DNA of 64,000 nucleotides from NCBI GenBank assembly GCA_027486555.1, contig JAIXOX010000013.1, forward strand, positions 44,330 through 108,329, given 5' to 3'. The notes under the pieces are model-generated. The model was not told the DNA's origin. It did not search any database and worked only from the letters and a program-made list of their open reading frames with translations. Positions 1-64,000 of the stretch are shown here, piece by piece (within the stretch, counting starts at the first letter, position 1; the number at the start of each line of letters is the position of its first letter). The translations under genes were made by a program, and so were the position numbers. The stretch comes from Comamonadaceae bacterium (GTDB taxonomy: Bacteria; Pseudomonadota; Gammaproteobacteria; Burkholderiales; Burkholderiaceae_C).

Positions 1-102
1 AGAAACGGCGGCCTGACTGACGCTGCGGCATTCCGCCACCTTCAGAAAGGCGGCCAGCATGTCGGTGGAGATGGGGCGTAACTGCCGTTCGGATGTGCTC
101 AT
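1..102 (-). CDS. LysR-family transcriptional regulator, N-terminal fragment (runs off window edge)
   Basis: Minus-strand ATG at 102; reads MSTSERQLRPISTDMLAAFLKVAECRSVSQAAVS, typical LysR HTH start. Confidence 0.7.
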   Translation of the reverse strand, partial: MSTSERQLRPISTDMLAAFLKVAECRSVSQAAVS

Positions 103-214
103 TGTTCGTGATTCATAAACAATCGATTTGCATTACAGCAGTTGTTTTGACGCGGGTCAATTTTTAAACTGGCATCGCGATTGTTCATGAAACCATACAA
201 ACCACGGAGACAAC

Positions 215-859
215 ATGAAAATTCACGCAGACCCGATCACCGTCAATTGCAAAAAAGTGCTGGCAGGATTGCAGCTGATGGGTGCCCCCTACGAGTTGGT
301 GCACGTTGACTACTTCAAGGGGGAGCAAAAACTGGAACCCTTTGTCAGTCTGAACCCCAACGCGTCTTTGCCAGCCATGGTCGACGGCGATTTGGAGCTC
401 TGGGAGTCCAACGCCATCTTGCAGTACGCGGCAGACAAAACAGGCCACGCATCATCGTACCCCCAGGATTTGAAAACCCGTGCCGACATCAACCGCTGGT
501 TGCTGTGGGAGTCTTCCAGCTGGTTTCCAAGCTGTTATGTCTTCCTGGTGGAAAACTGCGTCAAGCCACTGCTGGGCGGCGCGCCTGACCCGGAAGTTCT
601 GGCGGCGCAGGAGGCTCAGTTTCACAAGCTGGCGGGTATTTTGGACCAACGCCTGGCATCCAGCCGCTGGGTGTGTGGTGACCAAGTCACCATTGCAGAC
701 ATCGCCTTGGCTGCCCCCTTGCATTTGCACGGTTGGCAAAAGTTGCCTTTGGGCCCCCACAAAAACCTGTCACGCTGGCTGCTGCAAGACATCGAGGCCT
801 TGCCTTGCTGGCAGAACACCATGGTGTACGAAGGCTTCACCACCCAAAAAACGAATTGA
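215..859 (+). CDS. glutathione S-transferase family protein
   Basis: ORF 214 aa; GST N-domain pattern (NPNASLPAMVDGDLELWESNAILQYAAD). Confidence 0.93.
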   Translation: MKIHADPITVNCKKVLAGLQLMGAPYELVHVDYFKGEQKLEPFVSLNPNASLPAMVDGDLELWESNAILQYAADKTGHASSYPQDLKTRADINRWLLWESSSWFPSCYVFLVENCVKPLLGGAPDPEVLAAQEAQFHKLAGILDQRLASSRWVCGDQVTIADIALAAPLHLHGWQKLPLGPHKNLSRWLLQDIEALPCWQNTMVYEGFTTQKTN

Positions 860-867
860 CATCACCC

Positions 868-1686
868 ATGACCGATTTGCACGCCGTCCGCGCGACTCTG
901 AATTACTCCGAGGACAACGGCCAACCGCCGGATTATTATTTTTACGAACCCGACCCGAGCGTGAAGATCAATCCGCCGGGGACGGACGTGCATGAGGTGG
1001 CCATTCACGATGCTTGGCCTTTGCGACATGACATCCGTCTGGACAAGGAGGGCTTTGAGTTGCATGACTTTGACCCCTCCTTCAAGGACTTTGCCGACGA
1101 AGCGAAGGTCAAGCAGCTGTTCTATCAGCAGGTGGTGGATTTTGTGAAGGCCCACACCGGGGCCAAGCGGGTGGAGGTTTTTGACCACACCATCCGGCAG
1201 CGCTTGCCCGCCGATCTGAAGCAGCAAACCGAGATCCAAAGGCCCGCTGTCTTGTTGGTTCACAGCGATTACACGGTCAAGAGTGGGCCGCAAAGGGTCC
1301 ACGACATACTGCCCGATGACGCCCCGCAGCTGCTGCAAGGCCGGGTGGCTTTTTACAACGTGTGGAAGCCGCTGTACCAACGGGTTGAAGAGTTGCCCTT
1401 GGCCATGTGTGATGCCTCGACACACGACGAGGGCGACATGCTGCGCATGGAGCTCAAGTACCTGGACAGAACGGGTGAAATTTACGTGATGCGGCATTCT
1501 CCCAAACACCGCTGGATGTTTTTTCCATTCATGGAGGCCCACCACGCCTTGTTGCTCAAAACCTATGACTCGGCCACCGATGGTCGCTGCCGGTTCATGG
1601 GGCATTCGGCTTTTGAGCACCCCGATACCGCGCCTGACGCCCTCAAACGCGAAAGCATCGAAGTGCGCACGATGGCGTTTTTCTGA
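868..1686 (+). CDS. CmcJ/NvfI (AsaB-like) family oxidoreductase/hydroxylase
   Basis: ORF from ATG 868 (MTDLHAVRATLNYSEDNG...); motifs VFDHTIRQR, VHSDYT, FYNVWKPL resemble the CmcJ/NvfI family. Confidence 0.8.
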   Translation: MTDLHAVRATLNYSEDNGQPPDYYFYEPDPSVKINPPGTDVHEVAIHDAWPLRHDIRLDKEGFELHDFDPSFKDFADEAKVKQLFYQQVVDFVKAHTGAKRVEVFDHTIRQRLPADLKQQTEIQRPAVLLVHSDYTVKSGPQRVHDILPDDAPQLLQGRVAFYNVWKPLYQRVEELPLAMCDASTHDEGDMLRMELKYLDRTGEIYVMRHSPKHRWMFFPFMEAHHALLLKTYDSATDGRCRFMGHSAFEHPDTAPDALKRESIEVRTMAFF

Positions 1687-1758
1687 ACGGTTTTGCCTTG
1701 TGGCGGGCAAGCAAGCGCCCTACGATGCTGGCTTCTTCCTTTTTAGCAGACTTGACCC

Positions 1759-3027
1759 ATGAGCCAGCCTGGTGCGCGTTCCGAATTCACAGCCCGGTAT
1801 TTCGTTGAAAGCACGGTGCCCTCCGACAAAGTGGCCGAAATCATTGCCGGAGAGCAGTCCAGTGGCACCTTTGTCACCTTGCCGGGCGAAACCGCGCAAT
1901 TGAAAGAGCGCTCGCGTGCCCGGGTCACCCGTGTGCTGCCGATGTCGGCCAGCGCGCAGCCCACGCTGCACAGTGCTGTGCTGCAGCGCCAGGGGCTGAA
2001 CAGGCCTTTTGAGCGGGCCGAAATCGAGATTGCGTTTCCGGTGGACAACGTGGGGGCCAATTTGCCTTCGCTCTTGGCCACGGTGGCGGGCAATTTGTTT
2101 GAGCTCGGTGAGGTCACGGCTTTGCGCTTGCTCGATCTGGATTTGTCGCCTGCTTATGCCGCAGAGTTTCAGGGGCCTGCGTTTGGCATCGAGGGCACGC
2201 GCCAGTTGGCGGGTGTGCACGGGCGACCCTTGGTGGGCACGATCGTCAAACCCAGCATTGGCTTGAGTGCCGAGCAAACGGCGCAGTTGGTGGATTCGCT
2301 GTGCGCTGCGGGGATTGATTTCATCAAGGACGATGAATTGATGGCCAATGCGCCTTACGAGCCGTTTGCTGCGCGGCTGGCGGCGGTGATGCCGGTGCTG
2401 CACCGCCATGCCGATCGTTTGGGGCGCATGCCGATGTATGCCTTCAATGTGTCAGGCTCGATCGATGACATGCTCCGCCAAAGCGATGCTGTGGCGGTTG
2501 CCGGCGGCACCTGTGTCATGGTCAGCGTCAATTGGGTGGGTTTTGCCGGGGTGGAGCATTTGCGCAAGAACACCGCTTTGCCCATTCATGGCCACCGCAA
2601 TGGTTGGGGCGCCTTGACGCGCCACCCCGGCTTGGGGTTTTCTTTTGCGGCCTACCAAAAGTTGTGGCGGCTGGCGGGGGTGGACCATTTGCATGTGAAT
2701 GGCCCCAGCAGCAAATTTTGGGAGCCCGATGCGTCGGTGTTTGCCAATGCGCAGGACTGCTTGCGTCCGTTTGCAGGCTTGCTGCCTTTGATGCCTGTTT
2801 TTTCTTCTGGTCAGTGGGCCGGGTTGGCCCCGGAAATTTACCGACAGCTGGCCTCTTGCGACCTGATGCATTTGGCTGGTGGGGGCATCATTGGCCACCC
2901 CGATGGCACCGCCGCCGGTGTGCAAAGCATGCGCCAGGCTTGGGAGGCGGCCGTTGCGGGTGTGGACCTGCAGCAGGCCGCCGTCAGTCACAGCGCTTTG
3001 GCCCGGGCTTTGTCGCATTTTGGGTGA
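1759..3027 (+). CDS. RuBisCO-like protein (RuBisCO large-subunit superfamily, non-carboxylating clade likely; OiaC/OiaX-like candidate)
   Basis: 422 aa; GTIVKPSIGL, DFIKDDELMANAP, HGHRNGWG, HVNGPSSKFWE, GGGIIGHPDGTAAGVQSMRQAWEAA match RuBisCO-superfamily motifs; followed directly by a DUF1537 kinase. Confidence 0.93.
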   Translation: MSQPGARSEFTARYFVESTVPSDKVAEIIAGEQSSGTFVTLPGETAQLKERSRARVTRVLPMSASAQPTLHSAVLQRQGLNRPFERAEIEIAFPVDNVGANLPSLLATVAGNLFELGEVTALRLLDLDLSPAYAAEFQGPAFGIEGTRQLAGVHGRPLVGTIVKPSIGLSAEQTAQLVDSLCAAGIDFIKDDELMANAPYEPFAARLAAVMPVLHRHADRLGRMPMYAFNVSGSIDDMLRQSDAVAVAGGTCVMVSVNWVGFAGVEHLRKNTALPIHGHRNGWGALTRHPGLGFSFAAYQKLWRLAGVDHLHVNGPSSKFWEPDASVFANAQDCLRPFAGLLPLMPVFSSGQWAGLAPEIYRQLASCDLMHLAGGGIIGHPDGTAAGVQSMRQAWEAAVAGVDLQQAAVSHSALARALSHFG

Positions 3028-3035
3028 GCTGACGC

Positions 3036-4448
3036 ATGACTGAACCCACACCCACACCAGCCAACGCCATGCGGCTGGCTTTTTATGGCGACGATTTCAC
3101 AGGCTCGACCGATGCGCTGGAGGTACTGAGCTTTGCGGGGCTTCGTTGCGCCTTGTTTTTGCAGGTGCCCAGTGCGGCCTTGCTCGAGGCCTTGGGGCCG
3201 TTTGACGCCGTGGGCGTTGCCGGTCACAGCCGCGCCATGAGCCCGGAAGAAATGGACGAGCAGTTGCCGCCTGTTTTGGCCGCTTTGGCCCGGTTGCCGG
3301 TGCCCTTGGTGCATTACAAGGTGTGCTCGACTTTTGACAGCCATCCCGATGTGGGCAGCATCGGGCATGTGATGGATTTGGCGCGCCAGGCCTTTGGTCC
3401 CGGGGTGATTCCGGTGGTGGCGGCCAACCCGGCCTTGGCCCGTTATTGCGTTTTTGGGCACTTGTTTGCGCGTTCGGCAACAGATGGCCAGGTGCATCGA
3501 ATTGACCGCCATCCCATCATGCGTGTGCATCCTGTGACGCCCATGACCGAGTCTGACCTGGCCAAGCATCTGTCCATGCAAACGCGCCAAACGGTGGCGG
3601 GTGTCACGCTGCCCGTTTTTGAGCGGTCTGAGGCGCAACAAGATGCCGAGGTGGACGCCTTGCTGGCGTCGTCCTGCGAGGCTTTGCTGTTCGATGGCAC
3701 CCGGCCGGAACACCTGACGGCCACCGGGCGGCATTTGTCGCGTTTGTCGGCTTTGAGCCCGGGGCCGATGTTTGCAGTGGGCTCCTCGGGCCTGGAGTAC
3801 GCCCTGACGCAATGGTGGCGTCAAGGTTCCCATACGCCATGGCCTGCGCAGGCCGCGTCTTTTGAAGGGTTTGCGGACGTTCCTCAGGTGTTGGTGGTGT
3901 CGGCCAGTGCTTCGGCCTTGAGCGCGCAGCAGGTCGATGTGGCCGTGCAGGCGGGCTTTGCCGAGGTGGCTTTGGATGTGTGTGCATGGCTCACGCAGCG
4001 CGAGCTGGCCTTGGCGGACATGGCCCAAGTGATCGTGTCGGCTTGGCACAGCGGGCGCAGCGTGGTGGTGCACACGGCGCGCGGCACGGGGGATGCGCGC
4101 TTCGCTCAATTGCGCGAGCGTTTGATGGCCTCGGGGCTGTCTCAGGCGCAGGCTGCGCTGCAAGGCGGGCGTTTGGTGGGCGAGTGCTTGGGTGAGTTGA
4201 CCGAGCGGGTGTTGCAAACCGTGGAGGTGCGACGTTTGCTGCTGTCGGGTGGCGACACATCGAGCGCCATCATGCAGCGGCTGGGCCCGCAGGCTTTGCA
4301 GGTGCTGGCACGCTTGGCGCCGGGTGCGCCTTTGTGCAAGCTCTTGTCCGACAAGCCCCATTTGCGCCAGCTCGAGGTCGCCTTGAAAGGCGGTCAAATG
4401 GGGTCGGCTGATTTTTTTGTCCAGGCTTTAAGGGGGCGCGAGGTTTGA
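3036..4448 (+). CDS. four-carbon acid sugar kinase family protein (DUF1537; OiaK/OtnK-like)
   Basis: FYGDDFTGSTDALE start motif, HYKVCSTFDSHPDVGSIG, LLLSGGDTSSAIMQRLG. Confidence 0.92.
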   Translation: MTEPTPTPANAMRLAFYGDDFTGSTDALEVLSFAGLRCALFLQVPSAALLEALGPFDAVGVAGHSRAMSPEEMDEQLPPVLAALARLPVPLVHYKVCSTFDSHPDVGSIGHVMDLARQAFGPGVIPVVAANPALARYCVFGHLFARSATDGQVHRIDRHPIMRVHPVTPMTESDLAKHLSMQTRQTVAGVTLPVFERSEAQQDAEVDALLASSCEALLFDGTRPEHLTATGRHLSRLSALSPGPMFAVGSSGLEYALTQWWRQGSHTPWPAQAASFEGFADVPQVLVVSASASALSAQQVDVAVQAGFAEVALDVCAWLTQRELALADMAQVIVSAWHSGRSVVVHTARGTGDARFAQLRERLMASGLSQAQAALQGGRLVGECLGELTERVLQTVEVRRLLLSGGDTSSAIMQRLGPQALQVLARLAPGAPLCKLLSDKPHLRQLEVALKGGQMGSADFFVQALRGREV

Positions 4449-4504
4449 ACGCGGTTGCCGCGGTCGAACTGGGTGTTCTGTTGGCCAATGAATAGAGGGT
4501 GTGT

Positions 4505-5278
4505 ATGACGTTGTCAGCTTCAAATGGGCGTGTGGCCCTGGTGACCGGTGGGGCCAAAGGGATTGGCGCTGAAGTGGGTCATGCTTTGGCCGCCAAGGGG
4601 TTCAAGGTTTGGGTGGCCGACAAAGATGTACAAAGTGCACAGGCTTGGGCGGCAGCGCTGCAACAGCAAGGGGGGCAAGCCCAAGCCGTGTTGCTGGATG
4701 TGGCCGATCCGGCCTCGGTGGCGCAGGTGTTTGCGGCCGTGGAGGCGCAAGATGGGCGCTGTGATGTGCTGGTCAACAGTGCTGGCATCGCCAAGGTTTT
4801 CCCCTTCCTAGATTTCCCTTTGGACAACTTCGTAGCCACCATGGCGGTCAATGTGACGGGGACTTTGCTGTGCGCCCAACACGCCGCCCGGCTGATGTTG
4901 CCTCAGCGTTGGGGTCGCATTGTGAACATCGCTTCGGTGGCGGGTTTGCGGGCGGTGGGCAAGGGGCGAACGGCCTATGGCACCTCCAAAGGGGCGGTGG
5001 TGGCCTTGACCCGGCAAATGGCGGTGGAGTTGGCCGAGCATGGCATCACGGCCAATGCGGTGTGCCCCGGACCGGTGGACACGCCCATGACGCGCGAGTT
5101 GCACTCCGAGCAGTTTCGCGTCGAATACGCCAAGGCCATTCCCATGGCGCGGTATGGCCTGACCAGCGAGATTGCGGCGGCGGTGATGTACCTGGTGTCT
5201 GATGAAGCCAGCTATACCACGGGTGTGGCTTTGCCGGTCGATGGCGGTTTCATGTCGGCCGGTGCGCCAGGCTTGTGA
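4505..5278 (+). CDS. SDR family NAD(P)-dependent oxidoreductase
   Basis: TGGAKGIGAEV Rossmann motif, NSAGIA, YGTSKGAV active site, PVDGGFMSAG C-terminus. Confidence 0.95.
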   Translation: MTLSASNGRVALVTGGAKGIGAEVGHALAAKGFKVWVADKDVQSAQAWAAALQQQGGQAQAVLLDVADPASVAQVFAAVEAQDGRCDVLVNSAGIAKVFPFLDFPLDNFVATMAVNVTGTLLCAQHAARLMLPQRWGRIVNIASVAGLRAVGKGRTAYGTSKGAVVALTRQMAVELAEHGITANAVCPGPVDTPMTRELHSEQFRVEYAKAIPMARYGLTSEIAAAVMYLVSDEASYTTGVALPVDGGFMSAGAPGL

Positions 5279-5318
5279 GTGCGTGTTCATGCAAGGCCAG
5301 AGAGATAAGGAGTGACAG

Positions 5319-6209
5319 ATGCCGCCTGATATGAAGTTTGTGGATACCGATGTGTTGCGCATCGGCTACCAAGAGTGGAACCCGAGCGCCCAGCGCTCGG
5401 TGATTTTGTTGCACGGTTGGCCCGACAGTGTGCGCACTTGGTCGGGGGTGACGCCTTTGCTGGCAGAACAAGGCTGGCGTGTGGTGGTGCCAGCCTTGCG
5501 TGGGTTTTCGCCCACACGGTTTTTGCACCCTGAGACGCCGCGCAGTGGGCAGATTTCTGCCTTGGGTCGCGATGTGCTCGATTTGATCGAGCGGCTGCAC
5601 TTGAATCAACCGGCTTTGGTGGGCCATGACTGGGGTGCCCGTGCGGCCGCCAGCGCTTGTGCTTTGCGGCCGGGCGTGGCCAGCCACTTGGTCATGATGT
5701 CGGTGGCCTATGGCACCAATTTGCCCTCGCAAAATCTGTCGCTGACGCAGGTGCGCAACTATTGGTACCACTGGTTCATGGCCACGCCCCGGGGGCAACG
5801 TGAGGTGCGTGAGCGGGGGACTGCCTTTGCCAAAATCATGTGGGACACCTGGTCGCCAGCCGGTTGGTATGACGATCAGGAATTCGAGGCCACGGCCGAA
5901 GTGTTTGCCAACGAAGACTGGCCAGAGGTGACGCTTCACTCTTACCAGCACCGCTGGGGGCACGCCCCGGGCGATCCGCGTTATGCCGCCGAAGAAGAAG
6001 CTTTGAGCCGTGTCTTGCCCCTGGATGTGCCCACTTTGATGTTGCATGGCGGCGTGGATGGCGTGAACCCTGCGTCAACATCCGAGGGGCAAGCACCGCT
6101 TTTTCTCAACCGGTATGAACGCAAGGTGCTGCCCGCGTGTGGGCATTTTCCGCAGCGTGAAGACCCTCTACAAGTGGCCCAAGAACTGATCCGGTTTTTG
6201 TCTGCCTGA
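5319..6209 (+). CDS. alpha/beta hydrolase (epoxide-hydrolase-like)
   Basis: LLHGWPDSVRTW, VGHDWGARAA nucleophile elbow, CGHFPQREDP histidine region. Confidence 0.92.
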   Translation: MPPDMKFVDTDVLRIGYQEWNPSAQRSVILLHGWPDSVRTWSGVTPLLAEQGWRVVVPALRGFSPTRFLHPETPRSGQISALGRDVLDLIERLHLNQPALVGHDWGARAAASACALRPGVASHLVMMSVAYGTNLPSQNLSLTQVRNYWYHWFMATPRGQREVRERGTAFAKIMWDTWSPAGWYDDQEFEATAEVFANEDWPEVTLHSYQHRWGHAPGDPRYAAEEEALSRVLPLDVPTLMLHGGVDGVNPASTSEGQAPLFLNRYERKVLPACGHFPQREDPLQVAQELIRFLSA

Positions 6210-6325
6210 ACGTTTGCAAACACCAACCGCAGCCTTTCGGTGGGCATGGCGCAGCGGGGTGTTGACTGGTGCAGGATGGTTTTGGGCGCGCAGGGCGGTA
6301 CGGTCTTGGTGCGCACACTGAGAAA

Positions 6326-7165
6326 TCAGACCCGGTACAACTGGCTCATGCGGGCAATCTCGGCCTGCACCATGGTGCGCAGGGCCAAGGGTTTGACCAC
6401 TTCGACTTCACCACCAAAGCGCAAGATGTCGCCGATCAGTTCACGTTCGTCGGCGTAAGGCAGGCGCAGGGTGAAGCTGCCATCGGCGTTCAGTTGGCCT
6501 TGTTGCTGGGCATGCCAGCTTTCGTGTTTCACCCTCCCCGAGCGGGCTGCGCTGAAGCGCAATTCGGCCCAGTCTTTGGGGCTGCCGGCAAAGATGCCGT
6601 AGCCACCGTCGAGCTGGTGGCGCATGGCTTGCAGGTCGATGTTCTTGGCGTCCTTGTCCAGCACGGTGGCGTTTTCGATGGCGTCGATCGAGAAGCTGCG
6701 GACTTCTTTGCGCAGGTGGCACCAGGCGTCGGCATACCAGTTGTCGCGGTAGTGGATGAGTTGTTGTGGCGAGATGTCGCGCTCGATGGTTTGGCCGCTC
6801 AGCCGGTTGTGGTGCTGGATGCGCACTTGTTTGCGCTCGAAGGTGGCTTTGGCCACATGCTCAAAAGCCGTCAGCGGCAGGTGGCGTTTGCCAGCGTGTA
6901 CGGCTCGCACACGTTGGGTCAGCAGTTGCGGGTCCAGGCCTTGGTGGCTGAGCATGTCATCGAGCCGCTTGCGCAAGGGCTGAAGCTTGGGGCCAAGCAG
7001 GCCGGGGTTGAGCTGCTCGATCATGGTCTGGATGGTCATGAGCGCGAGGATTTCGTCCTGGCTGAACCAAAAACCGGGAAGTTCGGTGGCGTTGTCGGGT
7101 TTTTCAAGCCGGTAGCCGCTCAATTCGCGGTCAAACACAATGGGGGAGTTGAGCCGGTCACGCAT
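6326..7165 (-). pseudogene. WYL-domain transcriptional regulator lacking its N-terminal HTH (5'-truncated at a repeat element)
   Basis: ORF begins at MRDRLNSPIVFDRELSGYRLE, which normally follows the HTH in WYL regulators; upstream sequence switches at ~7174 to REP-like repeat. Confidence 0.75.
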
Positions 7166-7173
7166 GTCGTCCG

Positions 7174-7199
7174 TGTGGGAGCCCCGCCCCCGGGGCGAT
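7174..7199. repeat. REP-like half element (copy A)
   Basis: TGTGGGAGCCCCGCCCCCGGGGCGAT; hairpin GCCCCG-CCCC-CGGGGC. Confidence 0.8.
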
Positions 7200-7211
7200 G
7201 CCTGCCTTATC

Positions 7212-7285
7212 TAGGAGCCCCGCCCTCGGGGCGATGGGTGGTGGTCTGCGAGGCATATCGCGACGAGGGCGTCGCTCCTACAGGG
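7212..7285. repeat. BIME-like element (copy B): two inverted REP hairpins
   Basis: TAGGAGCCCCGCCCTCGGGGCGAT...GGTCTGCG...TCGCGACGAGGGCGTCGCTCCTACAG. Confidence 0.85.
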
Positions 7286-7329
7286 GAAGTGCCGGCCTTT
7301 GTGGCCATGCAGGGGAATGCCTGCCATTT

Positions 7330-7392
7330 GTAGGAGCCCCGCCCCCGGGGCGATGGGTCGTGGTCTGCGCGCCATATCGCTGCGGCGCGCAT
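7330..7392. repeat. REP-like element with degenerate right half (copy C)
   Basis: GTAGGAGCCCCGCCCCCGGGGCGATGGGTCGTGGTCTGCG followed by a diverged right arm. Confidence 0.75.
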
Positions 7393-7413
7393 CCCAACAA
7401 GAAAGGACGCTTG

Positions 7414-7788
7414 ATGCCCAAAACACGAATTAAACCCACCGCGACGGATTGGGATCGCGTCAAGCGAGAGGCTTTGCAGGATGCGCCGATTGCACATGGT
7501 GCAGCCGATGGTCCTTATGACCCCAATGATGCGGCAGCAGTGGCCGCATATTGGCAACAAGCGAACATCAAGCGGGGGCGCGGTCGGCCGACCGGAGCCG
7601 TGAAGCGTCCTGCGCTGAACATGCGGATTGACGCCGATGTCCTCGAAGCTTTCAAGGCGACGGGACAAGGCTGGCAAACCCGCATCAATGCGGCATTGCG
7701 CCAAGCCGTCGCACATGGCTTTTCTAAAGCGCAGTGCCTCTTAAAGATCGTTGCGCAAAAAAAGGGGCAGCAGACCGTGACCTGCTGA
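7414..7788 (+). CDS. BrnA-type antitoxin (DUF4415), no adjacent BrnT toxin
   Basis: RPALNMRIDADVLEAFKATGQGWQTRINAALRQAV resembles the BrnA C-terminal fold; RBS gaaagga before ATG 7414. Confidence 0.8.
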   Translation: MPKTRIKPTATDWDRVKREALQDAPIAHGAADGPYDPNDAAAVAAYWQQANIKRGRGRPTGAVKRPALNMRIDADVLEAFKATGQGWQTRINAALRQAVAHGFSKAQCLLKIVAQKKGQQTVTC

Positions 7789-7799
7789 CCTTTCAAAAA

Positions 7800-8804
7800 T
7801 CAAACCTTCGCGTGGTAACTGGTCACGCGCTCAACTTCGTTTTTGGAGCCGAGCATGACGCTCACGCGTTCGTGCAGTTGGCTCGGTTGCAGGTCGAGGA
7901 TGCGGGTCTTGCCGTTGGTGGCGGCACCACCGGCTTGCTCGACCAGCCAGCTCATGGGGTTGGCTTCGTACATCAGGCGCAGCTTGCCGGCTTTGTGCGG
8001 TTCGCGCTTGTCCCAGGGGTACATGAAGACGCCGCCACGGGTCAGGATGCGGTGCACATCGGCCACCATGCTGGCGACCCAGCGCATGTTGAAGTCCTTG
8101 CCGCGTGGGCCTTCTTTGCCTTGCAGGCATTCGTCGATGTAGCGGCGCACGGGCTCGTCCCAGTGGCGCATATTGCTCATGTTGATGGCGAACTCTTTGG
8201 TATCGGCAGGAATTTGCACGTCTTCATGGGTGAGCACAAAAGAGCCTTGCTCGCGGTCCAGGGTGAACATGACCACGCCGTCGCCCACGGTGAGCACCAG
8301 GGTGGTTTGCGGTCCATACACGCAATAGCCTGCGGCCACTTGCTGCTTGCCCGCTTGCAGGAAGTCCTGCTCGGTCACGCCTTGGCTGCCTTCGGGCTTT
8401 TTGAGCACGCTGAAGATGGTGCCGATGCTGACGTTGACGTCGATGTTCGAAGACCCGTCCAGAGGATCAAACAGCAGCAGGTATTCGCCTTGCGGGTAGC
8501 GGTTGGGCACCAGGTAGATGCTGTCCATTTCTTCGGATGCCATGGCCGCGAGGTGTCCGCCCCATTCGTTGGCTTCAAGCAGCACTTCGTTGGCAATAAT
8601 GTCGAGCTTCTTTTGCACCTCGCCTTGCACGTTCTCGCTTTCGGCCGTGCCCAACACGCCGCCCAAAGCACCTTTGTTCACAGCGTGGCTGATGCTCTTG
8701 CAGGCTCGGGCCACCACTTCGAGCAGCAAGCGCAAGTCAGCCGGAATGTGGCCTTTGTCGCGTTGTTGCTCCACCAGGTAGCGGGAGAGGGAAATTTTGC
8801 TCAT
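7800..8804 (-). CDS. fbp: fructose-1,6-bisphosphatase class I
   Basis: [41 protein letters not shown]. Confidence 0.97.
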
Positions 8805-8838
8805 GGACTTTCCTTGAATCGGTTTGGGCAGCGTCAGT

Positions 8839-11544
8839 TCAAGCCGCACTCAGCGCACGGCTGATGACTTCGCGCACGTCGTTGGACAGGTCGGCTTTGG
8901 CGGCCACGCGTTCGATGGCCACTTTGGCCGCGCTGCGGTAGGGCTCGGTCAGGCGGCTCCAGCGGTCCATGGCGCGGGCCAGGCGGGCGGCCACTTGCGG
9001 GTTGATCGCATCCAGGGCCAGCACTTGTTCGCTCCAATACACATAGCCTGCGGCGTCGGCGCGGTGGAAGGCGGCCGGATTGGCGCTGCAGTAGCTGAAG
9101 ATCAGGCTGCGGGCGCGGTTGGGGTTGCGCAGGCTGAAGTCGGCATGCTGCATGAGCTGGCGCACGCGGGGCAGCACGTCGCCTGCGCGGTCGGGCGCAC
9201 CGGCTTGCAGGGCAAACCATTTGTCAATGACCAGGGCTTCGTGTTGAAACAGTTTGTGGAACAGCGCCAATGCGTCGTTGGCCAAAACGTGACCACTGAC
9301 GACCAGGGCCGACAAGGCGTTGAAGCGGTCGGTCATGTTGCCCGCGTCCTTGAATTGCTGGTACACGCGACCGGGCGTCACATCGTCACCCGCCTGCACG
9401 GCGGCGATGCACAACATGTTCATGGCCAGGCCCGACAAGGCGCGGCGGCCGCTGGATTGGGCATCGGGCGAGTAAGCGCCATTGTTCTTGTGGGCGTCCC
9501 AGGCCCATTGCCAATCGGCTTGCAAGGCGGTGGCCAGTTGCAAACGCATGGCTTCTCGCAAGGCGTGAACGCTTTGTGGGTCCACCAAGCCCAACTGGTC
9601 GGCGATGTAGTTCTCGGAGGGCAAGGTGAGTGCCAGGTCTTTGAATGCCGCATCCAGACCGGGGTGACGCAGCACATTGCGCAGTGCCTTGACCAGTTCG
9701 TCCGACAGCACGGGGTCTGCGTTGTTGTGCGACAGCGCTTGCACCGCGCTTTGCAGCATCAGGCGCTGACCGGCTTCCCATTGGTTGAAGGGGTCGTTGT
9801 CGTGGGCCAGCAGGCTCAGCAGCTCGGCGGTGCTCAGGCCATCGTCCAGCACCACGGGGGCGCTGAAACCGCGCAACAAAGACGGCACAGGCTCGCTGCC
9901 CAAGTTGACAAAGGTGTAGCTGGCGCTGGCTTCGGTCAAGACCAAAGTTTGCTGGGTCAGGGTTTCGGCGCTGCCGGCCAGTTGCAGGGGCAGGGCTTGG
10001 CCGTCACGCGAGAGCAGGCCCAGCGTGACCGGGATCACGAAGGGTTGTTTGCTGTCCTGGCCGGGTGTGGCGGGGCAGCTTTGGACCAGTGTGAGGGTGT
10101 AGCTGCGTTCGGCCGCGTTGTAGACACCGCGTGCTTGCAGTCGCGGTGTGCCGGCTTGGCTGTACCAGCGCTTGAAGGTGTCAAGGTTTTGTGCCAGGGC
10201 GCTACCGGGGTTGGCGTCGGCAATGGCTTGCGCAAAGTCATCGCAGGTCACGGCTTGGCCGTCATGGCGCTCAAAGTAAAGCTTCATGCCCTTGGCAAAG
10301 CCGTCACGGCCTTGCAGGTCAGCGGGGCTGGCCACCAAGGTCTGCATCATGCGAACGACTTCGGAGCCTTTTTCGTAGATGGTGACGGTGTAGAAGTTGT
10401 TGATTTCCACATAGCTGTCGGGGCGGACCGGGTGGGCCATGGGGCCGGCGTCTTCGGCAAACTGCACCGTGCGCAGCACGCGCACGTCTTCGATGCGTTT
10501 GACGGCGCGTGCGCTGGCCTCGCCCGCCATGTCCTGGCTGAACTCCTGGTCACGAAAGACCGTGAGGCCTTCTTTGAGCGAGAGCTGGAACCAGTCGCGG
10601 CAGGTGATGCGGTTGCCTGTCCAGTTGTGGAAGTACTCGTGGCCAACCACGCTTTCAATGTTGCCGAAATCCATGTCGGTGGCGGTGTTCGGGTTGGCCA
10701 GCACAAACTTGGTGTTGAAGATGTTCAAGCCCTTGTTTTCCATCGCGCCCATGTTGAAGTCGCTGGTGGCGACGATCATGAAGCGTTCCAGGTCCAGCGG
10801 CAGGCCAAAGCGTGCTTCGTCCCAGGCCACGCTGGCCATGAGGGAGTTCATCGCGTGTTCGGTCTTGTCCAGGTCGCCTGGGCGCACAAACACTTGCAGC
10901 AAGTGATCTTTGCCGCTGCGGCTGCGGATGCGTTGCTCGCGTGCGACCAGCTGACCGGCCACCAGGGCAAACAGGTAACAAGGTTTTTTGTGCGGGTCGA
11001 CCCACTTGGCAAAATGACGCCCGTCGTCCAGTGCGCCTTGCTCCACCAGGTTGCCGTTACTCAGCAGCACCGGGTATTTGGTTTTGTCAGCACGCAGCGT
11101 GACGGTGTAGCTGGCCATCACGTCCGGGCGGTCCAGGAAATAGGTGATGCGTCTAAAACCCTCGGCCTCGCATTGCGTGAAGAAGGTGCCCTGGCTGACG
11201 TACAGGCCCATCAGCTGGGTGTTCTTTTCGGGGTTGCAGGTGGTGAAGATTTCCAGATCGAAAGACTCAATGCCTTCGGGCAAGTTCTCCAGCACCAGCT
11301 GATGGCCGTCCATCTTGAACGAGGTGCCACCGCCGTTGACCAGCACACGCGCCAGGTTCAGGTCTTCGCCATCCAGACGCAGCGGCTGGGCCGCCACGTC
11401 GGGGTTGCGGCGCAGGCGCATCTTGTTCAAGACGCGGGTTTTGGCCGGGTCCAGATCAAAGGTCAGATCGACGGTATCGATCCAAAAAGCCGGGGCGGTG
11501 TACGCCTCGCGCAAGATCGCGGTGGGTTGTCCTTCACGCATCAC
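8839..11544 (-). CDS. pepN: aminopeptidase N (M1 family)
   Basis: 901 aa; [26 protein letters not shown] (HExxH), [10 protein letters not shown]. Confidence 0.97.
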
Positions 11545-11574
11545 TAACTCCGTTTTCGTTGAGGTCTGAGCAGC

Positions 11575-12679
11575 TCAGAGGCCTTGTTTCAGTGAGGCTT
11601 CGATGAACGCATCGAGGTCGCCATCAAGCACTTTTTGGGTGGCCGAAATTTCGACGTTGGTGCGCAAGTCCTTGATGCGGCTGTTGTCCAGCACATAGCT
11701 GCGGATCTGGTGACCCCAGCCCACATCGGTCTTGGTGTCTTCCAGCTTTTGCTGCTCTTCCATGCGTTTTCGCATTTCAAAGTCGTACAGGCGTGAGCGC
11801 AGGCGTTGCCAGGCGACATCGCGGTTGCTGTGCTGGCTTCGGCCGTCTTGGCACTGCACCACGATGCCTGTGGGGATGTGCGTCAGTCGCACGGCCGAGT
11901 CGGTTTTGTTGATGTGCTGACCGCCCGCGCCGCTGGCCCGGAAGGTGTCGGTGCGCACGTCAGACGGGTTGATGTTGATCTCGATCGAGTCGTCGATCTC
12001 GGGGTACACAAACAAGGAGGCAAAAGACGTGTGACGGCCGCCCGACGAGTCAAACGGGCTCTTGCGCACCAAGCGGTGCACGCCGGTTTCGGTCCGCAGC
12101 AAACCAAACGCGTATTCGCCTTCGATCTTGATGGTGGCACCCTTGATGCCTGCGGTGTCGCCCGGGGTTTCATCTTCAACGGTGGCCTTGAAGCCCTTGC
12201 GTTCGGCGTATTTGATGTACTGGCGCAGCAGCATGCTGGCCCAGTCGCAAGCTTCGGTGCCACCTGCACCGGCCTGAATGTCAACAAAGCAATTGAGCGG
12301 ATCGGCCTCATGGCGGAACATGCGGCGGAATTCAAGGTCTTGCACCAGCGCGGTCAGTTTGGCGGCTTCGGTTTCGATGGTCAGCAGGCCATCGTCGTCG
12401 CCTTCTTCCTTGCTCATTTCAAAGAGTTCAAGGTTGTCGGCCAACTCGCTGGTCAGGTTGGTGATGGTGACCACCACGCCGTCGAGGGCTTTTTTTTCTT
12501 TGCCCAGTTCCTGGGCTTTTTTGGGGTCATTCCAGACCGTGGGATCTTCGAGGGATGCGTTGACGGTTCTCAGCCGTTCAGATTTGGCATCGTAGTCAAA
12601 GATACCCCCGTAACTCTTGGGTCCGGGCGCTCAGGTCGGTGAGGGTGGTGCCAATCTGGTTGATGCGTTCTGCGTCCAT
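11575..12679 (-). CDS. prfB: peptide chain release factor 2, with programmed +1 frameshift
   Basis: ATG 12679 encodes [27 protein letters not shown] then TGA at 12598-12596; CGGGGGTATCTTTGAC slippery site; +1 frame continues in frame into the 300-aa body with [15 protein letters not shown]. Confidence 0.97.
12596..12611 (-). promoter_or_regulatory. RF2 programmed frameshift signal (SD-like GGGGG + CTT TGA C)
   Basis: Minus strand reads GGGGGTATCTTTGAC, near-identical to the E. coli prfB recoding site. Confidence 0.95.
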
Positions 12680-12683
12680 GGGG

Positions 12684-12713
12684 AAATGCTCCGGTTCGGT
12701 AAACCGGGCATTT
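12684..12713 (-). promoter_or_regulatory. hairpin at the prfB ribosome-binding site
   Basis: AAATGC-CCGGTT / loop TACCG / AACCGG-A-GCATTT on the minus strand; GGAG (9 nt before ATG) lies in the 3' arm. Confidence 0.55.
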
Positions 12714-12797
12714 TCTCATGACTTCGACCTTGTGCCTGTCGCAAGTTCTTGTGGGTCTGGGCAGGCCAGGTATCCCCTTTTTTGGGGACTGGTTTTG

Positions 12798-13328
12798 TTA
12801 AAAAAGTCTGCCGTAAGAAAACATCAAACCAGCAGTTCCCAACACTTTCATTTGTACGGAATCGTGCGCATTCAATTTGTAGCCCAATGCAGGAATCACA
12901 GCAGGCGAGAAACCGTTCCGGTTCAGCGGAACTTTGTTTTGGTAAGGTGCCACATAACCGTACATCAAGCCTGCTGTCAATTTGACAAAAAGGTCTTGCA
13001 CGCCAAAGACATTGTTGATTTGACGGCCGCCATAAAGGTAGACCGTAGGCTGTCCAAATGAGTTGCTGAAAAAGCTGACGCCGCAAAAGCGATCACCTGG
13101 CAATTGTTCATCCATTGCAAACAGCGCCACATTTTTATGTTCCGGGCTTCGACTCCAATGGTGGGTATAAGGTGAAAAGGTGAATTCACCCTGCTGAGTC
13201 GGCTCTGGTGCTCCTTGCACACTCAAGAAAGAGGGGCAATGGTATTCTTTTGCGACGGCTTGACTTGTGATGGAGAAAAAAAATGGTGAAGTTATTAAAA
13301 CAAAAAATTTTCTTAATTTAATTTTCAT
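12798..13328 (-). CDS. secreted/outer-membrane protein, predicted small beta-barrel
   Basis: N-terminal signal peptide, alternating hydrophobic strands, aromatic C-terminus (FSYGRLF). Confidence 0.65.
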   Translation of the reverse strand: MKIKLRKFFVLITSPFFFSITSQAVAKEYHCPSFLSVQGAPEPTQQGEFTFSPYTHHWSRSPEHKNVALFAMDEQLPGDRFCGVSFFSNSFGQPTVYLYGGRQINNVFGVQDLFVKLTAGLMYGYVAPYQNKVPLNRNGFSPAVIPALGYKLNAHDSVQMKVLGTAGLMFSYGRLF

Positions 13329-13360
13329 GCGTATCCCTGAACTTTGTTAATTGAATAATT

Positions 13361-14695
13361 TTATTTCGATGTTTTTATGGCCTCCGTTTCATGAAATAAA
13401 TACCGAACGGCCATGCCTGCAGCGATGGCAAAAAAACCACTCTCAACCACATTGGCCGTGATCCCATAGACCAGAGTGGCCAGCAAAAGACAATAAGCGA
13501 CGGCTTCAACCGGGTCTCGCCAAGGATTGAGTCTGAGAGATCTCAACAATAAAAGTAAAAAACCAGGAAGTGCGATCCATCCAAAAATAACGAACCAATA
13601 AACAAATATATTGTCTGCAGCGTTGAATCGGTTGAATTCGAAATAAGTTTGAGGGGTGCCTATGCCGCCTAATCCACGACCCCAAAATAAATTGCCTTGG
13701 TTTTCCAGTAATTTCCAAGCGTTTGGCCACATGTCATTCAGGCGGTCCCAAAACGAAAACGTCAAATTGGCCAATTCTTGGTCTCTGATGTAAAAATTGA
13801 CATCCATGAACAAGGGTGTCATGGGCAAAAGCAAAGCTACCAAACCCAGCGCCAAAGGCCACCACCGAATGGCGGAGGACGGTATTTTTTGACCCAAAAT
13901 AAGCACGGGTGTCAATATTGCAAATATGTTGTAAACCCCTTTGCTGGTGGTCATGTAAATGGTCAAAAATGTGATGCTCCAAAATAAAAGACGCAGCCAA
14001 ACTGAGCGTGTACCCAGCACCACAATGACGCCTAACAACAAGGCCTGCAAGGCGGCATCAAATGAAGCTCTTGAAAATCCTGCCAAGCGTTTACCTCCGC
14101 CAACGTTTTCCCATTCGCGGGAGCTGACGACATCGAGGTCTCCCACCGAATAGCCAAAACCCTCCCAAGGGTAAGCAACCCAGTAGTTCAAAATAACACC
14201 ACTGACAACCACCAACCAAAGCCAAACAGACATTTTCAAAACAAGATGCCAGTGTCTGAAAATAATTTCAGAGCACGACAATCCAAACCAAAATGGCAGC
14301 AAGGTGTAAATACCGAAAAGGACCTGATAAACCGGTGTATGAAAAAAACCAACCAAAATAGAATATGCAATGACCAACAGTGTCATGGCTCGAAGCGGTT
14401 GTAAACCATGGCGTGATTCCCACACCACCACGGCCAAGGTGGAGGCCAGCATCAAGACTTGTGGAAAGTAAATGATGGGCGTCAACCCGACAAGTCCAGC
14501 TGCCCATCTGAATGGCCCGGTGATGGCAGCTGTTGCGCAATAACTCAACAGTGAAATCAGGGCCAAGGCCTGAACGCCATCGTTGGTAGACCCGTGGTGC
14601 CTGTTCATGTCTTGAACGGGCGAGGCAAAGGCCGTGTTTTTCATCACAGGGTCAAGCTTGGCTTTGCGAGCCAGCATGCGGTCAGCCGAAGTCAT
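13361..14695 (-). CDS. O-antigen ligase/polymerase-like polytopic membrane protein (Wzy-type)
   Basis: ~10 hydrophobic segments; located among Wzx/Wzz/Wza genes. Confidence 0.75.
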   Translation of the reverse strand: MTSADRMLARKAKLDPVMKNTAFASPVQDMNRHHGSTNDGVQALALISLLSYCATAAITGPFRWAAGLVGLTPIIYFPQVLMLASTLAVVVWESRHGLQPLRAMTLLVIAYSILVGFFHTPVYQVLFGIYTLLPFWFGLSCSEIIFRHWHLVLKMSVWLWLVVVSGVILNYWVAYPWEGFGYSVGDLDVVSSREWENVGGGKRLAGFSRASFDAALQALLLGVIVVLGTRSVWLRLLFWSITFLTIYMTTSKGVYNIFAILTPVLILGQKIPSSAIRWWPLALGLVALLLPMTPLFMDVNFYIRDQELANLTFSFWDRLNDMWPNAWKLLENQGNLFWGRGLGGIGTPQTYFEFNRFNAADNIFVYWFVIFGWIALPGFLLLLLRSLRLNPWRDPVEAVAYCLLLATLVYGITANVVESGFFAIAAGMAVRYLFHETEAIKTSK

Positions 14696-14698
14696 GGC

Positions 14699-15970
14699 TT
14701 ACCAGTGATGTCTGGACAGCAGACCACTGCGATGGGCCAGCAACAAGGTCATGAATGCTTCGCAAATGACCCAGGCCCACAAGGCTGATTCTGTGTTGAC
14801 GGTATTGAGTGCCAATACAAAAATACTGGCTTGAATCACAGCACCGGGCAACACCCTTTTGACCAGTTTTTTTTCTCTGCCTGAGGCCACCCACCACCAC
14901 GCGCTGAGCATGGCGTTTGCAACGTTAAAGGGCAACCAAAATGACAAAATTTTCGCCCAATCAGCGTGCAGGGCAGTCGCCTCATTGAACAACAGGGCCA
15001 AACCCCATTCGGCCAAAGTATGCGCACTCAATGCGCCCAATAACGCCAGTGAAAAAAATACCAGAGTCCATGTGTGCAATCGCCGAGGCTGAAAGACTTG
15101 TTCTTGTCGATGCCAAGCTTGAACCCAACGCGGTTGCGCAGCTTGAATCAAGGGGGAAAACATATTGGCTGCAGCGCGTATTGTTTTTTCTATGGCGGCA
15201 TACATGCCCACCACTTCTTTTGAATACACCGTACCCATTAAAAAAACAGTGCTGTTGGCCAAAGCCGTCAAGGTGTAATCGGTGATGGCCATGTGGCGAC
15301 TTTTTCGTGCCACTTCACAGATGCCTGTCCAATGGGGCCTGGACCATGCCAGGCAAGGGAGGGTCACAATCGTGGGCAAGGCTAGGAGGCCTGACATGAA
15401 GGTGGCACTGCTTTGCAGTGCAGCGGCCCACAGCAGGTCTTGGGGCCCATCCACGAACATAAAAATGCCCCAAGTTGCCAACACACGACCCGCCAGACCA
15501 AAAATCAGGGTGTTGTGCATGATTTGCAAACCCTGAAAAAGCCATGTGGGAAAAACGGCAGAACCCACCACGGTCATGAAGCACCAGGCAAACAGGGGCC
15601 ACTGGGCATGCCAGGAAGTGATCAAGTTGGTGCAGGTCAGCATGACCAAGGCGCTTGCAAAAAGCAAAAGCCATTTCAGGGCTGTGACATGAACCACCAA
15701 GGCACCGGCAGCTTGTCTGTTTTCTGTTTTGCGTTGAGGGTCCAGTTTGGCAAGTTCTTTCGCGGCATGGGTGTTCATGCCCGCATCAATCAACAAAACA
15801 AAGTAAAAATTGACAGCGGCACTCCAGGCGAGCCAACCAAATGACTCGGCCCCTAAAGACCGAACCAAAAAAGGCAGCGTCAGCAGTGGAATGATGTAAT
15901 TGGCCAGCTGAAGGGCATATAAAGCATAAGCATTGCGCAGCAAAGTGGAGGGCATGGACGATGTCCTCAA
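14699..15970 (-). CDS. oligosaccharide flippase (Wzx-type)
   Basis: Polytopic; PFLVRSLGAESFGWLAWSAAVNFYFVLLIDAGMNTHAAKELA typical of the polysaccharide flippase N-terminus. Confidence 0.87.
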   Translation of the reverse strand: MRTSSMPSTLLRNAYALYALQLANYIIPLLTLPFLVRSLGAESFGWLAWSAAVNFYFVLLIDAGMNTHAAKELAKLDPQRKTENRQAAGALVVHVTALKWLLLFASALVMLTCTNLITSWHAQWPLFAWCFMTVVGSAVFPTWLFQGLQIMHNTLIFGLAGRVLATWGIFMFVDGPQDLLWAAALQSSATFMSGLLALPTIVTLPCLAWSRPHWTGICEVARKSRHMAITDYTLTALANSTVFLMGTVYSKEVVGMYAAIEKTIRAAANMFSPLIQAAQPRWVQAWHRQEQVFQPRRLHTWTLVFFSLALLGALSAHTLAEWGLALLFNEATALHADWAKILSFWLPFNVANAMLSAWWWVASGREKKLVKRVLPGAVIQASIFVLALNTVNTESALWAWVICEAFMTLLLAHRSGLLSRHHW

Positions 15971-17229
15971 TGGGGGCGCTTCAAGGGGTTTTTCAAGAGT
16001 TCATTTTTTAGGATGAACAGTTGTTCGGCGAATTTGGAGCTCGCCGTTCTGCGTTGTCTGACGTAGGCGCGAGCCCAAATGAACATGATCGTCAGCATGG
16101 TGGAGCCCACCCCGGAAAGGATGACGTTGACTTTGATGCGCGGTCGCGATTTGTTTTGGGGGCTGATGGCGATGTCGAGGATCTGAAACAGTGAAAAATC
16201 CCTGGTTTCATCCATCTTGCCCAGCTCGGTGTATTGCCCCAGGATGGTCACTATATTTTCCCAATATTCGACATCGCGCTTGCGTTGACTGTGCTCCATC
16301 AAGGCATCGGGGGCCTTGGACAGTGGGACAAACGCCCCTTGGTTGTTGGCTTTAGATCCTGAGCCTGGTATTTCACTGGTGGCTTCTTGGACTTTTTGTT
16401 TCAGGTTGCTCAATTCACTGCGCAAGAGTCGCACGTCGGGGTTGTCGTCAGTGGCATAACTGAGCAAGGTTCTCAGTTGAACTTCTTTGTTGGCAATTTG
16501 ATTTTTCAAATCTCGTGCGGTGCTCAAGATGGCTTCATCTTGGCCCCGAAGACGCGTAAAGCCTGTTCGCTTTTCGGTTCTTCGCAGTTGTTCATCCGCT
16601 TCGTTGAGGCTTTGTCGGGCTTTGCTCAGTGCGTTGTTGAAAAAGTCACTTCGCCTGCCGCCCTCTTTTTTGGCCAGATCACTGGAAAAGGTTTGAAGTT
16701 CCTGGACGTAGGCATTGGCCAGTTGGGCTGCGCGAACCGGGTCTGAATCTTCCACCGAAATTTCAACAATGCCATCTTTGCCGGAATTGATGTCGGTGCG
16801 TGACTCAAGCAATTGCCGGGCCGTGTCCATGTCCTTGGCATCGTAGTGTTTGAGCAAGTCATGGTTTTGAATCACACCATCGAGGATGGTTCGACTGCGC
16901 AAAATGCCCACAAAAAGATCGGTTGGGTTTTTCAGGTTGAGCGCTGAATTGCCCAAGGCACTCTCCCCACCCATGGCAATCAGGCCGCGACTGATGGTGT
17001 TTTGGTTGTATTGAGGTGGCAGAACCCGGGTCGATGCTTTGAAATACGGGGTCGAAAAAATGCCGTGCAACAGGACGAGTACCGAGACCACCAAGGGCAC
17101 CCCAATCACCCACCATTTCGCTTGGACCAGCGGCAAGAGCACGGGCATGAGGCTGTAGGTGTCCGAGCTTGCAGAGGGCGATCTTGAAGAGATATCTCTG
17201 TGTTTGGGCAGGGGGCGGCTGGGTTTCAT
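15967..17229 (-). CDS. polysaccharide chain-length determinant/Wzz-type inner-membrane protein without tyrosine-kinase domain
   Basis: Two TMs flanking coiled coil; SVEDSDPVRAAQLANAYVQEL; ends at ~420 aa. Confidence 0.88.
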   Translation of the reverse strand: MKPSRPLPKHRDISSRSPSASSDTYSLMPVLLPLVQAKWWVIGVPLVVSVLVLLHGIFSTPYFKASTRVLPPQYNQNTISRGLIAMGGESALGNSALNLKNPTDLFVGILRSRTILDGVIQNHDLLKHYDAKDMDTARQLLESRTDINSGKDGIVEISVEDSDPVRAAQLANAYVQELQTFSSDLAKKEGGRRSDFFNNALSKARQSLNEADEQLRRTEKRTGFTRLRGQDEAILSTARDLKNQIANKEVQLRTLLSYATDDNPDVRLLRSELSNLKQKVQEATSEIPGSGSKANNQGAFVPLSKAPDALMEHSQRKRDVEYWENIVTILGQYTELGKMDETRDFSLFQILDIAISPQNKSRPRIKVNVILSGVGSTMLTIMFIWARAYVRQRRTASSKFAEQLFILKNELLKNPLKRPH

Positions 17230-19596
17230 TTACAGCCCTTTGACAATGCGTATGCCTGCAATGCCCATGCCCAGTTGGTAGACGATTTGTGAGATGTCCT
17301 TGACGCGCCGAATCCAGCTGACTGCTTCGGTGTTTTCTTCGACCCAAATCGTGTCACCCGGGGCAATGTCTTCAGCCCCGAGCTGATCGGCGGCAATCAG
17401 GGTGCCATCTGGACGAATCACGATGGCGGTTGTGCTTCTGGCTGAACTGCGACGACCACCGGCCATTTGGATGTAGTCTTCGGCGTCTCTGTTTTTTTGC
17501 CAAAGGAAGGAACGCTCCGCCATGACGGAGCCCATGACTTCCACGGTTTCAGGAACGGCCGGGATGTAAAAACTGTCGTTGTTTTCGAGCCGAATTTTTG
17601 GCAACTGATCAGGATGTCGCGTTTGGCTGTTGAGCTCCAGAATCATCCGGCCTTCGGGTTTGAGTTTGCGCAGGTTATCCAAGAAGGACTGCACCGCATT
17701 TTTTTCTGCCGAAACGGTTTCGGCTTCACCTGTTGCGACTGTTTCGCGGCTGCGTTCAATCAGGAATTTGGCAAAATCACGCTCCATGGCGTTGAGGGCA
17801 TCATCCGTGCGGCGTTGCTGTTGTTGTCGCACAGATTCTCGAAACAACTGTGCGCCATAAAGATAAGCTAGGCGTGTCACGCCGCCTGCTTTTTCCAACA
17901 GCGATGACAGCGTGTCACCCGCTTGGACGGTGTACATGCCAGGCCTGCGAACTTCACCTTCGATCTTCACAACGCGAGTGCTTTGTTCGATGGGGCCGCG
18001 AAAGTCGTTGCGAGAGAACACGGTGATGGTGTCACCCGGTTGCAGCACCCAATTGTGTTGAGGGTCTCGGTTAAAGACGACCTTGCCCAGTTCAAAGGGA
18101 ATCAGCGTCATTTGCAGTGACGGGTTCATCACCCTTTCAATGACGGCATATTCCCAATTGATCTCGGGAAATCTGGGTTCAATTTTGATGTTGGCGGGAT
18201 CTGTTAAAAAAGATGCAATTTTGTTTTGGCTGTTCTTTTCTATCCAATAGGCGGGGGAAATCAGCGCGTTCACATCCGGGAGAATGTCCGAGATGCGCAA
18301 GCCCTCTTTCCATGCATATCGCAAAGGCAGGGCCACTTGTCCTTTGAGGGTCACGGCATTGTTGAATTGTGGTGAGATCGGCACCAGCACCACCAAATCA
18401 CCATCACGCAAAACAGTCTGCATGGCCTCTTTGCCAAAGTTCAATTCTTCAATCAAGCGGCTGGCCTTTTGTGTCGGGGTCTTCTTGTCTGCAGGTTTGG
18501 CAATGCGTTCGAGTTTGATGCGCAAACCATCTGCTGTTGATGTTGTTCCCCCACTGATGCTGAGCAGCTGAGCCAGCGTCATCCCCGCTTGGTATTGGTA
18601 AATGGCCGAATTGCGCACGCTGCCTGCAATCGCCACTTGTCCCTGCATGGGGGGGATGTGGATGACGTCTTCGTTTTGCAGGCGCATGTCGGCACTGCGG
18701 TTGCCGTTGAGTAAAAAATCATACAAATCAATTTCGGCAATTTTTTCATTGCCACGGCGCAGCTCGATGTTTCGCAGGTTGCCGTTGGCTGCAGGTCCGC
18801 CGGTGATGAACAGTGCACTGATGAGCGAGGACAGTGAATTGACTTGGTAGGTGCCAGGTTTGCGTGCAAATCCGGTCACGTAAAGACGGATGCTGCGCAA
18901 GCTGCCCATGGTCACAGACAATTCAAAGCTTTTGTAAACCCGCGCCATCGCTTGATTCAAGACGGGTTGCAGTTCTTTGTATGTCAGACCAGACAACTGA
19001 ATGCTGCCCACTTTGGGAATGAAGACGCTGCCCCTGCGATCGACAGTGACGGCGTATTCCAGTTCAACCGAGCCCCAGGCCCGAACGATGATGTCATCGC
19101 CTGGACCGATCACAAAGTCAGCGGGGACATTCACCTGGTCGCCGATGTTGAAAGAAGCGTTTGGGCCTTGAAAAAGATGGTCTGCAAAGACAGGCAGAGC
19201 AATGCCCAGACTTTGTTGAACGAGTATTTCAAAATCGGACATGTCCGATTTCAGGGGGGGTGTTTTTTCTGGGGGGCGTGATTGGGTGGGGGATTCGACC
19301 ACCACCCTTGTGGACAGGTTGTTGGCACGCAAACTCGGATAAAGACTGTTGGGCCTTTCTTGCCGTTGCGTGGTGTTGTCCTGCGGGGCTTCGGTGCTTG
19401 TATTGGCGTTTTGTGGCTTGGGGCTGCCATAAAGCTCAGTGATGGAAGGGGCCTTGTATTCCTGGGCAAAAGAATTCAGAACACACAGCAGCATGCATAA
19501 AAAAAAGCAGACAAGGATCGACTTGCGCCATCGCTTGTGAACTTTATTTTCAGCGCTTGATGGATGGGCCATTGGGTTTAAAAAAAACGGTGTCAT
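17230..19596 (-). CDS. polysaccharide export outer-membrane protein (Wza-type, multiple SLBB domains)
   Basis: VIGPGDDIIVRAWGSVELEYAVTVDRRGSVFIPKVGSIQLSGLT; repeated SLBB motifs (IEGEVRRPGMYTVQAGDTLSSLLEKAGG). Confidence 0.93.
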   Translation of the reverse strand: MTPFFLNPMAHPSSAENKVHKRWRKSILVCFFLCMLLCVLNSFAQEYKAPSITELYGSPKPQNANTSTEAPQDNTTQRQERPNSLYPSLRANNLSTRVVVESPTQSRPPEKTPPLKSDMSDFEILVQQSLGIALPVFADHLFQGPNASFNIGDQVNVPADFVIGPGDDIIVRAWGSVELEYAVTVDRRGSVFIPKVGSIQLSGLTYKELQPVLNQAMARVYKSFELSVTMGSLRSIRLYVTGFARKPGTYQVNSLSSLISALFITGGPAANGNLRNIELRRGNEKIAEIDLYDFLLNGNRSADMRLQNEDVIHIPPMQGQVAIAGSVRNSAIYQYQAGMTLAQLLSISGGTTSTADGLRIKLERIAKPADKKTPTQKASRLIEELNFGKEAMQTVLRDGDLVVLVPISPQFNNAVTLKGQVALPLRYAWKEGLRISDILPDVNALISPAYWIEKNSQNKIASFLTDPANIKIEPRFPEINWEYAVIERVMNPSLQMTLIPFELGKVVFNRDPQHNWVLQPGDTITVFSRNDFRGPIEQSTRVVKIEGEVRRPGMYTVQAGDTLSSLLEKAGGVTRLAYLYGAQLFRESVRQQQQRRTDDALNAMERDFAKFLIERSRETVATGEAETVSAEKNAVQSFLDNLRKLKPEGRMILELNSQTRHPDQLPKIRLENNDSFYIPAVPETVEVMGSVMAERSFLWQKNRDAEDYIQMAGGRRSSARSTTAIVIRPDGTLIAADQLGAEDIAPGDTIWVEENTEAVSWIRRVKDISQIVYQLGMGIAGIRIVKGL

Positions 19597-21266
19597 GTGC
19601 TCACCCCTGTGGGATGAAGGGGATTGGATTTTTCCAAGGGCCAAGGTTTGTAGGTCACTATGGATTGGCCGTGAGGGATGCTGGTGAAATAGTGGACGTG
19701 TTCAAAAACCGCATCAATGATGGACAGTCCATAACCCGATTGCGCCAGCAAGTCGGGTTCTGGCGGCGTGCGCGATGCGCGTTCGGGTGGTTTGAATGCC
19801 TTGCCCTGGTAATGCCACTCAAGCCACAGCCCATTGCGGTCCAAGATGACCAGCAATCGGATGGGCTCGGCGTTGGTCTGTGTTGCCAGACAGGCATGTC
19901 CGATGACATTGCTGGCTGTCTCTGACAGTCCCAATGTCATGTGCTGTTTCCAGTGCACGCGGCTTGTTTCTTCGGCTTGGGTCAGGCATGGGGAAACGAT
20001 GTTTTCAACCCAGGCGCGGATGTCCGGTAAAACCTGAATTTGTGCTTGAAATTGCTTTGAATGGACGACTCTTGAAGGTGGGTTGGGGGCGGTGTAGTGC
20101 AAGGCAATGCATGAGCGGTCGTCAGCGACCCCTGTTGATGCACAGAGTTGCTTGACCAGAGCATTGACCAATGGGGCTTCTTGACCCCGTGGATGAAGGG
20201 CCATGATGTGGGCTATTTTTTGGTAGGCCTCTTGGGCCAAGGGCAGTCCCCAAGCGTCAAGAATGCCATCTGAGACCAGCAGCAAGCGGTCTTCTTGCAA
20301 CAAGGGCACCAAGCAACTGGTGATGGTTTCTGTCTCAATGCCCAGTGGCATCATGTGGCCCGAAATGAACAAAATGTGCCCATCGCAGGCTCTTTGCAGC
20401 AACAGATGAGGTGCGCCGCAATCGACCCATTCGACCATGCCTTGCTGGGTATCAATGTCCGCCAAGCTCAAAGTCAACAGACTTTCACTTTCCTTGAGCA
20501 TGGGCGTGACTTTTTCCCTGAGCTGTTTGAGCACCTGCCTGGGGTTGGCCATGTATTGCAGGGGCCTTAATTGAGAAAGGCTGATTTTGATTCCAGCAGA
20601 AACAATGGCTGCACCCAAACCTTTGCCCATCACATCACCGCTGACCAGACAAACACCGCGCTGTGTTGCCACCACATCGACCAAGTCGCCACTGGCGCCG
20701 TCTTGCGCTTGCGATGCTGCGTGAATCTTTAGCCCTGGAAAATTTTCTTGGGGCAAAGGAAAAAGAAGGTATTTTTGGGCCAGTGTGGCCAGTTTTTGCT
20801 CGTGTAAACGGCGTGTTTGCAATTCTTCGTTTTGCTGCTCCAACAAAATGCGAGCGGCCTTCAAAGCTTCCCGCGTTTGTTGAATGTCCTGCAGTCTTTT
20901 CAGCGTGGCGAAGAAATTTTGTTTCAAAAAGGGTTTGATCAGGATTTGATCGACACCGAGATTGACGGCGCTTGAAAACTCTTCTTGTTTTCCGTGTGCG
21001 GTCATCAAGACACAAGCAACTTGAGGGTGCAGGCGGTGAGCGACCTCAACCAAACTCAATCCCCCCCCATCCGGATGGTGGCTGCCTAAATTCAGGTCTA
21101 CAAAAAAAATATCCCAGTGCGTGTTGTGCAGGGCTTCAAGGGCCAAGTTGGGGGTGCTCACTGCCAGGCAGTGCGCACGGCCCTTGAGCCATGTCTTGAC
21201 CAGATGACGCATGACAGCGTCATCGTCAACCATCAGCACATTCACGGGCGATAACGTTTCTGTCAC
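19593..21266 (-). CDS. response regulator-PP2C (SpoIIE)-HATPase fusion (HsbR/CrsR-like partner-switching regulator)
   Basis: REC: VLMVDDDAVM...FVDLNLG...LIKPF; PP2C: GDLVDVVATQRGVCLVSGDVMGKGLGAA; HATPase: GLSETASNVIGHA...SGYGLSIID. Confidence 0.9.
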   Translation of the reverse strand: MTETLSPVNVLMVDDDAVMRHLVKTWLKGRAHCLAVSTPNLALEALHNTHWDIFFVDLNLGSHHPDGGGLSLVEVAHRLHPQVACVLMTAHGKQEEFSSAVNLGVDQILIKPFLKQNFFATLKRLQDIQQTREALKAARILLEQQNEELQTRRLHEQKLATLAQKYLLFPLPQENFPGLKIHAASQAQDGASGDLVDVVATQRGVCLVSGDVMGKGLGAAIVSAGIKISLSQLRPLQYMANPRQVLKQLREKVTPMLKESESLLTLSLADIDTQQGMVEWVDCGAPHLLLQRACDGHILFISGHMMPLGIETETITSCLVPLLQEDRLLLVSDGILDAWGLPLAQEAYQKIAHIMALHPRGQEAPLVNALVKQLCASTGVADDRSCIALHYTAPNPPSRVVHSKQFQAQIQVLPDIRAWVENIVSPCLTQAEETSRVHWKQHMTLGLSETASNVIGHACLATQTNAEPIRLLVILDRNGLWLEWHYQGKAFKPPERASRTPPEPDLLAQSGYGLSIIDAVFEHVHYFTSIPHGQSIVTYKPWPLEKSNPLHPTGVST

Positions 21267-21338
21267 TTTGATGGGCTTTTGAATTTAGATATGATTAATT
21301 TATTCTTTATTATCCACATTTAAACTAAAAGATTTGAA

Positions 21339-22472
21339 ATGAATGGAGAAATGTTATCGGCTGAGAAGGCTGTCTGGATCAACGCGCGTTTTCTGACACG
21401 GCCTGTGACGGGGGTCGAACGCGTGGCTCGCGAAGTCATTTCTGCTTGGGTGCGCCATCATCTGGACTCACAGGGATGCTGGCGGGGTTCGGGGCAGGTG
21501 GTTCGTTTTGGCTTGATTGCCCCATGTACGGCAGAAGCACTGCCCAACCCTTGGCCAGAACTGCGTTTGTGGCAAACCGGTGTTTTTCAGGGGCATGCTT
21601 GGGAGCAGTGGGATTTGCCACGGTGCACTGCGGGTCATCTTTTGCTCAATCTTTGCAATACCGCCCCACTGTTCAAGCGGCGTCAATGGACGTTTTTGCA
21701 CGATGCACAGACATTTGCTATTCCGCAAAATTTCACGTTTGCGCTGCGTCTTTGGTATCGCTTGATGTTTCGGACGGTGGCCCGTTTGGGCTTGGGGGTG
21801 TTGACCAATTCAGCGTTTTCAGCAAACGAGTTGGTCAAATTTCTGGGTGTGAACCGATCTCGATTGACTGTGGCCCATTTGGGGGCTGATCACATGGCGC
21901 GTGTGACGCCCGATTTGACCCCAAGACTCAAAACCTTGATGGACGCGTTGGCCGATCGACCCTTTGTGCTGGCAGTGTCGAGTGACAACCCGAATAAGAA
22001 TTTTTTGAGCGTGATCAAGGCCTTGGAGTTGATGGGGTCGAACGCGCCCGCTTGCGTCATTGTGGGAAAAGAAAATAACCGGGTTTTCTCTCGCAGCACG
22101 CTCAGCACCGAAAAAATTCACCATTTGGGATATGTCAGTGATGCGGAATTGGTGACCCTTTACCGACGCGCCACTGCCATGGCCTACCCCTCTTTTTATG
22201 AAGGTTTTGGCTTGCCACCCTTGGAGGCCATGTGGAACGGTTGCCCTGTTGTGGTCTCTCACACATCGGCATTGCCCGAGATCAATGCAGATTCGGCGCT
22301 TTACTGTGATCCGGATGACCCCGCCTCCTTGGCAAAGGCTCTGATTTCCTTGGTGAACGACCCTGTTCTTCGTCGGCTAATGAGTCAGCGCGGCCAAGAC
22401 AGGGCAAGGACTTTTGTCTGGCGACAGACGGCCAAAGTCATTTTGGAGGCCGTCACCGCGCCATGCCGATGA
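21339..22472 (+). CDS. glycosyltransferase family 4 (GT-B)
   Basis: NARFLTRPVTGVERVARE; YPSFYEGFGLPPLEAMWNGCPVVVSHTSALPE. Confidence 0.93.
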   Translation: MNGEMLSAEKAVWINARFLTRPVTGVERVAREVISAWVRHHLDSQGCWRGSGQVVRFGLIAPCTAEALPNPWPELRLWQTGVFQGHAWEQWDLPRCTAGHLLLNLCNTAPLFKRRQWTFLHDAQTFAIPQNFTFALRLWYRLMFRTVARLGLGVLTNSAFSANELVKFLGVNRSRLTVAHLGADHMARVTPDLTPRLKTLMDALADRPFVLAVSSDNPNKNFLSVIKALELMGSNAPACVIVGKENNRVFSRSTLSTEKIHHLGYVSDAELVTLYRRATAMAYPSFYEGFGLPPLEAMWNGCPVVVSHTSALPEINADSALYCDPDDPASLAKALISLVNDPVLRRLMSQRGQDRARTFVWRQTAKVILEAVTAPCR

Positions 22473-22482
22473 CCCTTTGAAT

Positions 22483-23694
22483 TCATGTGGTTCTGTTTGA
22501 GATTTCAAAGGCGGGTGTTTGGCTTGCCTTGAGGGCCTCATTGACGGCCCGTGCAAAGCTGGCTTTGAAGGCGGGGACAGAAAAAATTTGGGCATGCTGA
22601 CAAATTTTTTCCGGATCAAGTTCCGCGCTAATCCTTTCAAATTGCCACACTGCATCTGACAAACTGTCTGGCGTTTGTTCATGAAAAAAAACACCCGTGG
22701 GGTAAATACCTTGTTGTGGGTTGCCAGGCCAAGGAATGACGGTTTCCAGCGCGCCACCCCGACCGTATGCAATCACTGGCGTCCCACAAGCCTGGGCCTC
22801 GACGGGGACGATGCCAAAGTCTTCTTCGGAGGGGAAAATAAATGCCCGCGCCTTGGACAAATAGGCCCGAACTTGTTCGGGCGGCAAAAAGCCTGTGAAG
22901 GTGACATTGGGTCCCGCTTTGCTCCGAATTTTGGCCATTTCAGGACCATCACCCATGAGGATCAGCCGCTTGTCAGGCATGCTGGTGAACGCTTGGGCAA
23001 CCAGATCAATGCGTTTGAAGGGCACAAATCGGCCTGCACAAACGTAAAAATCTTCGCGTTCAGTCTCCAAACAGAACAAGTCGGTGTCCACAGGCGGTGG
23101 GATCACGATGGGGGTGCGTCGGTAGTATTTGGCAATGCGCTTGGCCACAAATTTGGAGTTGGCGATGAACTGGTCAACGCCATTGGCACTTTGTATGTCC
23201 CAGCCTCGGATGCGGTGAAGTTGCCAGCGGGCAAACCAAGATTTCAGCCCCCGCTCCAGGTTCATCTCGCGCAGGTATTCGTGGTAGTGGTCCCATGCAT
23301 AACGCATGGGGGAATGACAATAACAGACATGGGTTTGATTGGGGCCTGTCAACACACCTTTGGCAACGCTGTAGTGGCTGGAGATGATCAAGTCATAACT
23401 GCTGAGGTCAAGTTGTTCAATGGCCAGTGGCATCAGAGGCAACATTTTTCGGTAATGGATGCGGGCACCTGGAATTTTTTGCAGAAAACTGGTGATGGGT
23501 GTTTTGCCGCGCAAAAAATGCCGCTGGTCGTCTTTTACAAAATCAATCAACGAAAAGACATCGGCATCAGGGTAAAGGTCAATGATGTGCTCGAGCACAC
23601 GCTCGGCCCCACCGTAGATCACCAACCAGTCATGAACGATGGCCACTTTAAGGGGCGGTGCACTCAGCGTTTTCAATTCATGAGCGGTGTGCAT
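22483..23694 (-). CDS. glycosyltransferase family 4 (WbaZ-like)
   Basis: VHDWLVIYGGAERVLEHI; FIFPSEEDFGIVPVEAQACGTPVIAYGRGGALETV. Confidence 0.93.
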   Translation of the reverse strand: MHTAHELKTLSAPPLKVAIVHDWLVIYGGAERVLEHIIDLYPDADVFSLIDFVKDDQRHFLRGKTPITSFLQKIPGARIHYRKMLPLMPLAIEQLDLSSYDLIISSHYSVAKGVLTGPNQTHVCYCHSPMRYAWDHYHEYLREMNLERGLKSWFARWQLHRIRGWDIQSANGVDQFIANSKFVAKRIAKYYRRTPIVIPPPVDTDLFCLETEREDFYVCAGRFVPFKRIDLVAQAFTSMPDKRLILMGDGPEMAKIRSKAGPNVTFTGFLPPEQVRAYLSKARAFIFPSEEDFGIVPVEAQACGTPVIAYGRGGALETVIPWPGNPQQGIYPTGVFFHEQTPDSLSDAVWQFERISAELDPEKICQHAQIFSVPAFKASFARAVNEALKASQTPAFEISNRTT

Positions 23695-24889
23695 GCACAG
23701 CCTCGAATAAATCGGTGAATTGCTTCAAACGGCGTTGTGCTGTGAAGGCTTGTGCTTTTTGACGTGCTTGCAGACCCATGGCGTGCCAGCGACCGTGTTC
23801 TTGATCCAGCTCAAAGATGACGCGGGCCAAGTCGTGTGCATTGCCTGGCTCGAAGAAGGCACCACTGACACCCTCTTCAATCAATTCAACACTGCCGCCA
23901 TGTCGACTGGCAACGCAAGCTTTGGCTGCAGATGCGGCCTCCAAGATGACGTTGCCAAGTGCTTCGTATGAATTGCTTGGAAATACCAAGGCATCCACGT
24001 CTGGCCACAAGGTGTCAGGCTCAATGTATCCACGCCATTGAAGGTCGAGCATGGGGTATTGCGTTTGCCAACGTTCAATGTCTTGGCTTGGTCCTTTGCC
24101 AGCCAGCACCCATTGAACAGGGAAGCCTTTCAAGCGCAAAATATCTGCGGCTGCCAGCAGCACATCCAAGCCTTTGGCTTGGTCGAGTCTGCCCAAAAAT
24201 CCCAATGTGAGCGGGCCGGTGCGTTCCCATTTTGTCGTGTGTGGAGGGTTTTTTTGCGGGTTGAGGGCGTTGTAGATGACTTGCCCGCGGGCTTGCCTGA
24301 ACAAGCCGTGTTCAAGGTGAAGTTGCAAAATGAATTGGCTGACCCCCACCACGGCGCAGACCGAGTCGGTGTGCTTGGCGCGTGGTGCGGTCAGCCAACG
24401 GCATTCGCTGCACCTGCGTTCATGCTGGCCACAAACGCGCCCGTTCTTGTAGAGCACAGTACGGGGGCATAAAAGTGAAAAATCATGCAAAACATGCACG
24501 ATGGGCAAATTCAATGTCTGCAATGCAGGCCAAATACCGGAGGAAAACCCCTGCAGGTTGTGCGTGTTGATGATGTCCAGATTTTTTTCGCGTGCCCATT
24601 GCCCAACCTGTTGAACCATCCAGGGATTGGACGTGTCCAAAGCATGCCAAACCAGCCGTCGAAGTAAAGAGGGTGGTTTTTGGCCACGCTCATAAGGCCA
24701 GTACATGTTTTGAAGGGGAACGCGATGGATGTGGGCTTCATCGGCCACGGGCGCTTGAGGTGCCCGCAGTGTCAAAACAAAGACATCCAAGCCTTGATCG
24801 CGCAAACCATCCACCAATTGTTTTGCCATGGTCTCTGCGCCACCGATGGCCGTTGGCGGATAAAGGGCTGAGATCACTCCTATGCGCAC
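23678..24889 (-). CDS. glycosyltransferase family 4
   Basis: YPPTAIGGAETMAKQLVDGL; LGFLGRLDQAKGLDVLL; FPSNSYEALGNVILEAASAAK. Confidence 0.93.
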   Translation of the reverse strand: MRIGVISALYPPTAIGGAETMAKQLVDGLRDQGLDVFVLTLRAPQAPVADEAHIHRVPLQNMYWPYERGQKPPSLLRRLVWHALDTSNPWMVQQVGQWAREKNLDIINTHNLQGFSSGIWPALQTLNLPIVHVLHDFSLLCPRTVLYKNGRVCGQHERRCSECRWLTAPRAKHTDSVCAVVGVSQFILQLHLEHGLFRQARGQVIYNALNPQKNPPHTTKWERTGPLTLGFLGRLDQAKGLDVLLAAADILRLKGFPVQWVLAGKGPSQDIERWQTQYPMLDLQWRGYIEPDTLWPDVDALVFPSNSYEALGNVILEAASAAKACVASRHGGSVELIEEGVSGAFFEPGNAHDLARVIFELDQEHGRWHAMGLQARQKAQAFTAQRRLKQFTDLFEAVHAHRS

Positions 24890-24891
24890 GG

Positions 24892-25287
24892 TCAGGGGGC
24901 CACTGTTCGCTGGTGCCGTGACAGAGATTCAAGGGTAGTCATCCAAATTTTCTGGACCATCGGGCTCAATCGCCTGCACGCCAATTCGTCCGACATGACA
25001 ACAGCTGATTCAAAAGCTTCGAACACTTTGGCTTGTTGATCAAAACCCAGAATTTTCAAACTGGGCAGTTGCGAGTGAGTCAGTCGCCTCAGGCTGTTGA
25101 AGTCATTTGAATTGGCTCGCATGTTCACATCAGAGACGTGTTCACGCAAAGCAGTTTCAAGCAATGCAATGATTTCGCCCATGAGGACTTCATCGTGATC
25201 CAGTCTTGACAGGCCCAAGGCCGGCTGCCAGGCCATGGTGTCATGCACCTTGGAGCTTGCGTTGAATGAAAGGATCATTTTTCCCAT
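24892..25287 (-). CDS. small Hpt-like protein (divergent histidine phosphotransfer domain)
   Basis: LRRLTHSQLPSLKILGF: His followed by Leu-Gly at +9/+10 as in Hpt domains, but lacking the canonical K-G; adjacent to STAS gene. Confidence 0.55.
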   Translation of the reverse strand: MGKMILSFNASSKVHDTMAWQPALGLSRLDHDEVLMGEIIALLETALREHVSDVNMRANSNDFNSLRRLTHSQLPSLKILGFDQQAKVFEAFESAVVMSDELACRRLSPMVQKIWMTTLESLSRHQRTVAP

Positions 25288-25616
25288 GATTTCAAGGCCT
25301 CAGATTTGTCGTTGTAAATGTCAAAGACGCGGTGCATGCGCACCACCTCTAAAAGCATGACCACTGGCTTTTGAAGGTTGCAGAGCTTGATTTGTCCTGC
25401 TTGCCCTTCCATTTCACGCAGCATCCAGACCAATGCCCCCAGGCCCGAACTGTCTAGGAATTCGATGTGCTCAAGATTCATCAAAAGACAAGGGCTGTCT
25501 TTGATGCGTTCGCGCAGCATGTCTTTGAATACCGCCACGTTGGATGCATCCAGCGACTTGATTCTGGGGGTCAGTTCATTGATGCCATCGTGCAGGACTT
25601 GGCTAAATTCGATCAT
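25275..25616 (-). CDS. STAS-domain anti-anti-sigma factor
   Basis: LMNLEHIEFLDSSGLGALVWMLREMEGQAGQIKLCNLQKPVVMLLEVVRMHRVFDIY. Confidence 0.92.
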   Translation of the reverse strand: MIEFSQVLHDGINELTPRIKSLDASNVAVFKDMLRERIKDSPCLLMNLEHIEFLDSSGLGALVWMLREMEGQAGQIKLCNLQKPVVMLLEVVRMHRVFDIYNDKSEALKSWEK

Positions 25617-25617
25617 G

Positions 25618-27117
25618 TCAGGTCTTTATGGCTTGAAGTTTGACGGGGTTGGAAGGGGCAAGGATTTTGTTTAAATACCGCCAGATCAATCCCCATTGGT
25701 AGGTCCATTCATGGGAGCGGGTTTCCTGGTATCGATCAAGAACCATGCTTTGAAGTGGATCGTTTTCTTGGATACCCACAACCCATTCTTCTTGCAGCAA
25801 TCCGCAGTTTTTTTGAGCCAACCACCGTTGGTGTGCATGGGGCAACTGCGACCATTGGTCAAGGCTTCTAGGTCGGGGCCCGATGAGCTGGCATTTGCCC
25901 ATCAAGACGCCCGGTAAATTGGGCAGTACAAAACCCACCAAGTGTTTCCAGCCAAGGGTGCAAGGGTGTGCCCCTAGCCAGCTGATGAATGCCACCGTCG
26001 GTATGGCCATGTGGCTGATGTCTGGCCCAACCAAAAGAATGATTTTTGGGCCTGCTCGAACCGTGGCCGACGCGGTGGCCGCCAACAGAAAAATGGGGGC
26101 GAGCAGGAGCACCACCATGAGCGCCAATGTGCGTTCAGTGAAGGTGTTGACGACGCTGCGCCATTTCAAAGTGGCGTTGCCGTGCGCCAAAATGAGCGCA
26201 TCGAAGATGGTCATGCGCGCTTGGTGTTTGCGGCTCCAGATCACGCCTCTGAACACCACGCATTCATGCAAGTCCAGTGAATCACCAATCCAGCTGTCAG
26301 GTCCAATTTGGGTTTCAGACATGCGGCAACTGTGACCAACGTAGGTGCGCCCACTGAGGGCAACAGCCGGTCCGATTTGGCAATTTTTTTCGATTTCAAC
26401 ATCGGGCCCGGCGTAGAACGGGGCGATGATTTCAGCTGTTGGGTGAATGATGACGTTTCTGGACACGAAAATGCCAGGCTCTACTTCGCTGGCATCCAAA
26501 ACCACTGGAAATGACCTGTTGAGCATGCGCGGTATGGCGTTCAAGATGGCATGGCCATCCATCAGGCTGAGCGCTTGCACGGGCAATCGTGAATTGCAAG
26601 TCGCCGCCAAAGCTTGGGACCAGTCATACCATTGGTGTGCTGCACTCATGTGTTGGCAAAGTCGGCGGTCCAGCCAAGCCCAGCACCAAAGATCGTTGAA
26701 ATCGGAGGTGTTTGTCTCTCGTGGTTCCAGCAGTGTGCCCGGCTGTGCCGTGTGCGTTGAAGGCATCCGCATCAAGGAGCAAGTGGTGGCCAACAAAAAA
26801 GGCTCATGTGGCGGTGCAAGGTCCACCAAACGAGCAAAGGCTTGGTGCGGTCCAGACAAGGAGTGCCATGTGATGTGGCATCCCCACTGAAGTCCCGATT
26901 GCAGTTGTGCTTTGCATTGTTCGGGCTCATCCCAACCTATGCAGGTGATGTGTGTGATGCCCGCCTCGACCAAAGCTTGTACAGCAAAGACGAGCGGTGT
27001 TTTGCCCAGTAAGGGGGTCAGGTGCAGCGGGAATTCCTGGGCCAGTGGTGTTCGCTCTGTGTCATCTGCAGGGGAACCAGCGATCAAGATGGCGCACAGT
27101 TTGTGTGCGGCGCTCAT
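25618..27117 (-). CDS. multidomain EPS protein: degenerate nucleotidyltransferase + left-handed beta-helix + TM/sugar-transferase-like C-terminus
   Basis: N-term PLLGKTPLVFAVQALVEAGITHI; hexapeptide-like IIHPTAEIIAPFYAGPDVEIEKNCQIGPAVAL; C-term GKCQLIGPRPRSLDQW resembles the sugar-transferase SLVGPRP motif. Confidence 0.7.
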   Translation of the reverse strand: MSAAHKLCAILIAGSPADDTERTPLAQEFPLHLTPLLGKTPLVFAVQALVEAGITHITCIGWDEPEQCKAQLQSGLQWGCHITWHSLSGPHQAFARLVDLAPPHEPFLLATTCSLMRMPSTHTAQPGTLLEPRETNTSDFNDLWCWAWLDRRLCQHMSAAHQWYDWSQALAATCNSRLPVQALSLMDGHAILNAIPRMLNRSFPVVLDASEVEPGIFVSRNVIIHPTAEIIAPFYAGPDVEIEKNCQIGPAVALSGRTYVGHSCRMSETQIGPDSWIGDSLDLHECVVFRGVIWSRKHQARMTIFDALILAHGNATLKWRSVVNTFTERTLALMVVLLLAPIFLLAATASATVRAGPKIILLVGPDISHMAIPTVAFISWLGAHPCTLGWKHLVGFVLPNLPGVLMGKCQLIGPRPRSLDQWSQLPHAHQRWLAQKNCGLLQEEWVVGIQENDPLQSMVLDRYQETRSHEWTYQWGLIWRYLNKILAPSNPVKLQAIKT

Positions 27118-27866
27118 CAATAGGCCCCTTTGCCTTGAATGACCGCAGGAATGGTTTTGATCAGCAGCCAAATGTCGACCCAGACGCTTTGGCTGTCCAC
27201 GTAATGGATGTCCATTTCGACCTGTTTTGCAAATGGAATGTCGCCACGCCCTTCAACCTGCCAATAGCAGGTGAGACCAGGTTTGACGTCCAGTCGTCTG
27301 CGATCAGCGAGCTTGTATTTCAGGACTTCTTCGGGAATGGGTGGTCTCGGTCCCACCAGTGACATATCCCCCTTGAGAACGGACCACAACTGTGGCAATT
27401 CGTCGATGCTTGTTTTTCGCAACCAGCGCCCGATCGGGGTGATGCGTGGATCACCATTGATTTTGAAGGTGACACCATCCTTGTGGTGGTTTTGTGAACG
27501 CAATCGTTCTTTCAGCGCTTCTGCGTTGCAAACCATGGATCGGAACTTGGGAAAGTCAAATTCTCGACCCCATTGGCCCACGCGTTTTTGTACAAAAAAG
27601 ATGGGGCCACGATCATGCCATCCAATGGCGCAGGCCACCATTAAAAAAACCGGTGACAAAACCAAGAGGCCAGCGGATGCTCCTGAAATATCAATGGAAC
27701 GCTTAAGTATTCTCGCCAGAGCCATCGTGCCATACCAGGCATTTCGTTTCCACAGGCCACGCCAATGAAGCCAACTCCTTGGACCTGCGGCAGAGTAACG
27801 GTCTTCAAGGGCCTTGAGTAAATGGGGTCTGTTGACTGCAACGGTTGATTTCATCGTGCGATGCAT
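27117..27866 (-). CDS. exopolysaccharide initiating sugar transferase (undecaprenyl-phosphate glycose phosphotransferase)
   Basis: KRSIDISGASAGLLVLSP, FVQKRVGQWGREFDFPKFRSM, DELPQLWSVLKGDMSLVGPRPPIPEE. Confidence 0.95.
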   Translation of the reverse strand: MHRTMKSTVAVNRPHLLKALEDRYSAAGPRSWLHWRGLWKRNAWYGTMALARILKRSIDISGASAGLLVLSPVFLMVACAIGWHDRGPIFFVQKRVGQWGREFDFPKFRSMVCNAEALKERLRSQNHHKDGVTFKINGDPRITPIGRWLRKTSIDELPQLWSVLKGDMSLVGPRPPIPEEVLKYKLADRRRLDVKPGLTCYWQVEGRGDIPFAKQVEMDIHYVDSQSVWVDIWLLIKTIPAVIQGKGAY

Positions 27867-28019
27867 TTAAATTTTGGTATTAGTGTCCTTTTAATAATAC
27901 TACAAAAGAGAGTTTTTTTGAAAATTTTGATACCGGATTCCGGGGGTGTTCAACCCGATCTGAGCACCCACGACGGGCGAGTCAAGGCCGTTAGATAAGA
28001 CGGGTGCGTCTTGTCCTTG

Positions 28020-28958
28020 TCAGCTCGTCGGCTGGTTCAGATGGTTTTCAATGTGACGGGCCAAAATTTCAGGCTGGTCGTGGTGGAGCATGTGGCCTGC
28101 ATCTTCAATAACAGCCATTTGAAATTTCGGCACAGACTGCAATCTTTCGTGGTACTCGGCCAATGTGTATTTGCCTTTCCACCATTGTTCAAGCGAGTTG
28201 TCGCTGGCTTCAACAGCGAGCAGCGGTGCTGAAATTTTTTTGTAAAGTTCCAGTGATTCTTGCTTTTGAAAAAGATAAGGATTGACCACTTTGTGAGCTG
28301 AATCGCCCAGAATGTGCCAATGACCCTCTTGGTCGGGTCGTGCCCAGTGATGGGCCAACCAGAGTGCTTTGTCCATCGGCAAACGTCGGTTGGTTTTGAC
28401 CAAGCGCGCGGCGACACCTTCGGCGTTGGGATAGGGTTTGAGCTTTTTTTCAATCAAGCTGGCGGGTTGAATGTCGTCCAACCACTGCGCCAGACGGCCG
28501 GGTGCTTGCGAGGGTTGGGTCTGGGCCATGCCAAAACCCTCAAGGTTGACCAATTTTCGGATGCGATGTGGTCGTGCGCCTGCGTACATCATCACCACAT
28601 TGCCGCCCATGCTGTGCCCCACCAGATCCACCTGCTGTCCGGGGTAGAGGGCATCGAGAAGGGCATCAAGGTCGGCCAGGTAGTCGGGAAACCAATAGCT
28701 GTCGGTGACTGGCGATTCGGTCAGGCCATAGCCCCGCCAATCCATGGCGATGATGGGACGTTGGCTGACAAAATCCTCGCTGAATGCGTCGACCATGAAT
28801 TGGTAGGAAGCGGCCACGTCCATCCACCCGTGTGCCAGTACCAGCGGGGTGGCTTGGGGTGTCAAACTGCCCCAATGACGGACGTGATAGCGGCAGCCGC
28901 GCAGCGGCACCCACTGACTTTGTGATGGTCGTTGAACTTGGTACATACTTTGAATCAT
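28020..28958 (-). CDS. alpha/beta hydrolase
   Basis: LAHGWMDVAASYQFMVD, DLVGHSMGGNVVMMYAG, AGHMLHHDQPE. Confidence 0.92.
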   Translation of the reverse strand: MIQSMYQVQRPSQSQWVPLRGCRYHVRHWGSLTPQATPLVLAHGWMDVAASYQFMVDAFSEDFVSQRPIIAMDWRGYGLTESPVTDSYWFPDYLADLDALLDALYPGQQVDLVGHSMGGNVVMMYAGARPHRIRKLVNLEGFGMAQTQPSQAPGRLAQWLDDIQPASLIEKKLKPYPNAEGVAARLVKTNRRLPMDKALWLAHHWARPDQEGHWHILGDSAHKVVNPYLFQKQESLELYKKISAPLLAVEASDNSLEQWWKGKYTLAEYHERLQSVPKFQMAVIEDAGHMLHHDQPEILARHIENHLNQPTS

Positions 28959-28971
28959 AAGGAGACACACG

Positions 28972-30819
28972 ATGAGCGTCAGTCGCAGCCAAGACCGTTC
29001 AGGGTCAACATTGGGCCTGAAGGCCATCACCAAGGCCCGCAATCCAGCAAACCCCCCAGCTCATGTCAAGCCGAAGGCCCATCCCGAGCCGACGGACCGC
29101 TATGAAGCCATTCACCTGGGTTTTGGCTGGAAAGTGCCCAAGCGTTTCAATATGGCCCATGCTTGCTGCGGTCAATGGGCAGCCCAAGCCACTGCGGCCC
29201 GGCGCGTGGCCATTCGCGAGCATGTCGCGGGGGCGGGTTTGGGTCAAAGCTGGACCTTCAAGCAACTGCAAACGGCGGCCAATCGTTTGAGTGGGGCACT
29301 TCAGCGTCAAGGCGTCAAGCGGGGCGACCGGGTTGCGATCGTGTTGCCCCAGCGCTACGAGACAGCCGTGGCTTACATCGCGGTGCTGCAAATGGGCGCG
29401 GTGGCCATGCCATTGTCCATGTTGTTTGGCCCTGAGGCGCTGTCGTTTCGCATCAGCGACAGTCAAGCGAAAGTGGCGGTTTGTGATGAGTCCACCGTGC
29501 AAGCGCTGCTGCAGGCCAGGTCAGATTGCCCTGGGCTGCAAACCTTGATGGGCATGGGGCCTGCGGGCCCCTTGTCAGACCTTGATTTTGCGCAGGCCAT
29601 GGCCACTGAGGCCGATTCATTCAAACCTGTGAGCACGCTGGCCGAAGACCCGGCTGTGTTGATCTACACCAGCGGCACCACCGGCAATCCCAAGGGGGCT
29701 TTGATCCCGCACCGCGCTTTGATCGGCAACCTCACGGGCTTTGTTTGCAGCCAGAACTGGTTTGGCTTTGACCCTTTCAAGGCGGATCGCCCCTCCAAAG
29801 CGGTGTTCTGGTCGCCCGCCGATTGGGCCTGGACCGGGGGGCTGATGGACGCCCTGCTGCCCAGCTTGTACTTTGGCCGGCCCATCGTGGCGTTCAATGG
29901 GCGGTTTTCGCCCGAGGTAGCTTTCGAGATTTTGCACAGCCACGGGGTGACGCACACCTTTTTGTTCCCCACTGCGCTCAAGGCCATGATGAAGGCCGTG
30001 CCCGACGCGAAATCGCGTTACCGCCTCAAGTTACAAGCCATCATGAGTGCGGGCGAGGCGGTGGGCGATGCGGTGTTTGCCTACTGCCAGCAGCAGATGG
30101 GTGTGACGGTGAACGAGATGTTTGGCCAGACCGAGATCAACTACGTGGTGGGCAACTGCACGCGCCTGTGGCCCGCCAAACCCGGCAGCATGGGCAAGGG
30201 TTACCCCGGTCACCGCGTGGCATTGATCGACGAGGCGGGCCAGCTGTGCCCTGCAGGCGCCCCAGGCGAGGTGGCGGTTAATCGTTTCGATGTGCACGGC
30301 CATCCCGACCCGGTGTTTTTTCTGGGTTACTGGAACAACGACAAAGCCACCACCGCCAAATACACGGGCGACTGGTGCCGCACGGGCGACATGGCCGTGG
30401 CCGATGCGGACGGCTACCTTTGGTACCAGGGCCGCACCGACGACATGTTCAAGGCAGCGGGTTACCGCATTGGGCCGGGCGAGATTGAAAACTGCTTGGT
30501 CAAGCACCCGGCCGTGGCCAACGCCGCCGTCGTGCCCATGCCCGACAAAGACCGGGGGGCGCTGGTCAAGGCCTACGTGGTGCTGTCGCCCGACGCGCTG
30601 GTGCAGCGGGCCAACGCGGCCAGCAGCGCGGGGTTCGAGGGCGAGGTTCGCCTGTCGCTGCAGGCCCATGTGCGCGGACTGCTGGCGCCCTACGAGTACC
30701 CCAAAGAGATCGAGTTCATAGACCAGCTGCCCATGACCACCACCGGCAAGGTGCAGCGTCGCGTGCTGCGTCTGCAGGAAGAAGCAAGGGCAAGAGGTGA
30801 ATTGGAGCCAAGCGCATGA
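28972..30819 (+). CDS. acyl-CoA synthetase / AMP-dependent ligase
   Basis: LIYTSGTTGNPKGALIPHRAL, NEMFGQTEINYVVGNC, GDWCRTGDMAVADADGYLWYQGRTDDMFKAAGYRIGPGEIE, TTTGKVQRRVLR. Confidence 0.95.
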   Translation: MSVSRSQDRSGSTLGLKAITKARNPANPPAHVKPKAHPEPTDRYEAIHLGFGWKVPKRFNMAHACCGQWAAQATAARRVAIREHVAGAGLGQSWTFKQLQTAANRLSGALQRQGVKRGDRVAIVLPQRYETAVAYIAVLQMGAVAMPLSMLFGPEALSFRISDSQAKVAVCDESTVQALLQARSDCPGLQTLMGMGPAGPLSDLDFAQAMATEADSFKPVSTLAEDPAVLIYTSGTTGNPKGALIPHRALIGNLTGFVCSQNWFGFDPFKADRPSKAVFWSPADWAWTGGLMDALLPSLYFGRPIVAFNGRFSPEVAFEILHSHGVTHTFLFPTALKAMMKAVPDAKSRYRLKLQAIMSAGEAVGDAVFAYCQQQMGVTVNEMFGQTEINYVVGNCTRLWPAKPGSMGKGYPGHRVALIDEAGQLCPAGAPGEVAVNRFDVHGHPDPVFFLGYWNNDKATTAKYTGDWCRTGDMAVADADGYLWYQGRTDDMFKAAGYRIGPGEIENCLVKHPAVANAAVVPMPDKDRGALVKAYVVLSPDALVQRANAASSAGFEGEVRLSLQAHVRGLLAPYEYPKEIEFIDQLPMTTTGKVQRRVLRLQEEARARGELEPSA

Positions 30820-31031
30820 TGTGTGACAGCCCTTGCCATATCCATTCGACCCTCTCGTAGTGATTGACCCTGGCAGACCCCCACCGTTTGTCTCTGTGCC
30901 ATGGCTGACGTCGGGCGTGACAAAATACAGTGCGCCGCATCAGGGCCCACCCGATGCGCCTGGCCGCCAGACAGCTCGACCGGGCAAACCATGTGCCCGC
31001 ATTAACCGTCCCCAACTTCACAGGAAACACC

Positions 31032-32093
31032 ATGAAACTGGTCCAACTTGGCCAAACCGATTTGCAGGTAACCCCCATTTGTTTGGGCACCATGACCTTT
31101 GGCCAGCAAGTGAGCGAAGACCTGGCCCATGCCATCCTTGACCGTTCCTTGGCTGCTGGCATCAATTTCATTGACACCGCCGAGATGTACGCCGTGCCCG
31201 CCTCAGCCGACACTTGTGGGTTGACCGAAACCTACATCGGCAACTGGTTTGCCAAAAACCCCGGCGCCCGCCAGAAACTGGTGCTGGCCACCAAGGTGGC
31301 GGGCCCCTCGCGTGGCATGCCCTGGATCCGCGAGGGTTCAGGCATGACCGGGCAAGACATCCACAACGCCTGTGACGCCAGCCTGCGCCGCCTGCAAACC
31401 GACGTGATTGACCTGTACCAAATCCACTGGCCCGAGCGCCATGTGCCGGTGTTTGGCATGACCTACTTTGACCCGGCCAAGGACAAGTCCACCACCTCCA
31501 TCCATGAGCAGCTCGAAGCCTTGTCCAAGCTGGTGCAGGCGGGCAAGGTGCGTTACATCGGCTTGTCCAATGAAACGCCGTATGGTGTGCACGAATTTGT
31601 GCGCCTGGCCGAGCAGCACGGCTTGCCCCGTGTGGCCACCGTGCAAAACCCCTATGCGCTGGTGAGCCGCACCTACGACAACGGGCTGGACGAAACCTGT
31701 TACCGCTTGAACGTGTCGATGTTGGCTTATTCGCCACTGGGCTTTGGACTGCTCACGGGCAAGTACGACCACGACGATTTGCAAGGCCCGCTGGTGCCCG
31801 ATGGCGGCCGCATTGCCCGCTTTGAATCGATGCGCAAACAGCGCTGGGGCCGCCCCGAGGCGCTGGCCGCCGCCCGCCGCTACAACCAGTTGGCACGCGA
31901 CAACTGCATGACGCCGACCCAGATGGCACTGGCGTTTTGTTATCACCGTTGGAGCGTGACCAGCACCATCATCGGCGTCACATCGCTGGCGCAGCTGGAC
32001 GAAGACTTGGCGGCTTGGAGCACCCAGCTGACGCCCGAAGTGCTCAAGGCGATTGACGAGATTCGTTGGGAAATGCGCGACCCGGCTTTGTGA
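31032..32093 (+). CDS. aldo/keto reductase (Tas-like)
   Basis: MKLVQLGQTDLQVTPICLGTMTFGQQ; FIDTAEMYAVP; IDLYQIHWPER. Confidence 0.95.
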   Translation: MKLVQLGQTDLQVTPICLGTMTFGQQVSEDLAHAILDRSLAAGINFIDTAEMYAVPASADTCGLTETYIGNWFAKNPGARQKLVLATKVAGPSRGMPWIREGSGMTGQDIHNACDASLRRLQTDVIDLYQIHWPERHVPVFGMTYFDPAKDKSTTSIHEQLEALSKLVQAGKVRYIGLSNETPYGVHEFVRLAEQHGLPRVATVQNPYALVSRTYDNGLDETCYRLNVSMLAYSPLGFGLLTGKYDHDDLQGPLVPDGGRIARFESMRKQRWGRPEALAAARRYNQLARDNCMTPTQMALAFCYHRWSVTSTIIGVTSLAQLDEDLAAWSTQLTPEVLKAIDEIRWEMRDPAL

Positions 32094-32102
32094 TCTGAGG
32101 CG

Positions 32103-32594
32103 ATGGCCAAGAAAGACAAGGTCAGTGAAACCCCAGCCACGGCGCTCTTGCGCCAGCACGGGGTGAGCTTCACAGAGCACCCCTACGAGTACCTGGAGCA
32201 CGGCGGGGCCCAGCACAGCGCGCAGGTGTTGGGCATGGACCCCTTCAGCGTGGTCAAGACCTTGATCATGCAAGACCAGGACGCCAAGCCGCTGGTGGTG
32301 CTGATGCACGGCAACCGCAAGGTCTCGACCAAGAACTTGGCGCGGCAAGTGGGCCTCAAATCCATTGAGCCGTGTGCGCCCGAGGTGGCCAACCGGCACA
32401 GCGGTTATTTGGTGGGCGGTACCTCGCCCTTTGCCACGCGCAGGCAGATGCCGGTGTTCATCGAGGAAACCGTCCTGGCTTTGCCGCGCATCTGCATCAA
32501 TGGCGGCAGGCGGGGTTATCTGGTGGGCATCGACCCACAGGTGTGTGTGCGGTTGCTCGGTGCCCAGCCGGTGAACTGCGCACTGGCAGAGTGA
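32103..32594 (+). CDS. ybaK: Cys-tRNA(Pro)/aminoacyl-tRNA deacylase (YbaK/EbsC family)
   Basis: SVVKTLIMQDQDAKPLVVLMHGNRKVSTKNLAR; GYLVGGTSPFATRRQMPVFIEE. Confidence 0.93.
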   Translation: MAKKDKVSETPATALLRQHGVSFTEHPYEYLEHGGAQHSAQVLGMDPFSVVKTLIMQDQDAKPLVVLMHGNRKVSTKNLARQVGLKSIEPCAPEVANRHSGYLVGGTSPFATRRQMPVFIEETVLALPRICINGGRRGYLVGIDPQVCVRLLGAQPVNCALAE

Positions 32595-32612
32595 TGTCCG
32601 AGCAAAAAGGAG

Positions 32613-33248
32613 ATGTTGATGGATGTTTTGATTTTGATGGCGGTGGTGATGGCCAGTTATGTGTTGGGCTCGCTCAGCTTCGCGGTCATTGTGAGCCGCC
32701 TCATGGGCCTGAATGACCCGCGCAGTTACGGCAGCAAAAACCCGGGTGCCACCAATGTGCTGCGTTCGGGCAGCAAGAAAGCCGCCATTTTGACCCTGTT
32801 GCTGGACGCGCTGAAGGGCTGGCTGCCCGTGGCCATGGTGCTGGCGTATGGCCCCGAATTCGGTTTGGGTCCGCAGGTCGCGGCTTTGGCGGGGCTGGCG
32901 GCTTTTCTGGGGCACCTGTACCCGGTGTTTTTCGGTTTTGCAGGCGGCAAAGGTGTGGCCACCGCCGTGGGCGTGGTCATGGGCGTGCATGGCCTGCTGG
33001 CGCTGGCCACGGTGCTGACTTTTGCCATCGTGGTCTTTTTCAGCCGCTACGTGTCCCTGGCCTCCATGGTCGCCGCCGTGTTTGCGCCCGTGTTTTATCT
33101 TTTTGGCGATGGCGTGGCCTGGCAGGCCTCTGCAACCGAGGTTTTGAGTTTGGCCATCATGGCCTTGCTTTTGGTCTGGCGGCATCGCGAGAACATCAAC
33201 CGCCTGTTGGCTGGGACCGAGTCCCAACTGGGAAAGAAAAAAGCATGA
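32613..33248 (+). CDS. plsY: glycerol-3-phosphate acyltransferase
   Basis: LGSLSFAVIVSRLMGLNDPRSYGSKNPGATNVLRSGSKKAA; GHLYPVFFGFAGGKGVATA. Confidence 0.97.
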   Translation: MLMDVLILMAVVMASYVLGSLSFAVIVSRLMGLNDPRSYGSKNPGATNVLRSGSKKAAILTLLLDALKGWLPVAMVLAYGPEFGLGPQVAALAGLAAFLGHLYPVFFGFAGGKGVATAVGVVMGVHGLLALATVLTFAIVVFFSRYVSLASMVAAVFAPVFYLFGDGVAWQASATEVLSLAIMALLLVWRHRENINRLLAGTESQLGKKKA

Positions 33249-33604
33249 GCCAGGACATTCAACGACTGCATGTGGCAGCCCGATACAGCGAAGCCGCCGT
33301 CTTCAAGGGTGTGGTTTATTTGGCGGGCATGGTGCCCGAATGCGAAGCCAAAGACATCCGCAGCCAGACGGCCGATGTCCTGCGCCAGATCGACTTGCGC
33401 CTGATGGAGGCGGGCAGTGACAAAACCCGCATCCTGCGCACCCAAATTTACCTTCAAGAGATCGGCGACATTGTGGCCATGAACGAGGTTTGGGACGCCT
33501 GGGTGGTGGCGGGCAGCGCACCACCCCGTGCCACGGTGCAGGCCGCTTTGGCCAACCCGGATTACAAGATTGAAGTGGTGGTGACGGCGGCCGTCAGAGG
33601 GTAA
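33245..33604 (+). CDS. RidA family protein
   Basis: GVVYLAGMVPE...ILRTQIYLQEIGDIVAMNEVWDAWV...PPRATVQAALANPDYKIEVVVTAA. Confidence 0.93.
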   Translation: MSQDIQRLHVAARYSEAAVFKGVVYLAGMVPECEAKDIRSQTADVLRQIDLRLMEAGSDKTRILRTQIYLQEIGDIVAMNEVWDAWVVAGSAPPRATVQAALANPDYKIEVVVTAAVRG

Positions 33605-33630
33605 GGCGCGGGGGCAGGCCCTCGCTGCAA

Positions 33631-34116
33631 TCAATCGCGGAAATTGTCGAAGGACAGCGGCAACTCGGTCATGTCTTTGCGCAAAAGCGCCATGGCCTCT
33701 TGCAGATCGTCGCGCTTGGCACCGGTCACACGCACCGCGTCGCCCTGGATGGACGCTTGCACCTTGATCTTGCTGTCTTTGATGAGGCGGGTGATCTTCT
33801 TGGCGTCTTCGGTCTCGATGCCGTTTTTGACCTTGATGACTTGCTTGACCTTGTCGCCACCGATTTTTTCGACTTTGCCAATGTCCAAAAAGCGCACGTC
33901 CACACTGCGCTTGGTCAGCTTGTTGCGCAAGATGTCTTCGACCTGCGTGAGTTGAAACTCGGCATCGCCGAACATCGTGATCTCTTTGTCTTTGAGTTCG
34001 ATCTTGGCCGATGTGCCTTTGAAGTCAAAGCGGGTACCGATTTCTTTGGCGGAAGTGTCAACGGCGTTGCGCACTTCGGCCATATTGGGTTCACAAACGG
34101 TATCAAACGAGGGCAT
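33631..34116 (-). CDS. yajQ: YajQ family nucleotide (c-di-GMP)-binding protein
   Basis: [56 protein letters not shown]. Confidence 0.96.
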
Positions 34117-34156
34117 GGTGGGAAAAATCCGAGGTTGAGAATGCGACAATTCTCCC

Positions 34157-35209
34157 ATGAACTTGGAGAAAAACGTCCCTTTGCAGCCCTACAACACCTT
34201 TGGCATCGCAGCCAAGGCGTTGGCGATGGTGCGTGTGCGCTCCGAAGCCGACCTGCTGGACGTGCTGGCCGATCCCGCTTTGGCCACTTTGCCCCGTCAA
34301 GTGCTGGGCGGCGGCAGCAACATTGTGCTCACTGGCGACGTCAAGGCGCTGGTGCTCAAGATGGAGGTGCCTGGCATTCGCTTGTCGGTTGAGACCGACA
34401 AGCACTGGGTGATCGAAGCAGGAGCGGGCGTCGACTGGCATGCGCTGGTGGCTTGGACCCTGGACAACCATTACCCGGGTCTTGAGAACATGGCCCTGAT
34501 TCCCGGCACGGTGGGCGCATCGCCCGTGCAAAACATCGGGGCTTATGGGGTGGAGTTGCAAGACCGCTTTGAGTCTTTGGACGCCATGGACCTGTTCACC
34601 GGCGAGCTGTTCAGCCTGAATGCCGCGCAGTGCGGTTTCAGCTACCGCGACTCGGTGTTCAAGCACGCATCGGGCGGACCCGAAGGCTTGGGCCTAGCGG
34701 GCCGTGCGGTCATCCTCAGGGTGCGCTTTGCGCTGCCCAAACGCTGGAAGCCCGAGCTGGGTTATCTGGACTTGGAGCGCAAGATGGCCGAGACTGGCAT
34801 CCATAACCCCGATGCACGGCAGATTTTTGACTGGGTGGTGGCCATTCGCCGCGCCAAACTGCCCGACCCGGCGGTGATCGGCAATGCGGGAAGCTTCTTC
34901 AAGAACCCGACGGTCACCCCCGAGCAATGCGCCGACATCATCGCCCGTGACCCGAAAGTGGTGCACTATCCCATGCCCGACGGCAGCATCAAGCTGGCTG
35001 CGGGCTGGCTGATCGACGCATGTGGTTGGAAAGGCAAGACCGTCGGCCACGCCGGGGTTTACGAAAAGCAGGCGCTGGTGCTGGTCAACCGCGGCGGACG
35101 CGAGAACCCCTGCACAGGTGGTGAGGTGATGACGCTGGCCAAGGCCATTCAGACCAGTGTGTACGAGCGGTTTGGGATTCGGCTGGAACCTGAGCCTGTG
35201 GTTATTTGA
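34157..35209 (+). CDS. murB: UDP-N-acetylmuramate dehydrogenase
   Basis: [55 protein letters not shown]. Confidence 0.97.
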
Positions 35210-35234
35210 GGCTTTCTGTTCCTGGCTTTGTTCC

Positions 35235-35319
35235 GCACCGGGATGGGGCCTGAGCGGTCGGCCTCATAACTCGCTTCGCTCGCCAAATCGGCAGATCCGC
35301 TCAGGCCCCAACCCGGTGC
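35235..35319. repeat. 85-bp hairpin element 1: 23-nt inverted-repeat arms (1 mismatch), 39-nt loop with invariant 32-nt core (reverse orientation)
   Basis: Arms GCACCGGGATGGGGCCTGAGCGG (35235-35257) and CCGCTCAGGCCCCAACCCGGTGC (35297-35319); loop holds the reverse complement of GCCGATTTGGCGAGCGAAGCGAGTTATGAGGC. Confidence 0.95.
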
Positions 35320-35375
35320 TGCGTTGCCAAAGACCCCCAAAGACCTCAATACCCGCTTGTGTTTCAACGGACGTA

Positions 35376-35460
35376 GCCTTGGTGAGGGTGCCTGTCGGAC
35401 CCGCCGATTTGGCGAGCGAAGCGAGTTATGAGGCGGGCCGGCAGGCACCCTCACCAAGGC
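35376..35460. repeat. 85-bp hairpin element 2: different 23-nt arms (1 mismatch), same 39-nt loop length and same 32-nt core (forward)
   Basis: Arms GCCTTGGTGAGGGTGCCTGTCGG (35376-35398) and CCGGCAGGCACCCTCACCAAGGC (35438-35460); core GCCGATTTGGCGAGCGAAGCGAGTTATGAGGC (35403-35434). Confidence 0.95.
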
Positions 35461-35490
35461 GGAAAACACCCACAAAACCAAGCACACAAC

Positions 35491-35512
35491 AAAAAACGGC
35501 CCGAAGGCCGTT
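35491..35512 (-). terminator. Rho-independent terminator of argG
   Basis: Minus strand CGGCCTTCGGGCCG followed by TTTTTT. Confidence 0.85.
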
Positions 35513-35534
35513 GTTCATTGAAGCATTGCAAAAA

Positions 35535-37212
<1,678 letters not shown>

Positions 37213-37253
37213 GGTGGGTGCTTCAAGAGGGCGGGGCAGTCCCGCATCAATGG

Positions 37254-37277
37254 AAAAGGGCGTCTTTGGACGCCCTT
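37254..37277 (-). terminator. putative intrinsic terminator downstream of glycine-zipper gene
   Basis: AAGGGCGTCC-AAAG-ACGCCCTT followed by TT on the minus strand. Confidence 0.55.
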
Positions 37278-37343
37278 GACGGTCAATCGAATCAACATTT
37301 TAGGCGCTTTGGTGGGCGGCCCGATCATGTTTGCTCGGGTCTT

Positions 37344-38039
37344 TCAACGCCAGCGGCCATCTCTTCGGCTGTAGCCGTGGCCATGGCCAGATCGCCAACC
37401 CCAGCCCAGATCAACATGGGTGTAAATCGGGGCATAGCTTCTGTAAACAGGTGTCGGGACATACACCACGCGTGACTCCTGGATCACGGTCGGTGTTGTG
37501 CTGGTCACCATGGGCACGCTGGGCATTGTGGCCAAGGCTGTCGGATTCAATTCAGCATTGCTGGGCGCTTCTGAACGTGGGGCCATCAAGGGCGTGACCT
37601 GCAGTTGCAGCGTTGGCCCGGGGTCCTGGGGCAAGACCACGTTGTATTGTTTGCCGGCAAATTCGTAGACAACGTTGAAACCCGTCAGCCGGTTTTCATA
37701 AATGTTTTGCGTGGTGCAAGTGGTCTGATTTTGTATTTGGGAACCGGGGTTTTCGATTTTGTCCCCCATGATGGCCCCGCCCATCACGCCTGCGATGGTG
37801 GCCAAGGCGCGTCCCGATCCGCCGCCTATTTGGTTGCCAACCACTCCCCCTGCAATGGCCCCCATCACCGCGCCAGCGCCCGAGCTGGGGTTGGAGACGG
37901 CCACAGGGGACTGGCTGCAGGTTTGACGGGGCACAAGCACTTGTTGGTATACCGCTGTGCGTGAAATCACTTGGCCAACTTCTTGGGCATGCGCTGCGCA
38001 TGTGGCCGACATCAAGAGGGCAATTGCCAAATTTTTCAT
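37344..38039 (-). CDS. glycine-zipper 2TM domain envelope protein
   Basis: Signal peptide MKNLAIALLMSATCAAHAQ; GAGAVMGAIAGGVVGNQIGGGSGRALATIAGVMGGAIMGDKIE. Confidence 0.9.
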   Translation of the reverse strand: MKNLAIALLMSATCAAHAQEVGQVISRTAVYQQVLVPRQTCSQSPVAVSNPSSGAGAVMGAIAGGVVGNQIGGGSGRALATIAGVMGGAIMGDKIENPGSQIQNQTTCTTQNIYENRLTGFNVVYEFAGKQYNVVLPQDPGPTLQLQVTPLMAPRSEAPSNAELNPTALATMPSVPMVTSTTPTVIQESRVVYVPTPVYRSYAPIYTHVDLGWGWRSGHGHGYSRRDGRWR

Positions 38040-38152
38040 GTGGTTTTCACCTTTCAATTGAATTTATCAAGTGTAGCGCGGGCAAGCCCCGATGCCTATG
38101 AAGGGCAGGTAAAGTTGCGTTCAACTTGTTGCAGCGGGTTCTCGAATGCGCT

Positions 38153-38497
38153 TCAAGCGGGCCAATTGTCAGGTGAAAAGCCGACCGTCCATCGTCCAGA
38201 AGGCCAGGCGATCACGGGGCGTTTGATCGTGCTGGCGTGCTCCAGCATGACGGCCTTGGCACCTGCACGGTCGGTCACGCCCGCTTGTGTGGCGGGATCA
38301 AGCTTTCGCCAAGTGCTGCCTTTGCGGTTCAGCACTGTTTCCCAGCCCAATGCATCGATCCATTGGTCGATTTCTGCAACGGGCACGCCTTGTTTTTTGA
38401 AGTCGTGAAATGTGGCGCTCAAGTTTTGGGCGGCCAGCCAGGTGCGGGCTTTTTTCACGCTGTCGCAGTTGGGAATGCCATAAACGATCAGGTCCAT
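38153..38497 (-). CDS. Spx/ArsC-family reductase (YffB-like)
   Basis: IVYGIPNCDSVKKARTWLAAQNLSATFHDFKKQGV; KRPVI near C-terminus. Confidence 0.92.
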   Translation of the reverse strand: MDLIVYGIPNCDSVKKARTWLAAQNLSATFHDFKKQGVPVAEIDQWIDALGWETVLNRKGSTWRKLDPATQAGVTDRAGAKAVMLEHASTIKRPVIAWPSGRWTVGFSPDNWPA

Positions 38498-38546
38498 GCT
38501 GTTTTTCTCTCATGAAAGCGGATGGGAGTCGGCGACAATCGCGCCC

Positions 38547-39836
38547 ATGAAGACTCTACAACAATGGCTCGACTGGTGCGAGCAGTTACACCCCGTGGCC
38601 ATTGACATGGGGCTCGACCGTGTCAAAACCGTTGCCGACCGCATGGCACTGCATTTTGACTGTCCGGTGATCACCGTGGCCGGCACCAATGGCAAGGGTT
38701 CTACCTGCGCCATGCTCGAGGCCGTTTTGTTGCAAGCGGGTTACAAAACCGGGGTTTATACCTCGCCCCATTTGGTTCATTTTGAAGAGCGTTGCCGTTT
38801 GCACGGCGAGTCCGCTTCGTCAGCAGCCTTTGCGCAAGCCTTTGCTTTTGTCGAGTCTGTTCGGGGTGATGTCAGCCTCACTTACTTTGAATTCAGCACA
38901 CTGGCCATTCTTCACCTGATGTCCAGCGCCCATCTGGATGTGGCTATTTTGGAGGTGGGTTTGGGTGGCCGCTTGGATGCGGTCAACATCATCGACACCG
39001 ATTGCGCAGTGATCACCAGCATCGATATCGACCACACGGCCATCTTGGGCCTGGACCGTGAAAGCATCGGATTTGAGAAGGCCGGCATCATGCGCGCGGC
39101 ACGGCCGGTGATCGTGAGCGATCCGGTGCCGCCGCAAAGCGTGATCGACCATGCGCATGCCTTGGGTGCCCAGCTTTGGCAATTTGGGCGGGATTTCAAT
39201 TTTTCGGGTGATCCCCAGCAGTGGGCCTGGGCCGGGCGTGATCGACGGTACAGCGGAATGGCCTACCCCGCGTTGCGTGGGGCCAATCAATTGATCAACG
39301 CATCGGGGGTGTTGGCGGCCTTGGAGGCTTTGCGCCAACGGATACCCGTGACGGCTCAGGCTATCCGCAATGGTTTGGCCATGGTGGAGTTGCCCGGACG
39401 GTTCCAGATCGTGCCCGGTCAACCCGTGTTGGTGTTGGACGTTGCGCACAACCCCCATTCTGTGGCCGCCCTGGCGGTCAATCTCGATGCCATGGGTTTC
39501 TACCCGACCACCCATGCGGTGTTGGGGGCCATGGCTGACAAAGACCTTTTGCCCATGTTCAAGCATGTCAATCCCATGGTGGACAAGTGGTATTTCACGG
39601 ATTTGCCCCTGAGCCGGGCAGCGACAGCTGCACAACTTCAATTGCTTTGGCAGTCGCAAAACACCCGCAAAGATGTGTCAAGCAGCGTTCACGTCAGCCC
39701 CATGGATGCTTTCCAAGCGGCCATCAAGAGCGCAGACCCGGCTGATAGAATCGTCGCCTTTGGTTCCTTCCATACAGTGGGTGGTGTTTTGCAAGAGGGC
39801 ATTCCTCGTCTTCAGGCCAAACACCTCAGCCCCTGA
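38547..39836 (+). CDS. folC: bifunctional folylpolyglutamate synthase/dihydrofolate synthase
   Basis: ITVAGTNGKGSTCAMLEAVL, YTSPHLVHFEER, VGLGGRLDAVNII, VLDVAHNPHS. Confidence 0.96.
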   Translation: MKTLQQWLDWCEQLHPVAIDMGLDRVKTVADRMALHFDCPVITVAGTNGKGSTCAMLEAVLLQAGYKTGVYTSPHLVHFEERCRLHGESASSAAFAQAFAFVESVRGDVSLTYFEFSTLAILHLMSSAHLDVAILEVGLGGRLDAVNIIDTDCAVITSIDIDHTAILGLDRESIGFEKAGIMRAARPVIVSDPVPPQSVIDHAHALGAQLWQFGRDFNFSGDPQQWAWAGRDRRYSGMAYPALRGANQLINASGVLAALEALRQRIPVTAQAIRNGLAMVELPGRFQIVPGQPVLVLDVAHNPHSVAALAVNLDAMGFYPTTHAVLGAMADKDLLPMFKHVNPMVDKWYFTDLPLSRAATAAQLQLLWQSQNTRKDVSSSVHVSPMDAFQAAIKSADPADRIVAFGSFHTVGGVLQEGIPRLQAKHLSP

Positions 39837-39844
39837 ACATCGCC

Positions 39845-40636
39845 ATGGCGTTTTTCAAGTTCCGTGTTCCCGGTCAGGCTGACCCCGATGCCCCCGTTTC
39901 AGAAGTGGCCGTGCTGAGTGCGAGTGAAAACATCGACGTCGTCAGAAGGCGTGCCAGGCACCGCTTGATTGGCTCTGTGGTGTTGGTTCTGCTGGCCGTG
40001 CTCGGTTTTCCCTTGTTGTTTGACACCCAGCCGCGTCCTGTCGCGGTGGACACGCCGATTGTCATTCCCGACAGACATGCAACGCCTGCCCTTGTTCCGG
40101 CAGTTCCCTCGCCTGTATCGGCTGTGGCGCCAACGGCCTCGGTGCCCGTCAAACCTTTGGTCAATGCGGCCAAACCTCTGCCTGTTCAGTCTGGACTCGA
40201 TGAGGGCGAAGAAGTGGTGGTTCGATCAGCGCCTGTGCTGAGCCCCAAACCGAATCCAGCGCCTGTCCCTGCGCAAGCCAAGCCTGCGGAGCCCAGGTCA
40301 ACACCCGACAAAGCCGAACTGGCTCCACCCATCAAGCCCAAGTCAATAGACGATGGAAGCAAAGCCAAGTCTTTGCTTGATGGCAGGGACAATGATGCAG
40401 TTGTGGAGCGCCATGTCATCCAAGTGGGCGCATTTGCTGATGCAACCAGGGTTCGAGAAGTCCGAAAAAAACTGGAACAAGGGGGGCTGTCCACTTACAC
40501 CCAATCGGTGGAAGACAAAGAGGGCAAAACGTCCACCCGTGTCCGGGTGGGGCCATTTGGTTCGCGAGAGGAGGCAGACAAAGTTGCCGCGCGGATCCGC
40601 GCCCTGGGTTTTTCTCCTGCTGTGCTGAGGATATGA
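39845..40636 (+). CDS. SPOR-domain (DedD-like) protein
   Basis: Single TM, Pro/Ala-rich linker, C-term VQVGAFADATRVREVRKKLEQGGLSTY...TRVRVGPFGSREEADKVAARIRALGF. Confidence 0.92.
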   Translation: MAFFKFRVPGQADPDAPVSEVAVLSASENIDVVRRRARHRLIGSVVLVLLAVLGFPLLFDTQPRPVAVDTPIVIPDRHATPALVPAVPSPVSAVAPTASVPVKPLVNAAKPLPVQSGLDEGEEVVVRSAPVLSPKPNPAPVPAQAKPAEPRSTPDKAELAPPIKPKSIDDGSKAKSLLDGRDNDAVVERHVIQVGAFADATRVREVRKKLEQGGLSTYTQSVEDKEGKTSTRVRVGPFGSREEADKVAARIRALGFSPAVLRI

Positions 40637-40637
40637 C

Positions 40638-41132
40638 GTGGCCGTGTCCCTGACAGACTGGATTTTGCTGGGTGTCCTGTTCGTCTCCATGGTGGTCGGT
40701 TTTTGGCGAGGACTGGTCTACGAAGTGCTGTCTTTGGCGGGTTGGGTGGCTGCATTCATCTTGGCACAGTGGTTCGCTTCCGATGTCATCGTTTGGCTCC
40801 CATTTCTGAAAGGTGCCGCTGAGCCTGTGCAGTACGCCGTGGCTTTTGTTGTGGTGTTTATCGCCTCCTTGTTTGCAGCGGGCATGGTTTCTTGGCTGAT
40901 CAAAATGCTGGTGGAAACCGTGGGCTTGCGTCCCGTTGACCGCAGCTTGGGGGCTTTGTTTGGCTTGGCCCGTGGCCTGGTGTTGTTGCTCGCCCTCACG
41001 GTGGTCGTCCAGTTGACTGGGTTTTCCACCGAGGTCTGGTGGAAAAACGCCCATGGACCCATCTGGTTGAATGCAAGTTTGGACCGGTTGAAGCCCTTGT
41101 TGCCAGAGAGTTTTGCAGAGGTATTGCCCTGA
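40638..41132 (+). CDS. cvpA: CvpA family protein
   Basis: GTG start; LTDWILLGVLFVSMVVGFWRGLVYEVLSLAGWVAAF; immediately upstream of purF. Confidence 0.93.
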   Translation: MAVSLTDWILLGVLFVSMVVGFWRGLVYEVLSLAGWVAAFILAQWFASDVIVWLPFLKGAAEPVQYAVAFVVVFIASLFAAGMVSWLIKMLVETVGLRPVDRSLGALFGLARGLVLLLALTVVVQLTGFSTEVWWKNAHGPIWLNASLDRLKPLLPESFAEVLP

Positions 41133-41170
41133 TATTTTGGTGCGTATCGCTTTTTGAACGGATTAAAAGT

Positions 41171-42685
41171 ATGTGTGGAATTGTTGGCGTTGTCAGTAAC
41201 GCGCCGGTCAACCAATTGATTTATGACGCCTTGTTGCTGTTGCAACACCGGGGCCAAGACGCGGCAGGCATCGTCACGCAGCTGGACCGAAAATTTTTCA
41301 TGCACAAGGCCAAAGGCATGGTGCGTGATGTGTTTCGCACCCGCAACATGCGCAGTTTGCCGGGCAACTGCGGATTGGGACAAGTGCGTTACCCCACGGC
41401 GGGTAACGCATTCAGCGAAGAAGAGGCCCAGCCCTTTTATGTGAACGCACCTTTTGGCTTGGTGCTCGTGCACAACGGCAACCTGACCAATGCCCATGCT
41501 TTGAAATCGGAGTTGTTTTCAGTGGACCACCGCCACATCAACACCGACAGTGACTCCGAGGTCTTGCTCAATGTGTTGGCCCACGAGCTGGAAAAAACCA
41601 CGCGCGGCTTGCCACTCAAACCCATGGACGTGTTCGAGGCCGTGCGCGGTGTGAATCGCCGTGTCAAAGGCTCTTACGCGGTGATTGCCTTGATCGCAGG
41701 GCATGGCCTGGTTGCCTTTCGTGACCCGCATGGCATTCGGCCTTTGTGCATGGGCCGCAGCGAAGATGGCTCCATCATGTTGGCCAGCGAGTCGGTGGCT
41801 TTGGATGGCACATCACACCAATTTGAGCGCGACGTGGCTCCTGGAGAAGCCATCTTTGTGGACCTGGAGGGCAAGATGCACACGCAGGCATGCGCCGACA
41901 AAACGCAATTGAGCCCGTGTATCTTTGAATACGTGTACTTGGCCCGCCCCGACTCGACCATGGACGGCATTTCGGTGTACCAAGCCCGTTTGAATTTGGG
42001 CGAGACATTGGCCAAGCGGGTTGTTTCCAATGTGCCGCCCAGTGACATCGATGTGGTGATCCCGATCCCCGAGTCCAGCCGTCCCAGTGCCACCCAATTG
42101 GCCCATTTGCTGGGCATTCCTTACCGTGAAGGTTTTGTCAAAAACCGCTACGTGGGCCGCACCTTCATCATGCCCGGACAAGCGGTGCGCAAAAAGTCGG
42201 TGCGCCAAAAACTCAACACCATCGTGAGCGAATTCAAGGGCCGCAATGTGTTGTTGGTGGATGACTCCATCGTGCGCGGCACCACCAGCCGCGAGATCGT
42301 GCAAATGGCGCGAGACGCCGGGGCCCGCAAGGTGTACATGGCCAGCGCTGCGCCACCGGTGCGCTTTCCCAATGTTTACGGCATCGACATGCCGACCAAA
42401 GAAGAGCTGGTGGCCCATGGCCGCAGCATCGAAGAAATTCGCCAAATCATTGGCTGCGATGCCCTGATTTACCAAGACGTGGATGCCATGAAGTCGGCCG
42501 TGGCCCAAGCGCGTGTCAACGCAGCGGGCGCGCTGTCTGATTTTGACGCGTCTTGCTTTGATGGCGTGTACGTGACGGGCGATATTTCTGCCGACGACAT
42601 CAGCCGTTTGAACCAAACCCGCCCTCAAACCGAAGAGGGCGATGACGACAATTCGCGTTTGGCTTTGCCCAACGCCAGCGAGTGA
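41171..42685 (+). CDS. purF: amidophosphoribosyltransferase
   Basis: MCGIVGVVSNAPVNQLIYDALLLLQHRGQDAAGI; VLLVDDSIVRGTTSREIV. Confidence 0.97.
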   Translation: MCGIVGVVSNAPVNQLIYDALLLLQHRGQDAAGIVTQLDRKFFMHKAKGMVRDVFRTRNMRSLPGNCGLGQVRYPTAGNAFSEEEAQPFYVNAPFGLVLVHNGNLTNAHALKSELFSVDHRHINTDSDSEVLLNVLAHELEKTTRGLPLKPMDVFEAVRGVNRRVKGSYAVIALIAGHGLVAFRDPHGIRPLCMGRSEDGSIMLASESVALDGTSHQFERDVAPGEAIFVDLEGKMHTQACADKTQLSPCIFEYVYLARPDSTMDGISVYQARLNLGETLAKRVVSNVPPSDIDVVIPIPESSRPSATQLAHLLGIPYREGFVKNRYVGRTFIMPGQAVRKKSVRQKLNTIVSEFKGRNVLLVDDSIVRGTTSREIVQMARDAGARKVYMASAAPPVRFPNVYGIDMPTKEELVAHGRSIEEIRQIIGCDALIYQDVDAMKSAVAQARVNAAGALSDFDASCFDGVYVTGDISADDISRLNQTRPQTEEGDDDNSRLALPNASE

Positions 42686-42694
42686 GCCCACAGC

Positions 42695-43906
42695 ATGACA
42701 GCATCTTCACGATTTGACGATTTGCACATTGAAACCTTGGCCGTGCGTGCAGCCGTTGAGCGCAGCCAGTACGGCGAAAACTCTGAAGCCTTGTACCTGA
42801 CCAGCGGCTACGTGCAGCCCACAGCCGAATCTGCCGCTAGGCGTTTCGCAGGCGACGAAGAAGGCTTCACCTATGGCCGCTACGGCAACCCCACGGTCAG
42901 CAGCATGGAAATGCGCTTGGCGGCCTTGGAGGGCACAGAAGCCGCCATGGGAACATCCTCTGGCATGTCCGCCATCTTGATGATGTGCATGGGTCTGCTC
43001 AAATCGGGCGACCATGTGGTGTGCTCGCGCTCCATGTTTGGCTCCACCATCAAACTCATCGGTTCAGACTTGGCCAAGTTCGGCGTTGAATCGAGTTTTG
43101 TCTCGCAAACCGATTTGCAAGAGTGGCAAGCGGCCGTCCGTCCAAACACGCGCTTGTTGTTTGCCGAAACCCCCACCAACCCCCTGACCGAGGTGTGCGA
43201 CATTCAGGCGCTGGCCGACATCGCACACAACGCAGGTGCTTTGTTTGCCGTGGACAACTGCTTTGCCACGCCATCCTTGCAGCGCCCTGTGGCCATGGGT
43301 GCCGACATCATCATGCATTCGGGCACCAAGTACCTGGACGGCCAGGGCCGCGTGATGGCGGGTGCCTTGTGCGCGCCGCAGCAGATGGTCACCGAAAAGT
43401 TTTTGCCGGTGCTCAAAAGCGGGGGCATGACGCTCGCGCCCTTCAACGCATGGGTTGTGCTCAAGGGTCTGGAAACCCTGGACCTTCGCATGCGTGCGCA
43501 GAGCGCCCGTGCGCAAATTTTGGCCGAATGGCTGGAAAAGCACCCCGCCGTAGCGCGGGTGCATTACCCCGCTTTGGCCAGTCACCCGCAGCACGAATTG
43601 GCCATGCGCCAGATGTCGGGCCTGGGCGGCGCGGTCTTGTCATTTGATGTGAAAGCCGACGGTCCCGAGCAATCGCGTCAACGTGCATTCCATGTGATGG
43701 ACCAGATGAAAATGTTGTCCTTGGCGACCAACTTGGGCGACACCAAAACCATGGTGGCGCACCCCGCCAGCACCTCGCACGGTCGACTGACCGAGGTGCA
43801 GCGCCAAGCCGCAGGCATTGGCCAAGGTTTGATTCGTGTCGCCGTTGGCCTCGAATACCCACAAGATGTTCAAAACGACCTGTCCCGTGGTCTCGATACC
43901 CTCTGA
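42695..43906 (+). CDS. metZ: O-succinylhomoserine sulfhydrylase
   Basis: Cys/Met PLP family: [40 protein letters not shown]. Confidence 0.94.
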
Positions 43907-43907
43907 T

Positions 43908-45293
43908 ATGACCAAAACACGCACCCGCTTTGCCCCATCGCCCACCGGCTTCATCCATTTGGGCAACATCCGCTCGGCTTTGTACCCTTGGGCGTTTGCC
44001 CGTGCGACTGGTGGTGATTTCATTTTGCGCATCGAAGATACAGACCTCGATCGCTCCACCCAAGCCTCTGTCGATGTGATCATCGAAGGCATGGCCTGGT
44101 TAGAGCTCAACCATGACGAGGGCCCTTTCTACCAAATGCAGCGCATGGAGCGGTACAAAGCCGTGCTGGCCGAGTTGATCGCTGCAGGGCATGTTTACCC
44201 CTGTTACATGAGCATGCAAGATTTGGATGCTCTGCGTGAGCGCCAAATGGCCAACAAGGAAAAACCACGTTACGACGGCACATGGCGTCCCGCAGAAGGC
44301 AAAACCCTCCCTGACATCCCGGAGGGTGTGAAGCCTGTGCTGCGTTTCAAGAACCCCATCGGTGGTCTGGTGGCTTGGGATGACAAGGTCAAAGGCCTGA
44401 TTGAAATCAGCAATGACGAGTTGGATGACCTGGTCATTGCTCGCCCTGATGGCACGCCCACTTATAACTTTTGCGTGGTGGTGGATGACATCGAGATGCA
44501 GATCACCCACGTTATCCGTGGCGATGACCATGTGAACAACACGCCACGCCAGATCAACATCTTCAAAGCCCTTGGCAAAGAGCCACCGGTTTACGCCCAT
44601 CTGCCCACCGTGCTCAACGAACAAGGCGAGAAGATGAGCAAACGCAATGGCGCCAAAGCCGTGACGGCCTACCGCGATGAAGGCTATCTGCCCGATGCCA
44701 TGGTCAATTACTTGGCACGACTGGGCTGGAGTCATGGCGATGACGAAATTTTCAGCCGCGCGCAGTTCTTGGAGTGGTTCAGTTTGGATCACTTGGGTCG
44801 AAGCGCGGCGCAATTCGACGAAGCCAAGCTCAAGTGGGTCAACGCGCAGCACCTCAAGGCCATGAGCGATGACGCCCTGGCTGAGTGCGTGCAACCCTTC
44901 TTGGCCAAACTGGGTGTGTCGGCTGACGTGCGCTTGGCCAACATTTGCGGCTTGTTCAAAGACCGATGCGACACTTTGGTTGCTTTAGCGCAATGGATTT
45001 CAGCTTTTTACCTGGATGTGGTGCCCAATCCGCAAGAGAAAGCCTTGCATGTGACCGATGCCGTTAAGCCAGCGCTGAGTGTGTTGGCTGACAAGTTGGC
45101 GATATGCGCTTGGGACAAGATTTCGATTGCTGCGGCCATCAAAGAAACCTTGGGCGAAGTTGGGCTGAAAATGCCTCAGCTGGCCATGCCCGTACGTGTA
45201 TTGGTCATGGGCACCGCGCAGACGCCATCACTGGATGCCGTTCTTTTTTTGAGTAAAAGAGAAAAAATTGTTGGCACCCTAAAAAACGCCTAG
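43908..45293 (+). CDS. gltX: glutamyl-tRNA synthetase
   Basis: [39 protein letters not shown]. Confidence 0.97.
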
Positions 45294-45302
45294 AAACCTG
45301 TC

Positions 45303-45308
45303 TATAAT
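45303..45308 (+). promoter_or_regulatory. candidate -10 box (TATAAT) of the tRNA Ala-Glu-Asp operon
   Basis: Exact TATAAT just after gltX; no strong -35 found. Confidence 0.4.
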
Positions 45309-45382
45309 TCAAGTCTCGACACCATCGAGGCATAACAAGAAAGCTAACAGCGGCAACGATGTTTGTATCAGAAGATGCCAAA

Positions 45383-45458
<76 letters not shown>

Positions 45459-45496
45459 AAGTGTCGAGATGATTCGCAAGAATCCGTCCAGGTTAT

Positions 45497-45572
45497 GACC
45501 CTATCGTCTAGAGGCCTAGGACATCACCCTTTCACGGTGAGTACCGGGGTTCGAATCCCCGTAGGGTCGCCA
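45497..45572 (+). tRNA. tRNA-Glu (TTC)
   Basis: GACCCTATCGTCTAGAGG...CCCTTTCACGG...GGGGTTCGAATCCCCGTAGGGTCGCCA. Confidence 0.97.
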
Positions 45573-45628
45573 AGTTTTGTAGCACTTGTTGAGTTGCCAA
45601 GTCAACCTGTTAAAAGCTACAGCTATCA

Positions 45629-45705
45629 GGAGTGGTAGTTCAGTTGGTTAGAATACCGGCCTGTCACGCCGGGGGTCGCGGGTTCGAGTCCCGTCCACTC
45701 CGCCA
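45629..45705 (+). tRNA. tRNA-Asp (GTC)
   Basis: GGAGTGGTAGTTCAGTTGGTTAGAATACCGGCCTGTCACGCCGG...CCACTCCGCCA. Confidence 0.97.
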
Positions 45706-45710
45706 GATCA

Positions 45711-45742
45711 AAGCCTAAGTAGTCATCTACTTGGGCTTTTTT
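45711..45742 (+). terminator. Rho-independent terminator after tRNA-Asp
   Basis: AAGCCTAAGTAG-TCAT-CTACTTGGGCTT-TTTT. Confidence 0.88.
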
Positions 45743-45946
45743 CATTTGTGGATCAAATGTTCAGTGGATGGGGTTTCGGTGTCCGCCATTGTGGACACCA
45801 TGCCGTCTTGATCGCCCGGTGATCAATTTGTTGAATTCATCGGGTCTTGTTGGGCTTTTGCAGGCAAACCGCTGCTCAACACGGCTGGACGAAGGTTGCA
45901 CAGTTGCAGTAAGCTACTAGGTTTTCCAAGTAAATCGTTGTCAAAC

Positions 45947-46405
45947 ATGGACAGTTTGCTCCCACCCATTCCGGCCAAGCGCTACTTCACCATTGGTGAA
46001 GTCGGCGAGCTGTGTGGTGTCAAACCCCATGTTCTTCGTTACTGGGAGCAAGAATTTACCCAACTTCGCCCCGTCAAGCGCAGAGGCAATAGACGCTACT
46101 ACCAGCGTCACGAAGTGATGATGATCCGGCGCATCCGTGGTCTTCTGTACGACCAAGGGTTCACGATCAGCGGCGCTCGCAACAAGTTGCAAGAGCTGGT
46201 CCAAACTGAACGCCAACTTTCTCGTTTGTCGCAAAACGAAGTCGACACCGCTGAAGAAGATTTTTTGGTGGACCTGCAAGAGGACATCAACGCAGACATG
46301 GGTGCATGGCCGACTTCATCGACCTCTGCTTTGCCTTTGCCCTTGATGGCCCCTGTGTCTATTCATGAAGAGCTTTTGCAAATCAGAGCCCTTTTGACAC
46401 TTTAA
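45947..46405 (+). CDS. MerR family transcriptional regulator
   Basis: RYFTIGEVGELCGVKPHVLRYWEQEFTQLRPVKRRGNRRYYQRHEVMMIRRIRGLLYDQGFTI. Confidence 0.95.
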   Translation: MDSLLPPIPAKRYFTIGEVGELCGVKPHVLRYWEQEFTQLRPVKRRGNRRYYQRHEVMMIRRIRGLLYDQGFTISGARNKLQELVQTERQLSRLSQNEVDTAEEDFLVDLQEDINADMGAWPTSSTSALPLPLMAPVSIHEELLQIRALLTL

Positions 46406-46437
46406 GGCCATGGAACAGGCTATAATTTAAAGCTTGT

Positions 46438-46514
46438 CGGCGTGTAGCGCAGCCTGGTAGCGCACTTGCATGGGGTGCAAGGGGTCGCGAGTTCGAATCC
46501 CGCCACGCCGACCA
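46438..46514 (+). tRNA. tRNA-Pro (GGG)
   Basis: CGGCGTGTAGCGCAGCCTGGTAGCGCACTTGCATGGGGTGCAAG...CACGCCGACCA. Confidence 0.97.
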
Positions 46515-46533
46515 ATTATTCCTAATAAAATCA

Positions 46534-46568
46534 ACGGGTTACAGCTCACAAGGCTGTGACCCGTTTTT
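46534..46568 (+). terminator. Rho-independent terminator after tRNA-Pro
   Basis: ACGGGTTACAGC-TCACAAG-GCTGTGACCCGTTTTT. Confidence 0.88.
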
Positions 46569-46688
46569 CTTTGCGGGTCTGGCCTCTCAAATGGCTCCTC
46601 CACCCGTTGAAGGTCGAGGGTTTTCACCCGTTACAGAGCGTGTTTTGCAGACAAAAATCGGTGCATTCAAGCACACACGGAACATCAC

Positions 46689-47654
46689 ATGCGCAAAACC
46701 ATCGCCTTGGCTCTGGCCTTCAGTTTTTCAATTTGGGGCAGCGTGTTGGCCCAAGACAAATACCCCAACAAGCCGGTGACCATCATCGTCCCTCAGGCTG
46801 CAGGTGGGGCCAATGACGCCATTGCGCGCGTGGTGGCCCAAAAACTGACCGAGCAGACAGGGCAGTCTTTTGTGGTCGAAAACAGGGCGGGTGCAGGCGG
46901 TAACGTCGGCACTGCAGCTGCGGCCAAGGCCAAGCCCGATGGCTACACGCTCATGATCACGGCCGACAGTGCGCAGGTCATCAACCCGTTTTTGTACCAG
47001 CGCACAGGTTTTGACCCGGTCAAGGACTTTGAACCGGTGGCCCCTTTGGCCCGTGCAGGTTATGTGCTGGTGGCCAACCCCACGTTTCCGGCCAACAACA
47101 TGTCCGAGTTCATTGCGCTGGCCAAGGCCAATCCCGGCAAATTTTCCATCGCCTCCGCCGGCAATGGCACGCTCAACCACCTGATTGGTGAAATGCTGCA
47201 AAAAGCCACCGACATCAAGCTCCAGCACATTCCCTACAAAGGCGCTGCTGCGGCGGCCACCGATGTGGTCAGTGGGCAAGTGCCTTTGTCGGTCCAAAGC
47301 ATGCCGTCGTCCATCGCTTTTGTGCGCGCAGGCAAACTCAAGGTCTTGGGTGTGGTGAACGAAAAACGGGTTGCTGCGTTGCCCGATGCGCCCACCATCG
47401 GCGAAACGGTCAAGGGCTTCGGTGCCACCCCCTGGTATGGCATGTTTGCGCCTGCTGGCACACCCAAAGAACTCTTGCAGTTTGTGCAAAACGAAGTTTC
47501 CAAAGCCCTGGACAGTGCCGATGCCCGTGAGCGCTTGGCCACCTTGGGTTGTGAGCCCTTCAAAGGCACTTCTGAGCAATTGGCTGCGATCGTGCGCGAT
47601 GATCTGGTGCGCTGGTCACGCATCGTCAAGGAATCGGGTGCCAAGGTGGATTGA
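46689..47654 (+). CDS. Bug-family (tripartite tricarboxylate transporter) substrate-binding protein
   Basis: Signal peptide; YPNKPVTIIVPQAAGGANDAIARVVAQKLTEQTGQSFVVENRAGAGGNVG. Confidence 0.95.
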   Translation: MRKTIALALAFSFSIWGSVLAQDKYPNKPVTIIVPQAAGGANDAIARVVAQKLTEQTGQSFVVENRAGAGGNVGTAAAAKAKPDGYTLMITADSAQVINPFLYQRTGFDPVKDFEPVAPLARAGYVLVANPTFPANNMSEFIALAKANPGKFSIASAGNGTLNHLIGEMLQKATDIKLQHIPYKGAAAAATDVVSGQVPLSVQSMPSSIAFVRAGKLKVLGVVNEKRVAALPDAPTIGETVKGFGATPWYGMFAPAGTPKELLQFVQNEVSKALDSADARERLATLGCEPFKGTSEQLAAIVRDDLVRWSRIVKESGAKVD

Positions 47655-47740
47655 TCCGCAGTCTTCTTTGATAAAAAGAGAACTTGGCCACGGCAGTTGT
47701 GGCCTGGAATGACTATGATGGCACTCCACTAAGGACCTTC

Positions 47741-48109
47741 ATGACCCGACCTTTCCTCAATGAATCGGCCATTCACCCGGCCATTCGCCAACACATTGCA
47801 GAACTCCACCTGCCCGTGATTCAGCGGGTTCAAACCGCCATGTCTCTGCATCCTGTGGTGGTGGTTGGCTTGTCAGGCAACCCCTTTGTGGGCAAAGCCC
47901 GCAAGGCCTTACAAGCCGCGGGACTGGCCCACGAGTACATCGAGTTCGGCAGCTACTTTTCGCATTGGCGCATGCGTAATGCCTTGAAGATGTGGACCGG
48001 TTGGCCCACTTTCCCGATGGTTTTTGTGCGTGGAACCTTGGTTGGCGGGGCCGATGACCTGCGCCGCCTGATCGACAGTGGCGAAATGCAAACCTTGCTC
48101 AAAGCCTGA
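47741..48109 (+). CDS. glutaredoxin-fold protein lacking catalytic cysteines
   Basis: VVVVGLSGNPFVGKARKALQAAGLAHEYIEFGSY...WPTFPMVFVRGTLVGGADDLRRLI; no Cys in the 122-aa protein. Confidence 0.82.
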   Translation: MTRPFLNESAIHPAIRQHIAELHLPVIQRVQTAMSLHPVVVVGLSGNPFVGKARKALQAAGLAHEYIEFGSYFSHWRMRNALKMWTGWPTFPMVFVRGTLVGGADDLRRLIDSGEMQTLLKA

Positions 48110-48114
48110 AACCC

Positions 48115-48471
48115 ATGGCGTCCCCTGCTCAACCCGAGTTGTGGCGTACCGAGGTGGGCGATGCGGTGGCTGTGCTGCACATTCCCGGCGCACTCCAACG
48201 TGCACGTACTTTTGACATCGATGTGAGCTTGATGGTGCGTGTGCCCGAGGACAACGCTGAGGCTTGGCATGCCTTGACGCTGGACATTGACGGCAAGCAG
48301 CAATGGAGTCGGCGCATTGCCAGCAGTTGCCCGGGACAGACCGATGGTCTGGATTACCACTGCCGCGTGGCGCTCGAAGCCGGTCCGGCGCTGCGTATCC
48401 GTGCAGTGGCAGGCACCCGCGGTGCCGTGGTCCAGCGCTTGCAAATCGAGGCCCGTGAAGACAAGCCTTGA
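48115..48471 (+). CDS. hypothetical protein
   Basis: ORF 118 aa immediately after and same strand as the glutaredoxin-like gene. Confidence 0.6.
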   Translation: MASPAQPELWRTEVGDAVAVLHIPGALQRARTFDIDVSLMVRVPEDNAEAWHALTLDIDGKQQWSRRIASSCPGQTDGLDYHCRVALEAGPALRIRAVAGTRGAVVQRLQIEAREDKP

Positions 48472-48590
48472 TGAAGGCTCAGTGCCTGTGCATGGACGCG
48501 CCTTGTTGGGGTGGCGTCCTTGCGCGATGAAAGGCCGTTGACCACCACCGCCCCGCGGCGGGTTTCCCGCAAATACAGCAGCAGGCCTGC

Positions 48591-49760
48591 TTAGCCAATC
48601 ACCTGCAACTCGCGCAGCGGTCTGTTGTGAAGCAGGCGCTCAAAACCCAGTTCATCCACCGCGATGGTTTGCGCTTGTCCGTGCAGCATCCACTCGGCCA
48701 GCGCCAGACCAGCCCCCGCAGCGTGTTGCATGCCGTGGCCAGAAAAACCATTGATGAAATACAGGTTGCGCAAATCTGGGTGCGGGCCGATCACGGCGTT
48801 GTGATCGAAGGTGTTCATCTCGTAATAACCCGCCCACGCCCGCTCGACCCGCAGCTCAGACAGCGCCGGTATGCGGTGGGCCAGCGAAGCCCATTGCTCG
48901 TCGTTCCATTCGGACCAGTCGGGCTCCAGCGGCAAGTTGGGTTCGGTGTGCAGGGGCTCTGAGCCGCTGATCAAAAACCGTCCTTCCGGGCGCAGCCACC
49001 AACCCGTGGGGTCGATCAACAAAGGGCACAGCGGCAAGGGCTTGGGGCAAGACAGCACAAACACCGTGCGCCTGGCCCCCACCACCGGCAGCTGCACCCC
49101 GGCCATGGCCGCCACTTCGCCGCCCCAAGCACCCGCAGCGTTGACCAGCTGAGCGCAGTCCAACGTGCCACCACTGGCCAGGCGTACCCCCGTGATGTGT
49201 GTGGCCGTGTGGTCCATGCCCACCACGCGGTCGTGCAGCCGCTGCACACCTTGCGCCATGGCTTTTTTCAAGAACGCTTGGTGCAGGGCAGGGCCGTCAA
49301 ACCAGCCCTCGCCACTCAGGCCCAAGCTGCCCAGCGCCACATCGTCCACATTCAGCCAGGGGTAGCGTTGGCGAAGGGCTTCGGGCGACAGCAAAGCCAC
49401 ATCGGCACCGGCTTGCTTTTGAATCTGGTGCGCGGTTTGCAAGGTGTCCACTTGTTCCGGCTGGGCCAGGTACAGGTAACCGGGTTCTTGCAAACCCAGC
49501 GCCACCGGGTGATCGGGCAAGCCCAAGTGCTGTTCGGCCTCGCGCAAAAACGCAATGCCGTATTGGCTCAGGCGGATGTTGACGGGGCAGGTGAACTGCT
49601 GGCGGATGGAGCTGGCCGAGAGCGATGACGACGCTTTTTCGTAGCGCGTGTCTGACTCGACCAGCGTCACCTTCAAACCCGGTTGCAAGCGCGTCAACCA
49701 ATAGGCCGTGGCCGCGCCCATCACGCCACTGCCCACCACCACCACATCGGCGTTGCTCAT
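48591..49760 (-). CDS. FAD-dependent oxidoreductase (DAO family, sarcosine-oxidase-like)
   Basis: DVVVVGSGVMGAATAYWLTRLQPGLKVTLVES dinucleotide fold; GGTLDCAQLVNAAGAWGGEVA; INGFSGHGMQHAAGAGLALAEWM. Confidence 0.93.
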   Translation of the reverse strand: MSNADVVVVGSGVMGAATAYWLTRLQPGLKVTLVESDTRYEKASSSLSASSIRQQFTCPVNIRLSQYGIAFLREAEQHLGLPDHPVALGLQEPGYLYLAQPEQVDTLQTAHQIQKQAGADVALLSPEALRQRYPWLNVDDVALGSLGLSGEGWFDGPALHQAFLKKAMAQGVQRLHDRVVGMDHTATHITGVRLASGGTLDCAQLVNAAGAWGGEVAAMAGVQLPVVGARRTVFVLSCPKPLPLCPLLIDPTGWWLRPEGRFLISGSEPLHTEPNLPLEPDWSEWNDEQWASLAHRIPALSELRVERAWAGYYEMNTFDHNAVIGPHPDLRNLYFINGFSGHGMQHAAGAGLALAEWMLHGQAQTIAVDELGFERLLHNRPLRELQVIG

Positions 49761-50680
49761 GCTGACTTTTCCTCGGCCAAGGCCGCTCGGTACACCAGCC
49801 GCGCCGCCACCGTGTCCTCGACCGCCTGGCCCAGCGATTTGAAAATCACTGTGGTGCCTGCAGGCGGCGCGGGCACACGACCGCACAAAATCTCGCCAAT
49901 TTCCGCCGCCACTTTTGCACCCGACAGCAGCACATCGCCGGATTCTTTTTCGGCGGCTTCGCGTTGATCGGCCACCACCCAGTGGCGCATGGCCACATCG
50001 TCCAGCTCGCGCCAGGTGGGGCGGGGTGCGCCCACAGCCGCGACAAAAGCGCCGGGCTTGAGCCAAGCGCCTTGCAGCACCGGCTCGCTGGCATTGGTCA
50101 CAGTGCACACGATGTCGGCGCCGCGCACCGCTGCTTCGGCGCTGGTACAGGCCACACCGCCAATGTCGCGTGCGCACTGCTGCGCGTTGGCGGCCGTGGG
50201 GCTCCACACACGGATTTCGGACACTTGGCGCACGGCCCGCAGCATTTGCGCGTGGCTGCGCGCCAGCACGCCGCTGCCCAGCATGGCCACCACCTGGGGC
50301 GTGCGCGGCACCAGCGCATCGGCCGCCACGGCAGACGCGGCTGCCGTGCGCATGGCGGTGATGGTGTTGCCCTCCATCACGGCCAGCGTTTGGCCTGTGG
50401 CCGGGTCCATCAACACAATGGTGCTGAGCAGCGTGGGCAAGCCCTTTTGCGCGTTGCCGGGCACCAGCGTGATGAGCTTGGTGCTCAGCGCATCGCCCAG
50501 CTGGGCGGGCTTCAAAAACAGCAGGCCATCTGCAGAAGCCTCGCCAATCGGCATGACCATGCGCAGCGGCTGCACCACTTGGCCCAGCGTCAGCGCCACC
50601 AAGGCTTCGCGCACGCCTTGCAGCAAATCGGGCACGCTCAGCAGTTGCTGAACACGGGCTTCGTCAAAGTAATGGACCAT
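49757..50680 (-). CDS. ornithine cyclodeaminase/mu-crystallin family protein
   Basis: MVHYFDEARVQQLL; AMLGSGVLARSHAQMLRAVRQVSEIRVWSPT; GAFVAAVGAPRPTWRELDD. Confidence 0.93.
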   Translation of the reverse strand: MVHYFDEARVQQLLSVPDLLQGVREALVALTLGQVVQPLRMVMPIGEASADGLLFLKPAQLGDALSTKLITLVPGNAQKGLPTLLSTIVLMDPATGQTLAVMEGNTITAMRTAAASAVAADALVPRTPQVVAMLGSGVLARSHAQMLRAVRQVSEIRVWSPTAANAQQCARDIGGVACTSAEAAVRGADIVCTVTNASEPVLQGAWLKPGAFVAAVGAPRPTWRELDDVAMRHWVVADQREAAEKESGDVLLSGAKVAAEIGEILCGRVPAPPAGTTVIFKSLGQAVEDTVAARLVYRAALAEEKSA

Positions 50681-50702
50681 GTCGATTTTCTTGTGGAGTT
50701 AT

Positions 50703-51353
50703 TTACAGAGGGGGCATTTCCTGAGGCGGCAGCACCCAAGGGTTGGCCTGCAAATACCGGGTTTCAAAGGCGTGGATGTCCGGCGCATGGGTCAAGCTCA
50801 TGCCCACCGCATCCAGGCCGCGCAACAGCATTTCTTGGTGCAGCGGGTCGATGTCAAAGCGCAAGGTCTGGCCATCGGCCGGGGTGTGCAGCGTTTGGGC
50901 TGCCAAGTCCAGCGCCATTTGGCAGCGCTGCGGGTCTTGGGCCAGGGCCATCAGGCGGTCCACTTCAAATGCAGGCAACACCAGCGCAGGCACGCCGTTG
51001 CGCATGCAGTTGTCGCTGAAAATGCCACCAAAGCTGGTGCCCAGCACGCAGCGGATGCCCAGCTCGCGCATGCCCCACACCGCGTGTTCGCGGCTGGAGC
51101 CACAACCAAAATTGGCACCTGTGATCAAAAACTTTGCCTCATTCCAAGGGGCCTGGTTCAGCACAAAATCGCGGCGCGCTTGGCCCAATGCGTCAAAACG
51201 CATGTCGTGTAAAAAGCCTTGTGCCAAGCCTTGTCGGTCGATGCCCTTGAGGAACTGCTTGGGCATGATCTGGTCGGTGTCCACATGCGGCAAGGGCAGG
51301 GCACAGGCGGTGCCCGAGAGGGTGGTGATGGCTTGGAATGCGGCAGTCATCAC
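50703..51353 (-). CDS. 3-isopropylmalate dehydratase-type small subunit (LeuD paralogue)
   Basis: PLPHVDTDQIMPKQFLK; LITGANFGCGSSREHAVWGMRELGIRCVLGTSFGGIFSDNCMRNG. Confidence 0.92.
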   Translation of the reverse strand: MMTAAFQAITTLSGTACALPLPHVDTDQIMPKQFLKGIDRQGLAQGFLHDMRFDALGQARRDFVLNQAPWNEAKFLITGANFGCGSSREHAVWGMRELGIRCVLGTSFGGIFSDNCMRNGVPALVLPAFEVDRLMALAQDPQRCQMALDLAAQTLHTPADGQTLRFDIDPLHQEMLLRGLDAVGMSLTHAPDIHAFETRYLQANPWVLPPQEMPPL

Positions 51354-51360
51354 TTCGCTT

Positions 51361-52785
51361 TTAATGACAGGGCAGGGTGCGCAAGTCGGTCAGCGCGCCT
51401 GTGACCGCCGCCGCCGCCACCATGGCGGGGCTCATCAGGTGGGTGCGTGCGCCCAGGCCCTGGCGGCCTTCAAAATTGCGGTTGGTGCTGGAGGCGCAGC
51501 GGTCCCCGGCGTTCAGGTGGTCTTCGTTCATGGCCACGCACATCGAGCAACCCGCTTGCCGCCATTCAAAACCCGCTTCTTCAAAAATGCGTCCCAGGCC
51601 TTCCGCCTCGGCCTGCGCACGCACCATCGACGAGCCGGGCACCACCAAGGCGCGCACACCGGTTGCAACACGTCGGCCTTTCAAAAAACGCGCCGCATCG
51701 CGCAGGTCGTCAATGCGGCTGTTGGTGCACGAGCCAATGAAGGCGTGGCTGATGGGCAAGCCTTGCAAGGCCTGACCGGATTGCAGGTCCATGTAGGCCA
51801 AGGCGCGTTCCATGCCACGTCGGCGCTCTGGGTCGCTTTCATGGGCTGGGTCAGGCACCACGCCGTCGATGGGCACGCCTTGGTCCGGGCTGGTGCCCCA
51901 GGTCACGCGCGGGGCCAGCGTGCTGGCGTTCAGGCTGATCTCGCGGTCAAACACGGCGTCGTCGTCGCTGCGCAGCCAGCGCCACTGCGCCACGGCCGCG
52001 TCCCACTGTGCGCCTTGTGGCACGCGCGGGCGACCGTGCAAATAATCAAACAGCCGGTCATCGGGCGCTACGATGGCGCCCCGCGCCGCAGCTTCCACGC
52101 TCATGTTGCACAGCGTCAAGCGGCCCTCTACGCCCATGGCCCGAATCGCTTCTCCGGCGTACTCGATCACATGGCCCGAGGCCCCGTCGGCCCCGATCTG
52201 CGCGATCAGGCTCAGCACCAGGTCTTTGGCCGTCACCCCGGCAGGCATCTGGCCGTGCACCGTGACGCGCATGTTTTTTTGAGGGCGGTAAATCAGCGTT
52301 TGGGTGGCCAGCAGGTGTTCGATCTCGCTGCTGCCAATGCCAAAACCCAAAGCCCCCATGGCCCCGTGGGTGGTGGTGTGGCTGTCGCCCGCCGCCATCA
52401 CCATACCCGGCAGCACCCAGCCTTGTTCACTGGCCACCACATGCTCAATGCCCTGGCGCGTGTCCAGCATGTCAAACAGCTCAATGCCGTGCCGCGCGCA
52501 GTTCTCGGCCAGCGTGCTGACTTGCCGCGCCCGGTCGGCATCGACCAGCACCATGGTGCGTGCATTGCGCACGGGTGTGGTGGCGTTCACATGGTCTACC
52601 ACCGCAAAAGTGGAGGAGGGTCGCCACACCTTGCGCCCTTGCGCGTGCAAGGCGGCAAAGGCCTGTGGGCTGGTGTATTCGTTCAGCACCTGGCGGTCCA
52701 CGTACAGCAAAATTTGCCCGCTGTTGCCCAGCGGCCTGACCGTGTGCGCATCCACGATGCGCTGGTACAGGGTGCGAGGGCTCAT
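51361..52785 (-). CDS. 3-isopropylmalate dehydratase-type large subunit (LeuC paralogue)
   Basis: AGDSHTTTHGAMGALGFGIGSSEIEHLLATQ; AFIGSCTNSRIDDLRDAARFLKG; AGCSMCVAMNED Fe-S cysteines. Confidence 0.93.
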   Translation of the reverse strand: MSPRTLYQRIVDAHTVRPLGNSGQILLYVDRQVLNEYTSPQAFAALHAQGRKVWRPSSTFAVVDHVNATTPVRNARTMVLVDADRARQVSTLAENCARHGIELFDMLDTRQGIEHVVASEQGWVLPGMVMAAGDSHTTTHGAMGALGFGIGSSEIEHLLATQTLIYRPQKNMRVTVHGQMPAGVTAKDLVLSLIAQIGADGASGHVIEYAGEAIRAMGVEGRLTLCNMSVEAAARGAIVAPDDRLFDYLHGRPRVPQGAQWDAAVAQWRWLRSDDDAVFDREISLNASTLAPRVTWGTSPDQGVPIDGVVPDPAHESDPERRRGMERALAYMDLQSGQALQGLPISHAFIGSCTNSRIDDLRDAARFLKGRRVATGVRALVVPGSSMVRAQAEAEGLGRIFEEAGFEWRQAGCSMCVAMNEDHLNAGDRCASSTNRNFEGRQGLGARTHLMSPAMVAAAAVTGALTDLRTLPCH

Positions 52786-53342
52786 GGCTTGGGTGTTGCC
52801 GCCGGGCCTGCTGCATAGGCCGCGGTGGCCGCCACCACATCCTGAACGGCAATGTCGGCCGCTGTCAAACCCGTGGGCAGCACGATCACACCATCGGCAT
52901 CGACCACCACATGGTCACCGGGCATGAAGGTCACGCCGCCAAAGTGCACAGGCACATCGCGCTCGCCCGCACCGGTGCGGCTGCCGCGCTTGGGCACCGT
53001 GCCCAAGGCCTTCACGCCAATGTCGATGGTGTTCAGCTCATCGGCATCGCGAACCACACCGTGAATGACCAAGCCCGCCCAGCCATTGCGCGAGGCCAGC
53101 TCGGCCATCACGTCGCCAAACAAGGCCCGCGAAATCGAGCCACCGCCGTCAATCACCAGCACTTGGCCAAGGCCTGGCTGGCTCACGGTGTCGCGCATCA
53201 GGGCAATGTCTTCGTGGATGCGCAGGGTGCGAATGGGGCCGGTGAAGGCCCGTCGCAAGCCGAAACTTTGAAACAACACAGCGCAGGCCTGCGCGTCATC
53301 GCAGGCGTCGCACAGGTCAGTGGTTTTGGGTATGGCTTTCAC
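52782..53342 (-). CDS. RraA/HMG-aldolase family protein
   Basis: VLVIDGGGSISRALFGDVMAELASRNGWAGLVIHGVVRDADEL...GDHVVVDADGVIVLP. Confidence 0.93.
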   Translation of the reverse strand: MKAIPKTTDLCDACDDAQACAVLFQSFGLRRAFTGPIRTLRIHEDIALMRDTVSQPGLGQVLVIDGGGSISRALFGDVMAELASRNGWAGLVIHGVVRDADELNTIDIGVKALGTVPKRGSRTGAGERDVPVHFGGVTFMPGDHVVVDADGVIVLPTGLTAADIAVQDVVAATAAYAAGPAATPKP

Positions 53343-53345
53343 ACA

Positions 53346-54320
53346 TCAGTCCATGCGCACATTGGCGTCCTTGACCAGCTTGGCCCAGGACGCGCTGTCT
53401 TCGGGGATGAAGGCCGCAAACGACTCGGGCGTGCCGCCAATGATTTCACCGCCTTGCGAAGCGATTTTTTCGGCCACATCGGGCAGCTTCAAAATCGCGG
53501 CAATCTCGGTGTTCAAGCGCCGGGTGATGTCGGCGGGCAACTTGGCGGGTCCCAGCACGGCAAACCACTGCAGCATCTCGGCATTGGGCACGCCGGCTTC
53601 GGCCAGGGTGGGCACATTGGGCATCAAGGGCGAGCGTTTTTCGCTGGTGATGGCCAGCACCCTCAGCTTGCCCGCCTGGTAATGCGGCAGCACATTGGGT
53701 GGGCTTTCAAAGTTCAGGTTCACTTGGCCCGACAACAAATCCACAATCGCCTGGCCGCTGCCCTTGTAAGGAATGTGGTTCATCTGCGTCTGGGTGGCCA
53801 GCATGAAGCGGGCTGCTGCCAGGTGTTGTGCGCTGCCGCTGCCCGAGGACGCAAAGCTCAGGCCCATGGGCTTTTGTTTGGCCAGTGCCACAAACGATTT
53901 CACATCGGTGGCGGGCACGCCAGGGTTGACCGTCAACAGCAAAGGCGTGGACGCCACACGGATGATGGGCGTGAAATCCTTCACCACGTCGTAGGGCAGC
54001 TTGGGGTAAAGCGCCGGGGCCACCGAGTTGGAGTTGCTGTGGCCCAGCAGCAGCGTGTAGCCGTCAGGCCGGGCCTTGGCCACGATGTCAGCGCCCACGG
54101 TGCCCGCAGCACCGGCCTTGTTGTCCACCACCACCGACTGCCCCAGCCGCTCTTGCAGCTTTTGGCCAATGGTGCGGGCCAGCACATCGGTGAAACCACC
54201 GGGCGCAAAACCCACCACAATGCGGATGGGTTTGTCAGGCCAGTTCTGTGCAAAAGCGCCGGTGCTCAGGCACAGCGCCAAGGCCACAGCGGTGCGGCGA
54301 GAAATTTTGATCAAGTTCAT
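53346..54320 (-). CDS. Bug-family substrate-binding protein
   Basis: QNWPDKPIRIVVGFAPGGFTDVLARTIGQKLQERLGQSVVVDNKAGAAGTVG. Confidence 0.95.
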   Translation of the reverse strand: MNLIKISRRTAVALALCLSTGAFAQNWPDKPIRIVVGFAPGGFTDVLARTIGQKLQERLGQSVVVDNKAGAAGTVGADIVAKARPDGYTLLLGHSNSNSVAPALYPKLPYDVVKDFTPIIRVASTPLLLTVNPGVPATDVKSFVALAKQKPMGLSFASSGSGSAQHLAAARFMLATQTQMNHIPYKGSGQAIVDLLSGQVNLNFESPPNVLPHYQAGKLRVLAITSEKRSPLMPNVPTLAEAGVPNAEMLQWFAVLGPAKLPADITRRLNTEIAAILKLPDVAEKIASQGGEIIGGTPESFAAFIPEDSASWAKLVKDANVRMD

Positions 54321-54343
54321 GGGTTTTCTCTTTGTTGTCGCGG

Positions 54344-55312
54344 TCAGTCAATCTGTGCGCCAGAAGCTTTGACCACCACGGCCCACTTGGCCAGGTCTTT
54401 TTTCAGCATGCCGGCAAACTCAGCAGGTTGGGTAATCAGCACATCAGCGCCTTGCGCATTGAAGCGCTCGATCACGTCCTTGTTTTTCAGCACTTCTTGC
54501 ACATCCTGGTTGATGCGGCGAATCACGGCAGCCGGGGTTTTGGCGGGGGCAAACAAACCAAACCAGGGCGACACATCAAACTCTTTGAAGCCCCCCTCGG
54601 CGATGGTGGGGATGTTCGGGAAGTTGCCCGAACGCGCGCCGCTGGTCACCGCCACCGGGCGCAAGGTGCCGCTCTTGATGGCCCCGGACACCGAAGGCAA
54701 GCTGGTGAACACCATATTGATCTGGCCGCCCATCAGGTCCTGCATGGCGGGCGCTGCGCCACGGTAGGGAATGTGTTCGAGCTTGGTGTTGGCGGCGGCA
54801 TTGAACATGACGCCCAGCAAATGGTTCACCGAACCGTTGCCTGCCGAGCCAAACGTCAAAGGCGAGCGCTGACCTTGGTCTACCAGGTCCTTGATGCTTT
54901 TGACGGGGGAGTCGGGGCGCACCACCAACACAAAGGGCAGGGTTGCCAGCGTGGCCACTGGCTCAAAGTCTTTTTCGGGATCGAAAGGCAGTTTCTTGTA
55001 CAAAGCCGCGTTGATGGCGTGTGAACCGGCATAGCTCATTAGCAAGGTGTGGCCATCGCCTGTGGCCTGCGCCACATGCTCCATGCCCACGTTGCCACCC
55101 GCGCCTGCGCGGTTTTCGATCACCACCGCCTGGCCCCATTTCTCGCTCAGTTTTTGGCCCACGATGCGGGCCAGCGCATCCGACGCACCGCCAGGGGTTT
55201 GCGGCACCACAATGCGCACCGGTTTGGACAAAAATTCTTGCGCCAGCACAGCGCTTTGGCCCATGCACAGACCCAAAGCCAAGGCCAGTAAATTCAATCG
55301 ACGGTTCAGCAT
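54344..55312 (-). CDS. Bug-family substrate-binding protein
   Basis: FLSKPVRIVVPQTPGGASDALARIVGQKLSEKWGQAVVIENRAGAGGNVG; start at MLNRRLNLLALALGLCMG. Confidence 0.95.
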   Translation of the reverse strand: MLNRRLNLLALALGLCMGQSAVLAQEFLSKPVRIVVPQTPGGASDALARIVGQKLSEKWGQAVVIENRAGAGGNVGMEHVAQATGDGHTLLMSYAGSHAINAALYKKLPFDPEKDFEPVATLATLPFVLVVRPDSPVKSIKDLVDQGQRSPLTFGSAGNGSVNHLLGVMFNAAANTKLEHIPYRGAAPAMQDLMGGQINMVFTSLPSVSGAIKSGTLRPVAVTSGARSGNFPNIPTIAEGGFKEFDVSPWFGLFAPAKTPAAVIRRINQDVQEVLKNKDVIERFNAQGADVLITQPAEFAGMLKKDLAKWAVVVKASGAQID

Positions 55313-55423
55313 GTCTGCTCCAGAAAATGATCTGACAAGAATGACACGAAGCCCCTCCCGCGCTTGTCTCGCGGCGGACAAAATCGATGGGGGTTTACCC
55401 AAGGCCCGTGACACAATCAAAAA

Positions 55424-56248
55424 ATGATCATTCGCCAAATTGCAGGTGCCATGGGCGCCGAGCTGCACGGGGTCGATTTGACCCAGCCCCTGTCTGCCGA
55501 TCTGCAACATGGCATCCGCGACGCCTTGCTGCAGCACCAGGTCATTTTTTTCCGCGACCAGGACCTCGCGCCCGATCAATTCATGCGCTTTGCCCACACC
55601 TTGGGTCAGCCGGTCGAATACCCTTTTGTCAAAGGCCTTGACGGCTTTCCCTGCGTCATCGAAGTCAAAAAGCTCGAACACGAAAAAGTGAACTTTGGTG
55701 GCATTTGGCATTCGGACACCACCTACCTGGAGCAGCCGCCCATGGGCTCGATGCTGCTGGCCAAAGAGGTGCCGCCTTATGGGGGTGACACCTTGTTTGC
55801 CAACCAGTACACGGCCTGGGACACGCTGTCTGACACCATGAAATCGTTGCTTGATGGCCTGGTGGGCATCAGCAGTTCGGCCAAAGCCGATGTGTCCAAA
55901 ACCCGCGAAGACCGCATCAAAAGTGATGGCAAAGACAACGCCCCACAAGCGTATTTGGCCCACCACCCACTGGTGCGCACCCACCCCGAAACCGGGCGCA
56001 AAGCCCTTTATGTGAATGTGGCCCACACTTCGGGCATCGTCGGCATGACCGAGGCCGAAAGCACGCCTATCCTGAACTTTCTGTTTCAGCACCAAGTCAA
56101 GCCCGAGTTCACCTGCCGCTTTGTGTGGCAGCCCCACTCGCTGGCCGTGTGGGACAACCGTTGCACCCAGCACAACCCCGTCAACGATTACCACGGTTTT
56201 CGCCGGGTGATGCACCGCATCACCTTGGCTGGTGACACACCCGTTTGA
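55424..56248 (+). CDS. TauD/TfdA family alpha-ketoglutarate-dependent dioxygenase
   Basis: GAELHGVDLTQPL, WHSDTTYLEQPP (HxD), RFVWQPHSLAVWDNRCTQHNPVNDY. Confidence 0.94.
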   Translation: MIIRQIAGAMGAELHGVDLTQPLSADLQHGIRDALLQHQVIFFRDQDLAPDQFMRFAHTLGQPVEYPFVKGLDGFPCVIEVKKLEHEKVNFGGIWHSDTTYLEQPPMGSMLLAKEVPPYGGDTLFANQYTAWDTLSDTMKSLLDGLVGISSSAKADVSKTREDRIKSDGKDNAPQAYLAHHPLVRTHPETGRKALYVNVAHTSGIVGMTEAESTPILNFLFQHQVKPEFTCRFVWQPHSLAVWDNRCTQHNPVNDYHGFRRVMHRITLAGDTPV

Positions 56249-56300
56249 TAATGTTCGCCACGGCCATGCAGGCTACTTTTTTGATCGACAGGGAGCGTGT

Positions 56301-56879
56301 GTGAAATTCAAGATGTCCGAGAAATCGCTGTTCGCGGTGCTGCTGCGCTCGCCATGGTGGATCAGTTTTGTGTTGGTGGCTGTGATCGCCTTGGTGGCCG
56401 GGGCCTTGTTGCCCCCGCAGTACGCGGGTGTGGGCATGTTGGGGGGATTTCCCTTCTTTGTGATCGGTTGCATGGCCCTTTGGCGTCAGCGCAATTTGCC
56501 CAGCGCAGCCAAGACCGAACAGGTTTTGCAAACCCTGGCGACCATGAATTGGCGCGACTTTTCTGCCCTGCTGGAGACTGCATTCACCCGACAGGGCTAC
56601 AGCGTGATGCTGCTGAAAGGCAACGCCGACATGCAGCTCGAAAAAAAGGGCGTGCTCACCGTGGTCAGCGCCAAACGTTGGAAGGCCGCAGCCTTGGGCA
56701 TTGAGCCCTTGCGCGAACTGGTGGCTGAGCGCGACCGCCTGCAAGCGCCCAACAGCGTGTGCATCACCCTCGGGCAAGTCAGTGCCAAAGCCAGTGACTT
56801 TGCAGCGCAAAACCGCATCACGCTCATCTCGGATGCCGATTTGGTGGTCTTGACCGCAGGCGCCTTCAAAACCTTGTGA
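56301..56879 (+). CDS. membrane-anchored Mrr_cat-like (restriction-endonuclease-fold) protein
   Basis: Two N-terminal TM segments; MNWRDFSALLETAFTRQGYSVMLLKGNADMQLEKKGVLTVVSAKRWK...GIEPLRELV...A..FAAQNRITLISDADLVVL. Confidence 0.72.
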   Translation: MKFKMSEKSLFAVLLRSPWWISFVLVAVIALVAGALLPPQYAGVGMLGGFPFFVIGCMALWRQRNLPSAAKTEQVLQTLATMNWRDFSALLETAFTRQGYSVMLLKGNADMQLEKKGVLTVVSAKRWKAAALGIEPLRELVAERDRLQAPNSVCITLGQVSAKASDFAAQNRITLISDADLVVLTAGAFKTL

Positions 56880-56883
56880 AGCC

Positions 56884-57303
56884 ATGACCGCTGAACATCC
56901 AATCTTCGATGCCCGAGCCCTCAAGGCTTTGGGCGAAGCTTCAGCCCCCAGGGCCTGCACCTGCGCTGTGGGGGCCTGCACCGGATGGGAAAGCGTCACC
57001 GAAGACCGCTGGCCTGCAGCGCAAATGAACCGCCTGGGCACTTTGCGTGCAGCGCCTGCCGACCCCTATGCGGGGGCAGACGCGGAGCCCACCTTTGAAG
57101 AATTTCACCCAAATGGCACGCGCTACGAGTCTCCCAACGCACCGATTGCGCCACGGTTTTTTCCGTACAACCGCTGCGACGTGCTGGCCTGCAGCCAATG
57201 CCAACAGGTGTTGCTCAGGTACACCGAATTTGGCGGCTACTACGTGGACCACCGCGTGCGTGCGCTGCAGCCCCAACTGGTGGTCGAGACCCCCAAGTTG
57301 TAG
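56884..57303 (+). CDS. hypothetical protein with paired cysteines
   Basis: ORF 139 aa; ACTCAVGACTGW and CDVLACSQCQQVLLRYTEFGGYYVD. Confidence 0.7.
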   Translation: MTAEHPIFDARALKALGEASAPRACTCAVGACTGWESVTEDRWPAAQMNRLGTLRAAPADPYAGADAEPTFEEFHPNGTRYESPNAPIAPRFFPYNRCDVLACSQCQQVLLRYTEFGGYYVDHRVRALQPQLVVETPKL

Positions 57304-57313
57304 GCCGGGCAAT

Positions 57314-58282
57314 TCAATCGGCCTTGATGCCGTTGTCGCGCACCACCTTGGCCCAGGTGTCGATCTGCCCGTCGATGAAAGTTTTGGCTTTTTCAACGCT
57401 GCCGCCTGAAATTTCAATGCCTTGCGCCACCAGGCGTTTGGACACATCGGGGTTGGCCAAGGCCTTGTTGAGCTCTTCGTTCATGCGCTTGACAATCTCG
57501 GGCGGTGTTTTGGCCGAGGCCAACACAGCCCACCAAGCCGGTGCCTCAAAGCCGGCAAAGCCCGCCTCGGCAATGGTGGGCACATCCGGAAAATCAGCCA
57601 CCCGCTTGGCCGAAGTGACAGCCAGCGGCCGCAAGCGCTTGCTGTCGATGTGCGGCTTGTTCAGGAAAACCGTGCTCATGGTCAGGGGAATGTGCCCGGC
57701 AATGGCATCGTTCATCAAGGGGCCGCCGCCTTTGAACGGCACATGGTTGAACTCCATGCCCCCGTTTTTGGCCATCAAAGCCATGGCCAGGTGGCCCAGG
57801 CTGCCGTTGCCAATGGTGCCAAACGAAACGTTCTTTTTGGCCTTGGCGGCGGCCACCACATCGGCAAATGTTTTGTATTCGGTGCCCACATGGGTCGACA
57901 GCATCATGGCCGAAGTGCCCACCAGCACCAGCGGCACCAAGTCTTTTTTGCTGTCATAGGGCATGCTGGCCATCAAGCTCTGGTTGACGCCGTGCGTGTC
58001 AAACACCACAGCAAAGGTGTAGCCATCGGCCGGTGCACTGAGCACGCTGGCCGTGCCAATCACGCCCGAGGCACCGCCCTTGTTTTCCACCACCACGCTT
58101 TGGCCCAACTGCTGGGAAAGCGGACCCGACAAAATGCGCGCCACCTGGTCCACCGAGCCACCCGGTGGAAACACCGCCACCAGTTTGATGGGCTGCTTGC
58201 CAGGCCAAGCCTGTGCCCACGATGCCAGTGGCAAGCAAGCCAACAGGGCCGCGCAGGCCCAACGTGAGATCTTTGTTTTCAT
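57314..58282 (-). CDS. Bug-family substrate-binding protein
   Basis: KQPIKLVAVFPPGGSVDQVARILSGPLSQQLGQSVVVENKGGASGVIGTASV. Confidence 0.95.
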   Translation of the reverse strand: MKTKISRWACAALLACLPLASWAQAWPGKQPIKLVAVFPPGGSVDQVARILSGPLSQQLGQSVVVENKGGASGVIGTASVLSAPADGYTFAVVFDTHGVNQSLMASMPYDSKKDLVPLVLVGTSAMMLSTHVGTEYKTFADVVAAAKAKKNVSFGTIGNGSLGHLAMALMAKNGGMEFNHVPFKGGGPLMNDAIAGHIPLTMSTVFLNKPHIDSKRLRPLAVTSAKRVADFPDVPTIAEAGFAGFEAPAWWAVLASAKTPPEIVKRMNEELNKALANPDVSKRLVAQGIEISGGSVEKAKTFIDGQIDTWAKVVRDNGIKAD

Positions 58283-58429
58283 GAGCAACACCTTCAAAAA
58301 TTCAACAACAAACAGTATCGGCGCTGAAGCTGTTTTGGCCTTGAGCGTATTCCCTTATGGATCCTGCTCTGCGAGAGTTTGACGTGAAAGGTTTGTTTTG
58401 GGTTGAGCGATCAGTCATGCCCTCGCTTT

Positions 58430-58506
58430 GTGGTGGCCCCGCCCTCGGGGCGATTGTGTGTGGTCTGCGAGGGTTTTCGCGACGGGGGCGTCGCTCCTAC
58501 AGGGGG
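58430..58506. repeat. BIME-like element (copy D), same family as 7174-7392
   Basis: GTGGCCCCGCCCTCGGGGCGATTGTGTGTGGTCTGCGAGGGTTTTCGCGACGGGGGCGTCGCTCCTACAGGGGGG. Confidence 0.88.
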
Positions 58507-58519
58507 GATGTCCTGTCTT

Positions 58520-58597
58520 TGTGGGAGCCCCGCCCCCGGGGCGATTGTGGGTGGTCTGCGGGGGGTTTCGCGACGGGGGCGTCGCTCCTACAGGGGG
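58520..58597. repeat. BIME-like element (copy E), same family
   Basis: TGTGGGAGCCCCGCCCCCGGGGCGATTGTGGGTGGTCTGCGGGGGGTTTCGCGACGGGGGCGTCGCTCCTACAGGGGG. Confidence 0.9.
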
Positions 58598-58621
58598 GGC
58601 TCACAGACTTGGCTTGGGCGT

Positions 58622-59683
58622 TTAAACCGTGGCAATCGGGGTGGCGGGTGAGCCGATGGCACCCGGCAGCCGCAGGGGCGGCGCTGTCAATAAAAAGCGC
58701 GAACGGCCAGCCTGGCGCAAGTGTTCTGCCAAGGGTGTCAGGTGCCAAATTTCACCCAAATGAACCCCCAGCTTGAACAAACAATGCTCGTGCAAAGGCA
58801 AAGAAGCGCAGCTGCCCGCCTGGGGTGTCGAGGGCAAGCCTTCGACCGCGTAGTTGTCCGCAATCAATGCCACCAAACCCGAATCGGTGATCCATTGCAA
58901 CAACTTCTCGTCGCGTCCCTCCAGCACCGCGCACGAATGCTCCACGGCGTGCGGGTCGGGGTTCTTGTTCATCTCGAGCAGCATCTGCGCAAAGCCCGTG
59001 TGCAGGCACACCATGTCGCCGTGCTCCACCACCACCTGGTCTTTGCGCATGATGTCCATCAACATGTCGTAACCCACACACACCCGCTCGCGCCCCAAGT
59101 GGGCGTGCAGGTCAATCATCACGGCACGCCCCTGCACACAGCGCTCGGACATTTTTTCGATGCCCAGCGCCTTGGCCTGTGAGGTCGATTCGCGGGCAAT
59201 GTCGGGAAAGCCAAAAATACCCGCCCCTTCGGCGCTGCGCGGTCCCACCACATCGGTGCCCGCCCGAAACCCGTTGTAATAAACCGGCTCGGGCACACCA
59301 TCGCCATTGGCGTCAAACATCGAACCCACATGGGCCAAACCATCCCACTGGGTGCTGTATTGCAAATGCATGATCACCAAATCATCACAAATCACATCGG
59401 TGCAATCGGGGCTGTTGCACCACAGCTGGTAGTTCATGTTCGGCTGGCCCTCGCGCAAAGTAGGGCGCAAGACGGGAGGCTGGCGGCGTGGGTTCAGCAC
59501 ATTGCCCCCCGGAAAATCCAGCGGCAGGCTCAGGTTGAAACTTTGACCCGTGCGCACCTCGGCCATGCCCTGCAGCACCTTTTCAGGCGTCAGCCAATTC
59601 ATGCGACCGCATTGGTCATCGGGGCCAAAGTCGCCCCAATTGGAGCCGGGTGGGCGTTGTTTCCAGCGAGGTGAAGTGGACAT
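58622..59683 (-). CDS. cyclase family protein (kynurenine formamidase-like)
   Basis: MNWLTPEKVLQGMAEVRTGQSFNLSLPL; GLAHVGSMFD...IDLHAHLGRERVC; VVEHGDMVCLHTGFAQM. Confidence 0.88.
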   Translation of the reverse strand: MSTSPRWKQRPPGSNWGDFGPDDQCGRMNWLTPEKVLQGMAEVRTGQSFNLSLPLDFPGGNVLNPRRQPPVLRPTLREGQPNMNYQLWCNSPDCTDVICDDLVIMHLQYSTQWDGLAHVGSMFDANGDGVPEPVYYNGFRAGTDVVGPRSAEGAGIFGFPDIARESTSQAKALGIEKMSERCVQGRAVMIDLHAHLGRERVCVGYDMLMDIMRKDQVVVEHGDMVCLHTGFAQMLLEMNKNPDPHAVEHSCAVLEGRDEKLLQWITDSGLVALIADNYAVEGLPSTPQAGSCASLPLHEHCLFKLGVHLGEIWHLTPLAEHLRQAGRSRFLLTAPPLRLPGAIGSPATPIATV

Positions 59684-59749
59684 GGCGGTCTCCTTGAAAT
59701 GGGGTTGAGTTTCCATCATCGCAAAATCCAGCACCAACCGTTGTCCGGC

Positions 59750-61123
59750 TCATGACCCGGCAGTGCTTGAGGCAAGCGGTCCAAAACCGTCGCCGACCTG
59801 GCCCTGCCGACCGACCTCTTTCCACTGTTTGCCATCCATCACCCAATAACTGTGCAGGCGTTTAGGCGCTCGACCTGTGGCCTGCAGTTCGTGACTCAAT
59901 ACCGCCACATTGTGTTGCTTGTCCGTCCACTCAAAGGCCGACACCAGTTGCCAGTCGCCGGGTGTTTTGCGAATGTGTTTGGGTTTGGGCCAGGCTTTGC
60001 TGCGGGCATTCAGGTACGGGGCATTGGCCGCATCGTGCCAGCTCAGTTGCTCGGCAATGATGACGGGGGTGTCCGCCTTGAGCCCCAGCTTGACGAGGCG
60101 CGTCATGTCGTCGTTGGCTAGCACCACGCAGCCGTCGGTGGAGGTGGGCGCACGCGCATATTGCTCACTGGGCGAACCATGCAGCCAAATGCCCGAGCCG
60201 GTTCTTCTTTGCTCTTTGTCGAGGGGGCTGGGGTAGTCCAAGGTCAAGGCCCCCGAGCCATACAGGTCGGGCAGCATCGGATCGGTCAAGTGTTTTTGAA
60301 CAAAGTACACCCCTGCAGGCGTTTTGCCATCGCCCTCGCGCCATTTGCCCATGCCATTGTTGCCAATGGACACATAGGCATCAAAGACCACATTGAAGGA
60401 CCTTTTTCCCGCCTCATCCCAATGGTTGGCCAACACATAAAGGCGCGATTTTTGGGCATCCACCACCACCACCTGTGCCACGTTGGGAGACAAAAAACGC
60501 ACAGGTTCGGGGTATTTGCCTGCAAAAAATGCCTTGTCCTGGTGTTGTGTGCGCTGCAATGCCTCGGCTTTGAGTTGGCTCAGACGGCGGCGCACGTCCG
60601 GGTGCTGCAACAAAGACGCGCGTTCTGGGATGCCGCCAGCAAGGCCAGCCATCAAGTCCGCATACAGCAGCTGGCCGAGTTGAAAGTTCGGGAACCGTTC
60701 CACCATGCTTTGCGCCACCTGCAAGGCTTGCACATGCTCACCCGCATTCAACAGTTGGTAAGTTTGCAAAAACAGTGTTTCGCCGTTTTCGCTGGGTTTT
60801 TCGCGGGCTGGCTTGCTCGGGATTTTGACGCCTGCGTTGGTCTTCGACCTCGGGCTCACACTGAGCGGCTTGTCCATGACCGGGCTGTTGGGTTCGTACA
60901 CCGTGTGCCACGGGACGCTGGGCGCAGTGGGGCCATGGCTTGTCGGCTGAGAAGCCACTTCATTGTTGGATTTGGCAAGCGCATCCACGCTGATCATGCG
61001 AAAAAAAACCCACAGCACAAGCAAGGTCAGCAGCACCATCCACAAGACCCGCAAGCCCGTCTTGCCCCATGTCCGTCTTAAAAAAGTCCAATGAACCTGT
61101 TGCCACATGGCCATGTCACTCAT
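59750..61123 (-). CDS. L,D-transpeptidase (YkuD domain) with N-terminal TM
   Basis: LYVLANHWDEAGKRSFNVVFDAYVSIGNNGMGKWREGDGKTPAGVYFV; GIWLHGSPSEQYARAPTSTDGCVVL catalytic Cys; ATGA overlap with upstream gene. Confidence 0.92.
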   Translation of the reverse strand: MSDMAMWQQVHWTFLRRTWGKTGLRVLWMVLLTLLVLWVFFRMISVDALAKSNNEVASQPTSHGPTAPSVPWHTVYEPNSPVMDKPLSVSPRSKTNAGVKIPSKPAREKPSENGETLFLQTYQLLNAGEHVQALQVAQSMVERFPNFQLGQLLYADLMAGLAGGIPERASLLQHPDVRRRLSQLKAEALQRTQHQDKAFFAGKYPEPVRFLSPNVAQVVVVDAQKSRLYVLANHWDEAGKRSFNVVFDAYVSIGNNGMGKWREGDGKTPAGVYFVQKHLTDPMLPDLYGSGALTLDYPSPLDKEQRRTGSGIWLHGSPSEQYARAPTSTDGCVVLANDDMTRLVKLGLKADTPVIIAEQLSWHDAANAPYLNARSKAWPKPKHIRKTPGDWQLVSAFEWTDKQHNVAVLSHELQATGRAPKRLHSYWVMDGKQWKEVGRQGQVGDGFGPLASSTAGS

Positions 61124-61686
61124 TCCGTGGTTTCGCTTTGAATCAACCATTGACCCCCACGTTTTTGCCACACCATGGTTTTTTGGTCGTGTCTGCGCAA
61201 GCGCTCGTCCTGATAAACCTGTGTGAACTTGACGGTGGCCCATGTGCCGTTGATCTGCAGCCTGAGTTTTTCAAACGAAATATCGATGCGCTGCTTGCTC
61301 GAAATTCGCTCACCGCGCAACCTGGCCCAAGTCTTTTTGCTCAGACCTCTGGGCGGCACAAAATCTGGACTGTAAAAACCGAGATAGGCCGCCACATCCT
61401 TGGCACTCCAAGTCTCAATCCAGCTGCTCAAGGCTGAATGCAGCGCACGCTCGTCATTGACTGGCGTGACATTGGCATTGGGCATGTCGACTGTTGACGT
61501 GCTGGGCGTAACCTGGACGTTTTCGCTCAGCTCAATGGGCGGCAACCAAGCGCTTGGCGTGGGGTTTTCGGGACCTTTTGGATCAGACCAAAACGTCAGC
61601 ATCAGCCACAAAGGCATGCCCAGGAAGACCAGCCGACGAGGCCACAGGGTGCTTGCTCTGAAAAGAGGTCTCAAACGCATGCTCAC
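61120..61686 (-). CDS. NTF2-like/Cds6-type domain protein, membrane anchored
   Basis: N-terminal TM; SSWIETWSAKDVAAYLGFYSPDFVPPRGLSKKTWARLRGERI...WATVKFTQVYQD. Confidence 0.78.
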   Translation of the reverse strand: MSMRLRPLFRASTLWPRRLVFLGMPLWLMLTFWSDPKGPENPTPSAWLPPIELSENVQVTPSTSTVDMPNANVTPVNDERALHSALSSWIETWSAKDVAAYLGFYSPDFVPPRGLSKKTWARLRGERISSKQRIDISFEKLRLQINGTWATVKFTQVYQDERLRRHDQKTMVWQKRGGQWLIQSETTE

Positions 61687-62756
61687 TTGGCGATGACGTT
61701 TTCTCGCTCAATCCTCCAGTCGCCCTCGTGGCGCACCAAATCCAGGCGTTTGCGGTGGGTTGAAGAAATGTTGTCAGACTCGTAAAACTGGCTGAAACGG
61801 GCCACCACCTTGGCGCCTACTTTCTCAAAGCTCAATTGACGCACTGACACACGAACAAACCGTCGGCCCGCAATGCGCGAGGTGCGCTCGGCTTCCCACG
61901 CGGCCCGTCCAAGCCCTTTGGGCGATGAAAAATCAGGGGTGTAAGCCGCAAAATACGCCGGCATGTTTTGTGCGCTCCAGGCCCCTGCCCAAGCTTCGAT
62001 GGCCGCTTGCACCTGCAGGCGCGTTTCCTCGTCCAAGGGCGCTTGCTCCGCCATCTCGGCAGTTGCAGGCTTTGGCTTCAAGGCCTGGACAGGGGGGGCA
62101 GGCGCAGCGCTGGCCACCGCTTCAACCTTGTCTGCAGCGGTGGGCGGAACCTTGTCTTGAGCAGTGGGCGGAACCTTATCTTCAGTAGTGGGCGGAAAAG
62201 TGATGTTCGCCATGTTGCTCAACGAAGTCGAGGCCAACAAAGTCAGCTTGGGTGCGGCAGCCTTCAAGGGCAATTCGGACTGCAGTGCACCGGCATAGGC
62301 CTTGAGTGAGACCTCGACCTGCAGGTTTTGTATGTTTTGGTGCACCGTCCACAAGACTGGCACACGTTGCAAGGCCAGATTCAGCCATCGCCTGGCTTCG
62401 TCGTGTTGTCCCAAACTGGCGTACAGCACACCCAGATTGTTGTAGGCCTCCAGCATGTAAGGCTGGGCTTTGACCAAGGCGTTCAGACAAGTGATGGCTT
62501 TGGCCGTTTGGTTTTGGTTGGCCAGGACCACGCATTGCAGCAATTGAAATTGCGGGTCCGGTGAAGGCTTTTGCAACTGGAGTGCAATTTCCTGTCCCGC
62601 CTCGGCCAGGCGACCAGCTTGCATCAAATCGCGCACCAGCAACAAGGATGCGGGCTCACCCAAGAGTGAAGTGGGGGTCGAAGAGGAATTGGGTGTGCCG
62701 GTCAAAGGCCACAGCAACAGCCCCATACAAAGCCAGCCACGCGGCAAAAAATTCAT
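61683..62756 (-). CDS. TPR protein with C-terminal NTF2-like (Cds6-type) domain
   Basis: Signal peptide; ALVKAQPYMLEAYNNLGVLYASLGQHDEARRWLNLALQ TPR; AWAGAWSAQNMPAYFAAYTPDFSSPKGLGRAAWEAERTSRI. Confidence 0.82.
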   Translation of the reverse strand: MNFLPRGWLCMGLLLWPLTGTPNSSSTPTSLLGEPASLLLVRDLMQAGRLAEAGQEIALQLQKPSPDPQFQLLQCVVLANQNQTAKAITCLNALVKAQPYMLEAYNNLGVLYASLGQHDEARRWLNLALQRVPVLWTVHQNIQNLQVEVSLKAYAGALQSELPLKAAAPKLTLLASTSLSNMANITFPPTTEDKVPPTAQDKVPPTAADKVEAVASAAPAPPVQALKPKPATAEMAEQAPLDEETRLQVQAAIEAWAGAWSAQNMPAYFAAYTPDFSSPKGLGRAAWEAERTSRIAGRRFVRVSVRQLSFEKVGAKVVARFSQFYESDNISSTHRKRLDLVRHEGDWRIERENVIAK

Positions 62757-62772
62757 GTTCACAAAAATCACC

Positions 62773-63807
62773 TTAACTAAATAATTTGGCAGGGTCATTC
62801 AAGCGCTCCAAACTCATGCCGCAACCGCGTGCGACACAGGACAGAGGCTCGGGTGCAATGAACACCGGCACCCCGGTCTCATCGCTCAACAATTTGTCCA
62901 AATCACGCAGCAATGCGCCTCCACCGACCAGCACCATGCCCTTGTTGGCAATGTCTGCGCCCAGCTCCGGGGGCGTGCTTTCCAGGGCGTTTCTGACCGC
63001 TTCAATGATTTGCCCAAGCGGATCCGTCAGGGCTTCCATCACTTCATTGCTGTTGATGGTGAAGCTGTGGGGCACACCCATGGCCATGTGGCGGCCATTG
63101 ACCTCCATTTGCAGGACTTGCTTGGACGGCAAAGCCGAGCCCACCGTGATCTTGATGTTTTCGGCCGTGTGTTCACCAATCAACACGCCTTGGTTGCGGC
63201 GCACATGGGCAATGATGGCGTCGTCAAATTTGTCACCCCCCACTCGGATGCTGGATTTGTGAACCATGCCCCCCAAAGAGATCACGCCCACCTCGGTGCT
63301 GCCACCGCCAATGACCACCACCATCGAGCCAGTGGCCTCGGTCACCGGCAGGCCCGCGCCAAAGGCCGCAGCCATGGGCTCTTCGAGCAAAAAAACCTCT
63401 TGGATGCCCGTGGCCATGGCCGATTCCCGAATGGCACGCCTTTCAACCTGAGTAGACCCGCAAGGCACACAAATCACCATGCGAGGCGGCGACCTGAAAA
63501 ACCCCTTTTTGGGCTGCACCCTGCGAATGAACTCTTTCAACATGAGTTCGGTCAAGGCGAAATCAGCGATCACGCCCCCGCGCATCGGGCGAATGGCCAG
63601 TAAATTGCCAGGCACCCTGCCGAGCATGGCCTTGGCGTCGCGCCCCACGGCCTGAAGTGATTTTTTCCCCAAAGGGCCACCCTCAGACCGAATGGCCACC
63701 ACCGAAGGCTCATCCAAAACAATGCCTTGTCCGCGGATGTAGACCAAAGTGTTGCAGGTGCCCAGATCAATGGCAATGTCTTTGGGTTTAAAAAGTCCGG
63801 AAAACAT
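62773..63807 (-). CDS. MreB/Mbl family rod-shape protein (likely paralogue)
   Basis: [67 protein letters not shown]; not followed by mreC/mreD. Confidence 0.93.
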
Positions 63808-63853
63808 TGAGTGAAGCAGCTAAATTGATTAATTTGATAAAAATCACAACTTT

Positions 63854-63881
63854 ATTGTATCCCTAACGGCGTGGACAGCAA
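63854..63881 (-). promoter_or_regulatory. candidate sigma70 promoter of the mreB-like operon
   Basis: Minus strand TTGCTG-N16-TACAAT upstream of ATG 63807. Confidence 0.4.
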
Positions 63882-64000
63882 ACCAATGGTGTGAAGTGCA
63901 GGTGTCTCTGTGTGCTTTCCAAGCTGGGGTCCGTGCACAAGTGGGTTCAAACGGCGTCAAAAGCAATGGTTAGTCAAGCAAATCGGGCGTGATCTGCCCC

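Follow-up and report, generated by a model that had tools for sequence, protein, structure and literature searches.

The attC site of integrons is an imperfect hairpin that is recognised as one strand, and its structure is conserved more than its sequence. The palindromic repeats closest to the elements described here are of two kinds. The GTAG and CGTC REPs have stems of 5–13 bp with a family-specific sequence and loops of 2–20 nt (Di Nocera 2013, PMC3733652). The Rickettsia palindromic elements (RPE) and the Wolbachia palindromic elements share with the hairpins of this study a palindromic structure and in-frame insertion into protein-coding genes, and two of them, RPE-4 and RPE-6, are CGTC REPs (PMC3733652). 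A further comparison comes from DNA chemistry, where GNA loops with at least two G-C pairs form extraordinarily stable mini-hairpins; GCGAAGC melts at 78 °C (PMC4686876).

The window analysed here is a stretch of 64,000 nucleotides from a Comamonadaceae bacterium (contig JAIXOX010000013.1). It contains two hairpin elements of 85 bp each (35235–35319 and 35376–35460), 56 bp apart and in opposite orientation, between the convergent genes murB (34157–35209, + strand) and argG (35535–36902, − strand, start codon uncertain), both assigned by Pfam. Size, spacing, orientation and gene context had already been described in a sequence-only reading of the window and are all confirmed. Both elements have a type A loop, and the covariance model R1 scores them at 93.7 bits (element 1, core strand −) and 97.9 bits (element 2, core strand +). 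The 32-nt core that they were said to share after reverse complementing is present in two copies without mismatch (35261–35292, − strand, and 35403–35434, + strand) and in none of 100 shuffles. The arms differ between the elements and each is complementary to its own partner, again as first described. The arm length of 23 nt with a single mismatch is correct for element 1 (35235–35257, the 3′ arm on the core strand, and 35297–35319, the 5′ arm) but not for element 2, whose left and right arms (35376–35401 and 35435–35460) are 26 nt long and 92% complementary. In place of 23-nt arms and a 39-nt interior, the loci anchored on the core share a 22-bp outer stem and a 6-bp inner stem, separated by a small internal loop, and a terminal loop of 25–26 nt. 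In the window the near-invariant loop has 26 nt, at 35264–35289 on the − strand in element 1 (GATTTGGCGAGCGAAGCGAGTTATGA) and at 35406–35431 on the + strand in element 2, and it includes a GCGAAGC cap (35273–35279, −, and 35416–35422, +) with the sequence of a GNA mini-hairpin (PMC4686876). Folded as single-stranded DNA, both elements are more stable than all 200 shuffles (z −6.7 to −10.1). The core strands point outward from the 56-bp spacer (35320–35375) and are antisense to murB and argG. No plasmid or phage copies of the pair were found. In other species (L078, L092, L086, L050) additional genes sit in the spacer; they encode a 193-aa lipoprotein-like protein with no Pfam match and, as named by eye, an XRE-like regulator together with a lipoprotein-like protein, and a thioesterase-like protein.

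Both hairpins belong to a family of palindromic repeats dispersed in Limnohabitans and in related genera within its GTDB family. The 14-mer GCGAGCGAAGCGAG has five copies in the host genome and is present in 20 of 36 further genomes from the genus; it also occurs in four genomes outside the genus, and those of their loci that were read have no paired arms. Covariance-model searches yielded matches in 65 of 91 Limnohabitans genomes and, with laxer filters, 8 copies in the host genome and 7–27 in six other genomes examined. The model built on the type-B set (see below) matched 25 of 300 genomes sampled from the GTDB family, belonging to 14 of 141 genera. At E 1e-5 it had no match in the 368 other genomes of a class-wide sample, a few of which are from the same family, indicating that it does not fire on just any hairpin, and the type-B loop with up to 2 mismatches was absent from 198 other genomes of the order. 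The named records place the host group in Limnohabitans; a small number of MAGs bear the labels Rhodoferax, Ramlibacter or unclassified Comamonadaceae. One record titled Akkermansia muciniphila (L153) contains Limnohabitans-type DNA and is probably a mislabelled MAG.

We collected 154 distinct copies by the exact core, a procedure that biases the apparent loop conservation upward and that the covariance-model searches partly correct. These copies fall into about ten orthologous loci and a number of singletons. Identified by their flanking genes, some of which were named by eye, the loci include murB-argG (a pair), valS (the valine tRNA synthetase gene), a site beside fabI, the interval between the divergent genes coaBC and pyrG, mutL and the following gene (a pair), the region before pyrC, and genes that encode proteins of the DUF3025, YgiQ-type radical SAM and MmeI-type methylase kinds. 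Orthologues of most loci are found throughout the genus, a sign of old residence rather than active movement. The number of loci also leads us to reject a merely local duplication. The sequence-only reading had named beforehand the findings that would speak against a family, namely a core absent elsewhere, other copies with unpaired arms, or a match to a catalogued repeat, and none of these was encountered.

The loops of the family are 22–27 nt long and nearly invariant within each of a few types. Their form is GATTT–mini-hairpin–YATGA, usually with a GCGNAGC cap. Among 210 hairpins from several genera, found with a search pattern that itself fixed the loop ends, GATTT or GATGT is followed by a short self-complementary or GCGNAGC centre and then by YATGA or TCTGA; the cap is GCGAAGC in 171, GCGCAGC in 21 and GCGTAGC in 1. 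Many of the weaker covariance-model matches keep this architecture but carry a different near-invariant loop, chiefly GATGTGGCAAAGCGAAGCGCCTCTGA (type B), and there are several rarer loops. An alignment mixing all loop types misplaced type D and was dropped. In one genome (G006) the type D hairpins at L191, L198, L205 and L212 lie within inverted arms of GGGGTCAGATCAACATTAATT, and the palindromy of these arms extends into the locus-specific flanks. The d(GCGNAGC) mini-hairpins have the same sequence as most unit caps, with N = A, C or T, but they are synthetic oligonucleotides or parts of aptamers, whereas the hairpins here form a repeat family (PMC4686876). The GNA cap may also form inside the full element.

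Almost every position of the stem, which is about 28–29 bp long, varies with compensation, and most positions have three or four Watson-Crick pair types. In 36 diverse type A copies double changes were found at 27 of 28 pairs, with 333 double-changed cells compared to 111 in shuffles. The corresponding covariation score is 0.791 compared to 0.194 in shuffles, and none of 500 shuffles reached the observed value. In the type-B set (n = 20, comprising 17 type B copies and 3 with a close variant loop) 94.8% of the cells are paired and the score is 0.978 compared to 0.207, again with none of 500 shuffles reaching it. Pairing in 40 type-B copies is at least 0.8 almost throughout as far as position 27 (0.57 at position 6), 0.65 at position 29 and 0.07 at position 30. 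The proposal of a family of structured DNA in which core and geometry are fixed and the paired stem varies is strongly supported.

The non-canonical pairs are distributed asymmetrically between the strands. Read on the core strand, with the valS and pyrC loci left out, G·T occurs at 68 pair positions and A·C at 30 (p = 1.6e-4, a rough guide only, as the sequences are related). G·T exceeds A·C in all 8 well-sampled loci, and type B shows 49 G·T compared to 16 A·C cells. Single transitions from Watson-Crick pairs yield G·T and A·C equally often, and the loop-carrying (core) strand therefore appears to be the structured strand. In the window, the outward direction of the core strands, antisense to murB and argG, suggests that the structure forms in single-stranded DNA or in a transcript of its own and not in the host mRNA. 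Where flank identity exceeds 0.9, compensated double changes amount to 0.57 of single changes; the very closest pairs show predominantly single changes, with double changes arising as divergence grows. This pattern fits stepwise compensation, and stems may also be renewed by templated block copying. The left and right arms of some units (L028, L080, L019, L099) do not match each other but resemble those found in other copies, a pattern that recombination at the common loop would produce.

Some copies are located within genes. The empty site of valS is GWPEKTPDYDLY, and the gene without the element reads GWPEKTPDYDLYLPSS. Filled genes have about 30 extra codons between GW and DYDLY, with the loop encoding D[LIMF]ASEAS and Asn-rich linkers often present, and all 31 filled genes that were checked keep an open reading frame. 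The arms vary among lineages, and the variable Asn-rich linkers blur the ends of the element. An inverted pair is present in frame in valS at L072 and L143 (both labelled Rhodoferax) and at L061 (uncultured), and three further genera have a unit at the same place, which can be explained by a single old insertion with later losses or by a hotspot. An MmeI-type methylase gene of another genus contains two in-frame units in opposite orientation, 1.3 kb apart, while its Aromatoleum homologue is without either. In-frame copies in coding sequences occur in both orientations. A gene with a sub-cutoff MmeI_TRD match (L103) also has an in-frame copy; two similar hairpins are found there, whose loops, type A and GATTTCTGGGCCTTTGACAGTATGA, have equal length. 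This duplicated hairpin with different loops in one gene raised the idea that loops are inserted into pre-existing hairpins, which we rejected because the valS empty site has no arms. The loop-templated inverted duplication considered in the sequence-only reading is not supported at valS, where the site without the element carries neither arm, and the closest orthologues show single changes before compensated ones, which looks stepwise.

Of 27 close pairs, 23 are inverted, the arrangement that also predominates in GTAG and CGTC REPs, and 20 have their core strands outward. The search for a co-occurring transposase gave a loose association with Y1_Tnp genes, which are present in all 25 hairpin-bearing genomes of the GTDB family compared with 199 of 275 others (p = 4.7e-4). 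By genus the difference is marginal (14 of 14 compared with 102 of 127, p = 0.056), and both p values ignore shared ancestry. A Y1_Tnp gene, mostly of ~240 aa, is found in 88 of 91 Limnohabitans genomes, with or without type A/B hairpins found, and genes this common cannot identify the enzyme by association. None of 30 Y1_Tnp loci examined carries family hairpins, whereas GTAG REPs flank a RAYT gene; the few inverted repeats there are of the GGGGTCAGATC kind, which lies near some copies of the gene (records L259–L286). No transposase gene flanked by family hairpins was found, and Y1_Tnp/RAYT was rejected as the dedicated enzyme.

These results lead us to infer that the elements are of a REP/RPE-like kind, were once mobile and act as hairpins of single-stranded DNA. 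The unit would act as a folded core strand, in which a stem of about 28–29 bp, free in sequence and set in length, presents the near-invariant loop of 22–27 nt. A DNA-acting recombinase or transposase, possibly a single-strand enzyme of the Y1/RAYT kind, would recognise the unit by its loop, and the stem would only supply a hairpin of set length. Units would have spread by transposition, inserting into intergenic DNA or, in frame, into tolerant protein loops, often as inverted pairs whose core strands face outward, and would then have persisted for long while the stem drifted with compensation. We consider this sequence of events, from a dispersed family folded as a single strand to insertion and compensated drift, to be on balance probable. 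It agrees with the earlier suggestion of a single-strand hairpin substrate, for which the G·T/A·C asymmetry and the GNA cap speak but for which no recombinase was identified. The long upkeep of structure and loop could equally be explained by a cellular function. It is also conceivable, but in our estimate unlikely, that the mobile element is defined by its loop alone, with some unknown ssDNA recombinase reading the GNA-capped loop on an arbitrary stem of fixed length and inserting it in frame.

The most serious competitor to a DNA element of this kind, which we regard as a possible although not a likely one, is a functional structured RNA or mRNA element under selection, such as an attenuator, a processing site or a small RNA, with the loop as a binding site for protein or RNA. 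RNA tolerates G·U pairs too. The strong covariation, the G·U-type intermediates and the stepwise change are compatible with such an element, as are the near-invariant loop and the position of some intergenic copies near 3′ ends. This explanation has difficulty with the window core strands, which are antisense to the adjacent convergent genes, with the copies between the divergent coaBC and pyrG, and with in-frame coding copies in both orientations; moreover, no promoter-like site was found in the window pair and no Rfam family reached threshold. A role as bidirectional transcription terminators for convergent genes would suit the very stable stems of the pair between murB and argG, but it seems very improbable, as an intrinsic terminator is a GC-rich hairpin followed by a T run and no such run follows either window element, the in-frame copies in valS would, as terminators, shut off an essential gene, and one copy lies between divergent genes. 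The gap between argG and element 2 already has a terminator-like hairpin with a T run, outside the element (35495–35512, − strand); a scan restricted to loops of 3–8 nt found 1 site compared to 0.9 expected in shuffles, and this assignment is therefore based mainly on its position.

The palindromy could also be a neutral by-product of arm-to-arm copying through template switching at the hairpin, which would make or renew the stems and leave only the loop conserved. The ratio of double to single changes at flank identity above 0.9, with half of the double changes being transversions, and the type D palindromy that continues into locus-specific flanks in G006 are in line with such copying. We nevertheless find it a rather doubtful explanation, because the closest pairs have mostly single changes, the G·T to A·C asymmetry is unexpected from strand-symmetric correction, and neither arm is present in the valS empty site. 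A DNA-level host function without mobility, for example as a binding site for a nucleoid protein or gyrase, would account for orthologous, long-lived loci across the genus and for inverted pairs resembling BIMEs. The low copy number (from 7 to 27 in the genomes counted), the many genomes of the genus without matches and the copies inside coding sequences make it slightly more doubtful still.

Among described systems, the formerly mobile elements that we favour differ from integron attC sites in the location of the conserved sequence: attC has conserved R boxes at the base of the stem, whereas here it is the loop that is conserved. By inspection, the stem base has no R″/R′ boxes (RYYYAAC/GTTRRRY) and shows AGC...GC instead. 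No Rfam family matches above its gathering score, and the sub-threshold matches are mostly miRNA hairpins. The exact loop sequences were absent from the literature searched, an open-access subset in which absence is not proof of novelty. The family is apparently undescribed, in keeping with the initial impression that it belongs to no repeat class that could be named with confidence.

The hairpins behave most like REP and RPE elements, yet they lack some defining features of the REP families tested. They share with GTAG and CGTC REPs their dispersal as palindromes, often in inverted dimers (REPs include mixed dimers), the presence of some copies in frame in genes, tRNA synthetases included, and G·T pairs in the stem; the CGTC REPs are, moreover, a group with no dedicated transposase (PMC3733652). 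Both stem and loop exceed the REP size ranges. GTAG REPs carry an unpaired GTAG (or GYAG) tag at one end of the stem. In the hairpins, a GTAG/GYAG-like tag at positions −39 to −36 (G in 84, C/T in 122, A in 110 and G in 118 of 154 copies) is strong at some loci, among them murB-argG, valS and coaBC-pyrG, and absent at others, and its last G is itself paired. The CGTC tag, the 8–9 bp stem and the 4–5 nt loop of CGTC REPs are not found in the hairpins. A palindrome GATTGCCGCGCTTCGCTCGCAATGAC with an inverted copy (L226:200–264) resembles CGTC REPs more than the family. The RPE belong to a different bacterial class, and PMC3733652 describes no invariant loop on a free stem for them; the in-frame insertions in valS and the MmeI-type methylase, absent from homologues, correspond to those of the RPE. 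Known REP families conserve the stem, and the hairpins reverse this arrangement, with very strong, sequence-free compensation at fixed length across a genus. They offer a clean natural experiment on the requirements of an enzyme that recognises hairpins and are a candidate for a natural use of GNA DNA mini-hairpins. They also form a betaproteobacterial counterpart to the Rickettsia palindromic elements that is testable in cultivable freshwater bacteria.
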